This document shows, in pieces, positions 1-64,000 of a stretch of DNA of 64,000 bases; position 1 is the first letter of the stretch, and each line of letters starts with the position of its first letter. The translations under genes and the position numbers were made by a program. The notes beneath the pieces are model-generated. The model was given only the letters and a program-made list of their open reading frames with translations, did not search any database and was not told where the DNA came from. Source of the DNA: Acidobacteria bacterium 28-9 (lineage in GTDB: Bacteria > Acidobacteriota > Blastocatellia > Pyrinomonadales > Pyrinomonadaceae); NCBI GenBank assembly GCA_002050355.1, contig MWYY01000012.1:1-64000 (forward strand), given 5' to 3'.

Positions 1-293
1 TCCCGATTAACGGCGATTTTAACGGCGACGGCAAAAGCGATTTGGCGGTTTATCGTCCATCGGAAGGCAATTGGTATCAATTGAGAAGCACAGAAGGTTT
101 TGCTGTTGTTCAGTTTGGCAACTCAACGGATTTACCGGTCCCGGCTGATTACGATGGAGACGGAAAAACGGATGTTGCCGTATTCAGACCATCGGAAGGC
201 ACCTGGTATCAATTAAGAAGCACACGTGGGTTTAATGTTGTTCAGTTTGGAGCAAATGGCGACAGACCGATTCCAAATGCTTTCGTTCCTTAA
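1..293 (+). CDS. FG-GAP/VCBS-like repeat protein, C-terminal part (5' end outside window)
   Basis: The reading frame is open from the first bases (frame starting at base 3) and ends at TAA 291-293, so only the C-terminus is present. It shows two and a half FG-GAP-type repeats, each with a calcium-loop motif such as DGDGKTD followed by VAVFRPSEGTWYQLRST and a VVQFG strand. Such repeats form beta-propeller blades in secreted or surface proteins. The downstream 1069-aa gene has the same C-terminal repeats, so the two are neighbouring paralogues. What lies at the N-terminus cannot be said from this window. Confidence 0.85.
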   Translation, partial: PINGDFNGDGKSDLAVYRPSEGNWYQLRSTEGFAVVQFGNSTDLPVPADYDGDGKTDVAVFRPSEGTWYQLRSTRGFNVVQFGANGDRPIPNAFVP

Positions 294-369
294 AACTACC
301 CGCGCGCCTTAGAAACAATCGTTGTGGTGAAACTATTGCCGCACCAAACAGGTCAAAGGAGAAAATTTT

Positions 370-3300
370 ATGAAACAGAAAATTCATCTAACAACGACGC
401 GGCTTTTCGTCCTCGCATTTTTACTGTGCGGCTCAATGATAATTCAAGCGCAAGCCGCGCCGGGCGACCTTGACCCGTCGTTTGGCAGCGGCGGAATAGC
501 ACCTCTGAATCTTTATGCTCGCGCGATAGCGGTTCAACCGGACGGGAAAATTATTGCCGCCGGTGAAATCGGCGACTTTGCAGTAGCCAGATACAACACC
601 GACGGCACTCCCGATTTGACTTTCGGCACAGCCGGTAGAGTCATAACTGCTTTTGGCAGCGGCGGTTCTATAGCTACTGCGATAGCGATTCAATCGGACG
701 GAAAAATTGTTGCCGCCGGCGCAAATTACTATGGCTTTTACGAATCCGACCCTCCACCAAACTATGACTTTTTTTTAGTTAGATACAACGCCGACGGCTC
801 GCTCGACTCAACTTTTGGAACGGGCGGTAAAGTCATAACTACTTTCAGCAGTGCTAACATCGGGGCGAGGGATTTAGTGATTCAACCGGACGGTAAGATT
901 GTCGTCGTCAGTTCTAACGGAGGTTATTATTTAGGCGAAGGTTTTTTATTAGTTAGATACAACATCAATGGTTCGCTTGATAATTCTTTCGGAACTGGCG
1001 GTATGGTTTCGACTAATTTCGGTAATAACGGTTTTGCTTATGCGGTTGCGATTCAATCGGACGGCAAAATTGTAGCTGCCGGAAGCGACAACAACAGCCT
1101 AACCTCCAACTTTGCCTTGGCAAGATATAACACTGACGGCTCGCCTGATGCTTCTTTCGGAACAGGCGGTAAAGTCGTAACTTCTTTCGGTAATGAATTT
1201 GGTTTCGCTTATGACGTAGCGATTCAACCGGATGGCAAGATTATCGCTGCCGGTTATAGTAGAACCGGCACAAACCTCGGCTTTGCGTTGGTGAGATACA
1301 ACCCCGACGGCTCGCTCGATGCTTCTTTCGGCGCGGGCGGTAAAGTCGTAACTATTTTCGGCAACGGCAATAGCATTCCTAAGAATACGGTAGCGATTCA
1401 ATCGGACGGCAAAATTGTCGTCGTTGGGTCAAGCAATGGCGACAACGGCACAATCTCCGGCTTTACCTTGGTGAGATATAACGCCGACGGCTCGCTTGAT
1501 TCGACTTTCGGCTCGGGCGGTAAAGTCGTAACTCGAATCGGCACACTTTACAATTATGCTACTGCGGCAGCGATTCAACCGGACGGCAAGATTGTCGTCG
1601 TCGGAGTTGCCGCCAGCAACAGCGGCGTTCACTCTGTAATGATTCGTTACCTTAATCCGCAGTCAAGTTTTACCGTTACCAGAAGCGACGACCGCAACGC
1701 GACTTGCGTTCCCGGCGATTGCTCTCTGCGCGAAGCCGTCAACGCGGCAAACGCTTCGGTGACCGACGACACGATTAACTTTGCATCGGGTTTAACGAAT
1801 ATCACGCTCGCCAATGAAATTGTCATTAACAATGCCGGAACATTAACTATCAATGGACTCGGTGCAAATGTTCTAACGATTGACGGCGGCGCGGGAACAA
1901 ACCGCATCTTTACCATACTTAATGCAGCCGTGATTATTTCGGGTGTAACCCTGACGGGCGGTAACGGAACGGGCGCAGCGAATAGCAGTTTTGGCGGAGC
2001 GATTTTCGCCGAGCGAGGTTCGCTGACGCTGGACGGCGTTCACGTTGCCGGCAGTTCGGCGAGCGGCGGCGGCGGCGTGTATTTCAATTCCCCAGACGGC
2101 GGATTTATCGGCGCGTATCGCATCATCAATTCGACCTTTTCCGGTAACACTGCCAACATTTGTGGAGGCTTTTCCAATAATGGCGGCACATTGACAGTCG
2201 TTAACTCAACCATCTCAGGCAACACGGCAGCCCAAGTCGGCGGCGGCTTTTGCACCGGTAGCTACACGACGCTGCACAATGTAACCGTTACTAATAACAC
2301 CGCAGGCATTGGCGGCGGCATTTACCAATCCGGCGACGAAGATAACCCAAATTCAGTCAGGCTCATTTTGGGTAATACGATTGTGGCGGGCAATACCGCC
2401 ACACCTCCCGGTATTGTTCCCGAAATTTACATTTACACAGGCACAATCATATCGGCGGGCGGCAATCTAGTCGGCGATTCACCGGGCGATTCGCCAAACT
2501 ATATTACCTATCAGCCGACAGACATTCGAGATACCAACCCGCTGCTTGGCGCATTGCAAAACAACGGCGGAACAACTCCAACGCACGCGCTCCTTGCGGG
2601 AAGTCCGGCGATTGATAAAGGAATCAATGCTTTGGTCAGCACGATTGCGTCTGCCTTTGACCAGCGCGGCGCAGGCTTTGCGCGGATTCGTGACGGAAAC
2701 GGCGACGGCACGGCGACGGTTGACATCGGCGCGTTTGAAGTCCAACTCGGCGCGACGGCTGCCAGACCAACAACCCTATTTGATTTTGACGGCGACGGTA
2801 AAGCGGACATTTCCGTTTTTCGCCCATCAAACGGAACGTGGTATTTGCAGCAATCAACTAACAGTTTTAGCGGTGTTCAGTTCGGTATTCCAACCGACAA
2901 ACTCGTGCCAGCCGATTACGACGGTGACGGCGAAACCGACATCGCTGTTTTCCGCGATGGTTTTTGGTATTGGCTGGGCAGTTTCAGCGGCACTTTTAAC
3001 GCCGTGCAGTTCGGGCAAGCGGACGATATTCCCGTTCCCGCCGATTATACCGGCGACGGACGCGCCGAACTTGCAGTTTACCGCTCAGGCTTTTGGTTCA
3101 CGCTCAATCTGGCAAACAATCAATTTCAAGCCGTGCAGTTCGGGCTTGCTTCGGATAAACCTGTTGCCGCAGATTACGACGGCGACGGCAAAGCCGATTA
3201 CGCGGTCGTGCGGCAAGGCGGCGGTGTCAGCATTTGGTATATCCTCGGTTCAACTCAAGGCTTTTACGGTTTCCAGTTCGGAATTGACACGGACAAACTC

Positions 3301-3579
3301 GTTACGACGGATTACGACGGCGACGGTAAAACCGATGCCGCCGTCTTCCGTCCGTCAGAGGGGAATTGGTATATCCTGCGAAGTGCTTCAAACAGTTTGC
3401 AAGTCATTAATTGGGGCTTGGCAACCGACGCACTGGTGCCTGCCGACTACGATGGCGACGGTAAAGCTGATGTAGCAGTTTACCGCGGCGGAGTTTGGTA
3501 TATTCTGCAATCTTCCGGCGGAATCAATTACGTATACTTCGGTTCGGCGGGCGACGTGCCGACAAATCAAGTTCAATAG
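370..3579 (+). CDS. Secreted delta-60 / CSLREA / beta-helix / FG-GAP repeat protein
   Basis: A 1069-aa predicted secreted protein. The ATG has a good ribosome site (aaaggag) and the protein begins with a signal peptide ending near AQA-AP (residues about 1-29). Residues about 35-430 hold roughly seven delta-60 repeats (AIQPDGKIV...RYN.DGSLD..FG.GGKV). A CSLREA motif (CSLREAVNAAN) lies near residue 450. Gly/Asn-rich right-handed beta-helix repeats follow to about 790. The last 260 residues are about six FG-GAP blades with DYDGDGKAD-type calcium loops. This order is typical of large surface or secreted proteins in Acidobacteriota and Planctomycetota. The function is unknown; adhesion or polysaccharide binding is only a guess. 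It is a paralogue of the upstream partial gene. Confidence 0.9.
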   Translation: MKQKIHLTTTRLFVLAFLLCGSMIIQAQAAPGDLDPSFGSGGIAPLNLYARAIAVQPDGKIIAAGEIGDFAVARYNTDGTPDLTFGTAGRVITAFGSGGSIATAIAIQSDGKIVAAGANYYGFYESDPPPNYDFFLVRYNADGSLDSTFGTGGKVITTFSSANIGARDLVIQPDGKIVVVSSNGGYYLGEGFLLVRYNINGSLDNSFGTGGMVSTNFGNNGFAYAVAIQSDGKIVAAGSDNNSLTSNFALARYNTDGSPDASFGTGGKVVTSFGNEFGFAYDVAIQPDGKIIAAGYSRTGTNLGFALVRYNPDGSLDASFGAGGKVVTIFGNGNSIPKNTVAIQSDGKIVVVGSSNGDNGTISGFTLVRYNADGSLDSTFGSGGKVVTRIGTLYNYATAAAIQPDGKIVVVGVAASNSGVHSVMIRYLNPQSSFTVTRSDDRNATCVPGDCSLREAVNAANASVTDDTINFASGLTNITLANEIVINNAGTLTINGLGANVLTIDGGAGTNRIFTILNAAVIISGVTLTGGNGTGAANSSFGGAIFAERGSLTLDGVHVAGSSASGGGGVYFNSPDGGFIGAYRIINSTFSGNTANICGGFSNNGGTLTVVNSTISGNTAAQVGGGFCTGSYTTLHNVTVTNNTAGIGGGIYQSGDEDNPNSVRLILGNTIVAGNTATPPGIVPEIYIYTGTIISAGGNLVGDSPGDSPNYITYQPTDIRDTNPLLGALQNNGGTTPTHALLAGSPAIDKGINALVSTIASAFDQRGAGFARIRDGNGDGTATVDIGAFEVQLGATAARPTTLFDFDGDGKADISVFRPSNGTWYLQQSTNSFSGVQFGIPTDKLVPADYDGDGETDIAVFRDGFWYWLGSFSGTFNAVQFGQADDIPVPADYTGDGRAELAVYRSGFWFTLNLANNQFQAVQFGLASDKPVAADYDGDGKADYAVVRQGGGVSIWYILGSTQGFYGFQFGIDTDKLVTTDYDGDGKTDAAVFRPSEGNWYILRSASNSLQVINWGLATDALVPADYDGDGKADVAVYRGGVWYILQSSGGINYVYFGSAGDVPTNQVQ

Positions 3580-3645
3580 ATTGAGAAATCAATTTTTCAC
3601 AAAAATAACCGGCGTTTTATCTCAAATGCCAAAAGGAGAAAATCA

Positions 3646-4959
3646 ATGAAAAGCAAAAAATTATTACTATTTGTCGTTGTCGCGCTTGCATTCTACACTG
3701 CGCTGACGGCAGCGGCGCAAAACACGAATAAGACAGATTTGAATTCGCCCGGCGAAGACGTAATTTTGCAATGGAACCGCGTTCTCGGTCAAACCCTGCA
3801 AATTCCCGGGTCGCAGCCGCCGACCATTGGTGCTTGGCGGAGTTTTGCTATGCTGCATCTGGCGATGTTCGACGCGATCAATTCGATTGACGGCAGCTAC
3901 ATGCCGTATCTGACGGACGTGCCGGGAAGTAAAAACGCTTCGGTTAAAGTTGCCGCCGCTCAAGCTGCGTATGACGTTTTGGCGAGTTTGTATCCGAATC
4001 AGCAGGCGATGTTCGCGGCTGAATTGTCGCAATCGCTAAGCGGGATTCGGTTTAACCAATCATTTCAGGGCAGAGCTATCGGTCACATCGTCGCCGCGCG
4101 AATGTTGGCGAATCGCGCTCACGACGGCTGGGACGCGCCTTGGACGCCTTACCTGCTGCCGCCGACGCCGGGCAATTGGAAGGAACTTTTTCCGGGTCCT
4201 TATCCGGGATTTGCCGTGTTCACCAATTTTCCGGGCGTAACGCCGTTTGCCTTAACCGATAGCAAACAATTTCTGCCTGCGCAGCCGCCCGCTTTGTCGA
4301 GCGCTGCATATGCCGTCGCTTTTAATGAAGTCAAGGAACTTGGTTCAGCAACGAGCGCGAAACGCACCGCCGACCAAACCTTGACTGCGTTTTTGTGGGG
4401 AAATCCGCCGGTCAGCGACGCTCTGACATTTAATGTCGCCCGCACAACGGCTCTCGCCCGCAACAATTCGACCGTCGAAAATGCGCGGCTCTTCGCGCTG
4501 CTTTTTATGGCGTATCACGACGCGCTGGAGACGACTTTCACGAGCCAATATACATACGGTTTTTGGCGACCGGTAACGGCAATCAGGGGCGCCGATGAAG
4601 ACGGTAACGCCGACACGACGGCTGATGCGAATTGGGAATCCTTGCTCGGCGCGGCGGGAACGCCGCCGCATCCGTCCTACGCTTCAAACGCTTCGTCGGC
4701 GAGCGCTTCCGCCGCGACAATTCTCGCGCTTTTTTACCAGCGCGACAACATCGTGTTTCAGATAAATTTCGGCGGCACGCCAAACGTGATTCGCACTTAC
4801 AGCAGCTTTTCGGCGCTGACTGATGAAATCGCCCGCAGCCGCATTTACGGCGGCGTGCATTTCCCGACCGACACCGCCGCCGGGCAATCGGCGGGACGCA
4901 GTGTAGCGAATTATGTATTTCTTAATTATCTGACTCCGCGCAAATGCAATCTTCGGTGA
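3646..4959 (+). CDS. Vanadium-dependent haloperoxidase-like (PAP2 superfamily) secreted protein
   Basis: A 437-aa protein with a ribosome site (aaaggag) 9 bases before ATG and a signal peptide ending near AAA-QNT (residue about 25). Family features are FWRPVTAIRGAD (phosphate/vanadate-binding Lys/Arg region, about residue 305) and GGVHFPTDTAAG near residue 402, which supplies the conserved His and Asp. Haloperoxidases of this family oxidise halides with peroxide; related proteins are acid phosphatases. Odd point: in the PPHPSYASNASS segment (about 340) the usual SGH/SAH histidine, the acid-base residue of characterised enzymes, is not seen, so haloperoxidase activity is uncertain. It lies 66 bases after the FG-GAP protein gene. 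Confidence 0.85.
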   Translation: MKSKKLLLFVVVALAFYTALTAAAQNTNKTDLNSPGEDVILQWNRVLGQTLQIPGSQPPTIGAWRSFAMLHLAMFDAINSIDGSYMPYLTDVPGSKNASVKVAAAQAAYDVLASLYPNQQAMFAAELSQSLSGIRFNQSFQGRAIGHIVAARMLANRAHDGWDAPWTPYLLPPTPGNWKELFPGPYPGFAVFTNFPGVTPFALTDSKQFLPAQPPALSSAAYAVAFNEVKELGSATSAKRTADQTLTAFLWGNPPVSDALTFNVARTTALARNNSTVENARLFALLFMAYHDALETTFTSQYTYGFWRPVTAIRGADEDGNADTTADANWESLLGAAGTPPHPSYASNASSASASAATILALFYQRDNIVFQINFGGTPNVIRTYSSFSALTDEIARSRIYGGVHFPTDTAAGQSAGRSVANYVFLNYLTPRKCNLR

Positions 4960-4984
4960 TGTAAGGCGGTATTTCCCTTACCAA

Positions 4985-5030
4985 AAGGCACAGACTTTTC
5001 ATTCTTCCGAGAATAAAATGCTTGTGCCTT
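4985..5030. terminator. Weak possible terminator hairpin after the haloperoxidase-like gene
   Basis: An 8-bp inverted repeat (aaggcaca / tgtgcctt) with a 30-base loop lies between two convergent genes. There is no clean T-run, so this is a weak call. Nothing else was seen in the 196-base gap. Confidence 0.3.
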
Positions 5031-5155
5031 CATCCTTTGCTATAACTCTAACGGTTGACTCGACACGACTTTCTACGCAATCGGTAAAGTTATCTGCGGT
5101 AAGTAATGTAGAATCTGTGCAAAGAGCGAATTTTCAGTAAGCGCTTTTGCGGAAT

Positions 5156-6148
5156 TTACTTAATGTTTTTCAGGTTATCCAAAATTTTACCCCCAATCGT
5201 CGGAATAATGTCGCGCTCGTTTGCCATATTTTCCGTGAAAACAACCAACACGAATTTCAATCCATCGGGTGTTTCTACGTAAGCGGCATCGTGACGCGTC
5301 TTTGAAGTCCAACCGGCTTTCGACCAAAGGCGCGCGCCAATTAAATTTTTATTGGCGAGCGCGATTCCGGTAAAACCGTGAGCCTGATCGTCCAAATCGG
5401 CAGACTTTCCTCTAAAATCGCGTTTCATTAAATCCATCATTTGCTTTGAGCGTTCAAGCGTAACCGCTTTGTTGAGAACAATTTCCGTTAAAAGCCGCGC
5501 CGTCGCATTTGTCGTCAGCATATTACGATTTTTGCCGCCGGCGCGAAATTGCTGCTCGCGTCCGTAGGCGTCTTCGCAGTAAGTTTTTTGATTGACGTTG
5601 ATATTTTGAAAACCGAGCGATGCAAAATAACGATTAACGGCATTTCTTTTGTCGGCGTAAATCTTAAATTTTTTTGGTTCGAGTTCTGCGCCGCTCGATG
5701 TATCGGTCAAAACATCGACGATATATTGCGTCGCATCGTTCGATGAATCGACAATCATATCGTGCAAACCGCGCTCGAGTTCCGTGGTCATTTTTACTCG
5801 TCCGTCTTCAAGCTGCCGCTCAAGCGCGGTCATATAAAACATCTTTACAACACTCGCCGGATAAATTTTCGCCTCGCCGCGATAATTCGACGTTTTCAGA
5901 TTGTCGGGGTCGCGCAAATCAATTAAAGTAGCGGCAACGTATTCGGACTTTAATCCTTTGACTGAAAATTTATCTAGCGTTTCTCTGACGGCGTTATTTA
6001 AAATTGACTGCAACTCAGATGAGTCTTTCAATGAAATCGCTTGTAAATTTTTCGATGTTGCCGTATTTTTCGTTTGTGCTTGTGCAAAAGACAATGCAAA
6101 GCAAACAACCAGCAGCGCGTAAAAAAAAATCGCAGATAAAATTTTCAT
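5156..6148 (-). CDS. Class A beta-lactamase-like serine hydrolase, exported
   Basis: A 330-aa protein with a signal peptide (residues about 1-25, ending AQAQ). It carries the catalytic SxxK as SVVK (Ser99, Lys102), an SxN-like SSN at 135-137, and KAG in place of KTG near residue 285 (WSKAGWTSK). These are the three hallmarks of the penicillin-binding serine hydrolase fold, class A-type. It is longer than classic beta-lactamases (about 290 aa), so it may be a peptidoglycan-related hydrolase and not a resistance enzyme. The start was set at the ATG preceded by GGAG with an 8-base spacer, one codon after a TTG. It is divergent from the permease gene. Confidence 0.85.
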   Translation of the reverse strand: MKILSAIFFYALLVVCFALSFAQAQTKNTATSKNLQAISLKDSSELQSILNNAVRETLDKFSVKGLKSEYVAATLIDLRDPDNLKTSNYRGEAKIYPASVVKMFYMTALERQLEDGRVKMTTELERGLHDMIVDSSNDATQYIVDVLTDTSSGAELEPKKFKIYADKRNAVNRYFASLGFQNINVNQKTYCEDAYGREQQFRAGGKNRNMLTTNATARLLTEIVLNKAVTLERSKQMMDLMKRDFRGKSADLDDQAHGFTGIALANKNLIGARLWSKAGWTSKTRHDAAYVETPDGLKFVLVVFTENMANERDIIPTIGGKILDNLKNIK

Positions 6149-6243
6149 CAATTAAACTCCTTCGGAAGACTTTCGGGTGAATTTTTATAAAAGTATAAAA
6201 ATTATAAACGAAAAGCATTCGGCGAAAAAGCAAAAGACAACAA

Positions 6244-7527
6244 ATGACAGATGAAAAATTAATTCGCGGCATCGGTCGGCTTGATTTGATTGCCATCACG
6301 ATAAATTCGGTAATCGGCGCGGGAATTTTCGGTCTGCCGTCGAAAGCGGCTGCGCTCGTCGGCGCAAATTCGCTTTTCGCGTTCATCGGCTGCGCCGTTG
6401 TTGTCGCTCTGATTGTATTTTGTTTCGCCGAAGTAAGCAGTCGATTTGCGGCAACCGGCGGCGCGTATCTTTATGCCAAAGAAGCGTTTGGCTCGGTCGT
6501 CGGGTTTGAAGTCGGCTGGCTTTTCTGGCTCGTCCGTATCACGGCTTTTGCGACCAACTGCAATCTTCTGGTTAATTATCTCGGCTTGCCAAAAGAAGGT
6601 TTCGCGCGCATCGGCGTTATCGCTGCGGTTGTTCTGGCTTTGACTGCGCTAAATTTTGTCGGCGTCAAAAGCTCGGCGCGAATGATAAATCTTTTCACCG
6701 TCGGAAAACTCGTTCCGCTTTTTGCTTTTGCAATCGTCGGTCTTTTTTTTATCGAACCGGCGAATATAAATTTTACCGCCGATGTCGAATCAAACAGTTT
6801 TGCCAATACGATTTTGATTCTCGTCTATGCTTTTACAGGTTTTGAAATGGCGGTCGTGCCGTCGGGCGAGATGAAAAATCCTCGGAAAATTCTGCCTTTC
6901 GCGCTTTTAATTTCGATTGCGATTATCGCCTTGCTTTATATTTTGATTCAGCTTGTTTGTATCGGAACTTTGCCCGAACTTGCCGCTTCCGAAAGACCTC
7001 TGGCGGATGCGGCTGGAAAATTCCTGGGTACTTTTGGTTCGAGTTTTATAATCGTCGGCGCGGTAATTTCGATCTCGGGAAACTTAAACAGCCTTCTGCT
7101 GTCGGCTTCGCGCGTGCCGTTTGCGATGGCTGAACAAAAAGAATTGCCGCAAATTCTCACTAGAACGCACGAAAATTACAAGACGCCGTACATTTCGCTT
7201 TTTCTGACGGCAATCGTAATGCTGATTTTCACTGTTCAGACTTCGTTTTTAACCGCTTTGACAATCAGCACCATCACGCGGCTTTTCGTTTACGCGACGA
7301 CTTGCGCCTCGCTGCCCGTTTTTCGCTGGAAAAAAGACGCGCCAAAAGCCGGATTTCTCGCGCCTCTGGGTGTTGTCGCGGCAATTTTATCGCTCGGTTT
7401 GATAGCGTGGCTCTTGTGGAACGTAAAGCCGGAAGAATTTACAAATGTTTTGATTGTCGCCCCCGTCGGTTTGATTATATATTTTGCTTATTTGCTTCTC
7501 GGCAAAACAAAAAATCTAAGAACTTAG
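6244..7527 (+). CDS. APC-family amino acid/polyamine permease
   Basis: A 427-aa membrane protein with about 12 hydrophobic segments. The N-terminus (DLIAITINSVIGAGIFGLP) is the unwound TM1 motif of amino acid-polyamine-organocation transporters, which binds the substrate alpha-carboxylate. FAEVSSRFAATGGAYLYA in TM2-3 also fits the family. It probably imports an amino acid or related solute across the inner membrane by a cation- or exchange-coupled mechanism; the substrate cannot be read from the sequence. It is divergent from the beta-lactamase-like gene, with a 95-base gap holding both promoters. Confidence 0.9.
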   Translation: MTDEKLIRGIGRLDLIAITINSVIGAGIFGLPSKAAALVGANSLFAFIGCAVVVALIVFCFAEVSSRFAATGGAYLYAKEAFGSVVGFEVGWLFWLVRITAFATNCNLLVNYLGLPKEGFARIGVIAAVVLALTALNFVGVKSSARMINLFTVGKLVPLFAFAIVGLFFIEPANINFTADVESNSFANTILILVYAFTGFEMAVVPSGEMKNPRKILPFALLISIAIIALLYILIQLVCIGTLPELAASERPLADAAGKFLGTFGSSFIIVGAVISISGNLNSLLLSASRVPFAMAEQKELPQILTRTHENYKTPYISLFLTAIVMLIFTVQTSFLTALTISTITRLFVYATTCASLPVFRWKKDAPKAGFLAPLGVVAAILSLGLIAWLLWNVKPEEFTNVLIVAPVGLIIYFAYLLLGKTKNLRT

Positions 7528-7755
7528 CAATTAAATTTTTAAATAAACGGTCGTTCCATTTCTTAATTTATAACGAATACTCCGTTTCAAAAAGTGAAGC
7601 ATCAAGCGAACGGCTTGACGATGATACCGCACATTTTATAAATTGAAAGGCATAAGGAAGCGAGCAATTTTTATCGAACGATTTATAGAAGTTTTTATAA
7701 AAATGATGCTGCAAAGACCACTCGATTTTGGCGGTTTTGATTTTTAAGAAATAAA

Positions 7756-8763
7756 ATGAACGAAAAACCAATTGCCGTTTATTATGAACACCCGGACTGG
7801 TTTCGACCGCTTTTTGCCGAATTGGAAAAACGCGAGATGTCGTTTGAAAAAATTGACGCGGCGAGCCATTTTTACAATCCGAAAGAAGCGAAAAACTACG
7901 CGCTCTTTTTCAATCGTATGAGCGCGTCGGCTTACCTGCGCGGACACGGAAACGCGGTCTTTTACACGCGCGGTTTGCTGGCGAGTCTGGAAAAACAAGG
8001 TGTTCGTGTGATAAACGGTTACGACGCTTTTCAAATCGAGACTTCAAAAGCGCTGCAGCTTGCGCTGATTGAATCGCTCAGCGTAAAATTTCCTGAAACT
8101 CGAGTTATAAATTCAGCCGAACAAGCCGTCGAAGCGGCAAAAGATTTACGGTTTCCGGTTGTTGTCAAACCGAACATCGGCGGGCGCGGCGCGGGAATTA
8201 TCAAATTTGACAGTTTGCCTGATTTGGAAACGGCGGTCGAACAAAATCTGATTGATTTGGGCATTGACTCAACGGCGCTCGTGCAGGAATTTGCGCCCAA
8301 ACGCGGCGAACACATCAACCGTGTCGAAACCTTGGGCGGCAAATTTCTTTACGCGATAAAAATTTATCCGCAAGGTGAAAATTTCAATTTGTGTCCGGCG
8401 GAAATTTGCCAAATTGAAGATGCGCACGAGCGAAGCGGTGTTTCGCCGATTGGTGAAATGTGTTTGGCGGACGCGCCCGCGAGCGGGTTGCGAATCGAAA
8501 AATTCGAGCCGCCGTCAGAAATCATCGAAACGGTCGAGCGAATTGTTAAAGCCGGAAAAATTGATGTCGGCGGCGTCGAGTATTTAATTGATGAGCGAAC
8601 AGGCGACGCGCTTTTTTATGACATCAACGCGCTTTCGAATTTTGTCGCCGACGCCGTGAATCTAATCGGTTTTGACCCGCACGAAAAACTTGCGGATTTT
8701 TTGCAGCAGGAGATTGAAAGATGCGCTACGGATACTGGATGCCGGTCTTCGGCGGTTGGCTGA
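7756..8763 (+). CDS. ATP-grasp (RimK-like) ligase
   Basis: A 335-aa cytosolic protein. The ATP-grasp fold is indicated by FPVVVKPNIGGRGAGI (about residues 132-147, nucleotide-binding lysine and glycine-rich loop), LVQEFAP (hinge) and VGGVEYLIDE...FYDINALSNF near 275-298, with metal-binding Glu/Asn. RimK-type members ligate amino acids or other carboxylates to amines using ATP. The 3' end overlaps the next gene by 43 bases in another frame, which suggests translational coupling with the flavin oxidoreductase. Substrate unknown; a small-molecule pathway is an inference from the pairing. Confidence 0.85.
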   Translation: MNEKPIAVYYEHPDWFRPLFAELEKREMSFEKIDAASHFYNPKEAKNYALFFNRMSASAYLRGHGNAVFYTRGLLASLEKQGVRVINGYDAFQIETSKALQLALIESLSVKFPETRVINSAEQAVEAAKDLRFPVVVKPNIGGRGAGIIKFDSLPDLETAVEQNLIDLGIDSTALVQEFAPKRGEHINRVETLGGKFLYAIKIYPQGENFNLCPAEICQIEDAHERSGVSPIGEMCLADAPASGLRIEKFEPPSEIIETVERIVKAGKIDVGGVEYLIDERTGDALFYDINALSNFVADAVNLIGFDPHEKLADFLQQEIERCATDTGCRSSAVG

Positions 8764-9758
8764 GAAACGTCGACGACGAACAAATGCAGGCGAGTTGGGA
8801 ATATGTCAAACGACTCGCGCAGCGGAGTGAAGAAATCGGTTTTGATTTGTCGCTCGTCGCCGAACTGAATTTGAACGACATCAAAGGTGTTGACGCGCCT
8901 TCGCTCGACGCCTGGTCAACGGCAGCGGCTTTGACATCGGTTACGAAAACGCTCGAATTGATGGTCGCCGTGCGCCCGACTTTTCACAATCCCGCGCTTC
9001 TGGCAAAACAAGCTGCCAACATTGACCGCATCGGCGGCGGAAATCGTCTGTCTCTGAATGTCGTTTCGTCGTGGTGGGCAGGCGAGGCGAAAAAATATGG
9101 TGTGCAGTTTGACGAACACGACGATCGCTATGCACGCACGGCGGAGTGGCTCGAAATCGTAGATAAACTATGGCGTGCAGACCATTTTTCTTTTTCCGGC
9201 AAATACTACAATCTCGAAGACGCCATAATGCAGCCGAAACCGATAAAAAAACCGATTATTTATGCAGGCGGCGAATCGGAAAAAGCTAAAGACACGATTG
9301 CGCGTCTTTGCGATGCGTACGTTATGCACGGCGACGCGCCCGAACGAGTAAAAGAAAAAATTGAAGATATGCGGCATCGGCGAGAAAAACTTAACTTGTC
9401 ACCGATGATTTACGGCGTCGCCGGCTACACAATTGTTCGCAACAAGGCAGAAGAAGCGAAAAAGGAAATCGAGCGGATTACGGATGTCAAACAATCAGCC
9501 GCCGGTTACGGAAATTATAAAGATTGGCTGGCGAATACCAAACTCGAACAGCAGGTTTCGCTCGAAGATTATTCGGTATCGAATCGCGGACTGCGTTCGG
9601 GGTTAATCGGAACTCCTGCGCAGGTCGGCGACAAAGTCGGCGAATTTGAACGAGCGGGCGTCGATTTATTGCTTTTGCAATGCAGCCCGCAATTCGAAGA
9701 AATGGAACGATTCTCTGAAGCCGTAATTCGAAAAAGCGATGCGGCACAACAGCTTTGA
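8721..9758 (+). CDS. LLM-class flavin-dependent oxidoreductase (SsuD/bacterial luciferase-like)
   Basis: A 345-aa protein of the luciferase-like monooxygenase superfamily. Seen are the N-terminal strand RYGYWMPVFGG, LMVAVRPTFHNPALLAKQAANID (TIM-barrel core typical of alkanesulfonate and dimethylsulfone monooxygenase relatives), RLSLNVVSSWWAGE, and YDEHDDRYARTAEW-like segments. Such enzymes use FMNH2 and oxygen to cleave C-S or oxidise organosulfur and related compounds. The ATG lies inside the end of the ATP-grasp gene, preceded by an aggag-type ribosome site, so the two are likely coupled. The exact substrate is not visible. Confidence 0.88.
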   Translation: MRYGYWMPVFGGWLRNVDDEQMQASWEYVKRLAQRSEEIGFDLSLVAELNLNDIKGVDAPSLDAWSTAAALTSVTKTLELMVAVRPTFHNPALLAKQAANIDRIGGGNRLSLNVVSSWWAGEAKKYGVQFDEHDDRYARTAEWLEIVDKLWRADHFSFSGKYYNLEDAIMQPKPIKKPIIYAGGESEKAKDTIARLCDAYVMHGDAPERVKEKIEDMRHRREKLNLSPMIYGVAGYTIVRNKAEEAKKEIERITDVKQSAAGYGNYKDWLANTKLEQQVSLEDYSVSNRGLRSGLIGTPAQVGDKVGEFERAGVDLLLLQCSPQFEEMERFSEAVIRKSDAAQQL

Positions 9759-9846
9759 AAAGCGACCAAACGGCTTTTGAAGAAAATCTCAAAGCGAATT
9801 TACTCATCTAATTTGCAGGTTTTGGTTATAAAAATCTAGGTTATAA

Positions 9847-9889
9847 AAAATTAAAATGCGAACTTCTCGAACGTTCACATTTTAATTTT
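9847..9889. terminator. Strong bidirectional terminator hairpin
   Basis: A 17-bp inverted repeat (9847-9863 and 9873-9889) with a single mismatch and a 9-base loop, with A-runs on one side and T-runs on the other. It ends the ATP-grasp/LLM operon and isolates acsA. Confidence 0.75.
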
Positions 9890-9950
9890 CAATCGAAACG
9901 CATTCTTGTCAGTCACAGTCTAAAATTTGTCTTTGTTCGGAGGAGAATCA

Positions 9951-11909
9951 ATGTCTGAAACCTCAAATGCCGCTATCGAATCGGTTTTGCACGAGTCGAG
10001 ACTCTTTCCGCCGCCTGCAGATTTCTCCATAGCAGCGCACATTAAAAGTTTTGAAGAATACGAGCGGATTTACGCCGAAGCCGAACGCGACCCGCAGGCG
10101 TTTTGGGCAAAAGCGGCAGAGAATCTGCATTGGTTTCGGAAGTGGGACACAATTCTCGAATGGAACGAGCCGTTTGCCAAATGGTTTGGCGGCGGCAAAA
10201 TCAACGCCGCGCATAATTGTTTGGACAGGCATTTGAACGGCGCGCGTCGAAATAAAGCAGCGATTATTTGGGAGGGCGAAACAGGCGAAACGCGCACGCT
10301 GACTTACCAGCAATTGCACAGAGAAGTTTGCCGTTTTGCAAATGTTTTGAAAAAGCTTGGATTGGGAAAAGGCGACCGCGCAGCGATTTATATGCCGCTT
10401 GTTCCCGAAGCCGCGATTGCGATGCTCGCCTGCGCGCGAATCGGCGCGCCGCACACTGTGATTTTCGGCGGATTTTCAGCCGAAGCCGTGCGCGATAGGG
10501 TTAATGATTGCGAATGTAAAATTATTATCACAGCCGATGGCGGTTACAGGCGCGGTGCGGAAGTGAAATTGAAACCGGCGGTTGACGCGGCTTTAGAAAA
10601 TTGCCCAACAGTTGAAAGCGTCATCGTTTTTCAGCGAACCAATTCGCCAATCGAAATGAAAGACGGGCGCGATTATTTCTGGAACGATTTAATGGAAAAC
10701 GAAAGCGCGGATTGTCCGGCAGAAGAATTAGACAGCGAGCATCCGCTTTATATTCTATACACATCGGGAACGACCGGAAAACCGAAAGGCATTTTGCACA
10801 CGACGGGCGGTTATTTGACGCAGGTCGCGCTGACGACTAAATGGGTTTTTGATTTAAAAGACGAGGACATTTATTGGTGCAGCGCCGACATCGGTTGGGT
10901 TACGGGACATTCTTATGTAGTTTATGGACCGCTTTTAAGCGGCACGACGGTTTTTATGTATGAAGGCGCGCCGAATCACCCGGACGCCGGACGTTTCTGG
11001 CAGATGATTGAACGCCACCGGATAAACATTTTTTACACCGCGCCGACCGCAATTCGCGCTTTTACAAAATGGGGCGAAGAATTTCCGAATAAATATGATT
11101 TATCTTCGCTGCGCCTGCTCGGAACGGTTGGCGAGCCGATAAATCCTGAAGCGTGGATGTGGTATCACAAGGTTATCGGGAAGGAACGATGTCCGATTGT
11201 CGATACTTGGTGGCAAACCGAAACGGGCGCGATTATGATTTCGCCGCTGCCGGGCGCGACGCCGACCATTCCCGGAACTGCAACAAGACCTTTTCCCGGA
11301 ATTTTAGTTGACGTTCAAACAAAAGCGGGAAAGAGCGTCGGCGAAAGCGAAGGCGGTTATCTCGTCGTCAAACATCCTTTCCCTTCGATGCTTCGCACGA
11401 TTTACGGCGATGACGCACGTTACCAAAAAACTTACTGGTCGGAAATTCCGCACGTTTATTTTGCCGGCGACGGCGCACGGCGCGACGAAAATGGCTATTT
11501 TTGGATTATGGGCAGAGTTGACGACGTGATTAATGTCTCCGGTCATCGCCTGGGAACAGCGGAAGTCGAGTCAGCTTTAGTTTCGCATGAAGCAGTTGCG
11601 GAAGCGGCAGTCGTCGGTAAGCCCGATGAAATTAAGGGTCAGGCGATTTCGGCATTCGTAACACTCGAAGGCGGACGACAGGGAAGTGACGAACTCAAAA
11701 CCGAGCTTCGCGCACACGTCGCAAAGGAAATAGGAGCGTTAGCTCGTCCCGATGACATTCGTTTCACCGACACTCTGCCAAAAACCAGAAGTGGGAAAAT
11801 TATGCGAAGGCTTCTAAGAGAACTCGCGGCAGGCAACAAAATCGCGGGCGATACGACGACGCTGGAAGATTTTTCAGTGCTGGAAAAACTCAGGAAAGAC
11901 GAGGAATAA
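9951..11909 (+). CDS. acsA: Acetyl-CoA synthetase (AMP-forming)
   Basis: A 652-aa acyl-adenylate-forming enzyme that makes acetyl-CoA from acetate, ATP and CoA in the cytosol. The AMP-binding motif [11 protein letters not shown] lies near residue 267. WWQTETGA (about 420), the hinge/A8 loop region and the C-terminal [15 protein letters not shown] with the lysine normally controlled by acetylation are all present. The N-terminal domain ([20 protein letters not shown]) is typical of Acs. Length matches the family (about 650 aa). The start was set at ATG 9951, 5 bases after cggaggag; a TTG 24 bases upstream would translate through the ribosome site. A propionyl-CoA synthetase is less likely. Confidence 0.93.
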
Positions 11910-12013
11910 TCAGGTTTAACGCAGTATCGCTTTAGCGGAGTTTTTCAATAAAGATTGTTCCGGGTTTTCCTGAAAAGACTTTTGTCAGAATGCAATTTTA
12001 GAATCGAAATTTT

Positions 12014-12505
12014 ATGGCAAACGAGGCTTGGCTCAACGGAAAACTCGATGGTTTCATGCTGCTGACAATGCCCGCCGCGCACGCGCTCACGCAGGCGATT
12101 ACGGATTTGGAAAGATTCGCGCCGCATCTGAGCGACGAGCAGTTATCAAATCGTCCGAACAATTCGCCATCAATCGCCTTTCACTTGCGTCATATCGCGG
12201 GAAGCATCGACCGGCTTTTGACTTACTCGCGCGGAAAAAAATTAAGCAAAAGCCAGCTCGCGCGGCTCAAAACGGAAAACGCGCCCGTCTCCGAGTCGGC
12301 GGGCGAATTAACGCAACAAGCAGTCAGCGAAATCCACAACGCGCTCAACGCGCTGAAAAATATCGCGCCCGAAAATTTATTTGAAGAACGCTTTGTCGGG
12401 CGCGAAAAATTGCCGACGAATGTTTTCGGTTTGCTTTTCCACATTGCCGAACACACGGCGCGACACACCGGGCAAATCGTAACGCTTGCCGCTTTGCAAA
12501 ACTGA
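12014..12505 (+). CDS. DinB-family (DinB/YfiT-like four-helix) protein
   Basis: A 163-aa protein with the DinB_2 pattern: an N-terminal helix, SPSIAFHLRHIAGSIDRLL (first metal His region, about residue 60) and a C-terminal GLLFHIAEHTARHTGQIVTL, whose histidines fit the usual three-His metal site. DinB/YfiT proteins are putative metal-dependent thiol transferases or stress proteins; the activity of this one is unknown. It stands alone between acsA and the convergent alcohol dehydrogenase. Confidence 0.85.
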   Translation: MANEAWLNGKLDGFMLLTMPAAHALTQAITDLERFAPHLSDEQLSNRPNNSPSIAFHLRHIAGSIDRLLTYSRGKKLSKSQLARLKTENAPVSESAGELTQQAVSEIHNALNALKNIAPENLFEERFVGREKLPTNVFGLLFHIAEHTARHTGQIVTLAALQN

Positions 12506-12581
12506 ATTCGTGATATGCCTCTAATCGCGATTGGGAGCTGTTTGTACGATTTTTACGTCAATTTTTTCTGTCTTTGCGTTT

Positions 12582-13625
12582 TTAAAGCGATTTCATATCG
12601 ATGACGAAACGATAGCGAACGTCGCTTTTCAAAGTCCGTTCATAGGCTTCATCAATCTTTTGAATCGGGATGACTTCGACATCTGACGTGATATTGTGTT
12701 CCGCGCAGTAATCGAGCATCTCCTGTGTTTCGGCAATACCGCCAATCCCGGAGCCGGCAAGCGTGCGGTTATTAACGATAAGCGAAAAAGCGGAAACTTC
12801 CGCGGCTTTTTCGGGTACGCCGACCAGAACCATCGCGCCGCCTCTTTTCAATAAATTGAGATACATATTCAAATCGTGCTCAGCGGAAACCGTGTCGAGA
12901 ATAAAATCGTATTTTCCGGCGAGCGGAGACATGTCTTCAGGACTTTTCGTAATTACGAAATTATGCGCGCCCAATTTTCGAGCGTCTTCTTTCTTCGACG
13001 GCGAATGGCTGAAAACAGTAACTTCTGCGCCCATCGAGGCGGCGAGTTTGACGCCCATATGACCGAGACCGCCCAAGCCGACGATGCCGACTTTTTGTCC
13101 TTTCCCAGCGTTAAAGCGTTTAAGGGGCGAATAAGTCGTAATTCCCGCGCACAGCAGCGGCGCGATGCCGGCGAGATTTTCCTCGTCGGAAATTTTCAGC
13201 GCGTAGTTCTCGTCCACGACGATTTGCGACGAATAGCCGCCGAAAGTCGGTGTTTTTCTGTCCATTTCCGTGCTGTTGTATGTTTGAGCGGCTTGCTTTA
13301 AGCAAAACTGTTCGAAACCGTCCGCGCAATTTTCACACTTGCGGCACGAATCTACGAAACAGCCGACGCCCGCAAAGTCGCCTTCCTTAAATTTTTTAAC
13401 GTCCGCGCCGACCTGAGCGACGCGCCCGACGATTTCATGTCCGGGAACCATCGGGTAAATCGAGCCGCCCCATTCATCTCTGACTTGATGAATATCCGAA
13501 TGGCAGATGCCGCAAAATTGAATTTCAATTAAAATATCGCGCGCGCCGACCTCGCGGCGTTCAAAATTAAACGGTTTCAGATTCGATACCGGACTGTCGG
13601 CTGCGTATCCGCGTGTTTTTAACAT
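12582..13625 (-). CDS. Zinc-dependent NAD(P) alcohol dehydrogenase, CAD/YahK-like
   Basis: A 347-aa MDR-family dehydrogenase. Catalytic zinc ligands are in CGICHSDIHQ (about residue 37) and GHEIVGRV (about 60). The structural zinc loop has four cysteines (CRKCENCADGFEQFC, about 94-108). The Rossmann motif GLGGLGHMGVKLA is near 175. The cinnamyl-alcohol/YahK clade is suggested by GCFVDSC and the QTYNSTEMDRKTPTFGGYS segment. It would reduce aldehydes or oxidise alcohols in the cytosol with NADP(H). It is a single gene with its own start 11 bases after a ggaaag-type ribosome site. Confidence 0.9.
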   Translation of the reverse strand: MLKTRGYAADSPVSNLKPFNFERREVGARDILIEIQFCGICHSDIHQVRDEWGGSIYPMVPGHEIVGRVAQVGADVKKFKEGDFAGVGCFVDSCRKCENCADGFEQFCLKQAAQTYNSTEMDRKTPTFGGYSSQIVVDENYALKISDEENLAGIAPLLCAGITTYSPLKRFNAGKGQKVGIVGLGGLGHMGVKLAASMGAEVTVFSHSPSKKEDARKLGAHNFVITKSPEDMSPLAGKYDFILDTVSAEHDLNMYLNLLKRGGAMVLVGVPEKAAEVSAFSLIVNNRTLAGSGIGGIAETQEMLDYCAEHNITSDVEVIPIQKIDEAYERTLKSDVRYRFVIDMKSL

Positions 13626-13739
13626 AAATTATCTCACTTTCCTTGTTAAAATTTTCTTTGCTTTTAAAAATAATATTAGATTTTATCGTCTGTAATCGGG
13701 ATGCGATGTATAATTTTTTTGCTTAAATGCATTAGTTTT

Positions 13740-16472
13740 TTATTTCGCATTCATCCAATTTTCGCCCGCGCCGACTTCGACGAGTAGCGGAACGTCTAAG
13801 CTAACCGCCGTTTCCATTTCGCGTCTTACTAATTCTTTGGCGCGCTCGACTTCGGCGTCGGGCGCTTCTAAAAGCAGTTCGTCGTGAACCTGCATTACGA
13901 TGCGCGTCTTCAAATTTTCTCGTTTTAGCGCTTCGTCAACTTTGAGCATCGCAATTTTGACAATATCACTGGCAGTTCCCTGAATCGGCATATTAATGGC
14001 TTCGCGTTCGGCGCGCAGGCGGACGTTATAATTACGGTCTTTGATTGTCGGCACATAACGGCGGCGACCATAGATTGACGAGACGTAGCCTTGCTCGCGG
14101 GCGACTTTCGGCGTTTCTTCCATAAAAGTTTTGACGCCCTTATAAGTGTTGTAATAATCTTCGATGACCTTTTTGGCTTCGACGCGCGAGATGCCGACGC
14201 GCTGGGAAAGTCCGTAGGCTTCGACGGCGTAGGCGATGGCGAAGTTTGTGATTTTGGCGTTGCGGCGGGCGACTTTTAATTCGACGGGCGTTTTCGCCCC
14301 GAAGACGAGTTCGGCAGTTTGTGCGTGGATGTCTTCGCCGTTTTGAAACGCTTCGAGCATCCGTTCGTCGCGCGTGATTTGCGCGAGCAGGCGCAATTCG
14401 AGCTGCGAATAATCGGCGGAAATTAATTTGTAACCATTTTCGGGAACGAACGCTTTGCGGATTTGTTGACCGAGTTCGGTGCGAATCGGAATGTTCTGCA
14501 AATTCGGTTCGCTCGAAGAAAGCCGTCCGGTCGTTGTTACGGTTTGGTTGAGATGACAATGAATGCGCTCGTCCGCTCCCAAGAGTTTCGGCAGCGCGTC
14601 GGCGTATGTCGCGCGCAGTTTATCAAGTTCGCGGAATTCTAAAATCAGGCGCGGCAATTCGTAAGTTTCGGCGAGTTCGGTCATTACGTCTTTACTTGTT
14701 GACATTTGTCCGGTCGCCGTTTTTTTCGATGAGCCGATATTTAATTCCGCAAGAACTTCGCCGACTTGTTTGGGCGAGCCAATATTAAATTCTTTGCCCG
14801 CTAATTCAAAAATTCTGGCGCTCAAAGTATCGGTTTCCGTCGTGATGAAATCGGAAAGACCTTTCAAAACTTCCGTGTCAACTTTCAAACCTGCCATTTC
14901 CATTCTGTAAAGCAGCGGAACAAGCGGCAACTCAATTTTCGTGTAAATTTCTTCGAGTCCGTCTTCCTGCAATTTTTTCCGCAGCATCGGCGCTAATTGA
15001 AACGCGAAATCGGCGCGCTCTGTCGCTCTGTATTGTGCTTCCGTCCAATCTTCTGGAACGTCGTTGGCGATGTCCAAATTTAAATTCTGCTGCGCCAGAA
15101 GCGGCAGCGCGTAACTTGCGCGGGTAGATTCGATTAAATACGCAGCAAGCATGGTGTCGTCTTCAACCGCCTCCGGCTCGATGCCGATTGTATTTAAAAC
15201 CGCGAGATTGCGTTTATAATCGTGCGCGCATTTAGACAAAAAACCGTTCGACAAAATATCTTTGAGCGGCGTAACGGCTTCGTCTTTTCCGCCTTCAAAA
15301 TTCGCCAAATCAATGTAATGACTCGCGCCCGCGCCGATGGCAATCGCCACGCCGCACGGCTCGGCTTTCTGATACGACGCCGCGCTTTTCGGCGAATTCG
15401 AGTCGTCAACTTCAAAGCTCCAATGTTCTGTTTCCCATAAACGGCGAACCAATTTATCTAAATCCGGGCGCGTTTTGATAATCGAATAACGGCGTTCGGC
15501 AATTCCCAAAACCGCCGATTCCAAACCGTCGAAAAGCGGCGCGCTGTCGGCGAATTCGCGCGTCAAAGCCGTAAATTCCAATTCGCGGAAAAGCGCGTAA
15601 GCGAGCTTTCTGTCCGGCTCGCTTCGCTTTACTTGTTCTAAATCCAATTCAACCGGAACGCTCAAATGAACGGTTGCAAGTTCCAAAGATTGACGAATAA
15701 TTTCCTGATTGTTCTGCAAACTCTCGCGGTAACTTTTATGTGTAACTTCTTCGGCACGCCGCATCGCTTCTTCAGCCGAACCGAATTGCTGAACCAATTT
15801 CATCGCGCCTTTTTCCCCAATTCCCGGCGCGCCCGGAATGTTATCTATTTGGTCGCCCATCAAACCCAAAAGGTCAATGATTTGCGTCGGTTTCACGCCG
15901 AATTTGTTTTCAACCCACGCTTCGTCGCACCATTCAATCGGCGGCACGGGAACTTTTCGCTTCACGTTCTGCGAATTCTGCCGCATACAAATTACCTGCG
16001 GGTCGCGCACGAGCTGGCACAAATCCTTGTCGTTTGAAACGATGACGCACTGCATTCCTTTGTCCGCGATTTTCTGCGCGAACGTGCCGATAATGTCGTC
16101 GGCTTCAAAGCCGTCCATTTTTATCATCGGAATTTGAAACGCTTCGCAAACCTTTTTTATATACGGCATCTGCGACGACAAATCGTCGGGCATATCGGCG
16201 CGGTTTGCTTTGTAGGCGGCGAAATTATCATGTCGAAAAGTTTTGGTCGAACTGTCGAAAATCGCGGCGATGTATTCGGGATTTTCGTCGTTAAGAAGTT
16301 TGCGAAGCATGTTCGTGAAGACGAAAACGGCTTGTGTAACCTGACCTTTGGAGTTTCTGAGCGGCTCGCTACGCATTCCCATCGGCGCGAAAAACGCTCG
16401 GAAAATATGCGACATCGTGTCGATGAGAAATACTCGTTTCAAATTTGGTTGTTTTGAATTTTCTTGCGGCAT
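13740..16472 (-). CDS. polA: DNA polymerase I
   Basis: A 910-aa protein with the usual three parts: a 5'-3' exonuclease (residues about 1-300; IDTMSHIFRAFFA, DGFEADDIIGTFA, PGAPGIGEKGA), a 3'-5' exonuclease-like domain (about 310-520), and a polymerase domain with motif A (ISADYSQLELRLLAQ), motif B/O-helix (RRNAKITNFAIAYAVEAYG) and motif C (MQVHDELLLEA). It fills gaps and matures Okazaki fragments. Odd points: all four proofreading acids appear changed (DTE becomes EVD; the other two Asp are Asn and Glu by my alignment), so proofreading is probably lost. The two O-helix glycines of E. coli Pol I are alanines here. Confidence 0.95.
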   Translation of the reverse strand: MPQENSKQPNLKRVFLIDTMSHIFRAFFAPMGMRSEPLRNSKGQVTQAVFVFTNMLRKLLNDENPEYIAAIFDSSTKTFRHDNFAAYKANRADMPDDLSSQMPYIKKVCEAFQIPMIKMDGFEADDIIGTFAQKIADKGMQCVIVSNDKDLCQLVRDPQVICMRQNSQNVKRKVPVPPIEWCDEAWVENKFGVKPTQIIDLLGLMGDQIDNIPGAPGIGEKGAMKLVQQFGSAEEAMRRAEEVTHKSYRESLQNNQEIIRQSLELATVHLSVPVELDLEQVKRSEPDRKLAYALFRELEFTALTREFADSAPLFDGLESAVLGIAERRYSIIKTRPDLDKLVRRLWETEHWSFEVDDSNSPKSAASYQKAEPCGVAIAIGAGASHYIDLANFEGGKDEAVTPLKDILSNGFLSKCAHDYKRNLAVLNTIGIEPEAVEDDTMLAAYLIESTRASYALPLLAQQNLNLDIANDVPEDWTEAQYRATERADFAFQLAPMLRKKLQEDGLEEIYTKIELPLVPLLYRMEMAGLKVDTEVLKGLSDFITTETDTLSARIFELAGKEFNIGSPKQVGEVLAELNIGSSKKTATGQMSTSKDVMTELAETYELPRLILEFRELDKLRATYADALPKLLGADERIHCHLNQTVTTTGRLSSSEPNLQNIPIRTELGQQIRKAFVPENGYKLISADYSQLELRLLAQITRDERMLEAFQNGEDIHAQTAELVFGAKTPVELKVARRNAKITNFAIAYAVEAYGLSQRVGISRVEAKKVIEDYYNTYKGVKTFMEETPKVAREQGYVSSIYGRRRYVPTIKDRNYNVRLRAEREAINMPIQGTASDIVKIAMLKVDEALKRENLKTRIVMQVHDELLLEAPDAEVERAKELVRREMETAVSLDVPLLVEVGAGENWMNAK

Positions 16473-16685
16473 AAATTTTTTGTGAGAAAAGATTTTACCA
16501 CAGAGGAGAGGTTAATGGAGAGCGATTGAAGGGGAATGACAAAAGTAAGAAATGCTGTTTCTTTTCAGCAGAAAAATGCTAATAACCGCAAGGCAAATAT
16601 AGGAATTATCAGACAGGATGAATGCTCTGGAAAGCGAATGGATTTTTATTAACTTACCGGTTTTGATTTTGATGCGAGTAATAAA

Positions 16686-17051
16686 TTATTGCCCGAGATA
16701 CTGATTCAAAATAGGCTTGAGTATATCCGGGTCAAGCGGTTTATTTATCAAATCGTCGCAACCGGCTTCAATGGCTTGCCGATAATAAGATTTTCCGTAA
16801 GCGGTAACAGCAATGATTGGCAATTTTGCCATTCCGTCAAAATGCCGAATTATTTTTGTCGCTGTCAGACCATCCATAATCGGCATTGAAATATCCATTA
16901 AAATCAGATTTGGCGCTTTCTGTTTTACCACCTCGACGGCTTTTTCGCCGTTTTCGGCTTCGAGAACTTCATATCCGTAATCTTCGAGCAGAAATTTCAT
17001 ATAACTGCGAGTATCGGCATAATCTTCGGCAATCAGTATTGTTTTTTGCAT
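16686..17051 (-). CDS. CheY-like response regulator receiver
   Basis: A 121-aa stand-alone receiver domain. The acidic pocket is AEDYADTR, the phosphorylation site is the Asp in LILMDISMP (about residue 53), the switch Thr is in AVTAYG, and the conserved Lys is in NKPLDPD near 104. There is no output domain, so it would act by protein contact in a phosphorelay. No histidine kinase lies nearby. The start was taken at ATG 17051; an in-frame TTG 12 bases upstream has a ribosome site placed too close. It is the last core gene before the integrated element. Confidence 0.9.
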   Translation of the reverse strand: MQKTILIAEDYADTRSYMKFLLEDYGYEVLEAENGEKAVEVVKQKAPNLILMDISMPIMDGLTATKIIRHFDGMAKLPIIAVTAYGKSYYRQAIEAGCDDLINKPLDPDILKPILNQYLGQ

Positions 17052-17386
17052 AACGTTCGCCAAACCTCAAAAAGTAACCCGTTTACTAAATTACCAAATC
17101 AATGTTTGAATTTCAATAATAGTCTATTTTATATACCAAGGCAGAGTTGGAATTTCAGATATATTTGCGGAAGATTGGCAAGCAAAGTCAGAGCAGTAAA
17201 ACACAAAATTACACGTCGGTGAAAATAAAGTTCATCGAATGTTTGTAGCAGATAATAAAGCAATAAAAAGGCTGATGCTTAGTAAATTACCAAGTCCATA
17301 CAGAGACTCCTTCTAACTTATATTTTTCTTAACTTTTCTTTTAGAAATGCAGTTTATTTCCGGGATGGATTTAAACAGTTTTTAAG

Positions 17387-17414
17387 TTTCAATAAAAACT
17401 AGGAACTTTATACT
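17387..17414 (+). promoter_or_regulatory. Likely original promoter of the tRNA-Glu gene
   Basis: A TTTCAA -35-like hexamer (17387-17392), a 16-base spacer and TATACT (17409-17414) lie about 30 bases before the tRNA-like sequence. This is chromosomal DNA left of the 62-bp repeat. In the present arrangement it would read through the truncated tRNA into the integrase gene. The rest of 17064-17437 shows no gene. Confidence 0.5.
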
Positions 17415-17437
17415 CCTCGCGTCAACTTAAGTCAACA

Positions 17438-17520
<83 letters not shown>

Positions 17521-17563
17521 TTTAATAAATCAATTACAACTGAATAACACTGCTTTACGGGTT

Positions 17564-17587
17564 CAACCTGTCATTCAACCTGTCATT
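17564..17587 (+). repeat. Tandem 12-mer pair, left arm (caacctgtcatt x2)
   Basis: Two perfect head-to-tail copies of caacctgtcatt lie 64 bases inside the left repeat and just before the integrase ribosome site. The same pair occurs at 40339-40362 near the right end. The position on both sides of the attachment core fits arm-type binding sites of a lambda-like tyrosine integrase. That role is inferred. Confidence 0.8.
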
Positions 17588-17609
17588 TTTTCGCTAAGGA
17601 AAATGACTA

Positions 17610-18758
17610 ATGAACGAACGTAAAGGATATGTAAAACAGCAAGATAATAAGTGGTTTTGCCGTGTAACATTCACGGATTCTTTAACGGGAAAAACACACA
17701 ATAAAAAGCGAATCTGCAAAACTGAGTCCGAAGCAAAAGCAACTCTAAAGAAGTTGCTGAAACAAATAGATAACGAAGGCGAGAAAGGTTTTGAAGCCGA
17801 TAAACTAACTTTTAACGAATTAGCGGATTACTACGAAAAGCATTTCTGCCAACCTGCTCAATATGATAATGGCAGAAAGGTTAGCGGTTTGAGAGATGTC
17901 GGAAGAGCAAAAGGCGTATTACCGCATTTTCGGGCATTTTTCGGGCAGATGAGAGTTCGTTTGATAACTTACGGTGATTTGCTCAGTTACAAACGGTTGA
18001 GAATGATAGGCGAGACACATCTAAAGAAGTCTCGCAGTCAATCAACAATGAATAGGGAACTGGGCATTCTGCGCCGTATTTTTAGAATCGCAGCAGCTCA
18101 AGGCTGGCTTTTACGCAATCCTTTTAGCTATGGTGATGCCATTATTCAACCTTCCGCCGATGGCATCAGAGAAAGAATTCTCACATTTGAAGAAGAACGG
18201 AGATTATTAGACGCTTGCAGTGAACCTTGCCGTTCTCACATTAAACCGATAGTTATAGCCCTGCTTCATACGGGAGCTAGGCGCGGTGAAATGCTCAAAC
18301 TTACTTGGCAATCGGTAGATTTCAAGGCTCGAATAATTACCATTAAAAGCGAAACAACTAAAATTCTAAAGGGAAGAAAAGTTGCAATGACACAACTTGT
18401 TGTTGACGAGCTTTCGGAACTTTGGGAAAAGTCGGATAAAGACTTAACAGGGCGAGTTTTTAAGATGACAACCTTCCGAAAGGCTTTTGGAACAGCTTGC
18501 AGAATTGCGGGAATAAAAACCGGAGGTTTAGATGGATTGGTAATCCATAGCTTGAGACACACAACCGCGACCCGTTTAGTTAGAGGAAATCTTTCAATTC
18601 AGTTAGTCGGTAAAATTTTAGGACATCAAAACGTAAATACCACTTACCGTTATCTAAGTGCTAATAACGAAACTCTTTTTCAGGCAGCATCAATTTTGGA
18701 ATCAATTCAAATTCCACCTAGTAATGATTCTCAAATGGAGTCAGATTTAATTAACTAA
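17610..18758 (+). CDS. int: Tyrosine recombinase / integrase of the tRNA-Glu element
   Basis: A 382-aa phage-type integrase. It has an N-terminal arm-binding-like domain (residues about 1-55), a SAM-like core-binding domain (about 65-185), and a catalytic domain with Arg in HTGARRGEMLKL (about residue 223), HSLRHTTATRL (HxxR, about 312), LGHQNVNTTYRYL with the His and the nucleophile Tyr (about 336-349). It lacks the extra domain of integron integrases, so it is not IntI. A ribosome site (ctaagga) precedes ATG by 9 bases. It sits directly beside the left attachment repeat and would catalyse insertion into and excision from tRNA-Glu. In the integrated state it may be read from the old tRNA promoter. 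Confidence 0.95.
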   Translation: MNERKGYVKQQDNKWFCRVTFTDSLTGKTHNKKRICKTESEAKATLKKLLKQIDNEGEKGFEADKLTFNELADYYEKHFCQPAQYDNGRKVSGLRDVGRAKGVLPHFRAFFGQMRVRLITYGDLLSYKRLRMIGETHLKKSRSQSTMNRELGILRRIFRIAAAQGWLLRNPFSYGDAIIQPSADGIRERILTFEEERRLLDACSEPCRSHIKPIVIALLHTGARRGEMLKLTWQSVDFKARIITIKSETTKILKGRKVAMTQLVVDELSELWEKSDKDLTGRVFKMTTFRKAFGTACRIAGIKTGGLDGLVIHSLRHTTATRLVRGNLSIQLVGKILGHQNVNTTYRYLSANNETLFQAASILESIQIPPSNDSQMESDLIN

Positions 18759-18776
18759 CCCTCCAAAAAAGATAAG

Positions 18777-18820
18777 CCAATCAGAGTGAAATGCTCTCGG
18801 TTGGTTTTCTATTTTTATTT
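18777..18820 (+). terminator. Terminator after the integrase
   Basis: The stem ccaatcagag / ctctcggttgg has one bulge and a 7-base loop, and is followed by a T-rich tail (ttttctattttt). It lies 19 bases after the integrase stop codon. Confidence 0.7.
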
Positions 18821-18869
18821 AAGAAAAGATGTTTCAAGGGGAGAGAATGAGACACTCTGATTCTCGTAT

Positions 18870-18979
18870 GCTCCAATGCCGGACTTGAACGGCGAAAACA
18901 AATAACGCCACGTAGAATCTAACAGACAGCAAATTAAGATAGCTGCTGTTTCGCCCTCATGTCCAATGATTTGGTATGC
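18870..18979 (-). repeat. Integron-like attC site (site B)
   Basis: About 110 bases with imperfect dyad symmetry. The 35 bases at 18945-18979 match 32592-32626 at 33 positions. The opposite arm (18870-18899) pairs over about 14 bp with extrahelical and mismatched bases, as in folded attC sites. The outer R boxes are degenerate (GCATACC on the minus strand), so it may no longer recombine. No gene is seen between it and the half-site at 19097. Confidence 0.6.
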
Positions 18980-19096
18980 TAACTCATTTACTCGGCACTG
19001 GTTCTCTGATATTAGTGTTCTGAGACGCAATTATTAACCACTTTTCTTTCCGCTTTTCCAATATCTATGTAAAATTCCTTCTCTAGGCATAGAAAA

Positions 19097-19131
19097 GCTG
19101 TTCGCCTCGCAAATAATGATTGGGTTGGGGC
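19097..19131 (-). repeat. attC-like half site (site A) after the DUF4242 gene
   Basis: On the minus strand this reads GCCCCAAC then a sequence similar to the conserved arm of the other sites (caatcattatttgcgaggcg, then aacagc). It lies 32 bases after the DUF4242 stop codon, where a cassette's R'' box is expected. No matching second arm was found, so it is a partial site. Confidence 0.45.
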
Positions 19132-19162
19132 ATAGGTTGCTATTTATTAGATGAACTAGGCG

Positions 19163-19438
19163 TTAACTTTCAGCAGTGGTCGGGTCGATTACAGCCTTGA
19201 TTTCTGATACACGATTCGCCGGAAAGCCGCCTTGCTGGGCGTGTTCACGAACCATTTCTTCATTCGGTGCGATATACGTGCAATATATCTTGTCATCGGT
19301 CACATAACTTTGCACCCATTGAATTTGTGAACCCATTTGATTTAACACCCCACAGGACTTTTGCGAAATAGCTTGAAGTTCAGACGCGGATAATTTTCCG
19401 GCATTAGGAATTTCACGCTCGATTACATATTTTGGCAT
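19163..19438 (-). CDS. DUF4242 (nickel-binding-like ferredoxin fold) small protein
   Basis: A 91-aa protein beginning MPKYVIEREIP, with QAISQKSC near residue 28, QWVQSYVTDDKIYCTYIAPNEE (about 40-61) and HAQQGGFPANRV near 66-77. This pattern is typical of DUF4242, small alpha/beta proteins related to an actinobacterial nickel-responsive protein. Function is not established. A ribosome site (aaaggag) precedes the ATG. It is followed by an attC-like half site and lies on the minus strand like the other cassette-type genes, so it may be a captured gene cassette. Confidence 0.85.
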   Translation of the reverse strand: MPKYVIEREIPNAGKLSASELQAISQKSCGVLNQMGSQIQWVQSYVTDDKIYCTYIAPNEEMVREHAQQGGFPANRVSEIKAVIDPTTAES

Positions 19439-19569
19439 AACAATATCTCCTTTCCAGAATGTAATTTCTTGTTAAAAAAATAAAAAAAATCAGAAATATC
19501 CACTTTCGATGCTACACATTTTACGCCCGTTTTAGAAAATTCAAAAGTCATTTAACAACTGTGGCTTTG

Positions 19570-19680
19570 TTACTGCTTAATCCTATCCGCAACTTTATTC
19601 AGCATTTCATCTAAATCTTTCCGCTTGAGCAAACGACCATTGACAACAACGGCATTCCAAATTAGATGTCTTCACTCTTA
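19570..19680 (-). pseudogene. Possible remnant of an amidohydrolase C-terminus
   Basis: An open minus-strand stretch without a start codon encodes about 35 residues ending NAVVVNGRLLKRKDLDEML...KQ-stop. The WNAVVVNGRL phrase resembles the last beta strand of metal-dependent amidohydrolases. It sits 9 bases after the last kinase gene. It is probably a 5'-truncated leftover; no other part of such a gene is present. The rest of 19439-19690 shows nothing else. Confidence 0.4.
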
Positions 19681-19689
19681 TCAAGCTGA

Positions 19690-22146
19690 TTACGGCGTGA
19701 AACCGACGCGGCGGAGCAAATCTTGAAAGCGTGGGTCATCGCGTAACGGGTCGAGTCGCGGGTCAACTTTGATGTATACGATGCGGTAATTGCGTTTTTC
19801 GTAAGCGTCGTTCAACGCGGCAATCGCCCTGTTTTTCTCGCCTAGTCCCACACTGTATATTGCTACTAGGTATGAGGAAGTATTTGCCGGTCTGTGTTCT
19901 CCACTCATCATCCGCATAAAACCTTGCCAGCCGTCTCTGGCAAAACTCTCGCGCATCAACACTGCGTTTTGAGGCTGGTTTCGCAACTCTTCGTACTTGG
20001 CGAATAGCTCAACGCTCTCGGCATATCTACCCAATATATGGTAAGCAAATCCAAGGGCATCATGTGCTGGCGCAAAGTTGACATCCAGTTCGAGCGTCTT
20101 TTTGAATTGCGCTACGCTCTCCTCGTATCGTCGGGCGTAAAACAAACTCTCACCGTAATTTTTGTTGATGTGCAGTGACAGCGGTTCAATCTCTAACCCG
20201 CGTTGGAATTGCGCGAAAGATTCATCGTGCCTTCCGAGACGGGTAAGCAACAGACCATAAAGATGGTAAGACCTAGCATATTGTGGATTCAGTTCAATGG
20301 CGTGTTGGCACTCGCGTTCCGCCTCAGAGAATTCATAATCGTAAATTGAAAAAATCCCACAGAGAGCAACGTGAGCCTCAGCCAAATTGTCATCAAGTGA
20401 CAACGCTTTCAACGCAGCTAACTTCGCTTTAGGCTGCGCTTCGTGTGGGAACGCTCCCTCATAGGAAGAGAGACTGCTATAGCCGTCGGCAAGACCAGCA
20501 AAACCGAGGGCGTAGTTCGGGTCAACAGCAATAGCCTGCTGGTAAAATTCGATTGCCCTTCGCAAATCTTGCGGAGTTCCCTTATTCGCGTAGAAGCGTC
20601 CTTTCAAATAAAGCTGATAGGCTTCCGCACTTTCGGTGTAGTTCTTCGTCAATCGTTGCTCATCCGCACCTGATAATTTTGTTTTTAATTTGTTGGATAT
20701 ATCTCGCGCAATCTCATTCTGTAATGAAACGAGGTCGGTCTGTTTGCGGTTGTAATTTGCGCTCCACAGGACATTCTCCGTCTGAGCGTCAACCAGTTCG
20801 ATATTTAGAATCAACTGCTCCCCGCGCTGAACCACGTTACCATTTAAGATTGCTTGCACGTTTAATTCTTTGCCGATTGTCTGGGCATCCGTTTCTTTGC
20901 CTTTATAACGAAACACGCTAGACCGCGCTTTGATACTCAACTTAGGCAATTGCGAAAGACTGCTAATGAGCGTTTCGGTCATTCCATCTGAAAGATATTC
21001 CGTGTCTGCGTTGCCACTCTCGTTAACAAATGGCAACACGGCGATTGATTCGATTGGCTTTGCTGTTACCGGACGGCTGACGAAAAACCAATAACCGAAA
21101 CCAATTGACACGAGAATCAAAACCGACAAAATACCAAAGACTAATTTACGATTTTTAATCTCGTCTTTGTATTTCGCGCTTAAGGTTGTGTGTGCAGCGT
21201 CGCTTGTCGTTGCATTCAAGATTTGCGTTTTCGATTCTTCACGATTTGGCGCGACATTTCGTTCCAACTTGTTTTGAAATTCTAAGTCTTGTTTGATGTC
21301 TTTCAAATCAAGCCACAAATCCTTTATATGCTGGTATCGCTCTTCACGATTCTTTCTCAAACTCTTGCCAATGATTCTTTCCAGCTCCTTTGGAACACTT
21401 GAAGTGTGATGCGAAATGGGCATTGGTTCGCTTTTCAAGATTGAAGCTATCCGTTCATTTGCTGTCTCGCCAGTGAAAGGCAGTTGCGAACTTATCATTT
21501 CGTAAAGCACAACGCCAAGACTCCATATATCAGTCCGCTCGTCTGTGTCTTTTCCTTTGGCTTGTTCTGGCGACATATATCCGACTGTTCCCATCACAAC
21601 ACCAGCTTTGGTTTGAATAAGTGCGCGAGTCGCGGCTTCACTATCAGATTCTACTTCTATCTTTTCGGTTAATTTTGCCAAACCAAAATCAAGGACTTTC
21701 ACAATCCCGTCATGGCGAATCATAATGTTCTCTGGTTTGAGGTCACGGTGAACAATTCCTGCTGTGTGTGCTGCTGAAAGAGCGAATGCGGTTTGTTCAG
21801 CGATATTGAGTGTTTCGCTCAAAGACAATTCGCCGCTGCTCATTATTTCCCTTAATGTTTCGCCTTCAATCAGCTCTGTAGCGAGGAAATGAATATCTGT
21901 TTCAAAACCAAATTCATAAACGGTAAGGATATTGGGATGATTCAAGGCACTAGCGGCACGAGCTTCCTGTTCAAAACGTCGAAGGCGGTCTTTATCGGCT
22001 GCGAAAGTTTCAGGTAAAACTTTTAGAGCGACCTTGCGATTAAGTCGTGAATCTTCCGCCAAAAAAACTTCGCCCATCCCGCCCTCACCGAGCTTGGAGA
22101 TGATGCGATAATGCGACAAATTTATTTTGGATGAAGATTCTTTCAT
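19690..22146 (-). CDS. Ser/Thr protein kinase with TolB-like and TPR domains (third of three)
   Basis: 818 aa. Kinase domain about residues 11-270: glycine loop GEGGMGEV, VALKVL lysine, HRDLKPENIM catalytic loop, LDFGLAK, GYMSPEQ, DIWSLGVVLYEM. One membrane segment (about 333-355) follows a linker containing ESKTQILNATTSD. The periplasmic part starts with a TolB/FlgO-like domain (IAVLPFVNESGNADTEYLSD) and continues with about six TPRs, ending DDPRFQDLLRRVGF. The layout suggests a transmembrane receptor kinase whose outer part binds other proteins. It is 14 bases after the previous kinase gene in one operon. Catalytic residues look intact. Confidence 0.92.
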   Translation of the reverse strand: MKESSSKINLSHYRIISKLGEGGMGEVFLAEDSRLNRKVALKVLPETFAADKDRLRRFEQEARAASALNHPNILTVYEFGFETDIHFLATELIEGETLREIMSSGELSLSETLNIAEQTAFALSAAHTAGIVHRDLKPENIMIRHDGIVKVLDFGLAKLTEKIEVESDSEAATRALIQTKAGVVMGTVGYMSPEQAKGKDTDERTDIWSLGVVLYEMISSQLPFTGETANERIASILKSEPMPISHHTSSVPKELERIIGKSLRKNREERYQHIKDLWLDLKDIKQDLEFQNKLERNVAPNREESKTQILNATTSDAAHTTLSAKYKDEIKNRKLVFGILSVLILVSIGFGYWFFVSRPVTAKPIESIAVLPFVNESGNADTEYLSDGMTETLISSLSQLPKLSIKARSSVFRYKGKETDAQTIGKELNVQAILNGNVVQRGEQLILNIELVDAQTENVLWSANYNRKQTDLVSLQNEIARDISNKLKTKLSGADEQRLTKNYTESAEAYQLYLKGRFYANKGTPQDLRRAIEFYQQAIAVDPNYALGFAGLADGYSSLSSYEGAFPHEAQPKAKLAALKALSLDDNLAEAHVALCGIFSIYDYEFSEAERECQHAIELNPQYARSYHLYGLLLTRLGRHDESFAQFQRGLEIEPLSLHINKNYGESLFYARRYEESVAQFKKTLELDVNFAPAHDALGFAYHILGRYAESVELFAKYEELRNQPQNAVLMRESFARDGWQGFMRMMSGEHRPANTSSYLVAIYSVGLGEKNRAIAALNDAYEKRNYRIVYIKVDPRLDPLRDDPRFQDLLRRVGFTP

Positions 22147-22160
22147 CTATCTTTTTCAAA

Positions 22161-24650
22161 TCACTGTGGCAACCCGATGCGTCGCAGCAAATCCTGAAAG
22201 CGCGGGTCGGATTTCAAACTGTCAAAAGATGTGTCAACTTTCAAATAAGTTATTTCTTCGTCGTGTTCGGCAAATGCTTTTTCTAACCATTCGAAAGCGC
22301 GTTCCTTTTCTCTAAGCACCGCGTAGTCTGCGGCGACAGCGACTGCCGAGCCGATACCTCGTTCATAATATTTCAAATCATACTCAAGAGTCTTGCGCCA
22401 AAAGACAGTTGCACCACCTGTCTTTATCGCCTGCCGAAATTCCGCGTTTTTTCGTTCGCAGCTTTCTACTGTTTCGATATTCAAAAGAACTTGCGCTTTA
22501 CAACTAAGCTCGATGGATTCTTCATACATCCCTCTTTCAGCATACATAGCGGCGACAAACCGATAAGGCATCGGATATGTTGGCTCGGTTTCAATCAATT
22601 TTTTGAACTGTGCCATAGCTTCATCATTACGACGCAATGTCCAGTAGCGCAGCCCCAGATTCAAATTTACAGCGCGGGAAAATGGGTCAAGCTCATAAGC
22701 TCTTTTTATTTCAAAGAGAGCTTCATCATACCGTCCAAGTCTTTCGAGCAGCTCCGAATACCATTGGTGTGCGGTGGCAAAATTCGGATTTAGTTCAATA
22801 GCGCGTTTGAAATTATTTTCGGCTCCGGCGAAATCCCAATCGTCAATTTTTCTTTCCGCTAATACGGCATAGGCTTCGGCAAGGTTGTTGTCAAGCTCTA
22901 ATGTTTTAAGCGCCGCTGCTTTTGCTTTTAATTGCAATTCGCTGCGTTCCTGCTTGGTAATTGCGGCATTACCGGTGAAAACTCCATAAGCCATCGCCAA
23001 GCCGCCATAAGCCTTAGCATAGCCCGGGTCTTTGTCAATCGCTTGCTGAAATAGCGAGATGGCTTGCTTTAGGTCATCAGTTGTGCGTTTGTTCCAATGA
23101 AAAAGCCCTTTGAGATAAAACTGATAGGCTTCTGGGTTTGCTGTGTAGGTTTTCGCAACCTGCTGCTCTTCTACGCCAGATAATCTGGTTTTCAGCTTGC
23201 TTGAAACATCTCGCGCAATCTCGCTTTGCAATGAAACAAGGTCTGCCTGTTTACGGTTGTAATTCTCGCTCCACAATACTTTCTCCGTCGCGGCATCCAC
23301 CAATTCGATATACAAAGTCAAATCTTGTCCGCGCTGGACGACGCGCCCGTTCAAGACAGATTGCACGTTTAACTCTTTTCCGATTGTCTGCGCGTTTGTG
23401 TCTTTGCCTTTGTAACGAAACACAGAGCTTCGTGCTTTAACCAAGAGATTTGGTAGCTGTGACAAACTGCTGATAAGCGTTTCGGTCATTCCGTCAGAAA
23501 GATATTCGTTATCAGCACTGCCGCGTTCGTTGACAAAAGGCATTACAGCAATTGACTCGATTTGTCCTTTTGTAGATGAAGTACGAAAAGCGATAAACCA
23601 GTAGCCTAATCCGATTGATGCAAAAAGCAAAACTATTAGCCCGATAACGAAACCACGTTTGTGTTGTTTGATTTCCGTAACAACGTATTCCGCACTTGAA
23701 GTTGTGTGTGCGACATCTGATGTTGTCGCATTAAGAATTTGTGTTTTCGATTCTTCTCGATTCGGTGGAGAGGTTCGTTCTAATTTACTTTGAAACTTTA
23801 ACTCTTCTTTTACTTCTTCCAAATCTATGAGCAAGTCCTTTGCAGTTTGATACCGTTTGTCTGAGTCCTTTTGCAATGACTTTTTAACGATGCGATGCAA
23901 TTCCGCTGGCAGATTTCCGTCAAGTTGCACAGGTTCGGTTTTGAGAATTGCGGCAATCGTATCATTGGTTGTTTCGCCTGTAAATGGTTGTCGGGTAGTG
24001 AGCATTTCATACAAGCAAACTCCTAGACTCCAAACGTCTGTTCTTTCGTCAATGTCTTTGCCACGAGCTTGTTCCGGCGACATATACGCCACAGTTCCCA
24101 TTATCATTCCAGCTTTTGTATTAACCTGAGCGCGTGTTTCTGCTTCGGCATCAAAGGGAGACGAGGTTTTCTCAACCAGTTTCGCCAGACCAAAATCAAG
24201 GATTTTCACATAACCATCTCGACGAATCATTATGTTTTCGGGTTTAATGTCGCGATGAATAATGTGTGCTTGATGGGCAACCGATAATGCTGCGGCAATC
24301 TGTTCGGAAATTCTTACTGATTCATAAACACTTAAATCTTTCTTTTCAATCTTTTCCCGCAAAGTTTCGCCTTCGATAAATTCTGTAGCGATAAACAATT
24401 GGTCACCTGTTTCGCCAATCTCGTAAATAGTGATGATGTTCGGGTGATTAAGAGCTGAAGCGGCTTGCGCTTCGCGTTCAAAACGAAGCAAGCGTTCTTT
24501 ATCGGTGGCTATATTTTCGGGTAGAATTTTGAGCGCGACTTTGCGATTAAGGCGAACGTCTTCAGCTAGGTAAACTTCGCCCATTCCGCCTGCTCCGATT
24601 GGAGAGAGGATTTCGTAGCGTCCTAGTTTTGTATGGGCGGCAATCTTCAT
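22161..24650 (-). CDS. Ser/Thr protein kinase with TolB-like and TPR domains (second of three)
   Basis: 829 aa, with the same architecture as its neighbours. The kinase domain has GAGGMGEVYLAED, VALKIL, HRDIKPENIMI, LDFGLAK, AYMSPEQARG and DVWSLGVCLYEM. The linker carries NREESKTQILNATTSD. A membrane segment lies near residues 340-362. Then comes the TolB-like stretch (IAVMPFVNERGSADNEYLSD) and TPRs, with the conserved end SDPRFQDLLRRIGLPQ. Residues for ATP binding and catalysis are present. It is the middle gene of a tandem set with 14-base gaps on both sides, so co-transcription is very likely. The high similarity of linkers and ends points to recent duplication. Confidence 0.92.
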   Translation of the reverse strand: MKIAAHTKLGRYEILSPIGAGGMGEVYLAEDVRLNRKVALKILPENIATDKERLLRFEREAQAASALNHPNIITIYEIGETGDQLFIATEFIEGETLREKIEKKDLSVYESVRISEQIAAALSVAHQAHIIHRDIKPENIMIRRDGYVKILDFGLAKLVEKTSSPFDAEAETRAQVNTKAGMIMGTVAYMSPEQARGKDIDERTDVWSLGVCLYEMLTTRQPFTGETTNDTIAAILKTEPVQLDGNLPAELHRIVKKSLQKDSDKRYQTAKDLLIDLEEVKEELKFQSKLERTSPPNREESKTQILNATTSDVAHTTSSAEYVVTEIKQHKRGFVIGLIVLLFASIGLGYWFIAFRTSSTKGQIESIAVMPFVNERGSADNEYLSDGMTETLISSLSQLPNLLVKARSSVFRYKGKDTNAQTIGKELNVQSVLNGRVVQRGQDLTLYIELVDAATEKVLWSENYNRKQADLVSLQSEIARDVSSKLKTRLSGVEEQQVAKTYTANPEAYQFYLKGLFHWNKRTTDDLKQAISLFQQAIDKDPGYAKAYGGLAMAYGVFTGNAAITKQERSELQLKAKAAALKTLELDNNLAEAYAVLAERKIDDWDFAGAENNFKRAIELNPNFATAHQWYSELLERLGRYDEALFEIKRAYELDPFSRAVNLNLGLRYWTLRRNDEAMAQFKKLIETEPTYPMPYRFVAAMYAERGMYEESIELSCKAQVLLNIETVESCERKNAEFRQAIKTGGATVFWRKTLEYDLKYYERGIGSAVAVAADYAVLREKERAFEWLEKAFAEHDEEITYLKVDTSFDSLKSDPRFQDLLRRIGLPQ

Positions 24651-24664
24651 CTAGCTTAAGTTCA

Positions 24665-27136
24665 TTACGGAAGTCCGACGCGTCGGACTAAATCCTGAAA
24701 CCGAGGGTCTGAGCGCATAGGATTATAAGCAGTACCGACTTTTAACCAAGCCATTGCATCCTCACGGTTCTGGTAAGAGCGCTCAAGCCATTTTAAGGCT
24801 TCTTCGTATTCTCCAAGTAATGCGTAATTTCCCGCTATTGAACCAGCCGAATGTTTGCCTTGATTAAATTCATCCTTGTCAAATTCAAGAGTCTTTTGCA
24901 GATACGCTTTCCATCCGCCCTTTTTATATGCTTGCTCGAGAGCTTCTATCTTCTGTTTGCTTTCGCCTGCAACAACCATTCCTTTTTGGTATGCGGCAAA
25001 GGCTTCGTCAAACATCTTCTTCTCCTCGTAAGCCCAACCGATAGTTGAGTAGGCGTTTGGAAAATTTGGCTCTAACTCTAAAGTTTTCCGTGATGATTCC
25101 AGAGCTTTGTCATACTGACCTTGAAACATCAATAATTCTGCCATCTGCTCGTTTATAACAGGCGATAAAGGGTCAAACTCTTGAGCTTGTTTGATTTGAG
25201 TGGCGGCTTCATCAAAATGCGCCATTTGCGTTAGATACTCTCCGTACCACTGTCTGGCTGTGGCATATTTTGGATTAAGTTCGATTGCCTTCAAGTAATC
25301 TTTTTCAGCACCTTCAAAATCCCACTCGTAATCTGTTTTAATGTAGGCAAGAGCCGTGTATGCTTCGGCTAAATTAGGGTCAATCTCTAACGCCTTTAAC
25401 GCTGCCGCTTTGCCTTTTGGTGCAGATTCTCTTGCAGGTTCTACGCCATATTCACCGAGAAGTGCATAAGTTTCAGCCAATCCCGCATAAGCTAACGCAT
25501 AGTTCGGGTCTTTTTCAATTGCCTGCCTGAAGTATTCGACAGCTTTTTTGAGTGATTGATTCCGCTTGTTCCAGTGAAAGCGACCTTGCAGATAAAGTTT
25601 GTAGGCTTCTTCATTATAAGTGTAACGCTTGGTTATGCGTTCTTCTTGCGCACCCGTCAGACGCACTCGAAGTGAATCCGTTATTTGCCTTGTAATCTCT
25701 TCTTGAACGGCGAATATATCCGAAGATTTTTTGGTGAATTGTCGTCCCCAAAGCTGTGTGTTGTTTTGCGCGTCCGTCAAATCAACACTGATGGAAAGCG
25801 TATCGCCGCGCTGAACAACCCGCCCATTTATGATTGCCTGTACATTTAACTCTTTAGCTATTTGCGCTAAATCTACGTCTTTGCCTTTGTAGCGAAATGC
25901 CGATGCACGAGCTATGACTTTCATGTTTGGCAATTGCGACAAGCTGTTTATTAATGATTCGGTAAGCCCATCTGATAGGTATTCCGTATCCGCATTACTA
26001 CTCGTGTTTTGAAAAGGCAAAACAGCAATTGACTCAATTTGTGTTGTGCTTGAAGTGCGGTTAGAGAAAAACCAATAACCCAAACCAATTGATGCAAGAA
26101 GCAGAACAATCAAACCGATAGCGAAGCTGCTTTTATGACTTTTTATTTCACTGATAACATACTCGGCACTTGATGTTGTATGCGCAGCGTCGCTTGTCGT
26201 TGCAGTCAAGATTTGTGTTTTTGATTCATTACTATTATTTGGTGGAGCGGTTCTTTCCAACTGACTCTGAAGCTGTAAATCCTGCCTTACATCTTTCAAA
26301 TCAATGAGCAAATCTTTCGCTGTTTGATAACGCTCTTCACGGTCTTTCTTGAGCGTCTTGCTGATGATGCGTCCAATCTCTTGCGGAACTTCGGGTAACA
26401 GTTGTTGAATGGGCGCAGGTTCTTTATTTAAGATAGAGCCGATAACATCCAAAGCATTATCGCCATCAAATGGCGGTTTGCCTGTCAGCATTTCGTAAAG
26501 CACAACTCCGAAACTGAATATGTCGCTTCTGGCATCTATATTTTTACCTCGTGCTTGTTCAGGCGACATATAAGCGGCTGTTCCGATTATCATTCCCGGA
26601 CTTGTTCCCTCAGCTTTGATTGCCGTTGCTGCTTCTGCGTCAATTGACTCCGCCTCCTTCTCTGTTAGTTTGGCAATCCCGAAGTCGAGAATCTTCACTA
26701 CTTCATCTGGGCGAATCATTACGTTCTCAGGTTTGATGTCTCGATGAACTATTCCTGCTCGATGTGCCGCCTCTAAAGCAGATGCAACTTGAATCGCAAT
26801 ATCAAGAACAGACTTCAAATTCATCGGCTCACTTCTCAAACGGCTGTGAAGAGTCTCGCCTTCTATGTATTCAGTGGCAATGAAATGTGTGGAGTCTGTT
26901 TTGCCAATTTCGTGAATGGTGATGATGTTCGGATGATTAAGAGCAGAGGCAGATTTTGCTTCTTGAACAAATCGGCGCATTCGTTCCGTGTCATTTGCCA
27001 AATCTTCGGGCAAGACTTTCAAAGCAACAAGACGTTCCAGTTCTGTATCATCGGCAAGGAACACTTCGCCCATTCCGCCCTTTCCGATTGCGGAACGGAT
27101 TTTGTATCGTCCAATTTGTTCGCCTGTTGAAATCAT
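24665..27136 (-). CDS. Ser/Thr protein kinase with TolB-like and TPR domains (first of three)
   Basis: 823 aa from ATG 27136; an upstream TTG would add five residues without a better ribosome site. Kinase motifs are GKGGMGEVFLADD, VALKVLPED, HRDIKPENVMI, LDFGIAKL, AYMSPEQARG and DIFSFGVVLYEM. The linker holds NESKTQILTATTSDAAHT. One membrane segment lies near 343-365, followed by IAVLPFQNTSSNADTEYLSD (TolB-like) and TPRs, ending SDPRFQDLVRRVGLP. It is promoter-proximal in the three-kinase operon. It is the most diverged of the three in the TolB-like region (e.g. AFRYKGKDVDLAQIAKEL). Confidence 0.92.
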   Translation of the reverse strand: MISTGEQIGRYKIRSAIGKGGMGEVFLADDTELERLVALKVLPEDLANDTERMRRFVQEAKSASALNHPNIITIHEIGKTDSTHFIATEYIEGETLHSRLRSEPMNLKSVLDIAIQVASALEAAHRAGIVHRDIKPENVMIRPDEVVKILDFGIAKLTEKEAESIDAEAATAIKAEGTSPGMIIGTAAYMSPEQARGKNIDARSDIFSFGVVLYEMLTGKPPFDGDNALDVIGSILNKEPAPIQQLLPEVPQEIGRIISKTLKKDREERYQTAKDLLIDLKDVRQDLQLQSQLERTAPPNNSNESKTQILTATTSDAAHTTSSAEYVISEIKSHKSSFAIGLIVLLLASIGLGYWFFSNRTSSTTQIESIAVLPFQNTSSNADTEYLSDGLTESLINSLSQLPNMKVIARASAFRYKGKDVDLAQIAKELNVQAIINGRVVQRGDTLSISVDLTDAQNNTQLWGRQFTKKSSDIFAVQEEITRQITDSLRVRLTGAQEERITKRYTYNEEAYKLYLQGRFHWNKRNQSLKKAVEYFRQAIEKDPNYALAYAGLAETYALLGEYGVEPARESAPKGKAAALKALEIDPNLAEAYTALAYIKTDYEWDFEGAEKDYLKAIELNPKYATARQWYGEYLTQMAHFDEAATQIKQAQEFDPLSPVINEQMAELLMFQGQYDKALESSRKTLELEPNFPNAYSTIGWAYEEKKMFDEAFAAYQKGMVVAGESKQKIEALEQAYKKGGWKAYLQKTLEFDKDEFNQGKHSAGSIAGNYALLGEYEEALKWLERSYQNREDAMAWLKVGTAYNPMRSDPRFQDLVRRVGLP

Positions 27137-27293
27137 TCGTAAAGTGAGCAAATTCTAGCACGAGACGAAAGTTTAATAAATACTTTGCTTAATTATAAGG
27201 TCAGATAGGTTCTGTTGGAGATAGAGAGATGGAATTGGAAATAAGAAAAGCCAATGATTAAAAATGCTCTTTTTGGCGTTTATTCGTATCAGC

Positions 27294-27473
27294 TTAGAGA
27301 TTGAGTCTTTGGTATTGTGCAAACAGCTTAGTAATCTCAGCGTTGATACTCTGTTTAACAGCAAGATTGATTTCTTTATCTCGTCGCTTTACCAATTCTT
27401 CGATTTGATGTTGAAGAGCTTCTTGTTTTGTTTCCGGCTTCCTGCTTTTACTTATTTGATATTTATTGTCCAT
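27294..27473 (-). CDS. Small basic coiled-coil-like protein, 59 aa
   Basis: A short ORF starting MDNKYQISKSRKPETK and continuing with charged helix-forming residues (EALQHQIEELVKRRDK, INAEITKLFAQYQRL). It is rich in Lys, Glu and Gln, with no Cys or membrane segment. The codon pattern and hydrophilic composition favour this frame over the opposite-strand ORF at the same place, which is hydrophobic and lacks family features. It lies upstream of the kinase operon on the same strand, 157 bases from the first kinase. Not recognised; possibly a DNA- or RNA-binding accessory protein of the element. Confidence 0.6.
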   Translation of the reverse strand: MDNKYQISKSRKPETKQEALQHQIEELVKRRDKEINLAVKQSINAEITKLFAQYQRLNL

Positions 27474-27689
27474 AGAACGATTTTACTACCCTAAGCACAC
27501 TCCTCCGAATCAACCTTAACCAGTCAAATGCCTTGTGAATAACTCGTTACTAAATGCCCTTTATTTGGCGTTTAGACGCGCTGTGAGAGGTTTGTTTTGT
27601 AATTGCATACTCTTACTGCCTATTCATAAAATGCTCCCAATGATGATTGCAAAATAGAGCTAGAATTTCTTGTGTTTCCAGCAACCGGA

Positions 27690-27747
27690 GCTAAGTCCTT
27701 TGTTTAAGTTAATTATTCTCTAAGATGCTAAAGACAAAGGAGTTAGC
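27690..27747. terminator. Inverted repeat / possible terminator
   Basis: Arms gctaagtcctttgt (27690-27703) and acaaaggagttagc (27734-27747) match at 13 of 14 positions across a 30-base loop, and the second arm is followed by atttttg. It could stop leftward or rightward transcription between the 59-aa gene and the small-RNA promoter. No gene is seen between 27474 and 27782. Confidence 0.45.
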
Positions 27748-27782
27748 ATTTTTGTTTAACAATGTTTTTGAGTAAACGGCGC

Positions 27783-27811
27783 TTGACTTTTCCACCACTT
27801 TTCTGTATTAT
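27783..27811 (+). promoter_or_regulatory. Strong sigma-70-type promoter of a predicted small RNA
   Basis: TTGACT (27783-27788), a 17-base spacer and TATTAT (27806-27811). It lies 100-160 bases before a good terminator, with no gene between. Expected start of transcription is near 27818. Confidence 0.65.
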
Positions 27812-27817
27812 AATAAT

Positions 27818-27975
27818 TGTAAGCGAAACATATTTCTTAGTTATCGCTGACAAAGATTTAAGACAGTTCGAGGAATAAAATGTAAATAAAAGTCACTAAA
27901 TTAAAGGCTTGTAAAAGTCCTGTTGTTGACCTGTATTTATTCCTCTCAAGTCAACGACAGGATTTTTGTTTTTCA
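27818..27975 (+). ncRNA. Predicted structured small RNA with a terminator/pseudoknot
   Basis: A unit of about 155 bases with its own promoter. A short 5' stem can form (agcga / tcgct, about 27823-27849). Then comes gaggaataaa (27870-27879), followed by atgtaa, a start codon directly followed by a stop. The 3' end is a terminator hairpin (27918-27930 with 27950-27962, 12 of 13 pairs, then a T-rich tail). The hairpin loop contains tttattcctc (27936-27945), exactly complementary to the 10 bases at 27870-27879. The RNA could therefore fold as a pseudoknot that hides its Shine-Dalgarno-like sequence. Not a known family to me; it lies upstream of the element's replication-type genes. Confidence 0.5.
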
Positions 27976-28033
27976 GGTCTTGACACATTGTTCTTGATGC
28001 TGGATTGCGCGGCAGTCTGGCTTAAAAAAAGTA

Positions 28034-28080
28034 AAAGGCAAGTTTCATAATGTTTTGCAGACCTAGTGAAACTTACCTTT
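28034..28080. repeat. Inverted repeat IR1 (aagtttca / tgaaactt type)
   Basis: Arms 28034-28047 and 28067-28080 pair at 13 of 14 positions around a 19-base loop. Its stem is nearly the same as that of IR2 at 29309-29352, 1.3 kb away. The pair brackets the DUF4241 gene. It could be a protein-binding operator, an RNA element or an origin feature. The remainder of 28081-28327 is the AT-rich leader of the next gene. Confidence 0.6.
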
Positions 28081-28327
28081 AGTTCTAATTAACCCAACGG
28101 GGTATTTGTATCTCGTCGAGCGAGGCTATAAGTGTGCCTCTTTGCACTTCTAATTATAACAATAAGACGTGAAGCAAAGCAAATACTTACAAATTAAAAA
28201 TGACAAACATAATTAAAGTCGCAACACGAAGGTCAAACCCGGAGCAGAAATGCACCGCCGAGTTTGGCAAACCATTAACACTTAACCTTTTTTCGAGAGA
28301 AGAAAGTTCCAACACAGGAGGAAAAAA

Positions 28328-29083
28328 ATGTTTACTTTAACGCCGATTACAAATGAAGAGAAGCCATCAGTAGCTCTAACTACTGACAGCTTCATTACTG
28401 AAACATATGAAATTGAAAACGAATCCGATTTCTCAGATAGCAATATACAAGATTCGCCGTCTGAAAGCAATAATAGCGAAACTGTAACAATTGAGTGCGC
28501 GGGACGTTTTGAACCGGATTATCTGGAAGTTGGAGAATTAGTAGTTACATCCGGGTCAATTGTAGCCTGCGACCCTTTATGTTTCTCGAACATCGAGCCA
28601 TTTATTGTTTCAGTTCCAAGAGGGTCATTTCCTGTAGTTATTGGAATGACTAGCTTTGAAAATGGAAACCATATTGTATCCGATGCGACGGTGCGTTTCA
28701 GTAATGAAAATGTTGTTGAGTGGCAACCAGCTTTAATTAAAAGCCAAGACCCATATTATTTAGGAAAAGAAATTTCTGATTACGCGGTTGATTCCGGAAC
28801 TGGATGTTTTATGGATGCAGAAGTTGCCGAATTACTATTGTCCAAAATAAAAGATGAAAGTTACCGCCATTATGTGATTGCCAAATTGCTAAGAAACCCT
28901 ATTCACGACTGTAATCAGGCAAACATAGAACTAAATCCTGAAACGGGCGGAAATGTAATAGCTTTCTCAACTGGTTTTGGTGATGGCTTCTATGATTCTA
29001 AAGTCGGTTATGACAAAAGCGGAAAGATAGTTTGTATCGTTACCGATTTTGTCTCTGATTTACAGATGGATGATAAAATTTAA
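28328..29083 (+). CDS. DUF4241 domain protein
   Basis: A 251-aa protein with an excellent ribosome site (aggagg, 7 bases before ATG). Residues 1-55 are acidic and low in complexity. The rest fits DUF4241: LEVGELVVTSGSIVACDPL (about 65-83), FPVVIGMTSF (about 99), SDYAVDSGTGCFMDAEVAE (about 148-166) and a C-terminal FSTGFGDGFYDSKVGYDKSGKIVCIVTDF. The family is widespread and has no established function. It has no signal peptide. It opens the rightward gene block of the element that includes the primase, and may be controlled through IR1/IR2. Confidence 0.75.
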   Translation: MFTLTPITNEEKPSVALTTDSFITETYEIENESDFSDSNIQDSPSESNNSETVTIECAGRFEPDYLEVGELVVTSGSIVACDPLCFSNIEPFIVSVPRGSFPVVIGMTSFENGNHIVSDATVRFSNENVVEWQPALIKSQDPYYLGKEISDYAVDSGTGCFMDAEVAELLLSKIKDESYRHYVIAKLLRNPIHDCNQANIELNPETGGNVIAFSTGFGDGFYDSKVGYDKSGKIVCIVTDFVSDLQMDDKI

Positions 29084-29101
29084 GTTTTTTAATGACAATA
29101 G

Positions 29102-29148
29102 TTTAGGGATGGATTTTCATCTTCCTCCTCACCTTCCCTATCCCTAAA
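29102..29148 (+). terminator. Inverted repeat after the DUF4241 gene
   Basis: The perfect 9-bp arms tttagggat and atccctaaa are separated by 29 bases, starting 18 bases after the stop codon, followed by aaaag and not a T-run. A terminator or structured 3' end is possible. Confidence 0.4.
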
Positions 29149-29270
29149 AAGCGGTTTAAGGGGCATTGGAAGGCTAAGAAATGGCACATTAGAACGTAGG
29201 AAAGGAGATTTGAATAAATCAAAGGTTTAGACAAATCAAACAACGAGGAAACCTTTATTTTATGTAGGCA

Positions 29271-29297
29271 AACCTTGATTGCACGAGCAATCAGGTT
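29271..29297. repeat. Short hairpin with tetraloop in the 29.1-29.5 kb gene-free stretch
   Basis: The arms aaccttgattgc and gcaatcaggtt pair over 11 bp with one bulge and an acga loop. With IR2 14 bases downstream and the inverted repeat at 29102, it makes 29084-29477 unusually rich in fold-back structures. No gene is seen in this stretch. It is a candidate for an origin or structured leader. Confidence 0.45.
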
Positions 29298-29308
29298 CAA
29301 ATAGGAAA

Positions 29309-29352
29309 GGGTAAGTTTCAAATTAGTTTGACGGCTTACGTGAAACTTACCC
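29309..29352. repeat. Inverted repeat IR2 (gggtaagtttca / tgaaacttaccc)
   Basis: Perfect 12-bp arms (29309-29320 and 29341-29352) with a 20-base loop. The arms share the aagtttca / tgaaactta core with IR1, and the loops are also alike (ttagtttga.gg.ctta versus tgttttgcagaccta). It lies 126 bases before the start of the next gene. Confidence 0.65.
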
Positions 29353-29477
29353 TCTTAACTTTAACCGTTTTCACAGGGCTATTTACGTGCTGTAAAAACA
29401 CTAGGCTTAGACTGCCTTGCTGTATTCATTATAGCAAATACCAGCAGTCTATTCAAACGAATGGAGGGCAATTGAAA

Positions 29478-29957
29478 ATGAATTTAGTACTAGTAGAAAA
29501 CTTAGTAGCCATAATGTTGGAACTAAAGGAGCAGGGGAAAGATAAAAATAAAAATATCGAACCACTGGTAGAGAAACTAGAGTATTGGTTTGGACAATAT
29601 CCGAAAGGATTTCCAAAGCATTGTGAGCGAAGAAAAGACCAAGACAATTTAGACGGTCTTAGTTGGACGCAGGAATTATCAATAAGCAAGACTACCTTCA
29701 AGAAAGCTTTCAAAGAAATTGGAGTCTGCTATTTATTACCTGAGCAGTTTGAACAGGCAGAGGATAAGTTTCAGGGAGAGTTTTACTGTAGCGTCCTGCA
29801 TCCGTCGAACAACCATAGAACCTTTTATTACCGTAACACCGAGTTAATCGCGGCGGTAAGAAAGAAGTGGTTTGATGGAATTGAACAAAAGAAATGGTTT
29901 GATGAAATCGAACTAATGGTTAATCTCAATACCCAAAACGTAGGTTTAGACCAATAG
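29478..29957 (+). CDS. Unrecognised protein with a helix-turn-helix-like segment
   Basis: 159 aa from ATG 29478, preceded by ggagggc. The open frame runs 150 bases further upstream, but that part overlaps IR2, has no ribosome site and reads like non-coding sequence. The central LSWTQELSISKTTFKKAFKEIG (about residues 55-76) looks like a helix-turn-helix, followed by a wing-like YCSVLHPSNNHRTFYYRN. This would suit a plasmid-type replication or regulatory protein, but the family is not recognised. It is the first gene of the probable replication module that leads to the primase. Confidence 0.7.
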   Translation: MNLVLVENLVAIMLELKEQGKDKNKNIEPLVEKLEYWFGQYPKGFPKHCERRKDQDNLDGLSWTQELSISKTTFKKAFKEIGVCYLLPEQFEQAEDKFQGEFYCSVLHPSNNHRTFYYRNTELIAAVRKKWFDGIEQKKWFDEIELMVNLNTQNVGLDQ

Positions 29958-29972
29958 TATTTGGTAACTAGA

Positions 29973-30002
29973 AAGGGGTTTGGCTTTATGGCTAAATCCC
30001 TT
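29973..30002 (+). terminator. Hairpin between the two unrecognised replication-module genes
   Basis: Arms aaggggtttggc and gctaaatccctt pair over 12 bp with two G-U pairs around a 6-base loop. There is no T-run, so it may be an attenuating or RNA-stabilising hairpin and not a full terminator. Confidence 0.4.
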
Positions 30003-30031
30003 ATCAAACTCTTCGGGAGAACGCTTAGACA

Positions 30032-30754
30032 ATGATGGAAAATGTAAATACGAGATACGAAGTTGTGCTTAGTGAATTATTAAAGAAACTCGGTCTAAAG
30101 CCGAACCAGTGCCAATTGATTAGGGCTTTTATTACTGCCTCTAAAGGTGAATCTCGCTTTGAAGTTTCACGCACAGATTTGGCTTATATTCTTTTCAATG
30201 ACAATTCAACAAAATTGAAGGCGAACAAAGAAAAGGTCAGCTATTGGCTTGAAACTCTCCAAAAATGGCAGGAAAAGAATTCATTAGAGCTTATTCGCAT
30301 AGTAGAAAAGGGCAGTCGAGAGGAAACCGATAATGGGAGATTTGCTTACCACAAACCTAAATATGAATTTGTGATGTTAGGTGAATTTCTAATGCTGCTC
30401 AATTCAGAACAAGGAAATTTAGAAGCGGATTTAGAAAGTGCTATTTCAAGGCTAACGGGACAATATCAGCCGTCTGAAAGGACTACGCCATATCATCCGA
30501 GACATTTGAGGAAGAAAGCGAAGAAAACAATTTTCACGTTGTTAAAAAGCATTTTCGAGTATTCGGTTCAAGTAGAAGAAAATCCGGTTGCATCGTGTCA
30601 AGACGTATTGAATGACGCTTGGGGAAAATTAAACGCGATGGAAGGCGAATGGAGCGAACAACAGAATCGGGAAAAGAGAATCGCTGAATTTGAAGCTCTT
30701 CTCAATGAAAATGAGGCTGTCGAAGATGAAAGAGAGTTAGCATTGAGATTTTAA
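30032..30754 (+). CDS. Unrecognised 240-aa protein of the replication-like module
   Basis: A soluble, charged protein with no signal or membrane segment. Seen: LLKKLGLKPNQCQLIRAFITASKG (residues about 15-38), TDLAYILFNDNSTKLKANKEKVSYWLETLQKW (about 49-80), which could be a winged helix, and a basic stretch YHPRHLRKKAKKTIFTLLKSIF (about 153-174). The C-terminus is acidic and coiled. The position between an HTH-like protein and a primase suggests a role in replication initiation or its control; that is inferred from context only. Two adjacent ATG codons could start it. Confidence 0.7.
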   Translation: MMENVNTRYEVVLSELLKKLGLKPNQCQLIRAFITASKGESRFEVSRTDLAYILFNDNSTKLKANKEKVSYWLETLQKWQEKNSLELIRIVEKGSREETDNGRFAYHKPKYEFVMLGEFLMLLNSEQGNLEADLESAISRLTGQYQPSERTTPYHPRHLRKKAKKTIFTLLKSIFEYSVQVEENPVASCQDVLNDAWGKLNAMEGEWSEQQNREKRIAEFEALLNENEAVEDERELALRF

Positions 30755-30820
30755 CTTCGATTTTCACCGGACAGAAAATTACCCTCTTATAACTACAAGT
30801 ATCCCTATACTCTTCTATGT

Positions 30821-30842
30821 ATTGATTAATGATTGATTAATG
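30821..30842 (+). repeat. Tandem 11-bp AT-rich repeat before the primase gene (iteron-like)
   Basis: Two perfect head-to-tail copies of attgattaatg, 45 bases before the primase start. Short AT-rich direct repeats beside a primase gene are what plasmid-type origins show, but two copies are few for iterons. Confidence 0.55.
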
Positions 30843-30886
30843 TATGGGGCGACCCTGAGGAGTGTTCTTAGCAAAGTAGATAAATT

Positions 30887-31861
30887 ATGAAATTACCAAT
30901 GAAACGTGCTGTTGTATCACCAAATCCAGACTTGATTTTAGGAAATGTTTATCTCAACTCTAAAAAGGTTGAGAACTATTCTAAAAATGAGTTGTTAAAT
31001 GCTGCCTTGTTCTATGCAAAGTTGGGTCTGCCTGTTCTTCCCTTGCATAGCTTTACTCTGAGAAACGGCGCTGTTCAATGTTCGTGTAGAGATTGGAAAG
31101 AGTGTAATAAACCAGCCAAGCATCCACGAACAAGATTTGGACATACCGAAGCGACAACCAATATAAAGACAATCAAGGATTGGTGGACTAAACACCCGGA
31201 TTCAAATATCGGACTTTTGACAGGTGTTCAGACGGGTCTTTTGGTGCTTGATATTGATTTGAAATACGGTGGTGAGCAATCTTTGGAATATCTGCAAGAA
31301 GATTACAAAAGTCTTTTGAAGGATAAATATATGCCGCTTCCCGCGACTTTAACGACTTTTACGGGTTCAGGCGGTCGGCACTTATATTTCAAGTTTCCCA
31401 CCGATTTGAGAGATATTACGGGGTCGGCATCTGACATAGCGGAAGGCTTAGATATAAGAGCCAATGGTAATTATATTATCGCTCCGCCGAGCAAGCATAT
31501 AAGCGGTAAAAGATATTCTTGGTTCGGTGTGGATACACCAATTGAGGCTGCACCGGACTGGTTGATTTATGAAATTATAAAAGTTGGTAAAAGAGAAAGC
31601 TCCAAATCTGAAACCCAGAAGCCAGATAATCCAACTGTTTCCAATTATTCAAAATCAGTTCTAACCGAGAGAATTTCTGAGGGCAAACGGTATGATTATC
31701 TTTTTAGAAAGGTCTGCGGGTTGGTAAACAGCTATAATAAGGAAGATATGCTAAGACACGCTTTTCAAATTAATGTTAGTAGTTTTGAAACTGAATTACC
31801 CGAAAGAGAAATTGTTAGGCTAGTTAATGATGTTTGTAAGAGATATGGAAATTCTTTATAA
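30887..31861 (+). CDS. Primase-polymerase (PrimPol) with PriCT-like C-terminus
   Basis: 324 aa. The PrimPol domain covers about residues 37-225: ALFYAKLGLPVLPLHS, KHPRTRFGHTEAT, NIGLLTGVQTGLLVLDIDLKYGG (the DxD metal ligands), FTGSGGRHLYFKF and GLDIRANGNYIIAPPS. The C-terminal segment (ISEGKRYDYLFRKVCGL...PEREIVRLVNDV) fits a PriCT accessory domain. Such proteins prime replication of plasmids, phages and satellites. There is no helicase domain or separate helicase gene here, so the element would rely on the host's. The ribosome site is weak; a second ATG lies four codons in. Confidence 0.88.
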   Translation: MKLPMKRAVVSPNPDLILGNVYLNSKKVENYSKNELLNAALFYAKLGLPVLPLHSFTLRNGAVQCSCRDWKECNKPAKHPRTRFGHTEATTNIKTIKDWWTKHPDSNIGLLTGVQTGLLVLDIDLKYGGEQSLEYLQEDYKSLLKDKYMPLPATLTTFTGSGGRHLYFKFPTDLRDITGSASDIAEGLDIRANGNYIIAPPSKHISGKRYSWFGVDTPIEAAPDWLIYEIIKVGKRESSKSETQKPDNPTVSNYSKSVLTERISEGKRYDYLFRKVCGLVNSYNKEDMLRHAFQINVSSFETELPEREIVRLVNDVCKRYGNSL

Positions 31862-31992
31862 GATTTCTGAAAGGAATTGTTCCGCATTAACGTTTAATGA
31901 CTTATTCAACTTTGCATTCATTTATGATTGTTTGTTGTTTACTTCATAAAGTATTTTTCAATTAGCTTTATAGCAAGCTAACAAACAAAGTA

Positions 31993-32027
31993 GCTGTTTC
32001 CGCCTCACATCCATTGATTTGTTGGGC
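31993..32027 (-). repeat. attC-like arm (site C) after the VOC gene
   Basis: On the minus strand the sequence reads GCCCAAC (a perfect R'' box) followed by aaatcaatggatgtgaggcg, then gaaacagc, close to the other sites. It follows the VOC stop codon by 20 bases. The R'' box is exactly complementary to GTTGGGC at the start of the same cassette (32514-32520), as required of an integron cassette. The second arm was not found, so the array seems to end or to be cut here. 31862-31992 shows nothing else. Confidence 0.6.
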
Positions 32028-32047
32028 GCACCGTTGCCTAAGGATGA

Positions 32048-32467
32048 TTAATATATTGACCATAATCCGGGCGTAACTAATTCCAACAAATGATTGTCCG
32101 GGTCTCGAAAGTAAAGGCTTGTCGCGCCGCGCGTCCACTTATACTCGCTTTCAGTTTCAACGTCATTATCACGCAACCAATTCTTCCATTGCTCTAAATC
32201 ACTTGTTGGAATTGAAAAAGCCAGATGCAAATCTCCGCTGCCGTCGTGCGGCGGAATCGTTCCGCCCGAACCGCTCATCGCTGCATTAGACGCGCCTTTT
32301 AGAAACAAAAGCAAAACTTGTTTGTCTGAGACGCTCAAAGCACAAAGTCGCTCGTCAGAATAAAGCGTTTCAAATTCAAAAACCTTTTTGTAAAACGGCA
32401 AAGACAATTCTAAATTATCAACATAAAGCGCGGTTTCTAACACACCATTCAACTTTGGGACACTCAT
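32048..32467 (-). CDS. VOC (glyoxalase/bleomycin-resistance-like) family protein, cassette gene
   Basis: 139 aa from ATG 32467; a GTG five codons earlier is also possible. The VOC pattern is clear: LETALYVDNLELSLPFYKKVFEFE (residues about 10-33), HLAFSIPTSDLEQW (about 80-93) and a C-terminal YFRDPDNHLLELVTPG with the usual Asn-His and Glu metal-ligand region. VOC proteins include glyoxalase I, dioxygenases and antibiotic-binding or antibiotic-modifying proteins; which one this is cannot be told. It is enclosed by attC-like sites, making it a typical integron gene cassette on the minus strand. Confidence 0.88.
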   Translation of the reverse strand: MSVPKLNGVLETALYVDNLELSLPFYKKVFEFETLYSDERLCALSVSDKQVLLLFLKGASNAAMSGSGGTIPPHDGSGDLHLAFSIPTSDLEQWKNWLRDNDVETESEYKWTRGATSLYFRDPDNHLLELVTPGLWSIY

Positions 32468-32513
32468 AAATTGTAATTTCACATAAGTTGCTGTTTCATT
32501 TCAACTACGACGC

Positions 32514-32626
32514 GCCCAACAGTTGGGATAACGTAGGACGAAACCGAATACACCCAAGCTAAAGTTCGACGGACAACGCCAAATGAAAGTCGCTGTTTCG
32601 CCCTCACGTCCAATGATTTGTTATGC
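32514..32626 (-). repeat. Integron-like attC site (site D), complete
   Basis: 113 bases. On the minus strand R'' is GCATAAC (32626-32620) and R' is GTTGGGC (32520-32514). The inner arms (acgtaggacgaaac and gtttcgccctcacgt) pair over 13 bp with one extrahelical base and one mismatch, the asymmetry that integron integrases read. R'' is exactly complementary to the start of its own cassette (GTTATGC at 33362-33356), and R' opens the VOC cassette. This is the best-preserved site of the set. Confidence 0.75.
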
Positions 32627-32649
32627 TGCACCTGCGATGTAATCACATT

Positions 32650-33318
32650 TCACTTTATGCCCTCAAGAAATTGAGGATCGCCAATCTGACCCGATTTATA
32701 TTGATTAAACTTTGCGCCACTGATCGTGAATTTCTTCGTAGTTGAATCACAGGTGCGTTTGATTTCTATTGCACCAACAGTATCGCTGTAGCCTCTATTG
32801 ATACTGATAGCCAAATCCACAATCTCCGGTTTAAGATAATCACATTTCTGAGAACTCCACTCAGCATTAATGCGATCATTACTCAACGTAAGAGATAGTA
32901 TTTGCCCGTCATAATGAGCGAGACGACCCCGAAACTCAGAAGCTACATTTTCTAATGCAGTGTCTACTTTGGCACCTTCAGCAATAGGTTTTGGATCTTT
33001 TGCAACCATAGAAGGCACATCTTTGACTATGACATTTGATACCGGAGCGTTTACGATTAGCCCTCCAGCGTTGATCTTATAAATTACTTGTTCGATCCCA
33101 TTCATTCGTGTTACTTCAACATCAACTATCCTGCCTCTTTCGACCCCGTTAGTTGCATTAAATGCTGTTTTGCCAATATTAGCACGGTAGGAGTCAAGGT
33201 TTTCTCGACCAGTATTCGCATGGTAGGAGTCTGTGTTTTCTCTGCTAATGCATCCAAGTAAGCTTGAAAGATTAAACAAAGTCAAAATTAGAAGACAGGA
33301 TATCTTGTTCATCTTCAT
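32650..33318 (-). CDS. Predicted lipoprotein, cassette gene
   Basis: A 222-aa protein with a lipoprotein signal (residues 1-22, lipobox LLGC) and a ribosome site (ggagag) before ATG. After the lipobox come two near-repeats (NTDSYHANTGREN / NLDSYRANIGKTA). The rest is beta-rich, with LAHYDGQILSLTLSNDRINAEW. There are three later cysteines. No family is recognised. It lies between an R' box at 33356-33362 and the complete attC site, so it is the cargo of one cassette of about 840 bases. It would be membrane-anchored on the periplasmic face. Confidence 0.75.
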   Translation of the reverse strand: MKMNKISCLLILTLFNLSSLLGCISRENTDSYHANTGRENLDSYRANIGKTAFNATNGVERGRIVDVEVTRMNGIEQVIYKINAGGLIVNAPVSNVIVKDVPSMVAKDPKPIAEGAKVDTALENVASEFRGRLAHYDGQILSLTLSNDRINAEWSSQKCDYLKPEIVDLAISINRGYSDTVGAIEIKRTCDSTTKKFTISGAKFNQYKSGQIGDPQFLEGIK

Positions 33319-33355
33319 ACTCTCTCCGACTCATTGGGCTAAGAATGTCGTTGCT

Positions 33356-33362
33356 GCATAAC
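33356..33362 (-). other. Cassette start (R'-type box) of the lipoprotein cassette
   Basis: Minus-strand GTTATGC, 38 bases before the lipoprotein start codon. It matches the R' consensus core (GTT) and is fully complementary to the cassette's own R'' box at 32620-32626. The preceding attC arm is not recognisable. Nearby (33371-33420) ataccgcaaa occurs twice and a small ccgcaa/ttgcgg hairpin is present; 33363-33732 shows no gene. Confidence 0.5.
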
Positions 33363-33732
33363 AAGTTATTATACCGCAAAGTTGCGGCATAAAACTCAAA
33401 TACGGGCAAAATACCGCAAATCGGTCTCAAAAACGGTCGTTCTCTATACTAATACAATATAGCACCACAAGATTAGGACACTACCCTAATTGGTGTCTCG
33501 TTTTTTGAAATTTTTATGGACGGGTATGGGTATCGGTCTTTACTTGTAACCTGTGTGCTGATTCGACAAAAAATCAATTTTTCAAAAAAAGTAAAATTGT
33601 AGAAGCAAAGAAAAATCGAAAAACTATAAGTTTAATGGTTACTTAAATTGTAGCAAGTTTCACCACAAAAATAAACATTGCATCTTGACTTTGTATCATT
33701 TTCAGCTTTGCTGAACCGAAAAAACTTCCAGA

Positions 33733-33849
33733 ATGGAAGCAGCAAAAGATTTCGGTCAAGGAACAGTTGTTGTATTTGTAGATGAAAATGGCAATAAAAA
33801 GAGAGTTTTTACTGCTCCTTATGCAACATCTCTGGTAATTGCAAGATAA
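33733..33849 (+). pseudogene. 5'-truncated duplicate of the 66-aa gene at 38052
   Basis: An open stretch of 38 codons starting MEAAKDFGQGTVVVFVDENG, matching residues about 28-66 of the 38052 protein almost perfectly until the last residues. DNA identity begins abruptly at about 33740 (aaagattt), and the N-terminal half is missing. It lies in an otherwise gene-free stretch (33319-33879). It is probably a broken copy, although a short peptide could still be made. Confidence 0.65.
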
Positions 33850-33879
33850 TTCCAGTTTTGCTTTATCTTTTCTAATCAT

Positions 33880-35097
33880 TTATTGACACAAAGTTTTGTC
33901 AGAAACATAGACTTTCTTGCCGTTATCATTCAAATAATAACAACCGCCACGTGAACCTTTAATATAAGTTCGACCGTCAGATTTGCTGTTTTTATCTTTC
34001 GGTTTTTCATCAGGCAATTCTTTCGACTGAGTAGGAACAGTTTTTATCTCTTCTTTTTTATCAGTGTCAGTGGCAGAGACAGCATTTTCACAGAACTTTT
34101 TATCAACATAGGATTTTTTGCCTGATGCTGTCAGGTAGTAACAACCGCCGCGTGAGCCTGTCTGATAAACTCTATCATCGGAATTAGTTTTTCTAGTTTC
34201 GGCAGTACTGTTTGCCTTCTTGTCTGTCGGTGATTTATTTGTAACAGGAGATGGTATAACTTCATCAACTTTGTTTTCAGAAGAATCAGTTTCCGAACTG
34301 CTATCCTTTGCTGATTCGATTATCTTTTGAACTTTCTTTGGAAGTTTCGATAGAAAGTCATATCCTGTTTTCTCTTCAATATCGTCAACTGTCGTTAGAT
34401 ACGTGCGCCACCGCTGGCTGACGGTTTCATCGTTCGGCATATTGACGGCAATTACACGAGTCGTTTTATCAATTCTTTTCAGGTCATTTTCGCCTTCTTC
34501 TAGAATGACTATTATTTTCCAGCAGTTAGTCGGAACAGTTATCTTCCCGGCTAATCTTCCTTTCTCGCCGTAACATCCGGCAAAGATATATTCTTCATTA
34601 CCCTTTCGGAGAAGTTCTCGTTCGTAATCTTCCAGATATTTCCAAGTTTTCTGATTGAGCTTTGGTGTTTGCGGCTGCATATTGCTCATCAGAAATGTCT
34701 CACGATTAGCTTCAGTCGAACTGCTTCTGTCTTTTGATGGACACATATGACCTCTGTCATAGCCAGAGCCAGAGTAATCGTTTGGTTTAATCCACCAATC
34801 AGAAGACGGCAATGTTTGGTCTGGAGCAAAGGCGTTTGAGCGGTCAACCGTTCCGACATCTGATTTACTTAAATGCCAAGCAACCCAATTAGCTGTGCCG
34901 CGTGATTTGTTGTAGGAAAGAGTGTAGCCACTGTGAATTACTAAATAATCATCCTGCTTTTTTGTATCAGATTTAGCATCGCTTGGATTACCGAGAAGTA
35001 GACTTTCATTTATTTGACCATTCACTATTGTTATACTGAAAGTTGAAACAAAAGCAAAAAATGCCAAACTTAAAACAAATGGTAGAAAGGTTTTCAT
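33880..35097 (-). CDS. Secreted DNA/RNA non-specific endonuclease (NUC1 family) with C-terminal Gly-Cys repeats
   Basis: 405 aa with a signal peptide (residues about 1-27). The nuclease domain (about 45-260) contains DRGHMCPSKDR, the DRGH motif with the catalytic His, and NMQPQTPKLNQKTW, with the Asn and Gln of the Mg site. These enzymes cut DNA and RNA outside the cytoplasm. A Ser/Lys-rich linker then leads to two copies of a 30-residue module (GSRGGCYYL...GKK.YVD...C) that is often found at the ends of secreted proteins. It starts 2 bases after the channel gene stop, so the two genes are co-transcribed. Confidence 0.88.
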   Translation of the reverse strand: MKTFLPFVLSLAFFAFVSTFSITIVNGQINESLLLGNPSDAKSDTKKQDDYLVIHSGYTLSYNKSRGTANWVAWHLSKSDVGTVDRSNAFAPDQTLPSSDWWIKPNDYSGSGYDRGHMCPSKDRSSSTEANRETFLMSNMQPQTPKLNQKTWKYLEDYERELLRKGNEEYIFAGCYGEKGRLAGKITVPTNCWKIIVILEEGENDLKRIDKTTRVIAVNMPNDETVSQRWRTYLTTVDDIEEKTGYDFLSKLPKKVQKIIESAKDSSSETDSSENKVDEVIPSPVTNKSPTDKKANSTAETRKTNSDDRVYQTGSRGGCYYLTASGKKSYVDKKFCENAVSATDTDKKEEIKTVPTQSKELPDEKPKDKNSKSDGRTYIKGSRGGCYYLNDNGKKVYVSDKTLCQ

Positions 35098-35099
35098 AT

Positions 35100-35924
35100 C
35101 TATTTATTTTCTAAAACTAAAGAAATATCGCCGCCGCAATGTGGGCAGAGACAATCATTTAATTTATTTCGTTTTTTGCTAATTTCTTCTGCAAAACCTG
35201 ACGCTAAAATTCCTGTCGGTAAAGCAAACATTCCAATACCCAAAAATGCGATAAATCCACTGAAAATTTTTCCGATTGGCGTAATAGGATAAATATCGCC
35301 GTAACCAACAGTTGTTAATGTCGCAACACCCCACCACATTGCCGCTGGTATGCTTGGAAACTTATCCGGTTGTGCTTCGTTTTCAACTAGGTAAATCAAA
35401 CTTGAAGAAAATAAAAGCAGCATCATAATCATTAACACTGTTACGATTAATTCCTCTTTTTTTTTGCGGACAACATCGCCTAATCTACTTAATGCTTCAA
35501 CATAACGGCTCATCTTAAAAAGACGAAACAAGCGGAAAGTCCGCAGAAAACGAAGTAAGCGTAAATCCATCGGCAAAACCATCGGCAGAAAAGTTGGTAA
35601 AATTGATAGCAGGTCACCTAATGCCATTAACGAGAAAGAATAACGAATCCTTCCTGTAACAGGTTTTGCGTAACGTGGCGTGAGCGGTGCAATCCACAAG
35701 CGGAGAAAATATTCGATTGTAAAAATTGTGACGGAAACGATTTCTATCGCGTAAAAAAGTGAACCAAATTGCTCGTTGATTTCATCAACAGTTTCCAGCA
35801 CAACTGTAATAGTGTTGATTAAAATCAGAACCATCAGTATCACTGCAACGATGCGGTCAATCAATTCACCATCGCTGGTTTCTACCAAAATGTCGTAGAT
35901 ACGGTATTTTAACTTTTGGAGCAT
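35100..35924 (-). CDS. Voltage-gated-like potassium channel (6 TM)
   Basis: 274 aa. Six membrane segments are predicted. The S4-like helix has regularly spaced arginines (LRLLRFLRTFRLFRLFK, about residues 123-139), and the selectivity filter is TTVGYGD (about 206-212). The C-terminus ends with a CLCPHCGGD zinc-knuckle-like motif. It would form a tetrameric potassium channel in the inner membrane. It is followed within 2 bases by the secreted nuclease gene. A channel as cargo of a mobile element is uncommon; whether the pair works together is unknown. Confidence 0.9.
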   Translation of the reverse strand: MLQKLKYRIYDILVETSDGELIDRIVAVILMVLILINTITVVLETVDEINEQFGSLFYAIEIVSVTIFTIEYFLRLWIAPLTPRYAKPVTGRIRYSFSLMALGDLLSILPTFLPMVLPMDLRLLRFLRTFRLFRLFKMSRYVEALSRLGDVVRKKKEELIVTVLMIMMLLLFSSSLIYLVENEAQPDKFPSIPAAMWWGVATLTTVGYGDIYPITPIGKIFSGFIAFLGIGMFALPTGILASGFAEEISKKRNKLNDCLCPHCGGDISLVLENK

Positions 35925-36005
35925 AGGAATTTAAGCAGAAAATGTTTGCCTAATTTATCTTTTAGCAGAAACAAAATCAAACTTTTTCATTGGAGTGAAT
36001 AAACA

Positions 36006-36043
36006 AAAACGGTAAGTCTTACACTTTTCGGACTTACCGTTTT
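36006..36043. terminator. Strong terminator hairpin (13-bp perfect stem)
   Basis: aaaacggtaagtc (36006-36018) and gacttaccgtttt (36031-36043) pair perfectly around a 12-base loop, with A- and T-runs at the two ends. It lies after the DUF3761 gene and before the channel gene, so it separates two minus-strand units. Confidence 0.75.
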
Positions 36044-36091
36044 CTAAGTTTTATGTTGCATCTGTGTTGAAAAAAAATTAGTTTGACTTCA

Positions 36092-36943
36092 CTAGTACCA
36101 AACTGCAACTCCGCCGTGATGTGAGCAAGTTCCACGTCGATGTGCGCTGTAACTAAGCGAGCCATCTCTACATTTAGCTGTTGCTCCTGAATTCTGTAAA
36201 ACTTGAGAAGGGTTTTCATTGGAAGGCTTTTTTGATACCGAAGCTGTTGGTGAAGAGCGATAGCCAGATACTTCAGTACTAGATTTATTGCTTTCAGTTT
36301 TGGGCGTTTCCGATGGTTTTTCAATCTTGGCTTGTTTTCGTTCTGTAAGAAGCTGTTGCGCTTGTTTGTATTCTTGGGCATTCTCAGGAATTACCCGCAA
36401 ATAGCGATAAGCCTCTTCCTTTCCTGCAAGACTCCCATCAGCCAAAAGAATTTTGGAAGCTGAAAGGAGCTCGGCGGGCGTTTTAGGAAATGGCGTTGAT
36501 GAAGCTACAACAGGAGTAGTTGAAAGACTAAGTGCCGCTTCTTTATGAGCGGAGGTTGCTGTAGTAGAAGTTGCCGTTGACGAAGTGCCAGAAGAACTTA
36601 ATGTTGCCGTATTTCTTGGCTCAATATTTTGAGGACTTGAAAACAACGTCAGAGCAACTATACAAAGCCAACCGAAAGATACGAGTTTAGTTAAAGTACT
36701 GTAACCTTTTTGTAGCGTGAACCAAGAAAATATATACGGCAAAAACAGAATACCTATAGCAAGTAATATTCCTACCTTTTTAGTTGGAATAGGATTGCTT
36801 TGTTTTGGAAAAGATGGAGTATCTTGTGCAAAAAAATTATTGGGTTGTTGATTTACAGGCGTTGCGCAATGAGGACAGAAATTAGCTCTGACTAAAAATT
36901 GTTCTCCGCATCGTGGGCAAAACCTCGTATATTGACTATTCAT
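36092..36943 (-). CDS. Zinc-ribbon, membrane-anchored protein with C-terminal DUF3761
   Basis: 283 aa. An N-terminal double zinc ribbon (CPRCGEQF and CPHCATPV, residues about 9-28) is followed by two hydrophobic segments (about 57-72 and 83-102). A long Ser/Thr-rich linker (about 108-245) leads to a C-terminal DUF3761 motif, AKCRDGSLSYSAHRRGTCSHHGGV (about 254-277), whose Cys and His residues suggest metal binding. DUF3761 is common in secreted bacterial proteins and uncharacterised. The ribbon would be cytoplasmic and DUF3761 outside. Minus strand, like the other cargo genes. Confidence 0.8.
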   Translation of the reverse strand: MNSQYTRFCPRCGEQFLVRANFCPHCATPVNQQPNNFFAQDTPSFPKQSNPIPTKKVGILLAIGILFLPYIFSWFTLQKGYSTLTKLVSFGWLCIVALTLFSSPQNIEPRNTATLSSSGTSSTATSTTATSAHKEAALSLSTTPVVASSTPFPKTPAELLSASKILLADGSLAGKEEAYRYLRVIPENAQEYKQAQQLLTERKQAKIEKPSETPKTESNKSSTEVSGYRSSPTASVSKKPSNENPSQVLQNSGATAKCRDGSLSYSAHRRGTCSHHGGVAVWY

Positions 36944-37081
36944 AATTTAGATTCTTCTTTGACATTAAAAATAGTTGTTATCTTTTAGCTCAACACAAAT
37001 GAAAGCTTAAGTAGTTCCGAAACGGAACTAACGCAGCCGCTTGAACTTTAGTTATAACAACATAGAATCCTCATTTTGTTG

Positions 37082-37189
37082 TTAGGCTTCAAATGGAGTA
37101 TTTTTAATCTCTATCGGAGTCATACATTCAAAACAAAATTCTTTTGAATCATCTATGGGCGTAGCTCCGCAATTTTTGCAAGTCCACAT
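37082..37189 (-). CDS. Tiny zinc-ribbon protein (35 aa), probable cassette gene
   Basis: MWTCKNCGATPIDDS...FCFECM.. carries two CxxC knuckles (residues 4-7 and 19-22 by count), the minimum for a zinc ribbon. Its stop codon TAA lies inside GCCTAAC, a perfect R'' box of an attC site, the tight packing seen in integron cassettes. The following sequence keeps a gttagtt-like R' about 55 bases on, but no good second arm. It is too short for standard gene callers. It may regulate or chaperone, but function cannot be inferred. Upstream, 37190-37345 is gene-free. Confidence 0.55.
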   Translation of the reverse strand: MWTCKNCGATPIDDSKEFCFECMTPIEIKNTPFEA

Positions 37190-37345
37190 ATTTGTATTTT
37201 AATTATTAAAGTCTTTTGAATAAAACGGGAGTAAGACAAAGACTTGAAAATTTGTAAAAGGGTGAAGTGATATTATTGAGAAATAGTTTTGATGTCAAGA
37301 AAATTCTGGATTTTCAGATCTTTTCAAGAAGGAAGCTGATTTGCT

Positions 37346-37381
37346 TTCTATTTCGCCTCCACGTCCATTGAATTGTTGGGC
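37346..37381 (-). repeat. attC-like arm (site E)
   Basis: On the minus strand: GCCCAAC followed by aattcaatggacgtggaggc and then gaaatag, the same consensus as sites B-D. It lies 110 bases after the stop of the 93-aa gene. The partner arm is not found, so only half the site is preserved. Confidence 0.55.
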
Positions 37382-37490
37382 GGCGCGTTCACCACACACG
37401 ACTTCAGTTTTCAGAGCAAATTTCTTCATCTTGCACTTCATAAACATTTTGAAGGTTCGCGTTTCACATACTACACACAAGTTTTTAATG

Positions 37491-37772
37491 TCAGTCTTGG
37501 GAAGTTGTGTTTTTCAAATCTTGTAATGTATCTTTAAACTCGCTATCATCTGCCGTATTTGAATCGTCGCCAATGTCTGGCAAATCGCCAGTGGTTATTT
37601 CAGACGATGCATTGTCAATTCCTCTCTGCATATCATCAGCAACTCTTTGAGCTTCTTCTTTTGTATCAAAGTCTTTTACACCAAGAGGCTCTCGAGTTTC
37701 TGAGTCTTCCTGAAGAACCCTATACTTGCCGTCTTTGTTAGGCATAACATCTACAAAATATCTCTTACTCAT
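37491..37772 (-). CDS. Small DUF2188-like hypothetical protein (93 aa)
   Basis: It begins MSKRYFVDVMPNKDGKYRVLQEDSE and has FDTKEEAQRVADDMQRG near residues 35-51. This beta-beta-beta-alpha pattern resembles DUF2188-type small proteins. The C-terminal 40 residues are acidic and disordered. A ribosome site (ggagggat) precedes the ATG. An attC-like arm follows on the same strand, so it may be a cassette gene. No function is known. Confidence 0.7.
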   Translation of the reverse strand: MSKRYFVDVMPNKDGKYRVLQEDSETREPLGVKDFDTKEEAQRVADDMQRGIDNASSEITTGDLPDIGDDSNTADDSEFKDTLQDLKNTTSQD

Positions 37773-37890
37773 AATAATCCCTCCATTGATAAGTGGTATG
37801 TTTATACGCTGAAACCCTTCACCCTAAAATAACAGATGTTTGTTTATTCTTTTAATTCTAAATTGCTGCTAATAATTTTACTAATGAAAC

Positions 37891-38046
37891 TTGATTCATC
37901 CTCCACATTATTTGCCCAGTCCTGGAGTTGGCAGAACCGAAGATGAAGTTTTTGTTTGGCATCAACCCATAGAAATAAAGTCAGGCACAAATACGATAGA
38001 AGTTGACCAATACAATGCAGAGACTGTTCTTTCATTAGACAACTAA
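37891..38046 (+). pseudogene. Possible gene fragment upstream of the 66-aa ORF
   Basis: A 51-codon open stretch with only a TTG to start. It encodes ...GRTEDEVFVWHQPIEIKSGTNTIEVDQYNAETVLSLDN-stop. The hydrophilic, protein-like composition and the stop 5 bases before the next ATG suggest the tail of a former gene in the same operon. Not recognised. Confidence 0.35.
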
Positions 38047-38051
38047 TTTTT

Positions 38052-38252
38052 ATGAAATATCTAGTGATGGAAGGAAGGTATAATTTCGGTCAGGAAGCTG
38101 ATGTTATGTTTGCTACTAATGATAAAGAAGAAGCTATAGAAGTTGCTAAAGATTTTGGTCAAGGAACGGTTGTTGTATTTGTAGATGAAAATGGCAATAA
38201 ACTGAGAATTTTTACTGCTGCTTACAAGTCTGATTTAGCATTAACTGGATAA
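38052..38252 (+). CDS. Small hypothetical protein (66 aa), duplicated in the element
   Basis: It begins MKYLVMEGRYNFGQEADVMFATNDKEEAI; the second half AKDFGQGTVVVFVDENG is repeated in the broken copy at 33733. A beta-alpha-beta-beta pattern is likely, with no signal or membrane segment. The start has no clear ribosome site. Conservation of the duplicated part at protein level supports a real gene. Function unknown. Confidence 0.6.
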   Translation: MKYLVMEGRYNFGQEADVMFATNDKEEAIEVAKDFGQGTVVVFVDENGNKLRIFTAAYKSDLALTG

Positions 38253-38297
38253 TTGAAAATTTCTTGCACTCTTAGAAAATGATTGGTCGGAAGTTCT

Positions 38298-38486
38298 TTA
38301 GTATCCCTCCGTTTGCTCACTAAGCCATCTGTCAGCTTCTTCTTGCGTAGGCTCTCTTCCTAATTCTTCACGAAGACGTTTTTGTGCATCGGATTGCTCT
38401 TGGCGCACTAATGCCTCAAGCGAAGAATCATTTTCTTCAACCAAATTACTTTCAAATTCTTGCTCAGATTTATTGTCGGTATTCAT
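38298..38486 (-). CDS. Small acidic helical protein (62 aa)
   Basis: Very charged, all helix-forming: LEALVRQEQSDAQKRLREELGREPTQEEADRWLSEQ. The ELGREPTQEEADRWL phrase has the look of a real small protein (a helix-turn-helix-like GREPT.EE.A motif, as in sigma-like or DNA-associated peptides). The ATG lies 12 bases after gatac with a weak ribosome site. Not recognised. Confidence 0.5.
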   Translation of the reverse strand: MNTDNKSEQEFESNLVEENDSSLEALVRQEQSDAQKRLREELGREPTQEEADRWLSEQTEGY

Positions 38487-38519
38487 TGTTTGTATCTAAT
38501 ATCAGGCGATTAATTTTAT

Positions 38520-38723
38520 TACAAGTCCGTCAGACTTTACAATGAAAAGAATTACGAAAAGGATAAACGATTGATGGCAGCCTTAGATAAAATTTCAAAT
38601 AAGTTCGGAAGAGAAACAGTTCGTTTCGGAGTGCAAAGAAATAAAGACTGTTGGCAGATGAAAGCCGAGATGAAATCTCAACGATATACCACATACTTAA
38701 AAGAAATACTTAACGTAAAATAA
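38520..38723 (+). pseudogene. umuC: umuC remnant (C-terminus of Pol V-type Y-family polymerase)
   Basis: The frame encodes SVRLYNEKNYEKDKRLMAAL, then DKISNKFGRETVRFG...WQMKAEMKSQRYTTYLKEI. This corresponds to the last about 65 residues of UmuC: the clamp-binding region replaced by VRLYNE, LMAALDKIN-like helix, and WQM...S.RYTT. The catalytic part is missing and no start codon is suitable, so the gene is 5'-truncated. It lies upstream of the SRAP gene, a common SOS neighbourhood. Confidence 0.75.
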
Positions 38724-38788
38724 TATCAAGACAACCGATTATATTTGTGATATAAATCGTTTTATTTCCAAAAGGAGAAAGAATAAAA

Positions 38789-39277
38789 ATGCGAAACTTG
38801 GTTTTGATTGTTTTTGTAATTATTTTAATGCCCGTATTAGTAGCCGCACAAAAGACAAGTGAAGCAAACATTGAGAGCCTCACTGCCGCTTCAGAAAAAC
38901 AACTGCTTGAAACACAACTAAAAACTCTTTACGATCAATTTCTTGAAGCAATCAGTCAAGGCGATGTAGAAACATACGCGGAGATAACCACTAATAAATA
39001 TGTTTACACACGGGGCAATCGTGCTGAAGTCTTAACCAAAGAGCAGCGATTGATGCAACTTGAAGCAGAAGCTGTGTATGTTGAAGCCTTTAATATAATG
39101 TCAGCAAAATTTTCAATTTACAAAAACTCAGCAATCGGGAATTTTGACCTTGAGGAAAAGGATGTTTTTCAGGGAACAGAATACAATCATCTGTTCAGAG
39201 TAACGGTTTCATTTGTAAAAACCAAAAACAAAGGTTGGAAGATTTCCGCAGTTCACTCGACTCCTATTTCCAAATGA
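38789..39277 (+). CDS. Exported SnoaL/DUF4440-like protein
   Basis: 162 aa with a signal peptide (MRNLVLIVFVIILMPVLVAA-Q, residues 1-20). The mature part fits the NTF2-like cone fold: LKTLYDQFLEAISQGDVETYAEITTNKYVYT (residues about 44-74), then strands ending FRVTVSFVKTKNKGWKISAVHSTPI. Family members are often small secreted or enzymatic proteins with unknown ligands. A ribosome site (aaaggag) is present. It sits between the umuC remnant and the SRAP gene, 17 bases from the latter. Confidence 0.8.
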   Translation: MRNLVLIVFVIILMPVLVAAQKTSEANIESLTAASEKQLLETQLKTLYDQFLEAISQGDVETYAEITTNKYVYTRGNRAEVLTKEQRLMQLEAEAVYVEAFNIMSAKFSIYKNSAIGNFDLEEKDVFQGTEYNHLFRVTVSFVKTKNKGWKISAVHSTPISK

Positions 39278-39294
39278 TAGAACGGAGATAAAAA

Positions 39295-39978
39295 ATGTGC
39301 GGAAGATTTACGAACAAAGCAAAGCCTGAACAAATAAAAGCAGAATTTAAAGTTGGAACTAAAAATCCAAATCTATTTCAGCCTCGTTATAACATTGCGC
39401 CAGCGCAAATGATTGATGTTGTCTTTGAACCTGAAACTGAGCGCATTGTTTCACAGTTAAAATGGGGATTAGTTCCAAGCTGGTCAAAGGATGCCGCTAC
39501 TTCAAAAGGTTTGACAAATGCCAGAGCCGAAACTTTGACAGAAAAGCCTTCTTTCCGTGAAGCCTTCAAAAGCCGGAGATGTATTATTCCGGCAAGCGGT
39601 TTTTATGAATGGCAGAAGAAAGGAACGGGCGCAAAACAACCTTTTTATTTTTACTTGAAAGAAAAAGAAATCTTCGGTTTTGCAGGACTCTGGGAAGAAT
39701 GGCTTGAAAAACAAACAGGCGAACTGCTAGAAACTTGCACAATCATTACAACCGAAGCTAATGAAGTATTAAAGCCTATTCACGACAGAATGCCTGTAAT
39801 TCTCAAGCCGGAAATTTATGAGCAATGGCTTGATTCAAAGGAAAAGAATACCGATAAACTTCAAAAACTACTTGTGCCATATCCTGCTAGTAAAATGAGT
39901 TCACACGCAGTTAGTAGAAGCGTAAATATACCTGATTCTGATTCACCTGAATTAATTGTGCCTTTGAATAGTCTTTAA
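39295..39978 (+). CDS. SOS response-associated peptidase (SRAP/HMCES/YedK family)
   Basis: 227 aa. It starts MCGRF, with Cys2 as the nucleophile after Met removal. It has NIAPAQ (about residue 40), PSWSKDA (about 67), NARAET, SGFYEWQ with the active Glu (about 105), and PIHDRMPVIL with the active His (about 165). HMCES/YedK proteins form a covalent thiazolidine link to abasic sites in single-stranded DNA and protect them during replication; they are also found on phages and islands. It lies near the umuC remnant, so this is an SOS-type module. All key residues are present. Confidence 0.93.
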   Translation: MCGRFTNKAKPEQIKAEFKVGTKNPNLFQPRYNIAPAQMIDVVFEPETERIVSQLKWGLVPSWSKDAATSKGLTNARAETLTEKPSFREAFKSRRCIIPASGFYEWQKKGTGAKQPFYFYLKEKEIFGFAGLWEEWLEKQTGELLETCTIITTEANEVLKPIHDRMPVILKPEIYEQWLDSKEKNTDKLQKLLVPYPASKMSSHAVSRSVNIPDSDSPELIVPLNSL

Positions 39979-40003
39979 CTATGGATTATCTAGGAAGTGA
40001 AAA

Positions 40004-40132
40004 ATGAACGACGAAGTCTTATTTATTCGCACATTAAACGACTTGCACAAATCAATCAACTCAGATGATGAACACGAAGTTTTACGTGCTTCTGCTCTAA
40101 TTCGTCAGTTGTTCTTAGAAATTCAGATGTAA
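40004..40132 (+). CDS. Short ORF (42 aa), possible truncated gene
   Basis: MNDEVLFIRTLNDLHKSINS...EVLRASALIRQLFLEIQM-stop, preceded by a ribosome site (aggaag). The helical ALIRQLFLE ending looks like the beginning of a longer protein, so the gene may be cut short at its 3' side close to the element end. Not recognised. Confidence 0.5.
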   Translation: MNDEVLFIRTLNDLHKSINSDDEHEVLRASALIRQLFLEIQM

Positions 40133-40211
40133 AAATCTGGGTTATAACCGAAGCAGATAGAAGTTCCACCAGTATTATGAGACCTGATGAGTATTGATTC
40201 TGCAATACGGT

Positions 40212-40239
40212 AAAAGGGTGAAATTGAGTAGCCCTTTTT
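40212..40239 (+). terminator. Terminator near the right end of the element
   Basis: aaaaggg and ccctttt pair over 7 bp with a 13-base loop, followed by T. It probably ends the SRAP transcript and shields the attachment region. 40133-40533 holds no gene. Confidence 0.6.
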
Positions 40240-40338
40240 AGATTGTTCTAAATCCTTCATTAAATTTAGTAAGGAAAGAACTTAATTTTACAACTTAAAC
40301 GAGCGAATTGACGCTTGAATGATATTTGAAAAGTAAAG

Positions 40339-40362
40339 CAACCTGTCATTCAACCTGTCATT
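40339..40362 (+). repeat. Tandem 12-mer pair, right arm (caacctgtcatt x2)
   Basis: Two perfect head-to-tail copies, identical in sequence and orientation to 17564-17587. They lie 171 bases inside the right 62-bp repeat. In the excised circle the two pairs would flank the attachment core at 171 and 64 bases. Putative integrase or excision-factor arm sites. Confidence 0.8.
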
Positions 40363-40533
40363 TTGATATTGAAGGTGTGAAAATTCAAGAAAAACTTCCC
40401 TGATGTCGTTTGACAGAAAAAGCGCGAGTAAGATAAGCTAACCATTCGTTTTTCGCAGGGAAATCGTGATATTTGTAGGTGTTAAGATTTTGTTTACGAA
40501 ACTTTGTTTTGCAAATTTCTTAATGTTATGTGT

Positions 40534-40615
<82 letters not shown>

Positions 40616-40713
40616 TCTTTTTTCCTCGTGTAAATCCTTTTCTCAACAATCGGCATCATACCTGTTAAACTAATTCGTTTATACGGGCGAATTTTTGTTT
40701 TGGATTTCCAGAT

Positions 40714-42447
40714 ATGTTTAATAAAATCTTTTATATCGTCTTTTTAATATCAGCCGCATTTGTACCGGTTCACGCGCAAAACAACGATACCGTAATGGTT
40801 TTGCCGTTTGAAAATACTTCAAATAAACCGGAGTTTAACTGGGTCGGTGAGAGTTTTGCCGATGCGCTTTCGGGTTTGTTGAAAGTTCCGAGTTTAAACG
40901 TTATTTCCAATCAGGAACGAAAAATTATTCAGCAGCGTCTTAAAGTTCCGCTGACGGTTTTGCCGAGCCTGGCAACTTCGCTGAAACTGGCGCGCGAAGC
41001 AAAAACATCGCTTCTGGTTGCAGGAAGATACAATATAATTCCGGCGCAGGGCGACGTTGCGGCAACCGTAAGCGTTACAGCGAAAATTATTCGCGTCAAC
41101 GAAGGGAGATTTTTGAGCGAAGATTTCCCCGACGGCAAACGCCGCATTGATATTGTCATCAGCGATGCGCTGCAAAATTTGCAAACCGTTGAAGGTCAGG
41201 TCGCTTATCAAATTTTGTATCAGCGCGATAAAGCCCTGCCATTTTCGCAAAATCAATTCGTCGAAAACGCCAACAAAGTTCCGGCGCGCGCTTTTGAAGC
41301 CTATATCAAAGGCTTGCTGTCGTCGGAAGCCGACGCTCAAACACGCGAAAATTACTTCAAAAATGCGATGCGTCTTTACAGCGAAGCAAAATCCGGCGAA
41401 ACATACGCCGACGCAGCGCTCGAACTCGGGCATTTTTATTTGAATCAAAAAAAATATGTCGAAGCGATTGATTATTTTTCGCGCATTCCAGCGGAAAGTT
41501 CGCAATATGCGGAAGCGGCTTTTTACACCGGTTTGATTCAGTGGCAGCAAAATAATTATGAGCAGGCATTAGCGGTTTTGCGTCCGCTTGCAGAAGATCT
41601 GAAATTGACCAGCGTTTACAACACACTGGGCGCAATTGCTATCAAAGCCTCGCTTACCGAAAAGAAAAACAAAGGAAAATCCGAAGCGCTTTTGAAGGAA
41701 GGACTCGAACTGTTGAAGAAGGCTTCCGAGTCTGCGCCGGATGAGCCGAACTCGCGTTTTAATTACGGTTACGCGCTGTTTTTGAACGATAATTTTGCTG
41801 AAGCCGCACAACAATTTCGTTCGGTCTTAGGAAATAATTCGCGCGACGGTGAATCATATTTTATTTTGTCAAAGGCTTTGGCAAAAACCGGTGACGCTAC
41901 AGCCGCCGATTTAGACAACCAAGCCAGACGGTTTTTGACTGAAAATAACCGTTACGCCAAACTCGAAAGCGATTGGAGCAGTTTGCGCTTTGAAAGTATA
42001 AATCTACGCGTCATACAACCACCGCGCAAAGATTTCGTCAGCGTCATTTTGATAAGAAAACAAGCCGCGCCCGCGCCGACGCCTCTGAATGAAACGGAAA
42101 CTTTGCTGGCACAGGCACGAGCGCTTTACAAAAACGGAAGCGATGAAGAGGCAATGAAAGTGTTGGGTAGAATTGTTGTCAGCGAACCGATGAGTGCCGA
42201 AGCCTATTATCTGCTTGGTATGATTCATCTGCGTAGCGGCGACCTGGAGCAGGCGAAGAATTCATTAAGAACCGCGCTGTTTTGGGACAGCAAGCTAATA
42301 AACGCCCATATCTCGCTTGCCAAAATTTATTTGCAAAAAGGCGATTGTCTGCAAGCGAAAAACTACACGGCTTCGGCTATGGCGATTGAGGCAGAAAACC
42401 AGGACGCGATGGGTTTACAAAGACAAATCGAACGTTGCGGTAAATAA
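40714..42447 (+). CDS. Exported CsgG/TolB-like TPR protein
   Basis: 577 aa with a signal peptide (residues 1-21, ending VHA-Q). An N-terminal TolB/CsgG-like domain (MVLPFENTSNKPEFNWVGESFADALSGLL, residues about 28-56, to about 160) is followed by TPRs from about 195, including LGHFYLNQKKYVEAIDYFSRIP, and a second TPR block near 470-570 (AEAYYLLGMIHLRSGDLEQAKNSLR). It resembles the outer part of the kinases in the island but has no kinase. It probably works as a periplasmic scaffold. It is the first chromosomal protein gene after the element. Confidence 0.85.
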   Translation: MFNKIFYIVFLISAAFVPVHAQNNDTVMVLPFENTSNKPEFNWVGESFADALSGLLKVPSLNVISNQERKIIQQRLKVPLTVLPSLATSLKLAREAKTSLLVAGRYNIIPAQGDVAATVSVTAKIIRVNEGRFLSEDFPDGKRRIDIVISDALQNLQTVEGQVAYQILYQRDKALPFSQNQFVENANKVPARAFEAYIKGLLSSEADAQTRENYFKNAMRLYSEAKSGETYADAALELGHFYLNQKKYVEAIDYFSRIPAESSQYAEAAFYTGLIQWQQNNYEQALAVLRPLAEDLKLTSVYNTLGAIAIKASLTEKKNKGKSEALLKEGLELLKKASESAPDEPNSRFNYGYALFLNDNFAEAAQQFRSVLGNNSRDGESYFILSKALAKTGDATAADLDNQARRFLTENNRYAKLESDWSSLRFESINLRVIQPPRKDFVSVILIRKQAAPAPTPLNETETLLAQARALYKNGSDEEAMKVLGRIVVSEPMSAEAYYLLGMIHLRSGDLEQAKNSLRTALFWDSKLINAHISLAKIYLQKGDCLQAKNYTASAMAIEAENQDAMGLQRQIERCGK

Positions 42448-42531
42448 TACAATAATTTTTTGGCAAAAGCGCAGCCGAAAATTAACTGCGGTTTCCAATG
42501 TCGCAAATAGTGTAATTTCAGTTTTATAACT

Positions 42532-42584
42532 TGAGGTTCAAAGTTCTGATTTGAAGCAATTCTTATCCTGAATCTTGAACCTCA
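42532..42584. repeat. Inverted repeat in the 42.45-42.95 kb gene-free stretch
   Basis: Perfect 10-bp arms tgaggttcaa and ttgaacctca with a 33-base loop. Further on, 42747-42762 (gcggtttgacaccgc core) and 42799-42830 (taatcgaaatcgatta core) also fold back. The stretch looks like dispersed intergenic repeat DNA. I see no convincing gene in it; a 91-codon ORF there has no ribosome site or family features. Confidence 0.4.
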
Positions 42585-42949
42585 GATTCTTTATCGCTTC
42601 GATATTCATTGGCTCTTTCAACATCAGACCTTAAATCCTAAATCCCAAATTCAGCTTTGGCACGCTATATGCAGTAAGTGGAAACGGCTAGCTTGATAAA
42701 GTTAATCGAGACCCCGCCGCCAACACTTCTTAGAGTGCGGTTTGACACCGCGCTTTTCTACCTTCCGAGCGTTCCTTCAGTTGTCCTTTCCCAATGGGAG
42801 CTTAATCGAAATCGATTAGGCTCTCCTACTTTTAAACAAAATGTTATTTGCAAGCAAACAAAATTGGGCATTCTGTCCAATTTGAAAAAACGTGCCGTTC
42901 AATCAAATTTTCAACTGACGGCTCAAAAATTTTTTGTTAAAATAGCAGA

Positions 42950-44767
42950 ATGAAGTTCTCCAGCGCCAAAGCCAAACTGCCTTCACCGGCAAATGCGTTT
43001 TTAGCCGCGCTTTCGGCAATCATTTTGATTTTGGCGTTTCCGGATTTCGATTTTTGGTTTTTGGCGTGGTTCGCGCTCGTCCCTTTATTTTTTGCCGTCG
43101 AACGCGAAAAGCAATCAGTCGTAAAATCTTTTGTTTTGGGTTGGATTTTTGGAACTTTGTTTTTCTTCGGCTCGTGCTGGTGGCTTACGTTTGCACCGAT
43201 AACTTACGGCCGCGTACCGACTATTATCGCTTATCTTTTATTCTCGGGCGTTGCTCTGGTCGCCGGACTTTTTCCGGCAATCTTCGGCGGGCTTTTTTCT
43301 TTATTCTTAAAACGCTTCGGTTCTTACGCGATTTTGTCTGCACCATTTTTGTGGACGGCGACGGAGTTTTTACGGTTTTGGATTACGGGAAATAACTGGA
43401 ACGCGATTGGATACTCGCAAGCATTTTCAGCAAATGCGCTAAAATATGCAAGTATCGGCGGTGTTTATTTACTCGGATTTTTGGTTGTTTTCTGTAATTC
43501 TTTGATTATTTGGCTTTACCGTTATTTGAAAAAGGAATTCGGAGAGGGGATTTTCGTCTCATACGTTCGATACACACTATCACCCTCTGCAATTCTATAC
43601 ATGGCTCAAAACCATGATGAAATGCAGAAACCCGTAACGGAAAAACAACAGCTTATTTTAATTTCTCTGGTTTTCATACTTTTCCTGGTAATGGTTGTTA
43701 CTATTTTCATCGGTGGGAACTATTCGCCCTCCAAACCATTCGAGCGTCTTTCCGAAAGTGCTTTTATCATTGCAATTCAACCAAATGTGCCGATGAGTGG
43801 CTTGAAATATGGCGAGAGGGAAAAATTGCTTGAACACCACATTCAACTGGCTCAGAATGCAATTGCAAATTCAAATTTCTCTAGTTATGCGGAAGAACAA
43901 GCAAACATATATTCAAACCCGCAGAACTTTGAAGAACGCAAACGGTTTTATTCTGATTTTGCTGCCGAAAACTTCCAAAAAGCAAAGAAGATTATAATCT
44001 TTCCCGAATCGCCGATGAATTTTGAATACGAAAGCGACCGCGAATTTCAATCGTTTCTAAAAGATTTTGCGGCGAGAAACAACGCTTCGGTTCTGTTCAA
44101 TTCCGCGCAGCCGAACACGCACGGAACAAATTTTTATAACTCAGCCGTAATGATAAACGCGCAGGGCGGAAAAATCGCACAATATGATAAAATTCATCTG
44201 GTTCCGTTTGGCGAAACCGTGCCGTTGCCTGATGCTTTGGCGCAGGTTGTGCCGACGTTGGTCGGCAATTTTGAAACAGGTGCGAATTACAATTTATTTC
44301 CGCTGGGCGAAGCAAAAGGTGGTGTAATGATTTGTTTCGAGTCGCATTTCGCCTCGCTCGCGCGTGAATTTGTTCGAGGCGGCGCGGACGTCTTGATTGA
44401 AATGACCAACGACGGCTACTTGGGCGACACGCCGATTTTGCGTCAGCATTTGGCAAACGCGGTTTTCCGCGCAGTCGAAACAAATCGTCCGGTTTTGCGC
44501 GTTACAAATGTCGGAATTACGGCTTATATCAACGAGCGCGGTGAAGTTTTGGATGCGGCAAAACCTTATACGGAAGATACGCGCGTCTGGACAGTTTTAA
44601 AGTCGGACGGCGCGCAAACTTTTTATGTCCGCTACGGCGATTGGTTCGCGTGGCTTTGTTCGCTGGTGAGTTTGGCGTTATTATTTTGGAGTTTTAGAAA
44701 GAGGAATTTGCCACAGAGCGCACAGCGAACACAGAGAAAATATTTAACCACGGATGAACAAAGGTAA
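42950..44767 (+). CDS. lnt: Apolipoprotein N-acyltransferase
   Basis: 605 aa. The N-terminal half has six or more membrane helices; the C-terminal half is a nitrilase domain with the triad Glu (FPESP, about residue 352), Lys (QYDKIHLVPFGE, about 414) and Cys (MICFES, about 461). Lnt adds the third acyl chain to lipoproteins on the periplasmic side of the inner membrane. It is longer than usual (about 510 aa) because of an extra loop at about 190-240 before a last helix and a second at about 300-335. The last 20 residues are encoded by a dispersed repeat (ccacagag-type). It is followed by prfB. Confidence 0.92.
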   Translation: MKFSSAKAKLPSPANAFLAALSAIILILAFPDFDFWFLAWFALVPLFFAVEREKQSVVKSFVLGWIFGTLFFFGSCWWLTFAPITYGRVPTIIAYLLFSGVALVAGLFPAIFGGLFSLFLKRFGSYAILSAPFLWTATEFLRFWITGNNWNAIGYSQAFSANALKYASIGGVYLLGFLVVFCNSLIIWLYRYLKKEFGEGIFVSYVRYTLSPSAILYMAQNHDEMQKPVTEKQQLILISLVFILFLVMVVTIFIGGNYSPSKPFERLSESAFIIAIQPNVPMSGLKYGEREKLLEHHIQLAQNAIANSNFSSYAEEQANIYSNPQNFEERKRFYSDFAAENFQKAKKIIIFPESPMNFEYESDREFQSFLKDFAARNNASVLFNSAQPNTHGTNFYNSAVMINAQGGKIAQYDKIHLVPFGETVPLPDALAQVVPTLVGNFETGANYNLFPLGEAKGGVMICFESHFASLAREFVRGGADVLIEMTNDGYLGDTPILRQHLANAVFRAVETNRPVLRVTNVGITAYINERGEVLDAAKPYTEDTRVWTVLKSDGAQTFYVRYGDWFAWLCSLVSLALLFWSFRKRNLPQSAQRTQRKYLTTDEQR

Positions 44768-44837
44768 GAACAGATAAATTTGTATCTTTTTATAAAAAAC
44801 AAAAATTCTCACTGAATTTTGTGTTCTCTGTGGCAAA
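44707..44837. repeat. Inverted ccacagag-type repeat across the lnt/prfB junction
   Basis: tttgccacagag (44707-44718) and ctctgtggcaaa (44826-44837) are perfect 12-bp inverted copies with similar flanks (gaacacagag / gtgttctctg). A related piece (accacagagga) occurs at 16497. Such sequences look like dispersed intergenic repeats; here one copy has become the end of the lnt coding sequence. Confidence 0.5.
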
Positions 44838-44846
44838 AAAATAAAA

Positions 44847-45969
44847 ATGGAATTGACTGATTTACAAACAAAATACGAAGAAATAAAAGAGAAAGTTACC
44901 CAACTTGGGAGGTTTCTTTGACGCGCCTCAAACCCGCGCGCGGCTTGAGAAATTAGAAACGCAAATCGGCGCGCCGGATTTCTGGAACGATTCTGAAAAG
45001 GCGCAAAAAGTCGTACAGGAAAGAAGCCGTTTAGAACGTGCTTTGCAGCGACAGGAAAATTTTGAAACAGGCGTTTCCGACGCCGAAGTGTTGTTTGAAT
45101 TTGCCGAAACCGACGCCAATTCGGTTGAGGAATTAAACGATTTAATCACCAAACTGGAAACAGAAGCTGGCGAAGCACAAACGGAAGTATTGCTTTCGGG
45201 ACAAACCGATGCGAATAATGCTATTTGCTCAATTCAAGCTGGCGCGGGCGGAACCGACGCGCAGGATTGGGCGCAGATGCTTCTGCGAATGTATCTGCGC
45301 TGGGCGGAACGTAAAAATTTCAAAGTAGAAATTTTAGACGAACAATCGGGAAGCGAAGCCGGATTAAAATCGGCGACTTTTCGCGTCGAAGGCGAATACG
45401 CTTATGGTTTAATGTCGGCGGAAGCGGGCGTTCATCGTCTCGTGCGAATTTCGCCTTTTAACTCGGGCGGAAGCCGTGAAACTTCTTTTGCTTCGATGTT
45501 TGTTTCGCCCGAGATTGACGAAAATATCGAAGTTGAGATAAACGACAAGGATTTGCGCGTGGACACATATCGCTCGACCGGCGCAGGCGGACAGCACGTC
45601 AACACAACGGATTCCGCTGTTAGAATTACGCATCTTCCAACCGGAATCGTCGTAACCTGTCAGAATCAGCGTTCGCAAATCCAAAATCGCGCGGTTGCGA
45701 TGCGAGTTTTGCGCTCGAAACTTTACGAACTGGAGCTTGAAAAACGGCAAGCCGAAAGCGCCGAACTCGAAGCTAGTAAACAGGATATTTCGTTCGGGTC
45801 GCAGATACGCAATTACGTTCTACATCCGTATCGGCTCGTCAAAGACACGCGCACAAAATTTGAACGAAGCGATGTCGAAACAGTTTTAGATGGCGACATT
45901 GACGAATTTATAAAAGAGTTTTTACTGTTAAAGAAAAGCGGTCAGTTGTCGGCGGTCGGTGGTCAGTAA
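44847..45969 (+). CDS. prfB: Peptide chain release factor 2, with programmed +1 frameshift
   Basis: Reading starts at ATG 44847 (MELTDLQTKYEEIKEKV), reaches TGA at 44919-44921 after 24 codons, and continues in the +1 frame (GAC) to 45969, giving about 373 aa. The junction has the classic signals: a Shine-Dalgarno-like gggagg 3 bases before ctt tga c. RF2 recognises UGA/UAA, so the in-frame TGA makes its synthesis self-regulating. The GGQ motif is present (STGAGGQHVNTTDSAVR, about residue 250). The stop-recognition region lies earlier. Located between lnt and ftsK. Confidence 0.95.
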
Positions 45970-46007
45970 AATTGGTAATTTTGAACATTAAACATTGAAC
46001 TTAAAAA

Positions 46008-48533
46008 ATGGCAGCAGAAGTAGAAAAAAACAAGGCAACCACAAAAAACAATACGAGAAGCAATGAAATAATTGCCGTTATTTTGTTGGCATTGGCTGTT
46101 TTGATTTTCCTGAGTCTGGCAACTTATAGCTCAAATGACTGGTCGTTGAACACGAGCAGTTCGCAAAAAACTCAAAATTGGGTCGGCGTTCTCGGCTCGG
46201 TTATTGCCGACCTTCTTTTTCAGATTATTGGTATCGGCGCCTATTTTTTACCGTTTTTATTGGGTTTAGCGGCGTGGCGTTCCTTTCGCTCCAGAGATTT
46301 GTCCGTATCGCCTTCGCGTCTTGCCGGTTATCTTCTTTTTATCGTTTCATTTTCCAGTCTGGCGGTGTTCACGGGTTTTCGCGGCGGAGTTTTGGGCGCG
46401 TTTTTCTCCCGTACGCTGGCTTTGCTGCTCGGCAATATAGGCGCGGTAATTCTTCTCGCGGCGTTTTTGGCAATGGCGGTTTTGATGCTCACAAATTTTT
46501 CCTTCGGCTGGATTTTTGATAATTTATCGATGGCTTGGGGAAACTTCAAACTTCGTTTCAATTTAATAAATGTATGGATTAGTAAATACAAAGAACAGCG
46601 CGAGGCAAAAAAAGAGGCTTCTGCCAAGGCGGAAAAACGCGGCGAAACTAAAACGGAAAAAACTCCGCAGAAAATTCCGTCCTTTCCCGCCGCCGAAACA
46701 ACCGCTTCCGGCAACGGTAAAAAAGATTCAGTTGGCGATAAAATTTCCGAATTTTTCAGTCGTTTAGTTCCTGCTGCAACCCCGGTTAAAGAAAAATTAT
46801 CTGCGGTTGTTGAAGAAAAACAAGCGCCGCCGGAGCAGGAAAACAAAACGATAACGCCGACAATTTCTTTCCCCAAAGAAAATTTTGGGCGACAAGAGAC
46901 AGCAACTACGTCTGTCTTAACCGCCGAAACCGGAAACATACCGATTACCCCAATGCGGGAGACAGGCGAATTAGACGCTGATTTGCTTGAAAATGTTGAA
47001 CCTGAAGCTGTTGAAGAAGAAAAGGAAGAAGCCGTCGAACAAACTAAAAAGCCGCAAAACTTTGACGATTACATTTTACCGATTTCCGAGTTTTTGACTG
47101 CTTCACCGCCGCGACTTGAACAAAAAGAAGATGAATTGCTTGAAATTGCTCAACAGCTAACCGACAAAACAAGGGAATTTAACGTAACCGGACGGGTTTT
47201 GAATATCTGTCAGGGTCCGGTCGTTACGACATATGAATTTAAACCCGACCCGGGCGTGAAATACTCGCGCGTAACCGGTTTGTCCGACGATTTGTGTCTC
47301 GCGCTCCAAGCCGAGTCAATCCGCATTGACCGTATTCCGGGAAAAGCCGTTGTCGGTATCGAAGTGCCGAATAACCAGCGCGAGACAATATTCTTGCGCG
47401 AAGTCGTCGAATCAAGAAAGTTCCGCGAATCAAATTCGCTGCTGACCATTGCTTTAGGCAAGACGATTGACGGCTTAAATTATATCGCCGATCTCGCCAA
47501 AATGCCGCATCTTCTTATCGCAGGCGCAACCGGCGCGGGAAAATCCGTCGGCGTGAATACACTCGTCGTTTCGATTTTGTATAAAGCGAGACCGGACGAA
47601 GTAAAATTCATAATGGTTGACCCAAAGCGTTTGGAATTAGGTTTGTATGCTGACATTCCGCATCTCGCCACACCGATTATCACCGACCCGAAGCGCGCGG
47701 CAATTTCTTTGAAATGGGCTGTGTCGGAAATGGAAAAACGCTACAAGGAACTTGCCGGTTGGGGTGTGCGAAACATTGACGGCTTTAACGCGGAAGTAAA
47801 AAAGCGCAACTCAAACGAGCATTTCAACGAGCAGGGCGAGCCTTGGAAAACACTTCCGTATATCGTAATTATTATTGACGAACTTGCCGATTTGATGATG
47901 GTTTCCGGTAAAGAAGTCGAAGAATCTATCACGCGCCTTGCACAAATGGCGCGCGCGGTCGGTATTCACTTGGTTTTAGCAACGCAGCGTCCGTCGGTTG
48001 ACGTAATTACCGGTTTGATAAAAGCGAATTTTCCGGCGCGGATTTCTTTTCGCGTTTCATCGAAAGTTGATTCGCGCACGATTATTGATGCCAACGGTTC
48101 GGAAAGTCTTTTGGGTAAAGGCGATATGCTTTTTCTGCCGCCTGCCACATCGCAAATCGTCCGCGTTCACGGCGCGTTTGTTGACGAAAAGGAAATTGCA
48201 AAAATCGTCGAACACGTTAAAGCGCAGGGAAATCCCGAATACGACACAACGATTACGAAAACCGAAGACGAACTGGTTGATACCGACGATTTGCCAGGCA
48301 AAAAAGACGTGCTTTTTGTTGACGCTCTAAAAACAGTTGTCAGTTCCAAGCGCGCTTCGACCTCGCTTCTCCAACGCCATCTTAGAATTGGTTACGGACG
48401 CGCCGCAGCGATTTTAGACGCGATGGTTCACGAAGGTTACATCGGCGATATGGACGGCAGCACGCGTGCGCGACCTATTTTGCAAAAGGCTTACGACGAT
48501 TTGCAGGAAGCTGAAGAGGGCAGAGAGTTGTAA
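46008..48533 (+). CDS. ftsK: DNA translocase FtsK/SpoIIIE
   Basis: 841 aa. Four N-terminal membrane helices (residues about 20-185) are followed by a charged, low-complexity linker (about 200-350). The motor domain has Walker A GATGAGKSVGVN (about 504), Walker B IIIDELADLMM (about 625) and LATQRPSVDVITG. A C-terminal gamma winged helix (about 770-835; STSLLQRHLRIGYGRAAAILD) would read KOPS-like DNA motifs. It segregates chromosome dimers at the division septum. Length is at the shorter, SpoIIIE-like end of the family. Confidence 0.95.
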   Translation: MAAEVEKNKATTKNNTRSNEIIAVILLALAVLIFLSLATYSSNDWSLNTSSSQKTQNWVGVLGSVIADLLFQIIGIGAYFLPFLLGLAAWRSFRSRDLSVSPSRLAGYLLFIVSFSSLAVFTGFRGGVLGAFFSRTLALLLGNIGAVILLAAFLAMAVLMLTNFSFGWIFDNLSMAWGNFKLRFNLINVWISKYKEQREAKKEASAKAEKRGETKTEKTPQKIPSFPAAETTASGNGKKDSVGDKISEFFSRLVPAATPVKEKLSAVVEEKQAPPEQENKTITPTISFPKENFGRQETATTSVLTAETGNIPITPMRETGELDADLLENVEPEAVEEEKEEAVEQTKKPQNFDDYILPISEFLTASPPRLEQKEDELLEIAQQLTDKTREFNVTGRVLNICQGPVVTTYEFKPDPGVKYSRVTGLSDDLCLALQAESIRIDRIPGKAVVGIEVPNNQRETIFLREVVESRKFRESNSLLTIALGKTIDGLNYIADLAKMPHLLIAGATGAGKSVGVNTLVVSILYKARPDEVKFIMVDPKRLELGLYADIPHLATPIITDPKRAAISLKWAVSEMEKRYKELAGWGVRNIDGFNAEVKKRNSNEHFNEQGEPWKTLPYIVIIIDELADLMMVSGKEVEESITRLAQMARAVGIHLVLATQRPSVDVITGLIKANFPARISFRVSSKVDSRTIIDANGSESLLGKGDMLFLPPATSQIVRVHGAFVDEKEIAKIVEHVKAQGNPEYDTTITKTEDELVDTDDLPGKKDVLFVDALKTVVSSKRASTSLLQRHLRIGYGRAAAILDAMVHEGYIGDMDGSTRARPILQKAYDDLQEAEEGREL

Positions 48534-48637
48534 AGCAAAGATAAAGACGTGAAATTTCCAGTTGTTTCTTAAAGTGTTGAAAACAATATATTGGACTAGT
48601 GTTTTCGCCTTCTCTTAATTACCTTTTTACTTCGCGC

Positions 48638-48666
48638 TTGACAGGTTTGCCGGAAATTCTTATTTG
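48638..48666 (+). promoter_or_regulatory. Probable promoter of the comEA/comEC genes
   Basis: TTGACA (48638-48643), a 17-base spacer and TATTTG (48661-48666). It lies 128 bases before the comEA-like start and just before a cluster of DnaA-box-like sequences. Confidence 0.5.
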
Positions 48667-48682
48667 TTATTGCTGCTAAAAA

Positions 48683-48720
48683 GTTTTCCACAGATGCCTG
48701 TGGGAAACCCTGTGGAAAAC
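48683..48720. promoter_or_regulatory. DnaA-box-like cluster upstream of comEA
   Basis: A perfect 11-bp inverted repeat (gttttccacag / ctgtggaaaac) contains two opposed copies of TTTTCCACA, which fits the TTWTNCACA DnaA box. A third near match (TGTGGGAAA) lies between them, and another tttgcaca-like site is near 48771. They are placed right after the predicted promoter, so DnaA could affect competence gene expression. This is inferred only from the sequence. Confidence 0.45.
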
Positions 48721-48793
48721 TCATTTTTCGGCAACTTAAATGTTGATTTTCAAACAACTTTTAGCACTTTGCACATTTTGTGGGCAGTAAAAT

Positions 48794-49139
48794 ATGCAAT
48801 CCTGTAAATCTATTATTTCTTTCACTTGCAAATTACCCATTAAACTTCTTCCTTTAGTTATCTTTGGTTTTCTATTGGTTTGTTGTCAGTTAAAAAATAC
48901 AAAACAAAATTCTCATCATCAAAATCAAATAACAGTTTCCGAATCGGCGATTGACATCAACCGCGCTTCTATTCAAGAATTGGAAAAACTACCGCATGTC
49001 GGCGCTAAAATCGCGCAAAGAATCGTCGAACACCGCGAAAAATACGGCAAATTCCGCCGACCGGAAGATCTTCTATTTGATAGATGGCATTAGCGATGAA
49101 CGTTTTCGGGAAATTAGAAATTTTATAAAGGTTGAATAA
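48794..49139 (+). pseudogene. comEA: ComEA-like helix-hairpin-helix DNA-binding protein, frameshifted
   Basis: The first frame encodes a membrane anchor (residues about 17-32) and a helix-hairpin-helix (INRASIQELEKLPHVGAKIAQRIVEHREKYGKFRRPEDLLF), then ends early as DRWH-stop. The expected continuation (IDGISDERFREIRNFIKVE) is in the next frame up to 49139. Removing one T at about 49073-49075 (ctatttgat) restores a normal ComEA end. ComEA binds incoming DNA in natural transformation. The shift could be a real mutation, a sequencing error, or a slippage site. comEC follows 49 bases later. Confidence 0.75.
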
Positions 49140-49188
49140 TATTGTGTTATTCTGCTTTGAAAATTTCCTTTTGAAAGTGTTTTGAACG

Positions 49189-51912
49189 ATGTTTCGAGAG
49201 CATTTGAAAAACTCGTCCGCAAATTTTACGCTGTATCCTTTGCTTTGGCTTGCGGTTTGTTTCACGCTCGGCGTTTTTTCGGCAAACTTTTTATTTCTCG
49301 AATGGCGAACTTATCTTTTTGTATCTTTGATTTTTGCAACTCTTACCGCTTTTTTTCTCAAACAAAATTTCGCTTTAATCTTCCTTTCACTCGCCTTTGT
49401 CGCCGCGGGCGGTTTGTATTTCCAAATTGAAAATCAGGCGATTCCGTCAAACCGCTTTAAGAAACTTTATGACGAGCAGCAAATAAAATCAGGCGACGCG
49501 ATTGAAATTGAAGGCGTTTTGCAAAGCAAACCGGAACTTGCCGTCGGCGGGTTTTTTATCGAACTTCAAACGGAAAAAGCGATTTATAAAAACTCGGAAA
49601 TGAAAGTTTCGGGAAAAATCAGACTTTTTGCGCCCACAACCAGTGAGCAAATTGCCGGAGAATACGAACGGTTGAATTTGCAATATGGTTCAAGAATCCG
49701 AGTAGCTTGCCGACTCAAGCGTGAGGACAACTTCTTAAACGCAGGCGTTTCGTCCCAAAAGGACATTCTTGATCAAATTGAAATTGACGCGACCGGAATA
49801 ATAAAAAGTCCGCTTCTCGTTGAAAAACTCGGAGACGAACAAACTTTTGCGTCTCTTGCTTGGATTTTTGACCGCCGTGAAAATTTAATTGTCAGCTTCA
49901 GAGATAATTTTAATGTTTCAACATCGGGGGTTTTAATTGCGTCTCTGCTCGGCGACAAATATTTTTTGGACAAGCCAACGGCGGAAGTTTTCCGCGAAGG
50001 CGGCACATTTCACGTTCTCGTCATTTCCGGTTTGCACATTACGTTTATCGGCGGTTTAGTTTTGCTTTTCGTTCGATTTTTTACAAAGGAAAGATTTTGG
50101 CAATTTTTTATCGCCTGCGTATTTTTATGGTTATACTCAATCGCCGTCGGCGCGAATGTTCCGGTTATACGCGCTGCTTTGATGTTCACGATTTTACTTT
50201 TTTCGCAAGTGATTTACCGGCAGGCGACGCTTCTTAATTCATTGGGCGCGTGCGCCTTAGTTCTGCTCGTCTGGCGACCGACCGATTTTTTTACGCAGTC
50301 TTTTCAATTAACATTTGTCAGCGTAGCGTCGTTGGTCGTGTTGGCTTTTCCGCTCATCGAAAAATTAAGAGCAATCGGAAATTGGTCTCCTTCTACCGAA
50401 ACGCCCGCGCCGCCGAATGTTCCCGTTTGGCTCAAAAGGTTTTGCGAAACTATTTACTGGCGCGAAACTGTCTGGCGAATCGAAAGCAAGCGAAATGTTT
50501 GGACGGCAAATCTTTTCAAATCGCCTTTTATAAAATGGTCTGAACACAGCAATTTACAGCAAACTCTACGCTATATTTTTGAAGCGATTCTGGCTTCAAT
50601 GATTGTGCAGGTTTGTCTCCTGCCACTGATGATAGTTTATTTTCATCGCGTTTCATTTGCCGGAATTTTGCTGAATTTGTGGGTCGGCTTGATTATCGCG
50701 CTTGAAAGTTTTACGGCAATTTTTGCGATTTTTCTCGCGCAAATCAATGATACTTTGGCATTTCCTTTCATTAAAATCACGGAATTTTTCAATTGGCTTT
50801 TGATTTCAATTCCGCGCGTTTTTGTCGAAAACAGTTGGGCATCATTTCGCGTTCCGAATTATTCAGGCACGATGAGAAGCGTTTATTTTCTGTATTTTCT
50901 GCCAGTTCTGGCTTTAGCATTGCTGCTTTATAAATGGAATCCGTTTGGATTTGAATTCAAGATTCCAACTTCCAAACTCCAAATGCAGATGCTTCACGCT
51001 TCGTCTGCAACTCTTTTGATTTTAATCGCTTTAATTGTGTTTCATCCGTTCAGCGCGCCAGTGTTGAACGGTAGATTGCACGTGGATTTTCTCGATGTCG
51101 GACAAGGCGATTCGGCTTTGATTACGTTTCCAAACGGTGAAACGATGCTCGTTGACGGCGGCGGAAAAATTGATTATAAAGCGCAATGGACGAAGCGCGA
51201 AGATGAAGAGCCGGAACTTTTCGAGCCTGACAAGCAAAACATCGGCGAGTCGGTCGTTTCAAGAGTTTTGTGGGAAAAAGGCTACGACAAGATTGATTAT
51301 GTTCTGGCAACTCACGCTGACGCCGACCATATTCAAGGACTGGCGGACGTGGCAAAAAACTTTCGCGTGCGTGCGGCGATGTTCGGTAGAACACCTTATA
51401 ACAATGAGGAATTTGCGGCGGTTTATCAAGTTTTGCAAAATCGGAATGTGCCGATTGTAAAATTGTCGCGCGGCGATGCTTTAAGTTTTGATAATGTAAA
51501 AATCGAAGTACTTTTTCCCGAAAAAGATGACCTGCCCGAAGCGATTTCCAACAATAATAATTCGGTGGTTCTGCGCGTTATCTACGGCGCGCGAAAAATT
51601 TTGCTGACCGGAGACATCGAAAAAGAAACCGAAGGAAAGCTTTTAAGCGCGCCCGAATTTATTCAAACAGACGTGATAAAAGTCTCCCATCACGGAAGCC
51701 GTACTTCTTCAATTCAAGAATTCGTCAATGCGGCACATGCAAAATTGGCGGTGATTTCTGTCGGCAGAGAATCGCCCTTCAGTCATCCGCATGCCGAAGT
51801 TGTCGAACGTTGGCGAAATTCTGGCGCGAAAGTTTTAACGACCGGAGAGCGTGGAACTGTTTCTGTTTCAACCGACGGCAGGGATTTACAGATGAAAACT
51901 TTTCTGCGTTAG
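49189..51912 (+). CDS. comEC: Competence DNA channel protein ComEC/Rec2
   Basis: 907 aa, full length. An N-terminal OB-like region (residues about 75-190; IEIEGVLQSKPEL) is followed by the Competence membrane domain with many helices (GGTFHVLVISGLHITFIGG, about 265-283; SIAVGANVPVIRAALMF). A C-terminal metallo-beta-lactamase-like domain starts near 620: FLDVGQGDSALI, ATHADADHIQGL, LLTGDIE and KVSHHGSRTSS, with intact metal ligands. ComEC carries single-stranded DNA across the inner membrane in natural transformation; the C-terminal domain probably degrades one strand. It is downstream of the frameshifted comEA. Confidence 0.93.
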   Translation: MFREHLKNSSANFTLYPLLWLAVCFTLGVFSANFLFLEWRTYLFVSLIFATLTAFFLKQNFALIFLSLAFVAAGGLYFQIENQAIPSNRFKKLYDEQQIKSGDAIEIEGVLQSKPELAVGGFFIELQTEKAIYKNSEMKVSGKIRLFAPTTSEQIAGEYERLNLQYGSRIRVACRLKREDNFLNAGVSSQKDILDQIEIDATGIIKSPLLVEKLGDEQTFASLAWIFDRRENLIVSFRDNFNVSTSGVLIASLLGDKYFLDKPTAEVFREGGTFHVLVISGLHITFIGGLVLLFVRFFTKERFWQFFIACVFLWLYSIAVGANVPVIRAALMFTILLFSQVIYRQATLLNSLGACALVLLVWRPTDFFTQSFQLTFVSVASLVVLAFPLIEKLRAIGNWSPSTETPAPPNVPVWLKRFCETIYWRETVWRIESKRNVWTANLFKSPFIKWSEHSNLQQTLRYIFEAILASMIVQVCLLPLMIVYFHRVSFAGILLNLWVGLIIALESFTAIFAIFLAQINDTLAFPFIKITEFFNWLLISIPRVFVENSWASFRVPNYSGTMRSVYFLYFLPVLALALLLYKWNPFGFEFKIPTSKLQMQMLHASSATLLILIALIVFHPFSAPVLNGRLHVDFLDVGQGDSALITFPNGETMLVDGGGKIDYKAQWTKREDEEPELFEPDKQNIGESVVSRVLWEKGYDKIDYVLATHADADHIQGLADVAKNFRVRAAMFGRTPYNNEEFAAVYQVLQNRNVPIVKLSRGDALSFDNVKIEVLFPEKDDLPEAISNNNNSVVLRVIYGARKILLTGDIEKETEGKLLSAPEFIQTDVIKVSHHGSRTSSIQEFVNAAHAKLAVISVGRESPFSHPHAEVVERWRNSGAKVLTTGERGTVSVSTDGRDLQMKTFLR

Positions 51913-52053
51913 AAGCAATTTAAGCAGATTTAAAAACAAAAAACCGATAGATTTTTGAAAAAACCTTCGAGCGTTCCTGTTGGTGTTAAAAACAAATTTA
52001 TCTTAACCGCAAACGGTCGAAAAAGTCAAACTTTTTTAGTTGCGCTGCAAAAA

Positions 52054-53694
52054 CTAATGCTTAAAATGTCTCGCGCCGGTAAAGACCATTACCAAGTCGT
52101 GTTCGTCGGCAGCTTGTATAACTTCTTCATCGCGGACAGAACCGCCCGGTTGAATGATTGCCGAGATACCGAATTCCGCCGCTTCGTCCACATTGTCCCG
52201 AAACGGAAAAAAGGCGTCCGAGGCAAGAACCGTATTTTTTTGTTCGAGTTCGGTTTTGGCGGCGCGCATCGCCGCGATTCTGACCGAATCCACGCGATTC
52301 ATTTGTCCGGCTCCGACGCCGACGGTTTGAAATTCATTGGCAAAAACAATCGCGTTTGATTTGACGTGCTTGCAAACACGCCACGCAAAAAGCAGCGCGG
52401 TAATTTCCTTTTCGGTCGGTTTTCGCGCCGAAACGACTTTTAAATCATCTGCCGCAATTCGCAGATTATCAAAGTTTTGCGCGAGCATTCCGCCAGAAAT
52501 TTGTTTGTACTCGAGCGAATCCGCATTGCCGATTTTTTCAACACGCAAAACGCGCAGATTTTTCTTTTTCTTAAAAATCTCTAATGCTTTGGGTTCAAAT
52601 TCAGGCGCGAGAACGACTTCGGTAAAAACTTCGTTGACCGCGTTTGCCGCTTTCGCGTCAACTCGCGAATTGAAAGCGACGATTCCGCCGAAAGCAGAAA
52701 CCGGATCAGTTGCCAGAGCGCGCCTGTAAGCATCGAGGTTGTTTGCGCCCATTCCGACACCCGACGGATTTGTGTGTTTGATAATCGCGCAAGTCAATCG
52801 GTCAAAATCGCAAACCAGGCGCCAAGCCGCGTCAACGTCAACATAATTGTTGTAAGACATTCCCTTGCCGTGCAGAACTTCCGCCTGCGCGATGCCGCGT
52901 GTTCCAAAAGTTTCATACAAAGCCGCGCGTTGATGCGGATTTTCGCCATAACGCAAATCGGCGATTTTTACGAGTTCGATTGTCGCAGAATCCGCAAATT
53001 TCGTTTCCTCATCGGCTTCTTCAATGTCGGATTCGATAAAACTTAAATTTCCGAGCGGATTAAATTGTTCCAGATACGATAAATCGTTATTCGATAATTG
53101 CTTTGCCAAATAGCTCGAAATCATCAAATCGTAGCTCGCCGTGCGCGTGTAAGCTAAAGCTGCAAGACGGCGGCGTGTTTCAAGCGTGAGCGCGCCGTTG
53201 GATTTTTTTAATTCACCCGAGACGCTTTCGTAAAGCCGCGCGTCAGTAACGACGGCGACATCCGTCCAGTTTTTCGACGCCGAACGAATCATCGCCGGAC
53301 CGCCGATGTCGATTTGTTCGACTGCTTCGGCGAGTGAAACATCTTCGCGCGCAACGGTTTCTTCAAACGGATAAAGATTGACGACAACCAAATCAATCGG
53401 CTCGATGCCGTGTGCGTCCATCGCTTTTAGGTGCTCTTCGTTGTCTCTTAAAGCCAGAAATGCGCCGTGAATTTTCGGGTGCAGAGTTTTGACGCGCCCG
53501 TCCATCATTTCGGGAAACTCGGTTATGTCGGAAACTTCCGTAACTTCGAATCCTCTTTCGCGCAGAACGCGCGCCGTTCCGCCGGTCGATATGATTTCGA
53601 CGCCGAAATCGCGTAAAGTTTCGGCAAATTCGATGATTCCGCTTTTGTCCGAAACGCTGATTAAGGCACGCTTGATTTTTTTTAATTCGGTCAT
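52054..53694 (-). CDS. purH: Bifunctional AICAR formyltransferase / IMP cyclohydrolase
   Basis: 546 aa. The N-terminal IMP cyclohydrolase (MGS-like) domain covers residues about 1-200: RALISVSDKSGI, STGGTARVLRERG, FPEMMDGRVKTLHPKIHG and NLYPFEETV. The C-terminal AICAR transformylase has RYGENPHQRAALY, KHTNPSGVGMG with the catalytic Lys-His, AFGGIVAFN, and SDAFFPFRDNVDEAAEFGISAIIQPGGS. It performs the last two steps of IMP synthesis. A possible attenuator hairpin and a 25-codon ORF lie upstream on the same strand. Confidence 0.95.
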   Translation of the reverse strand: MTELKKIKRALISVSDKSGIIEFAETLRDFGVEIISTGGTARVLRERGFEVTEVSDITEFPEMMDGRVKTLHPKIHGAFLALRDNEEHLKAMDAHGIEPIDLVVVNLYPFEETVAREDVSLAEAVEQIDIGGPAMIRSASKNWTDVAVVTDARLYESVSGELKKSNGALTLETRRRLAALAYTRTASYDLMISSYLAKQLSNNDLSYLEQFNPLGNLSFIESDIEEADEETKFADSATIELVKIADLRYGENPHQRAALYETFGTRGIAQAEVLHGKGMSYNNYVDVDAAWRLVCDFDRLTCAIIKHTNPSGVGMGANNLDAYRRALATDPVSAFGGIVAFNSRVDAKAANAVNEVFTEVVLAPEFEPKALEIFKKKKNLRVLRVEKIGNADSLEYKQISGGMLAQNFDNLRIAADDLKVVSARKPTEKEITALLFAWRVCKHVKSNAIVFANEFQTVGVGAGQMNRVDSVRIAAMRAAKTELEQKNTVLASDAFFPFRDNVDEAAEFGISAIIQPGGSVRDEEVIQAADEHDLVMVFTGARHFKH

Positions 53695-53716
53695 AAAATT
53701 TAAGATTTAAAAATAA

Positions 53717-53742
53717 AAAAGCGGTTCGATTTGACCGCTTTT
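53717..53742 (-). terminator. Terminator-like hairpin in the purH leader
   Basis: On the minus strand, aaaagcggt and accgctttt pair over 9 bp around an 8-base loop, followed by a T-rich run (ttattttt). It ends about 23 bases before the purH start. It could stop the transcript of the upstream 25-aa ORF or act as an attenuator for purH. No known purine or ZTP riboswitch motif was recognised in the leader. Confidence 0.65.
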
Positions 53743-53843
53743 CCCTTTAGATTCGATTTAATTTTTGACAAAACGACACTACAGACACGGATTTATTCTT
53801 CGCTAAAACCACCTCGCAAAACGCTTTTAGGCTTGCCATCACC

Positions 53844-53921
53844 CTAGAAAAAGAAACGTCCGAGATACAAAATGCTCAGCAAAAATGCTAATGTATAAAT
53901 GATGATTTTGATAAGACTCAT
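53844..53921 (-). CDS. Micro-protein of 25 aa, one membrane helix
   Basis: MSLIKIIIYTLAFLLSILYL then GRFFF-stop. It is almost wholly hydrophobic with one early Lys and one late Arg, so a single membrane-spanning peptide. A good ribosome site (agga, 8 bases before ATG) and a terminator 100 bases downstream make it a plausible small gene. It lies upstream of purH on the same strand. Not recognised. Confidence 0.5.
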   Translation of the reverse strand: MSLIKIIIYTLAFLLSILYLGRFFF

Positions 53922-53999
53922 AAAATTTCCTGTCTTTTTTAGAAAACAGCCAAAAAAAGAATTGATGTAAAAAATCATTTTAATTCCGCATTCGTTTTG

Positions 54000-55505
54000 A
54001 TGTCAACAATAATAACAAAGTTTTCAATTTCTTTCATTATCTTCATTGAATTTCTGCTTTTTACTTCCTCATTTTCGGCTCAACAAATAGAGGCAAATAT
54101 AAAAATCAATCAAGATTCGCCGCAAATTATCGGCATAGAAGGCAGGTTTTTGCGGGAAAACCAGACAAAATCGAATAAAAACTGGGCTTTTTTGAATTCG
54201 TTTGCGGGTGTTGAAAACCTCGGCGAGAGAGTTTCCGATTTGAATTTGAAGGACAAACAAGGGGAAAATATTTCTGTTAGAAAATTCGCTGCGGGCGAAT
54301 ATTTAGCCGATGAAGCGGCAAATGTTTGGAGTTATCAAACGGACGCGAATCTGCTGCCGCAAAATATAAATGCTATGGCGCACGTTTCGTGGCTCACGCA
54401 AGAGCAGGGAATTTTGATGCTCGGCGATTTGCTGCCGCAATTTGAGAAAAGCGATAATCAAAAGATTTCCGCGCGAATTAAGTTCAATTTACCAAAAGAA
54501 TGGAAAATAATTAGCAGTGAAAAAAAGACCGCTGAAAATACTTTTACGGTTGAAAACGTCGAGAAAGCGATTTTTCTGATTGGAAAAAACTGGCGTGAGA
54601 AGGAAATTTCAAACGGCAAAGACAAACTGAATTTTGCAATTTCCGGCGATTGGCAGTTTTCCGACGCCGAAGCGCACGAAACAGCCTCCGATATTTTTGC
54701 GCGCTACAAACAATTATTCGGAGAAATTCCGGACGAGCGAATACAAATTTCTTTGGTTCGTTTTCCAAAAGATGTAAAATTCGGGCGTTGGGAAGCAGAG
54801 ACGCGCGGCGCGAACTTAATGGTTTTGTCGAGCGATATGCCGTTTAAAGCCTTGTCTCTGCAAAGATTGCACGAACAGCTTCGACACGAACTTTTTCATC
54901 TCTGGATACCGAATAATCTCGCTCTGACGGGAAATTACGATTGGTTTTACGAAGGTTTTACTGTTTATCAAGCCCTCAGAACCGGCGTCGAAATGAATCA
55001 AATCCGTTTTGAGGATTTTCTCGACACACTTTCTCAGGCGTATAATCTGGACAATCTGCAAACGCGAAAAATTTCTTTAATTGAGTTTTCTAAAAACCGT
55101 TGGAGCGGCTTGGGAAATCCGCAGGTTTACGCGCGCGGAATGATTGCAGCTTTTTTATGCGACATTGCACTGCTTCGGACTAGTCGAGGCAAGCGTTCGG
55201 TTTCGGACTTTTTGAAAGAGACTTATCAAAAATATCGAGTGCCGAACGAGCCGCAGGACGGCAGTACGGCAATTTTGGGTGCTTTAGAGCAGCACAAAGA
55301 ATTAAATTCTATTGTTGAAAAATATATCAAAGGCTTCGGAAAAGTTGATTGGGCGGCGGATTTGGAGAGCGTCGGCATCGTAGCAAAAGAAGAGAATTCC
55401 TTTACGCACCTGACTATAAAGGCAAAACCAAACGGTCGGCAAAAGGATTTACTCGACAAGTTGGGTTATAATAATTGGCAGAAAGTTTTGGGAAAAGCAA
55501 AATGA
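54000..55505 (+). CDS. Exported M61-like (gluzincin) metallopeptidase
   Basis: 501 aa with a signal peptide (residues about 1-27). The active-site motif HELFHLWIPN (about residue 296) followed by DWFYEGFTVY (about 316) gives the HExxH-like zinc site and distal Glu. HELFH reads H-E-x-x-H. This is the pattern of glycyl aminopeptidase-type M61 relatives. The N-terminal part is a beta-rich domain. It would act in the periplasm. ATG 54000 was chosen over the TTG just before it. The stop overlaps the next gene start (atga), so the two are coupled. Confidence 0.85.
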   Translation: MSTIITKFSISFIIFIEFLLFTSSFSAQQIEANIKINQDSPQIIGIEGRFLRENQTKSNKNWAFLNSFAGVENLGERVSDLNLKDKQGENISVRKFAAGEYLADEAANVWSYQTDANLLPQNINAMAHVSWLTQEQGILMLGDLLPQFEKSDNQKISARIKFNLPKEWKIISSEKKTAENTFTVENVEKAIFLIGKNWREKEISNGKDKLNFAISGDWQFSDAEAHETASDIFARYKQLFGEIPDERIQISLVRFPKDVKFGRWEAETRGANLMVLSSDMPFKALSLQRLHEQLRHELFHLWIPNNLALTGNYDWFYEGFTVYQALRTGVEMNQIRFEDFLDTLSQAYNLDNLQTRKISLIEFSKNRWSGLGNPQVYARGMIAAFLCDIALLRTSRGKRSVSDFLKETYQKYRVPNEPQDGSTAILGALEQHKELNSIVEKYIKGFGKVDWAADLESVGIVAKEENSFTHLTIKAKPNGRQKDLLDKLGYNNWQKVLGKAK

Positions 55506-56668
55506 AAGCTAGAAAATTATTCGTTTTGATAACACTTTTACTGGTGTGCGGCGGCTTTATCGGCTGCGGCGCGGTAAGCAGTGTGATAGAAAATGTTTCG
55601 GGTTTAATCGGTTTGAGCAGAACCGGAACGATTATCGCCAACAGCGCTTGGATTCGCAGCTCCTACGCGGTTGTTGCGGCTGACCTTTTGGAGGTTAAAC
55701 GCGGTACTACACTGGACCTTCTGGAAGAAACCGATTTTGAAAAAGTTCATTGGTTTCGCGTTCGCGCGCATGATGAAGACAAAACCGAAGGCTGGGTTGA
55801 AGCACAGAATATAATTACCAGCGACATTTTAGATAAATCGAAAAAACTTGCCGAAGCCGATAAGGATTTGCCCGCGCAGGCAACGGGGCAACTTCACGCT
55901 GCCTCAAATTTGCGTCTTTCGCCGGAAAAAAGGGACGACAATCTTTTGTTCAAACTCGAAAACGACGCGACTTTTGAGATAACCGATTGGATTTACGTGC
56001 CGAAAATGCAGGATGCTTCCGATACAGACGACGCCGCTTATAAAAGCGAGCAAAAACAAACAAAAAAGACAAGAAGTGCCGAGATCGAAGCCGCCAAAGA
56101 AAATAACGAGCCGGACAAACTAGACGAAAAATACGACATCTGGTATAAAGTTCGACTCGAACCGTTTGTTTCACCCGCGCCTGCCGGTTGGCTTTTCGGC
56201 AGACAAATCGAGCTGCAAGTGCCGAGCGACATTGTTTTTTATCAATCAAATACGAAAAAATTCGTTACATGGCAGCGGCTTGACAACGCGGAGGCGAGCG
56301 ACAAATTTTCGTCGAAAAATGCGGTGAGGGTAACAAAACCGGGAAGCTGGGTGATTTTGTCGAGAAATAATCAGGTCAAAGCGATTGACGGCGTCGAGCC
56401 GGATTTCGACGCGATTATGGTTCTTGATTACGACAAATACAACGAAGAACATTATCCGGCGTATAAAAGCGGCGAGGTATGGGGCGTGATACCTTTGACG
56501 GTCGAAGGCAGCGGCGACAATAAAGTTTTTACCGTCAAACTACGCAACAATTTAAACGAACAGATGGAAGAAAAACGCTTTGTCGTTTTTAAAGACAAAA
56601 ATCGTCTGAAAATAACGCTGCCGGAAAATATGTCGGATTACGATAAGCCACCGAAACCGGAAAGGTAA
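55502..56668 (+). CDS. Lipoprotein with SH3-like domains
   Basis: 388 aa. Lipoprotein signal with lipobox FIGC (Cys near residue 21). Two bacterial SH3-like regions are seen: ANSAWIRSSYAVVAADLLEVKRGTTL...WFRVRAHD...GWVEAQNI (about 47-101), and a longer one with ASNLRLSPEK...TFEITDWIYVP...IWYKVRL...GWLFGRQIEL (about 130-240) interrupted by a charged Lys/Glu insert. The C-terminus (about 260-388) is beta-rich. It may bind peptidoglycan or another envelope partner. The start at 55502 overlaps the peptidase stop by 4 bases, so the two genes act as a coupled pair. Confidence 0.82.
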   Translation: MKARKLFVLITLLLVCGGFIGCGAVSSVIENVSGLIGLSRTGTIIANSAWIRSSYAVVAADLLEVKRGTTLDLLEETDFEKVHWFRVRAHDEDKTEGWVEAQNIITSDILDKSKKLAEADKDLPAQATGQLHAASNLRLSPEKRDDNLLFKLENDATFEITDWIYVPKMQDASDTDDAAYKSEQKQTKKTRSAEIEAAKENNEPDKLDEKYDIWYKVRLEPFVSPAPAGWLFGRQIELQVPSDIVFYQSNTKKFVTWQRLDNAEASDKFSSKNAVRVTKPGSWVILSRNNQVKAIDGVEPDFDAIMVLDYDKYNEEHYPAYKSGEVWGVIPLTVEGSGDNKVFTVKLRNNLNEQMEEKRFVVFKDKNRLKITLPENMSDYDKPPKPER

Positions 56669-56694
56669 ATTCTTAGAGACAATAACTTTAAGCT

Positions 56695-57000
56695 ATGAAC
56701 GAAGCCGAGTATCTCAATTTGAACAACCCGTTTCCCGAACCGTTCGAGATGGAAATTACCGATGCGCTCGATTTGCACGCTTTCAGCCCGAAAGACGTAA
56801 AATCGGTGGTTGAAACTTATTTGCAGGAGGCGAGAAAAAAGAATTTCCGCACTGTCAGAATCATCCACGGCAAAGGAATCGGCGTGCAGCGCGAAATCGT
56901 TAGAAACGTTTTGGCTGAAACGGATTTTGTCGAATCTTTCAAAAATGCGCCGGAGTTTTCCGGCAATTGGGGAGCGACGATTGTCAAATTTAAGGATTGA
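56695..57000 (+). CDS. Smr-domain protein
   Basis: 101 aa consisting of a stand-alone Smr domain: LDLHAFSPKDVKSVVETYLQEARKKNFRTVRIIHGKGIGVQREIVRNVL (residues about 27-75), with the LDLH motif and HGKG.G loop. Smr domains are found at the end of MutS2 and alone; several are endonucleases on DNA or on RNA in ribosome rescue. Which applies here is unknown. It follows the SH3 lipoprotein by 26 bases. Confidence 0.88.
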   Translation: MNEAEYLNLNNPFPEPFEMEITDALDLHAFSPKDVKSVVETYLQEARKKNFRTVRIIHGKGIGVQREIVRNVLAETDFVESFKNAPEFSGNWGATIVKFKD

Positions 57001-57023
57001 CGGTAAATAATAAAAAATAAAGT

Positions 57024-57290
57024 TTAACGGTCTTCAATTACATCCGCCCAGACTTCTTCCTCTTCTTCGCCAAATTCGTCGAAAATACTTTCGAGAAGAT
57101 TGCTTTGCTCGGTGATTTTCGCTTCGGCTTCCGTTATGCGGCTGGAGAGAAATTTGGAGTGGCGTTCGAGTTCATGGATACGTTTTTTTTGCTCGCGGTC
57201 AATTCGTTCGAGATAAATCAAATAGAAAAATTGCAAACCGGCAACGCCCAGCAAGGAAAGCGAAAGACCAATTAAAACATACAGCATCAT
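57024..57290 (-). CDS. Small membrane-anchored coiled-coil protein (88 aa)
   Basis: One N-terminal membrane helix (MMLYVLIGLSLSLLGVAGLQ, to about residue 27) is followed by a charged coiled coil (RIDREQKKRIHELERHSKFLSSRITEAEAKI, about 29-60) and an acidic tail (FGEEEEEVWADVIEDR). Topology resembles small septum or envelope proteins, but no family is recognised. Convergent with the Smr gene. Confidence 0.65.
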   Translation of the reverse strand: MMLYVLIGLSLSLLGVAGLQFFYLIYLERIDREQKKRIHELERHSKFLSSRITEAEAKITEQSNLLESIFDEFGEEEEEVWADVIEDR

Positions 57291-57430
57291 AACGATTTCG
57301 GACAGGCGGATTTGGAATTTCGAGTTTCAATTCGATAACTTGTCCGCTGCTTTGCGATTTCCGTAATTATACCTTTACAAAACGCAAAGGAAAAGCAAAA
57401 ATTGTATAAAAATAATTCGGAGATAAAAAA

Positions 57431-58318
57431 TTGAAGGAAGATGTCAGCAATTTAACCGTGTCCGCGCCGATTTTAAACCGCCGCGAATTTTTTGTAAGTT
57501 CAATACTTGCCGGAACTTTCGCGCTTGCCGTGCAGCCGATTTCGGCGCAAACGAAAATCACTACCGATAGCGAAGGTTTAGTTGCGGGCGAAGTAAAGAT
57601 TCCCGTCTCGGACGGAGAAATTCCGGCATATCGGGCGATGCCTGACCGGAAAAATAAAAAGTTTCCCATCGTTCTGGTTGTTCACGAAATTTTCGGTGTT
57701 CACGAATGGGTTCAAGACATTTGCCGGCGTTTTGCCAAACTGGGTTATATGGCAATCGCACCGTCGCTCTACGCGCGTCAAGGCGACGTTTTGAAAATGA
57801 AAAACGTCGGCGAAATTATCAGCAAAGTCGTCTCAAAAGTTCCCGACGCGCAAGTAATGTCGGATTTGGACGCAACTGCCGCTTACGCGAAAAAGAGTGG
57901 TTTGGGCAATACGAAAAAACTCTCGGTTACCGGTTTTTGCTGGGGCGGGCGAATCGTTTGGTTGTATGCCGCGCATAATAAAAATTTGGATGCGGGTGCA
58001 GCCTGGTATGGCGGTTTGGTCGAGACGGAACGCTCGCCGAAAAATCCGCGTCAACCGACATTTCCGATTGACGTTGCCAAGAATTTGAAAGTTCCGGTCA
58101 TCGGATTTTATGGCGGACTCGACACGGGAATTCCGCAAGACACAGTGCAAAGAATGCAGTTGGAACTGAAAAAGGGTAAATCGAAATCGGAAATTATCGT
58201 CTATCCGGCTGCCAAACACGGTTTTAACGCCGATTACCGAGAAAGTTACAACAAGGAAGCTGCGACGGACGCCTGGGCGAAAATGCTCGACTGGTTCGGG
58301 AAAAACGGCGCGGCTTAA
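57431..58318 (+). CDS. Exported dienelactone hydrolase family protein
   Basis: 295 aa starting at TTG, with ggag 9 bases before it. The N-terminus carries a twin-arginine-like signal (NRREFFVSSILAGTFALAV, ending SAQ). The alpha/beta-hydrolase core has FPIVLVVHEIFGVHEWV (residues about 76-92), GFCWGGR with the nucleophile Cys (about 175), and KHGFNADY with the His (about 258). The Asp lies in between. Dienelactone hydrolases open lactone rings, and related exported proteins hydrolyse other esters; the substrate here is unknown. Confidence 0.88.
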   Translation: MKEDVSNLTVSAPILNRREFFVSSILAGTFALAVQPISAQTKITTDSEGLVAGEVKIPVSDGEIPAYRAMPDRKNKKFPIVLVVHEIFGVHEWVQDICRRFAKLGYMAIAPSLYARQGDVLKMKNVGEIISKVVSKVPDAQVMSDLDATAAYAKKSGLGNTKKLSVTGFCWGGRIVWLYAAHNKNLDAGAAWYGGLVETERSPKNPRQPTFPIDVAKNLKVPVIGFYGGLDTGIPQDTVQRMQLELKKGKSKSEIIVYPAAKHGFNADYRESYNKEAATDAWAKMLDWFGKNGAA

Positions 58319-58460
58319 GTCAAATTAAAAATTAAAAGGTAAAAATAAAAAACAATTAAACACACAATTTCTTAAGATTTTTTAATCTAAAGCAAATTCG
58401 TTAATTCAAAACAAAATTATTTTTCCACTTTTGCGGCTGTTCTAAAATTGCGTTTATTTT

Positions 58461-58895
58461 ATGAAAACTGAAACTCTAAAACTAAGTTACACACTTTTGT
58501 GCGACGACGTGCGTCTTGAGATGGGAAATAAACTTTCTATTATGGGCGTTTTTCAAAGTATAATGGTGGAACGCCTGCCTGTATCCTTGATAAAATTTGC
58601 CGTCGTCAATCACTGGCAGGGCGAAGGCAGCCATCAAACCGAAGTGCGAATCGTCTCGCCTGACAAAACAAAAGTGATTGTTACATCGCAGCCGACGCAA
58701 ATCGAACTCGTTACGGGCGGCTTTACCGATAACGTCAGCTTTTTTGTCAATGTAGTGTTTTCAACGTCGGGAACTTATTGGGTGCAGACGTTTGCCAATA
58801 CGGTTTTGCTTGAAGAATTGCCGCTTCTGATAACAGATGCCGGAAACGTTGCGAATATGCAGACGGCGGAAGAAGTTTCGGAAACCGTTAACTAA
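58461..58895 (+). CDS. DUF6941-like hypothetical protein
   Basis: 144 aa. It starts MKTETLKLSYTLLCDDVRLE and continues GNKLSIMGVFQSIMVERLP. CDDVR...GNKLSI.GVF is typical of a small conserved beta-sandwich family (DUF6941). There is no signal or membrane segment. Function unknown. It is a single-gene unit with about 140 gene-free bases on both sides. Confidence 0.75.
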   Translation: MKTETLKLSYTLLCDDVRLEMGNKLSIMGVFQSIMVERLPVSLIKFAVVNHWQGEGSHQTEVRIVSPDKTKVIVTSQPTQIELVTGGFTDNVSFFVNVVFSTSGTYWVQTFANTVLLEELPLLITDAGNVANMQTAEEVSETVN

Positions 58896-59036
58896 AGAAG
58901 AATAAGACACAAATTACCCGCATTCAAACGAACATACACGGATTTTAATAAAGATATTTAACGAAAATGAACTGACGAAACAGCTTTTTAATCAGCGCAA
59001 ATCCGCTTTATCAGCTTTCGCCTGAGTTCTGATTTT

Positions 59037-59654
59037 TTATTCTTTATTAATATTCAATGTCAAAGCCAAACGATAAATCGCCGCGCTGGTGACTTCGAGT
59101 TCTTTGCTTACCGCCGCGTCTTTCGTCGTCGCCGTTATGCGAAACTTTGACGCGCCTTCAGAAAAGCGAAACGTAAATTCGCCACTAATATTTGTATAAC
59201 CGGAGCCGATTTTTTTTGTCGTGCCGTCGCCGGAAATCCTTTCAACCTCAACTCGCGCGCCGCCGACGCTTCTGCCGTCTTGATTAAACACGCTGCCTTT
59301 GACGATAACCTGCGTGCCTTGGTCAACGAGTAAAACGAGTCTCTCACCTAAATCGTTAATTTTGTTTCTTTTTACTTCAACGTTATATTTAATGGCGGAG
59401 CTGTAACCGTTTTTATCAAAAACAATGTTGTAAATTCCGGGTTCAAGCCCGCTCAAAACAAATTTACCGTCTCCGCCGGTTTTCGCCGATTTTACGTCCA
59501 AGGCTTTTTGTCTAACGGTTACGGTTGCGCCGCCGATTCCGTCGCCTTTCTGCGTGCGAACTTTACCTTTTACGCCGGTCTCCTGCGAGAAAGCGACAAT
59601 ACTCGAAAAAGCAAAAATCACAGAAAACAAAAGCGAATTTTTGAAGAACTTCAT
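59037..59654 (-). CDS. Exported carboxypeptidase-regulatory-like (beta-sandwich) protein
   Basis: 205 aa from ATG 59654 (the frame is open a few codons further, with a TTG). A signal peptide ends near FSQ-ET (residue about 23). Two CarboxypepD_reg-type domains follow: GVKGKVRTQKGDGIGGATVTV (about 26-46) with DGKFVLSGLEPGIYNIVF, and KGSVFNQDGRSVGGARVEVER (about 117-137) with SGEFTFRFSE. Such folds are common in outer-membrane and secreted proteins of Bacteroidota and Acidobacteriota. It has no enzyme domain. Function unknown. Confidence 0.82.
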   Translation of the reverse strand: MKFFKNSLLFSVIFAFSSIVAFSQETGVKGKVRTQKGDGIGGATVTVRQKALDVKSAKTGGDGKFVLSGLEPGIYNIVFDKNGYSSAIKYNVEVKRNKINDLGERLVLLVDQGTQVIVKGSVFNQDGRSVGGARVEVERISGDGTTKKIGSGYTNISGEFTFRFSEGASKFRITATTKDAAVSKELEVTSAAIYRLALTLNINKE

Positions 59655-59731
59655 ATTGTTAGGCAATAGGTTTTAGGTTTCAGGTTTTAGAATTAGAATT
59701 TTTCTAACATCTAACACCTGACATCTAATTA

Positions 59732-60718
59732 CTAAGCATTAGCGGTTTCGGTTTTCAGTTCCTCACGAAACTGTTCCGCCACATCATTGATGATTTGTTC
59801 GAGCGTGCGGGTTGGCTGAAAGCCAGTCAGACGCTTTGCTTTCTCGAGGCTGGGAACGCGCCGCTGCATATCTTCAAAGCCTTCGCCGTATGCTTCCGTG
59901 TAAGGAATGTAGCGAATTTCACTTGTGCTTCCCGTCATTTCGATGGCTTTTTCCGCCAAACTTCGTATCGAAACTTCTTCGTCGTTGCCGAAATTTACTA
60001 CTTGCCCGAAACATTCAGGCGTTTCTAACACCCTGGTTAAACCCTCGACAATATCGAGAACATGACCGAAACAGCGCGATTGCGTGCCGTCGCCGTGAAC
60101 AATGAGCGGTTCGTTCTTTATGGCTGATTTGACGAAATTCGGCACAACCATTCCGTATTGTCCGGTTTGACGCGGTCCGACCGTGTTGAAAAGCCGTACG
60201 ACAACGACCGGAAGACGAGTTTCTTTCCAGTGCGCAAGGGCGAGAAATTCGTCTAAAGTTTTCGCGCAGGCATATGCCCAGCGATGTTTGTCGGTCGAAC
60301 CCGTCAGTAAATCGTCGTTTTCGCGGAACGGCACAGACGCGCCCTTACCGTAAACTTCGCTGGTCGAAGGAATTAAAACCCGTTTGCGGTAACGCGAGCA
60401 AAACGCCAGAACAACGTCCGTGCCGCGAAAAATCGTCTCAATCGTTTTGACCGGATGTTCCATAATCAGCCGGACGCCGACGGCGCTCGCCATATGAAAC
60501 ACGCGGTCTGTTTCACGAATCAGTTCTTCCATTAGAGGTTCATTGAGAACCGTGTCAATAATCAGACGAAATTTCTTTTCGCCTTCCAGATGAGCGACGT
60601 TTTGATAGCGCCCGGTCGACAGGTCGTCAATGACTGTGATTTCGTGTCCCTGCTCAAAAAGTTTGTCGGCAAGATGCGAACCGATAAAACCGGCGCCGCC
60701 CGTTATTAAAATTTTCAT
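59732..60718 (-). CDS. UDP-glucose 4-epimerase-like SDR (nucleotide-sugar epimerase)
   Basis: 328 aa extended SDR. NAD motif [14 protein letters not shown] (residues 7-20), VFHMASAVGVRL (about 70), PSTSEVYG (about 117) and catalytic Tyr-Lys in WAYACAK (YxxxK, about 148). It modifies nucleotide sugars for surface polysaccharides. GalE- or decarboxylase-type specificity is not clear; the family contains both. It is 19 bases after the UDP-glucuronate decarboxylase gene on the same strand, so they form one pathway. Confidence 0.88.
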   Translation of the reverse strand: MKILITGGAGFIGSHLADKLFEQGHEITVIDDLSTGRYQNVAHLEGEKKFRLIIDTVLNEPLMEELIRETDRVFHMASAVGVRLIMEHPVKTIETIFRGTDVVLAFCSRYRKRVLIPSTSEVYGKGASVPFRENDDLLTGSTDKHRWAYACAKTLDEFLALAHWKETRLPVVVVRLFNTVGPRQTGQYGMVVPNFVKSAIKNEPLIVHGDGTQSRCFGHVLDIVEGLTRVLETPECFGQVVNFGNDEEVSIRSLAEKAIEMTGSTSEIRYIPYTEAYGEGFEDMQRRVPSLEKAKRLTGFQPTRTLEQIINDVAEQFREELKTETANA

Positions 60719-60737
60719 AATTTATTTTTAGATTTTT

Positions 60738-61751
60738 TTAATTTTTTGCCGAAAGTTCGCTCTGCCCTTTCAAAGCCTTTTTCGTTTCAGCATTACTTTT
60801 TCTTTCAGTGCTTGTATTTTCCAGCCCGTCGGCAAAATACGCGACCGTTTTCTGCAAACCTTCCGCCAGCGAAATGGTCGGCGACCAATCAAGCAATTCC
60901 CGCGCGCGCGCAATATTCGGCTGACGTTGTTTCGGGTCGTCCTGCGGCAGCGGCATATTTCTGATTTTTATATTCGTCCCGACCGCTTTTGCCACTTCCT
61001 GCGCGAGTTCATTCATCGTAAATTCGCCCGGATTACCGAGATTGACCGGAAGATGTATGTCTTCGGCTTTAACATTCATCAGACGAATAATGCCCTCGAC
61101 CAAATCGTCAACATAACAAAAAGAGCGCGTTTGCTCGCCCGAACCGTAAACGGTCAAATCTTCGCCGCGCAGAGCCTGAACAATAAAGTTCGAAACGACG
61201 CGCCCGTCATTTTCGAGCATTCGCGGACCGTATGTGTTGAAGATTCTCACAATCCGCGTGTCAACATTGTTTTGCCGGTGATAATCCATAAATAAAGTTT
61301 CCGCGACGCGCTTGCCTTCGTCGTAACATGAACGAAGCCCAATCGGATTGACATTGCCGAAATAATCTTCCGTCTGCGGATGGATAAGTGGGTCGCCGTA
61401 GACTTCCGATGTCGAAGCCTGAAGGATTCGCGCGCCCACGCGCTTTGCCAGTCCGAGCATATTTATTGCGCCCATTACGCTGGTTTTAACGGTTTTGACC
61501 GGATTAAATTGGTAATGAACCGGAGATGCCGGACACGCAAGGTTATAAATCTGGTCAACTTCGAGCAAAATCGGTTCAGTTAGGTCGTGCCGTACGAGTT
61601 CAAAATGTTTGTCGTCAAGCAGATGCGCTACATTTGACTTGCGTCCGGTAAAAAAATTGTCGAGACAGATAACTTCCTGATTTTCGGAAAGAAGCCGTTC
61701 GCACAGGTGTGAACCGATAAAGCCCGCGCCGCCGGTAACTAGAATTCGCAT
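60738..61751 (-). CDS. UDP-glucuronate decarboxylase (UDP-xylose synthase-like)
   Basis: 337 aa [18 protein letters not shown] (NAD loop), [24 protein letters not shown] (about residues 69-92), the hallmark of UXS enzymes, [15 protein letters not shown], and the catalytic [11 protein letters not shown] (YxxxK, about 143). Also seen: [10 protein letters not shown]. Converts UDP-glucuronate to UDP-xylose with NAD. The C-terminal 25 residues are a charged tail not needed by the family. First gene of a two-gene operon with the epimerase. Confidence 0.92.
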
Positions 61752-61914
61752 TTTTGCTTGATGGTCAGTTGCTAAGAGTTAATTTCAAAATTGTTATTGC
61801 AATTGTCATTATCCATTAAGAATTATCAATTATCAATTTCTCAAATGTTTTTCAACGGTTTGGCTTCGGTTAAACTTGACAATTTTGCCGGAAAAGTTGA
61901 ACTTTCAAGTCATT

Positions 61915-63282
61915 GTGAGCGAAAGAAAAATATCAACCGTAATGAAATTCGGCGGAACGAGCGTGCAGGACGCGGCGGCGTTTGCGCGCGTTGCGGAAAT
62001 TGTGGCGGGCGAACGCGAAAATTCGCCCGTCGTTGTAACGTCCGCGATGGCGAGAGTAACCGACTCGCTTCTCGCCGCGTTTGAAACGGCGAGAAAAGAT
62101 AATTTTGAAACGGCGCTGCTTTCGCTCGATCCAAATTTTGAGCGTCATCTGGAAGTCTCCAGAGAGTTGACGAATGACGAACAACAGAAAAGTTTCAGGC
62201 GCGAGCTTGAGCTTTCAAAAAAAGAAATCGGCGATTTGCTTGAGCGCGTTTCGCGGCGCAGTCTTCCATTGCAAATGCTCAAAGACGCAATTGTTTCCTA
62301 CGGCGAGCAGCTTTCATCGCGCCTTTTAACGGAAGTTTGTTGTGCAATAAATTTGAATACGCGGCAAGTTGATGCGCGCCGCCTGATTGTAACGGACGAA
62401 GAATACGGCGCGGCAACACCGGTTTGGAACGAGACGGAAAAACTCGTTCGGTTGGAATTGCAGCCTTCAATTGACAATGGCGAAATTCCGGTTCTCGGCG
62501 GATTCATCGGGGCAACTTATAGCGGCGAGACGACGACTTTAGGACGCGGCGGCTCGGATTATTCGGCAGCTTTGATTGGCGCGGCTTTGCGAACCGGAGA
62601 AATCCAAATTTGGACGGATGTAACCGGCGTTTTAACCTGCGACCCGCGAATTGTTCCCGAAGCCAGAACTCTGAAAACTCTGTCGTATGAAGAAGCGGCG
62701 GAACTCGCTTATTTCGGAGCGAAAGTTTTGCACCCGAAAACGATTCAGCCGGCGGTTGATTTTTCGATTCCCGTGCGTGTCTGCAATTCGCACAAACCCG
62801 ACGAACGCGGCACGATGATTTTGCCGAAATCTGAAACGACGCGGCGCAAAGTAAAATCAATCGCGCACAAAACCGGCATCACGATTTTGCGCATCTCGTC
62901 AGCGCGAATGCTTGGAAGTTATGGTTTTATGAGCGCGCTGTTTCAAATTTTTGAACGCTACCGAACTGTCATCGACGTTATTTCAACATCGGAGGTTTCC
63001 GTTTCTCTGACGCTTGACGACACAACTTCGCTTGATGCGATTATCAAAGAATTAAAGCGTCTGGGTGAGGTTGAAATTGAAACGAATAACGCCGTCGTGT
63101 GCGTCGTCGGTGAAGGATTGCGCGGAACTTCCGGCGTTGCGTCGCAGATTTTCTCGACCATTTCCGACATCAATATTTCGCTTATCTCACACGGCGCATC
63201 GAGCGTGAATATGACGTTCGTCGTTAAAGAGGCACAAGTAAAAGAAGTGATAAAAAGATTGCACAAAACTTTTTTCAAGTAA
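61915..63282 (+). CDS. lysC: Aspartate kinase
   Basis: 455 aa from GTG 61915 (MSERKISTVMKFGGTSV); ATG 61942 is an alternative, and the frame stays open further upstream without a ribosome site. The kinase domain has KFGGTSVQDAAAF, GGFIGATYSGETTTLGRGGSDYSA (about residue 203) and WTDVTGV. Two C-terminal ACT domains follow (ISSARMLGSYGFMSALFQIF and VVCVVGEGLRGTSGVASQIF). It phosphorylates aspartate as the first step to lysine, threonine and methionine. ACT domains give feedback control. Confidence 0.93.
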   Translation: MSERKISTVMKFGGTSVQDAAAFARVAEIVAGERENSPVVVTSAMARVTDSLLAAFETARKDNFETALLSLDPNFERHLEVSRELTNDEQQKSFRRELELSKKEIGDLLERVSRRSLPLQMLKDAIVSYGEQLSSRLLTEVCCAINLNTRQVDARRLIVTDEEYGAATPVWNETEKLVRLELQPSIDNGEIPVLGGFIGATYSGETTTLGRGGSDYSAALIGAALRTGEIQIWTDVTGVLTCDPRIVPEARTLKTLSYEEAAELAYFGAKVLHPKTIQPAVDFSIPVRVCNSHKPDERGTMILPKSETTRRKVKSIAHKTGITILRISSARMLGSYGFMSALFQIFERYRTVIDVISTSEVSVSLTLDDTTSLDAIIKELKRLGEVEIETNNAVVCVVGEGLRGTSGVASQIFSTISDINISLISHGASSVNMTFVVKEAQVKEVIKRLHKTFFK

Positions 63283-63368
63283 ATTCAGATGGGGTATTAG
63301 AAACATAACCGAATCCTTGAATGCAGGCTAATCTCTAACGTTAAATTCGATATGAAAGGAAGATTACA

Positions 63369-64000
63369 GTGATTGAAGAAAAAGGGATTGTCAAAGAAAA
63401 AATACACAACGAGCGCGCGGCGATTTTGCAAAAGCTCGAAGATTGGCTGGAAACGCCGATGCTCGTTTTGAGTTTCGTCTGGCTCGCGCTTTTTATTATT
63501 GAAGTCGTTTGGAAATTAAGCCCGCTTCTGGAAACGGTCGGCACGATTATTTGGGTGATTTTCGTGCTGGATTTCGCTCTGAAATTTACGCTCGCGCCGA
63601 AGAAAATTGCTTATTTGAAAAGCAACTGGCTAACGGCTATTGCGCTGCTTCTTCCGGCTTTGCGCGTTTTCAGAATCTTTCGCGTGTTCAGAGTTTTTCA
63701 GGCGGCGCGCTCGGCGCGCGGGCTTCGATTCGTGCGTCTGTTGACTTCTTTGAATCGGGGAATGGGCGCGCTCGGCGCGAGTTTCAGCCGTCGCGGTTTC
63801 GGCTATGTCGTCGTTTTATCAGCGCTTGTCTTGTTAAGCGGCGCAGCAGGAATGTTTGCTTTTGAAGCCGATGTCGGCGGCTTTAAAAATTACTCCGACG
63901 CATTATGGTGGACGGCGATGCTGTTGACCACGATTGGCTCAGATTATTTTCCAAAAACCGCCGCTGGCAGAATTTTGTGTTTTGTTTTGGCGCTTTACGC
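63369..64000 (+). CDS. Ion-channel family membrane protein, 3' end outside window
   Basis: It starts at GTG 63369 after a ribosome site (aaggaag). 210 residues are visible. Membrane helices are at about residues 35-55, 60-80, 150-168, and from about 200. A basic region FRIFRVFRVFQAARSARGLRFVRLL (about 103-127) resembles an S4/S4-S5 segment. The pore loop reads ALWWTAMLLTTIGSDYFP: TTIGSDY where potassium channels have TVGYGD. So it is channel-like with a non-standard filter, and ion choice cannot be inferred. Next to lysC but probably separately transcribed. Confidence 0.8.
   Translation, partial: MIEEKGIVKEKIHNERAAILQKLEDWLETPMLVLSFVWLALFIIEVVWKLSPLLETVGTIIWVIFVLDFALKFTLAPKKIAYLKSNWLTAIALLLPALRVFRIFRVFRVFQAARSARGLRFVRLLTSLNRGMGALGASFSRRGFGYVVVLSALVLLSGAAGMFAFEADVGGFKNYSDALWWTAMLLTTIGSDYFPKTAAGRILCFVLALY

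Follow-up and report, generated by a model that had tools for sequence, protein, structure and literature searches.

A predicted structured RNA of an Acidobacteriota genome, found in two versions, whose terminator loop is complementary to the Shine-Dalgarno-like sequence of a start-stop reading frame

The immunity of phage P4 depends on a short RNA (CI RNA) processed from the leader of the replication operon, in which the pairing of leader segments leads to early termination. To our knowledge no start-stop ribosome-binding site (RBS) paired with a terminator loop is known in this system. The rep leader of I-complex plasmids forms a pseudoknot, and the streptococcal csRNAs, which are anti-Shine-Dalgarno small RNAs, carry a seed complementary to the Shine-Dalgarno (SD) sequence and the start codon. 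The RNAI of the I-complex plasmids is a separate antisense RNA (PMC10724649). In the case of IsrK of the Gifsy-1 prophage a terminated short RNA and a read-through mRNA arise from one promoter, access to the RBS of an upstream ORF is governed by alternative structures, and activation in trans has been demonstrated (PMC4825925). Ribosome-mediated attenuation before an intrinsic terminator has been described for msrDL, where the ORF MYLIFM stalls ribosomes with a drug (PMC10314930). No paper on an AUGUAA start-stop with a ribosome was found in the open-licence literature, where the best match for AUGUAA together with stalling concerns the plant NIP5;1.

In the stretch of DNA analysed here (64,000 nucleotides, hereafter the window) positions 27783-27975 of the plus strand hold, in 5' to 3' order, a promoter-like site, a 5' hairpin, the sequence GAGGAATAAA, ATGTAA, a spacer and a long U-tailed hairpin. 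The sigma-70-like promoter TTGACT-17-TATTAT (27783-27811) agrees with the consensus at 10 of 12 positions; the same consensus scan turned up five such sites over 1.25 kb where 2.8 were expected, which makes the promoter match alone weak evidence. The 5' hairpin (27822-27848) is predicted by folding. It is followed by the Shine-Dalgarno-like GAGGAATAAA (27870-27879) and by the start-stop ORF ATGTAA (27880-27885), whose SD is modest (-5 to -6 kcal/mol against the anti-SD, compared with -10.3 for the SD of the DUF4241 gene discussed below). The intrinsic-terminator hairpin (27911-27969) has 20 pairs, G-U pairs allowed, between 27911-27930 and 27950-27969, a loop of 19 nt (27931-27949) and a U-rich tail (27964-27975); it was overlooked by a terminator scanner that accepts loops of at most 8 nt. 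The longest plus-strand ORF overlapping the RNA has 38 aa, and the original observation of a promoter-like site and a strong terminator without a normal gene is borne out. The fold of the 159-nt RNA has an energy of -38.5 kcal/mol (z -3.7). Rfam 15 offers no family for this leader, only a tRNA at 40540 reaching threshold in the window; the best sub-threshold match, to L10_leader (24.2 bits against 44; no rplJ), was rejected.

The loop segment TTTATTCCTC (27936-27945) and GAGGAATAAA are complementary over exactly 10 nt, which agrees with the earlier claim that the ten bases before ATGTAA are a perfect complement of the terminator loop. This is the longest ungapped perfect internal complement of the 27783-27975 stretch. 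A loop complement of 10 nt was reached in 0.28% of 5000 dinucleotide shuffles of the upstream part (p 0.0028), a modest value for a single locus, the feature having been picked from the whole window. Moreover, none of 290 comparable hairpins in 853 kb of other sequence, read on both strands, had a loop complement beside ATGTAA.

A paralogous locus was found on contig C26 of the same genome by searching with the surrounding intergenic sequence. The flanks are homologous, with 83% identity to window positions 25806-27607 (a kinase gene and a 59-aa ORF) and 95% identity to 31984-32622 (a glyoxalase-like gene and a repeat). The core between them cannot be aligned by BLASTN; the C26 core lies at the equivalent position and keeps the parts of the window, their order and their orientation, with similar spacing. 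In genome coordinates this second leader occupies about 24406 to 24235 of the minus strand, with its promoter at the former position and the end of its hairpin at the latter. Its promoter-like site, TTGACT-17-GACAAT, starts with TTGACTTTTC as in the window, a 5' hairpin stands at the matching place, TAAGGATATG overlaps an ATGTAA at the corresponding place, and the spacer to the hairpin is similar in length. The terminator-like hairpin has the arms GCCCTGCTTTTG and CAAAAGCAGGGC, a weak U-tract (TTTATTAATTT) and a loop of 17 nt (TAGTCTCATATCCTTAC) that contains CATATCCTTA. The loop is complementary to TAAGGATATG over 10 nt and to GAGACTA, past the stop codon, over 7 nt. The 10-nt complement has a shuffle p of 0.0013 and was seen with ATGTAA alongside in none of 20000 shuffles; the folding z-score of this leader is -3.3. 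The L10_leader match was absent for the C26 copy.

The paired segments of the two loci differ yet stay complementary (GAGGAATAAA/TTTATTCCTC in the window, TAAGGATATG/CATATCCTTA in C26), and the helix that they form, S1, has about -11 kcal/mol in both leaders. The original prediction had named covariation of the 10-bp pairing as its check, and at C26 this pairing is kept with altered letters, the segments having changed jointly and not independently. Direct alignment of the two leaders gave a weak residual similarity that includes the promoter, ATGTAAA and the terminator, with 7 of 500 shuffles as good; this is consistent with common descent, short of proof. Alignments of the two RNAs by MAFFT misplace the paired segments, so the pairing counts rest on hand placement and no covariance model was built. 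The locus 27783-27975 very probably represents a genuine structured RNA that has two members and covarying pairing between RBS and terminator loop. As the same design recurs with other letters and intact pairing at a second place in the genome, it is also probably a real switch controlling plasmid-type genes.

No third copy was found in 119 genomes of the family, nor in plasmid, phage and viral collections. BLASTN searches with the window RNA in 59 relatives, plasmids and phages gave short chance-like matches or nothing, and the other matches of the C26 leader that were inspected among the 119 family genomes fall in unrelated, mostly coding sequence. An exact pattern had five matches in viral contigs, which read singly are coding-start coincidences. 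With the generic pattern (RBS-ATGTAA...anti-SD) in 9 genus and 162 class genomes the forward and reverse counts resembled the reversed control, and the extended complement was present nowhere outside genome G000. Homologues of the plasmid-type gene were also examined in 396 phylum genomes, in viral contigs and on plasmids; the architecture was absent from their surroundings, and from the leaders of the relatives of this gene in viral contigs, G004, G021, G147 and three plasmids. In L079 a cluster of repeats on the opposite strand looks similar at first sight and was judged coincidental. Since the sensitivity of such searches is low for short, fast-changing RNAs, this absence is weak evidence; nevertheless the new RNA family that had been suggested is unsupported as a broad family, the two members found both being in this genome. 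Inverted repeats lie upstream of related genes: one of 23 bp in G004 (L063, contig C70, 2740-2830), the right arm of which contains the -35 box of a promoter-like site, on a contig shared with a tRNA gene and an integrase that is short or broken, and a long near-perfect one in G147 (L129, contig C117, about 1050-1170; GGGGAGTTACGGAACCGTCGTTTTTT and its complement).

The first gene downstream in the window encodes a DUF4241 protein (28328-29083, plus strand; Pfam PF14025, E 1e-36) and has a strong SD of its own, AGGAGG. It is followed on the same strand by the plasmid-type gene (29478-29957), which is homologous to the gene that immediately follows the C26 leader, by an uncharacterised gene (30032-30754) with one relative in the same genus, and by a Prim-Pol domain gene of the same block (30887-31861; PF09250, E 5.7e-42). 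The earlier placement of the RNA beside replication-type genes was broadly right, given the Prim-Pol gene and another gene that has relatives on conjugative plasmids. At C26 a 410-aa gene starts 114 nt after the end of the hairpin; this gap contains no promoter match, and the promoter, the terminator-like hairpin and the gene start all lie within about 290 nt. The N-terminal domain of the 410-aa gene is related to window 29478-29957 and also to plasmid proteins of Methylovorus, Cupriavidus and Ilyobacter, two of these plasmids being typed as conjugative and one as mobilizable. The C26 gene has weak matches to phage replication-initiation profiles, on which a putative winged-helix-like label for the plasmid-type gene is based. 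At least one of the plasmids has an annotated replication initiator besides the related gene, and for this reason "plasmid-type gene" is safer than "Rep". The link between leader and genes is weaker in the window, because the first gene starts about 350 nt beyond the leader, behind a further hairpin and weak promoter-like sites.

Several other features were observed around the locus. On the minus strand 19690-27151 holds a tandem array of three genes, each of about 820 aa and kinase-like at its N-terminus, the one tested being a Ser/Thr kinase with TPR repeats, and a 59-aa ORF (27294-27473, MDNKYQISKS...) is conserved in several family genomes in varied contexts, with no Pfam match above the cut-off. 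Positions 27690-27757 contain an upstream U-tailed bistable hairpin, in which GCTAAGTCCTTTGT pairs at 13 of 14 positions with ACAAAGGAGTTAGC, or TGCTAA with TTAGCA, and whose loop also holds an SD-like sequence. Two hairpins of the form AAGTTTCA-(19/20 nt)-TGAAACTTACC, at 28040-28077 and 29313-29351, flank the DUF4241 gene 1273 bp apart; they are the only exact matches to this pattern in the genome and are possible cassette borders or operators. The glyoxalase-like gene (32048-32482, minus strand) is flanked by attC-like repeats (31982-32045 and 32500-32640; GCCCAAC...GTTAGC and GCATAAC...GTTGGGC), which suggests an integron cassette, and the homology with C26 sets in only a few bases from the putative crossover point.

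At C26 the terminator-like hairpin lies between the promoter-like site and the gene, in the same direction, and the window has the same order with a longer gap. Because the C26 hairpin stands so shortly before the plasmid-type gene, with no promoter match on the way, the role of a leader and attenuator fits best. We therefore put forward tentatively, and with a confidence somewhat short of even, that the RNA would be the leader of the plasmid-type gene block, probably also a short terminated RNA of about 155 nt, and would work as an attenuator. The parts, the pairing, the covariation and the position of the C26 leader are observed features on which this proposal draws. Transcription would start near 27818, and the terminator loop segment would emerge before the 3' arm of the terminator and pair with the RBS of the one-codon ORF (S1, 10 bp); S1 would then enclose the 5' arm and delay the terminator. 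If the start-stop RBS were occupied by a 30S or 70S ribosome, S1 would be blocked, so that the terminator would fold and transcription would stop, and with no ribosome bound a larger number of polymerases would continue into the genes downstream; transcription, the gating by the ribosome and the direction of its effect are what we infer here. As the ORF consists of AUG-UAA only, the site would report initiation capacity and not an amino acid.

The order of folding was computed on growing transcripts with a nested model. For both RNAs P(S1) was near 1 from the emergence of the loop to the last bases of the 3' arm, and once these were out P(terminator) was near 1, replacing S1. Such an order is suggestive of an attenuator whose terminator is delayed by S1 and whose S1 would be removed by a ribosome at the start-stop site. 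S1 uses the loop of the terminator and not an arm, however, so that the two could in principle form together as a pseudoknot, a structure that a nested model excludes by construction, and S1 need not prevent termination. The architecture is known from two examples, both in one genome assembly. It is a speculation, and one that we regard as distinctly unlikely, that a codon-less start-stop site senses ribosome availability in a mobile-element switch of transcription, where the ribosome and the helix between RBS and terminator loop would compete, and that differences between element types in the letters of this helix give type-specific self-recognition.

The same loops could instead act on other molecules. 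Both carry an anti-SD (UUCCUC in the window, AUCCUU in C26), that of C26 also an anti-start CAU, and the window loop matches the RBS segment GAGGAAAAAA of the DUF4241 gene at 9 of 10 positions, as would suit a trans-acting small RNA whose terminator loop is an anti-Shine-Dalgarno seed silencing mRNAs and whose upstream copy of the RBS serves as a built-in decoy, holding the seed shut until it is released by a ribosome or protein. Any anti-SD loop, however, matches many RBSs by chance, the exact 10-nt complementarity is in cis at both loci and the C26 copy sits as a leader directly before a gene; we consider such a small RNA possible but rather unlikely. The mutual complementarity of loop and RBS lets any two molecules pair, and an abundant short terminated RNA could also recognise its own kind through the loop, like IsrK or in P4-type immunity, by pairing in trans with the RBS region of new leaders or of read-through mRNAs of the same element, which would tune expression to copy number. 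The pairing between loop and RBS at C26 extends to 16-17 bp with a bulge (-16.9 kcal/mol), nearly the whole loop being pairable; this exceeds an easy fit in cis and speaks somewhat for a degree of trans pairing or for exclusive structures. The two loci have different letters, as expected of types that do not cross-react. Proximity nevertheless favours pairing in cis and the element may be immobile, and self-recognition of this kind seems unlikely to us.

An ordinary intrinsic terminator beside a decayed gene start, complementary by chance, would be in keeping with the AT-rich sequence, with a single-locus p of about 0.003 that is modest after the reading of a whole window, and with the lack of a homologue by sequence in the 119 family genomes. 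It is improbable, as C26 repeats the promoter, the start-stop, the hairpin and the loop complement with different letters, and none of the 290 background hairpins is comparable. The inverted repeats at 28040-28077 and 29313-29351, in the same block, would also agree with an element acting as DNA, either a replication origin or a recombination hairpin, but the promoter, the SD-start spacing, the U-tail and the polarity toward the genes on one strand speak rather for an RNA and make this a very improbable explanation.

If the attenuator reading is true, this would be an attenuator without a leader peptide, built by pairing a terminator loop with a start-stop RBS and reading only the rate of translation initiation. 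The plasmid-type gene blocks of Acidobacteriota, about which little is known, would also gain a control element. The two versions that occur naturally in this genome, with their letters swapped, would be ready-made compensatory variants for cis against trans pairing.

Compared with the known systems, the predicted leaders share with the csRNAs a seed complementary to SD and start, which here sits within the same molecule as its complement. With the CI RNA of P4 they share a short RNA from a leader and the pairing of leader segments, the P4 RNA being processed. The I-complex rep leader is similar in being a leader RNA that pairs through loops and so controls the replication genes of a plasmid; these plasmids, however, use a separate antisense RNA, and none was identified at the window locus, where a consensus scan of the minus strand, which leaves room for an antisense promoter, found no match to sigma-70 within 27783-27975. 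The likeness to msrDL is that an intrinsic terminator follows a very short leader ORF and that ribosome occupancy is proposed to set termination, but the msrDL ORF stalls ribosomes with a drug, whereas here the ORF is AUG-UAA only, with no codon after AUG to be sensed, and the competing helix uses the loop and not an arm of the terminator. IsrK of Gifsy-1 is the closest functional parallel found. In IsrK a middle segment pairs with the 3' part of orf45, a real ORF, whereas here the terminator loop would pair with a start-stop RBS, and its activation in trans was demonstrated, whereas the window and C26 leaders are known from their sequences; both nevertheless appear as leader-type RNAs of a mobile element (here predicted), with short and read-through RNAs and alternative structures at an RBS.
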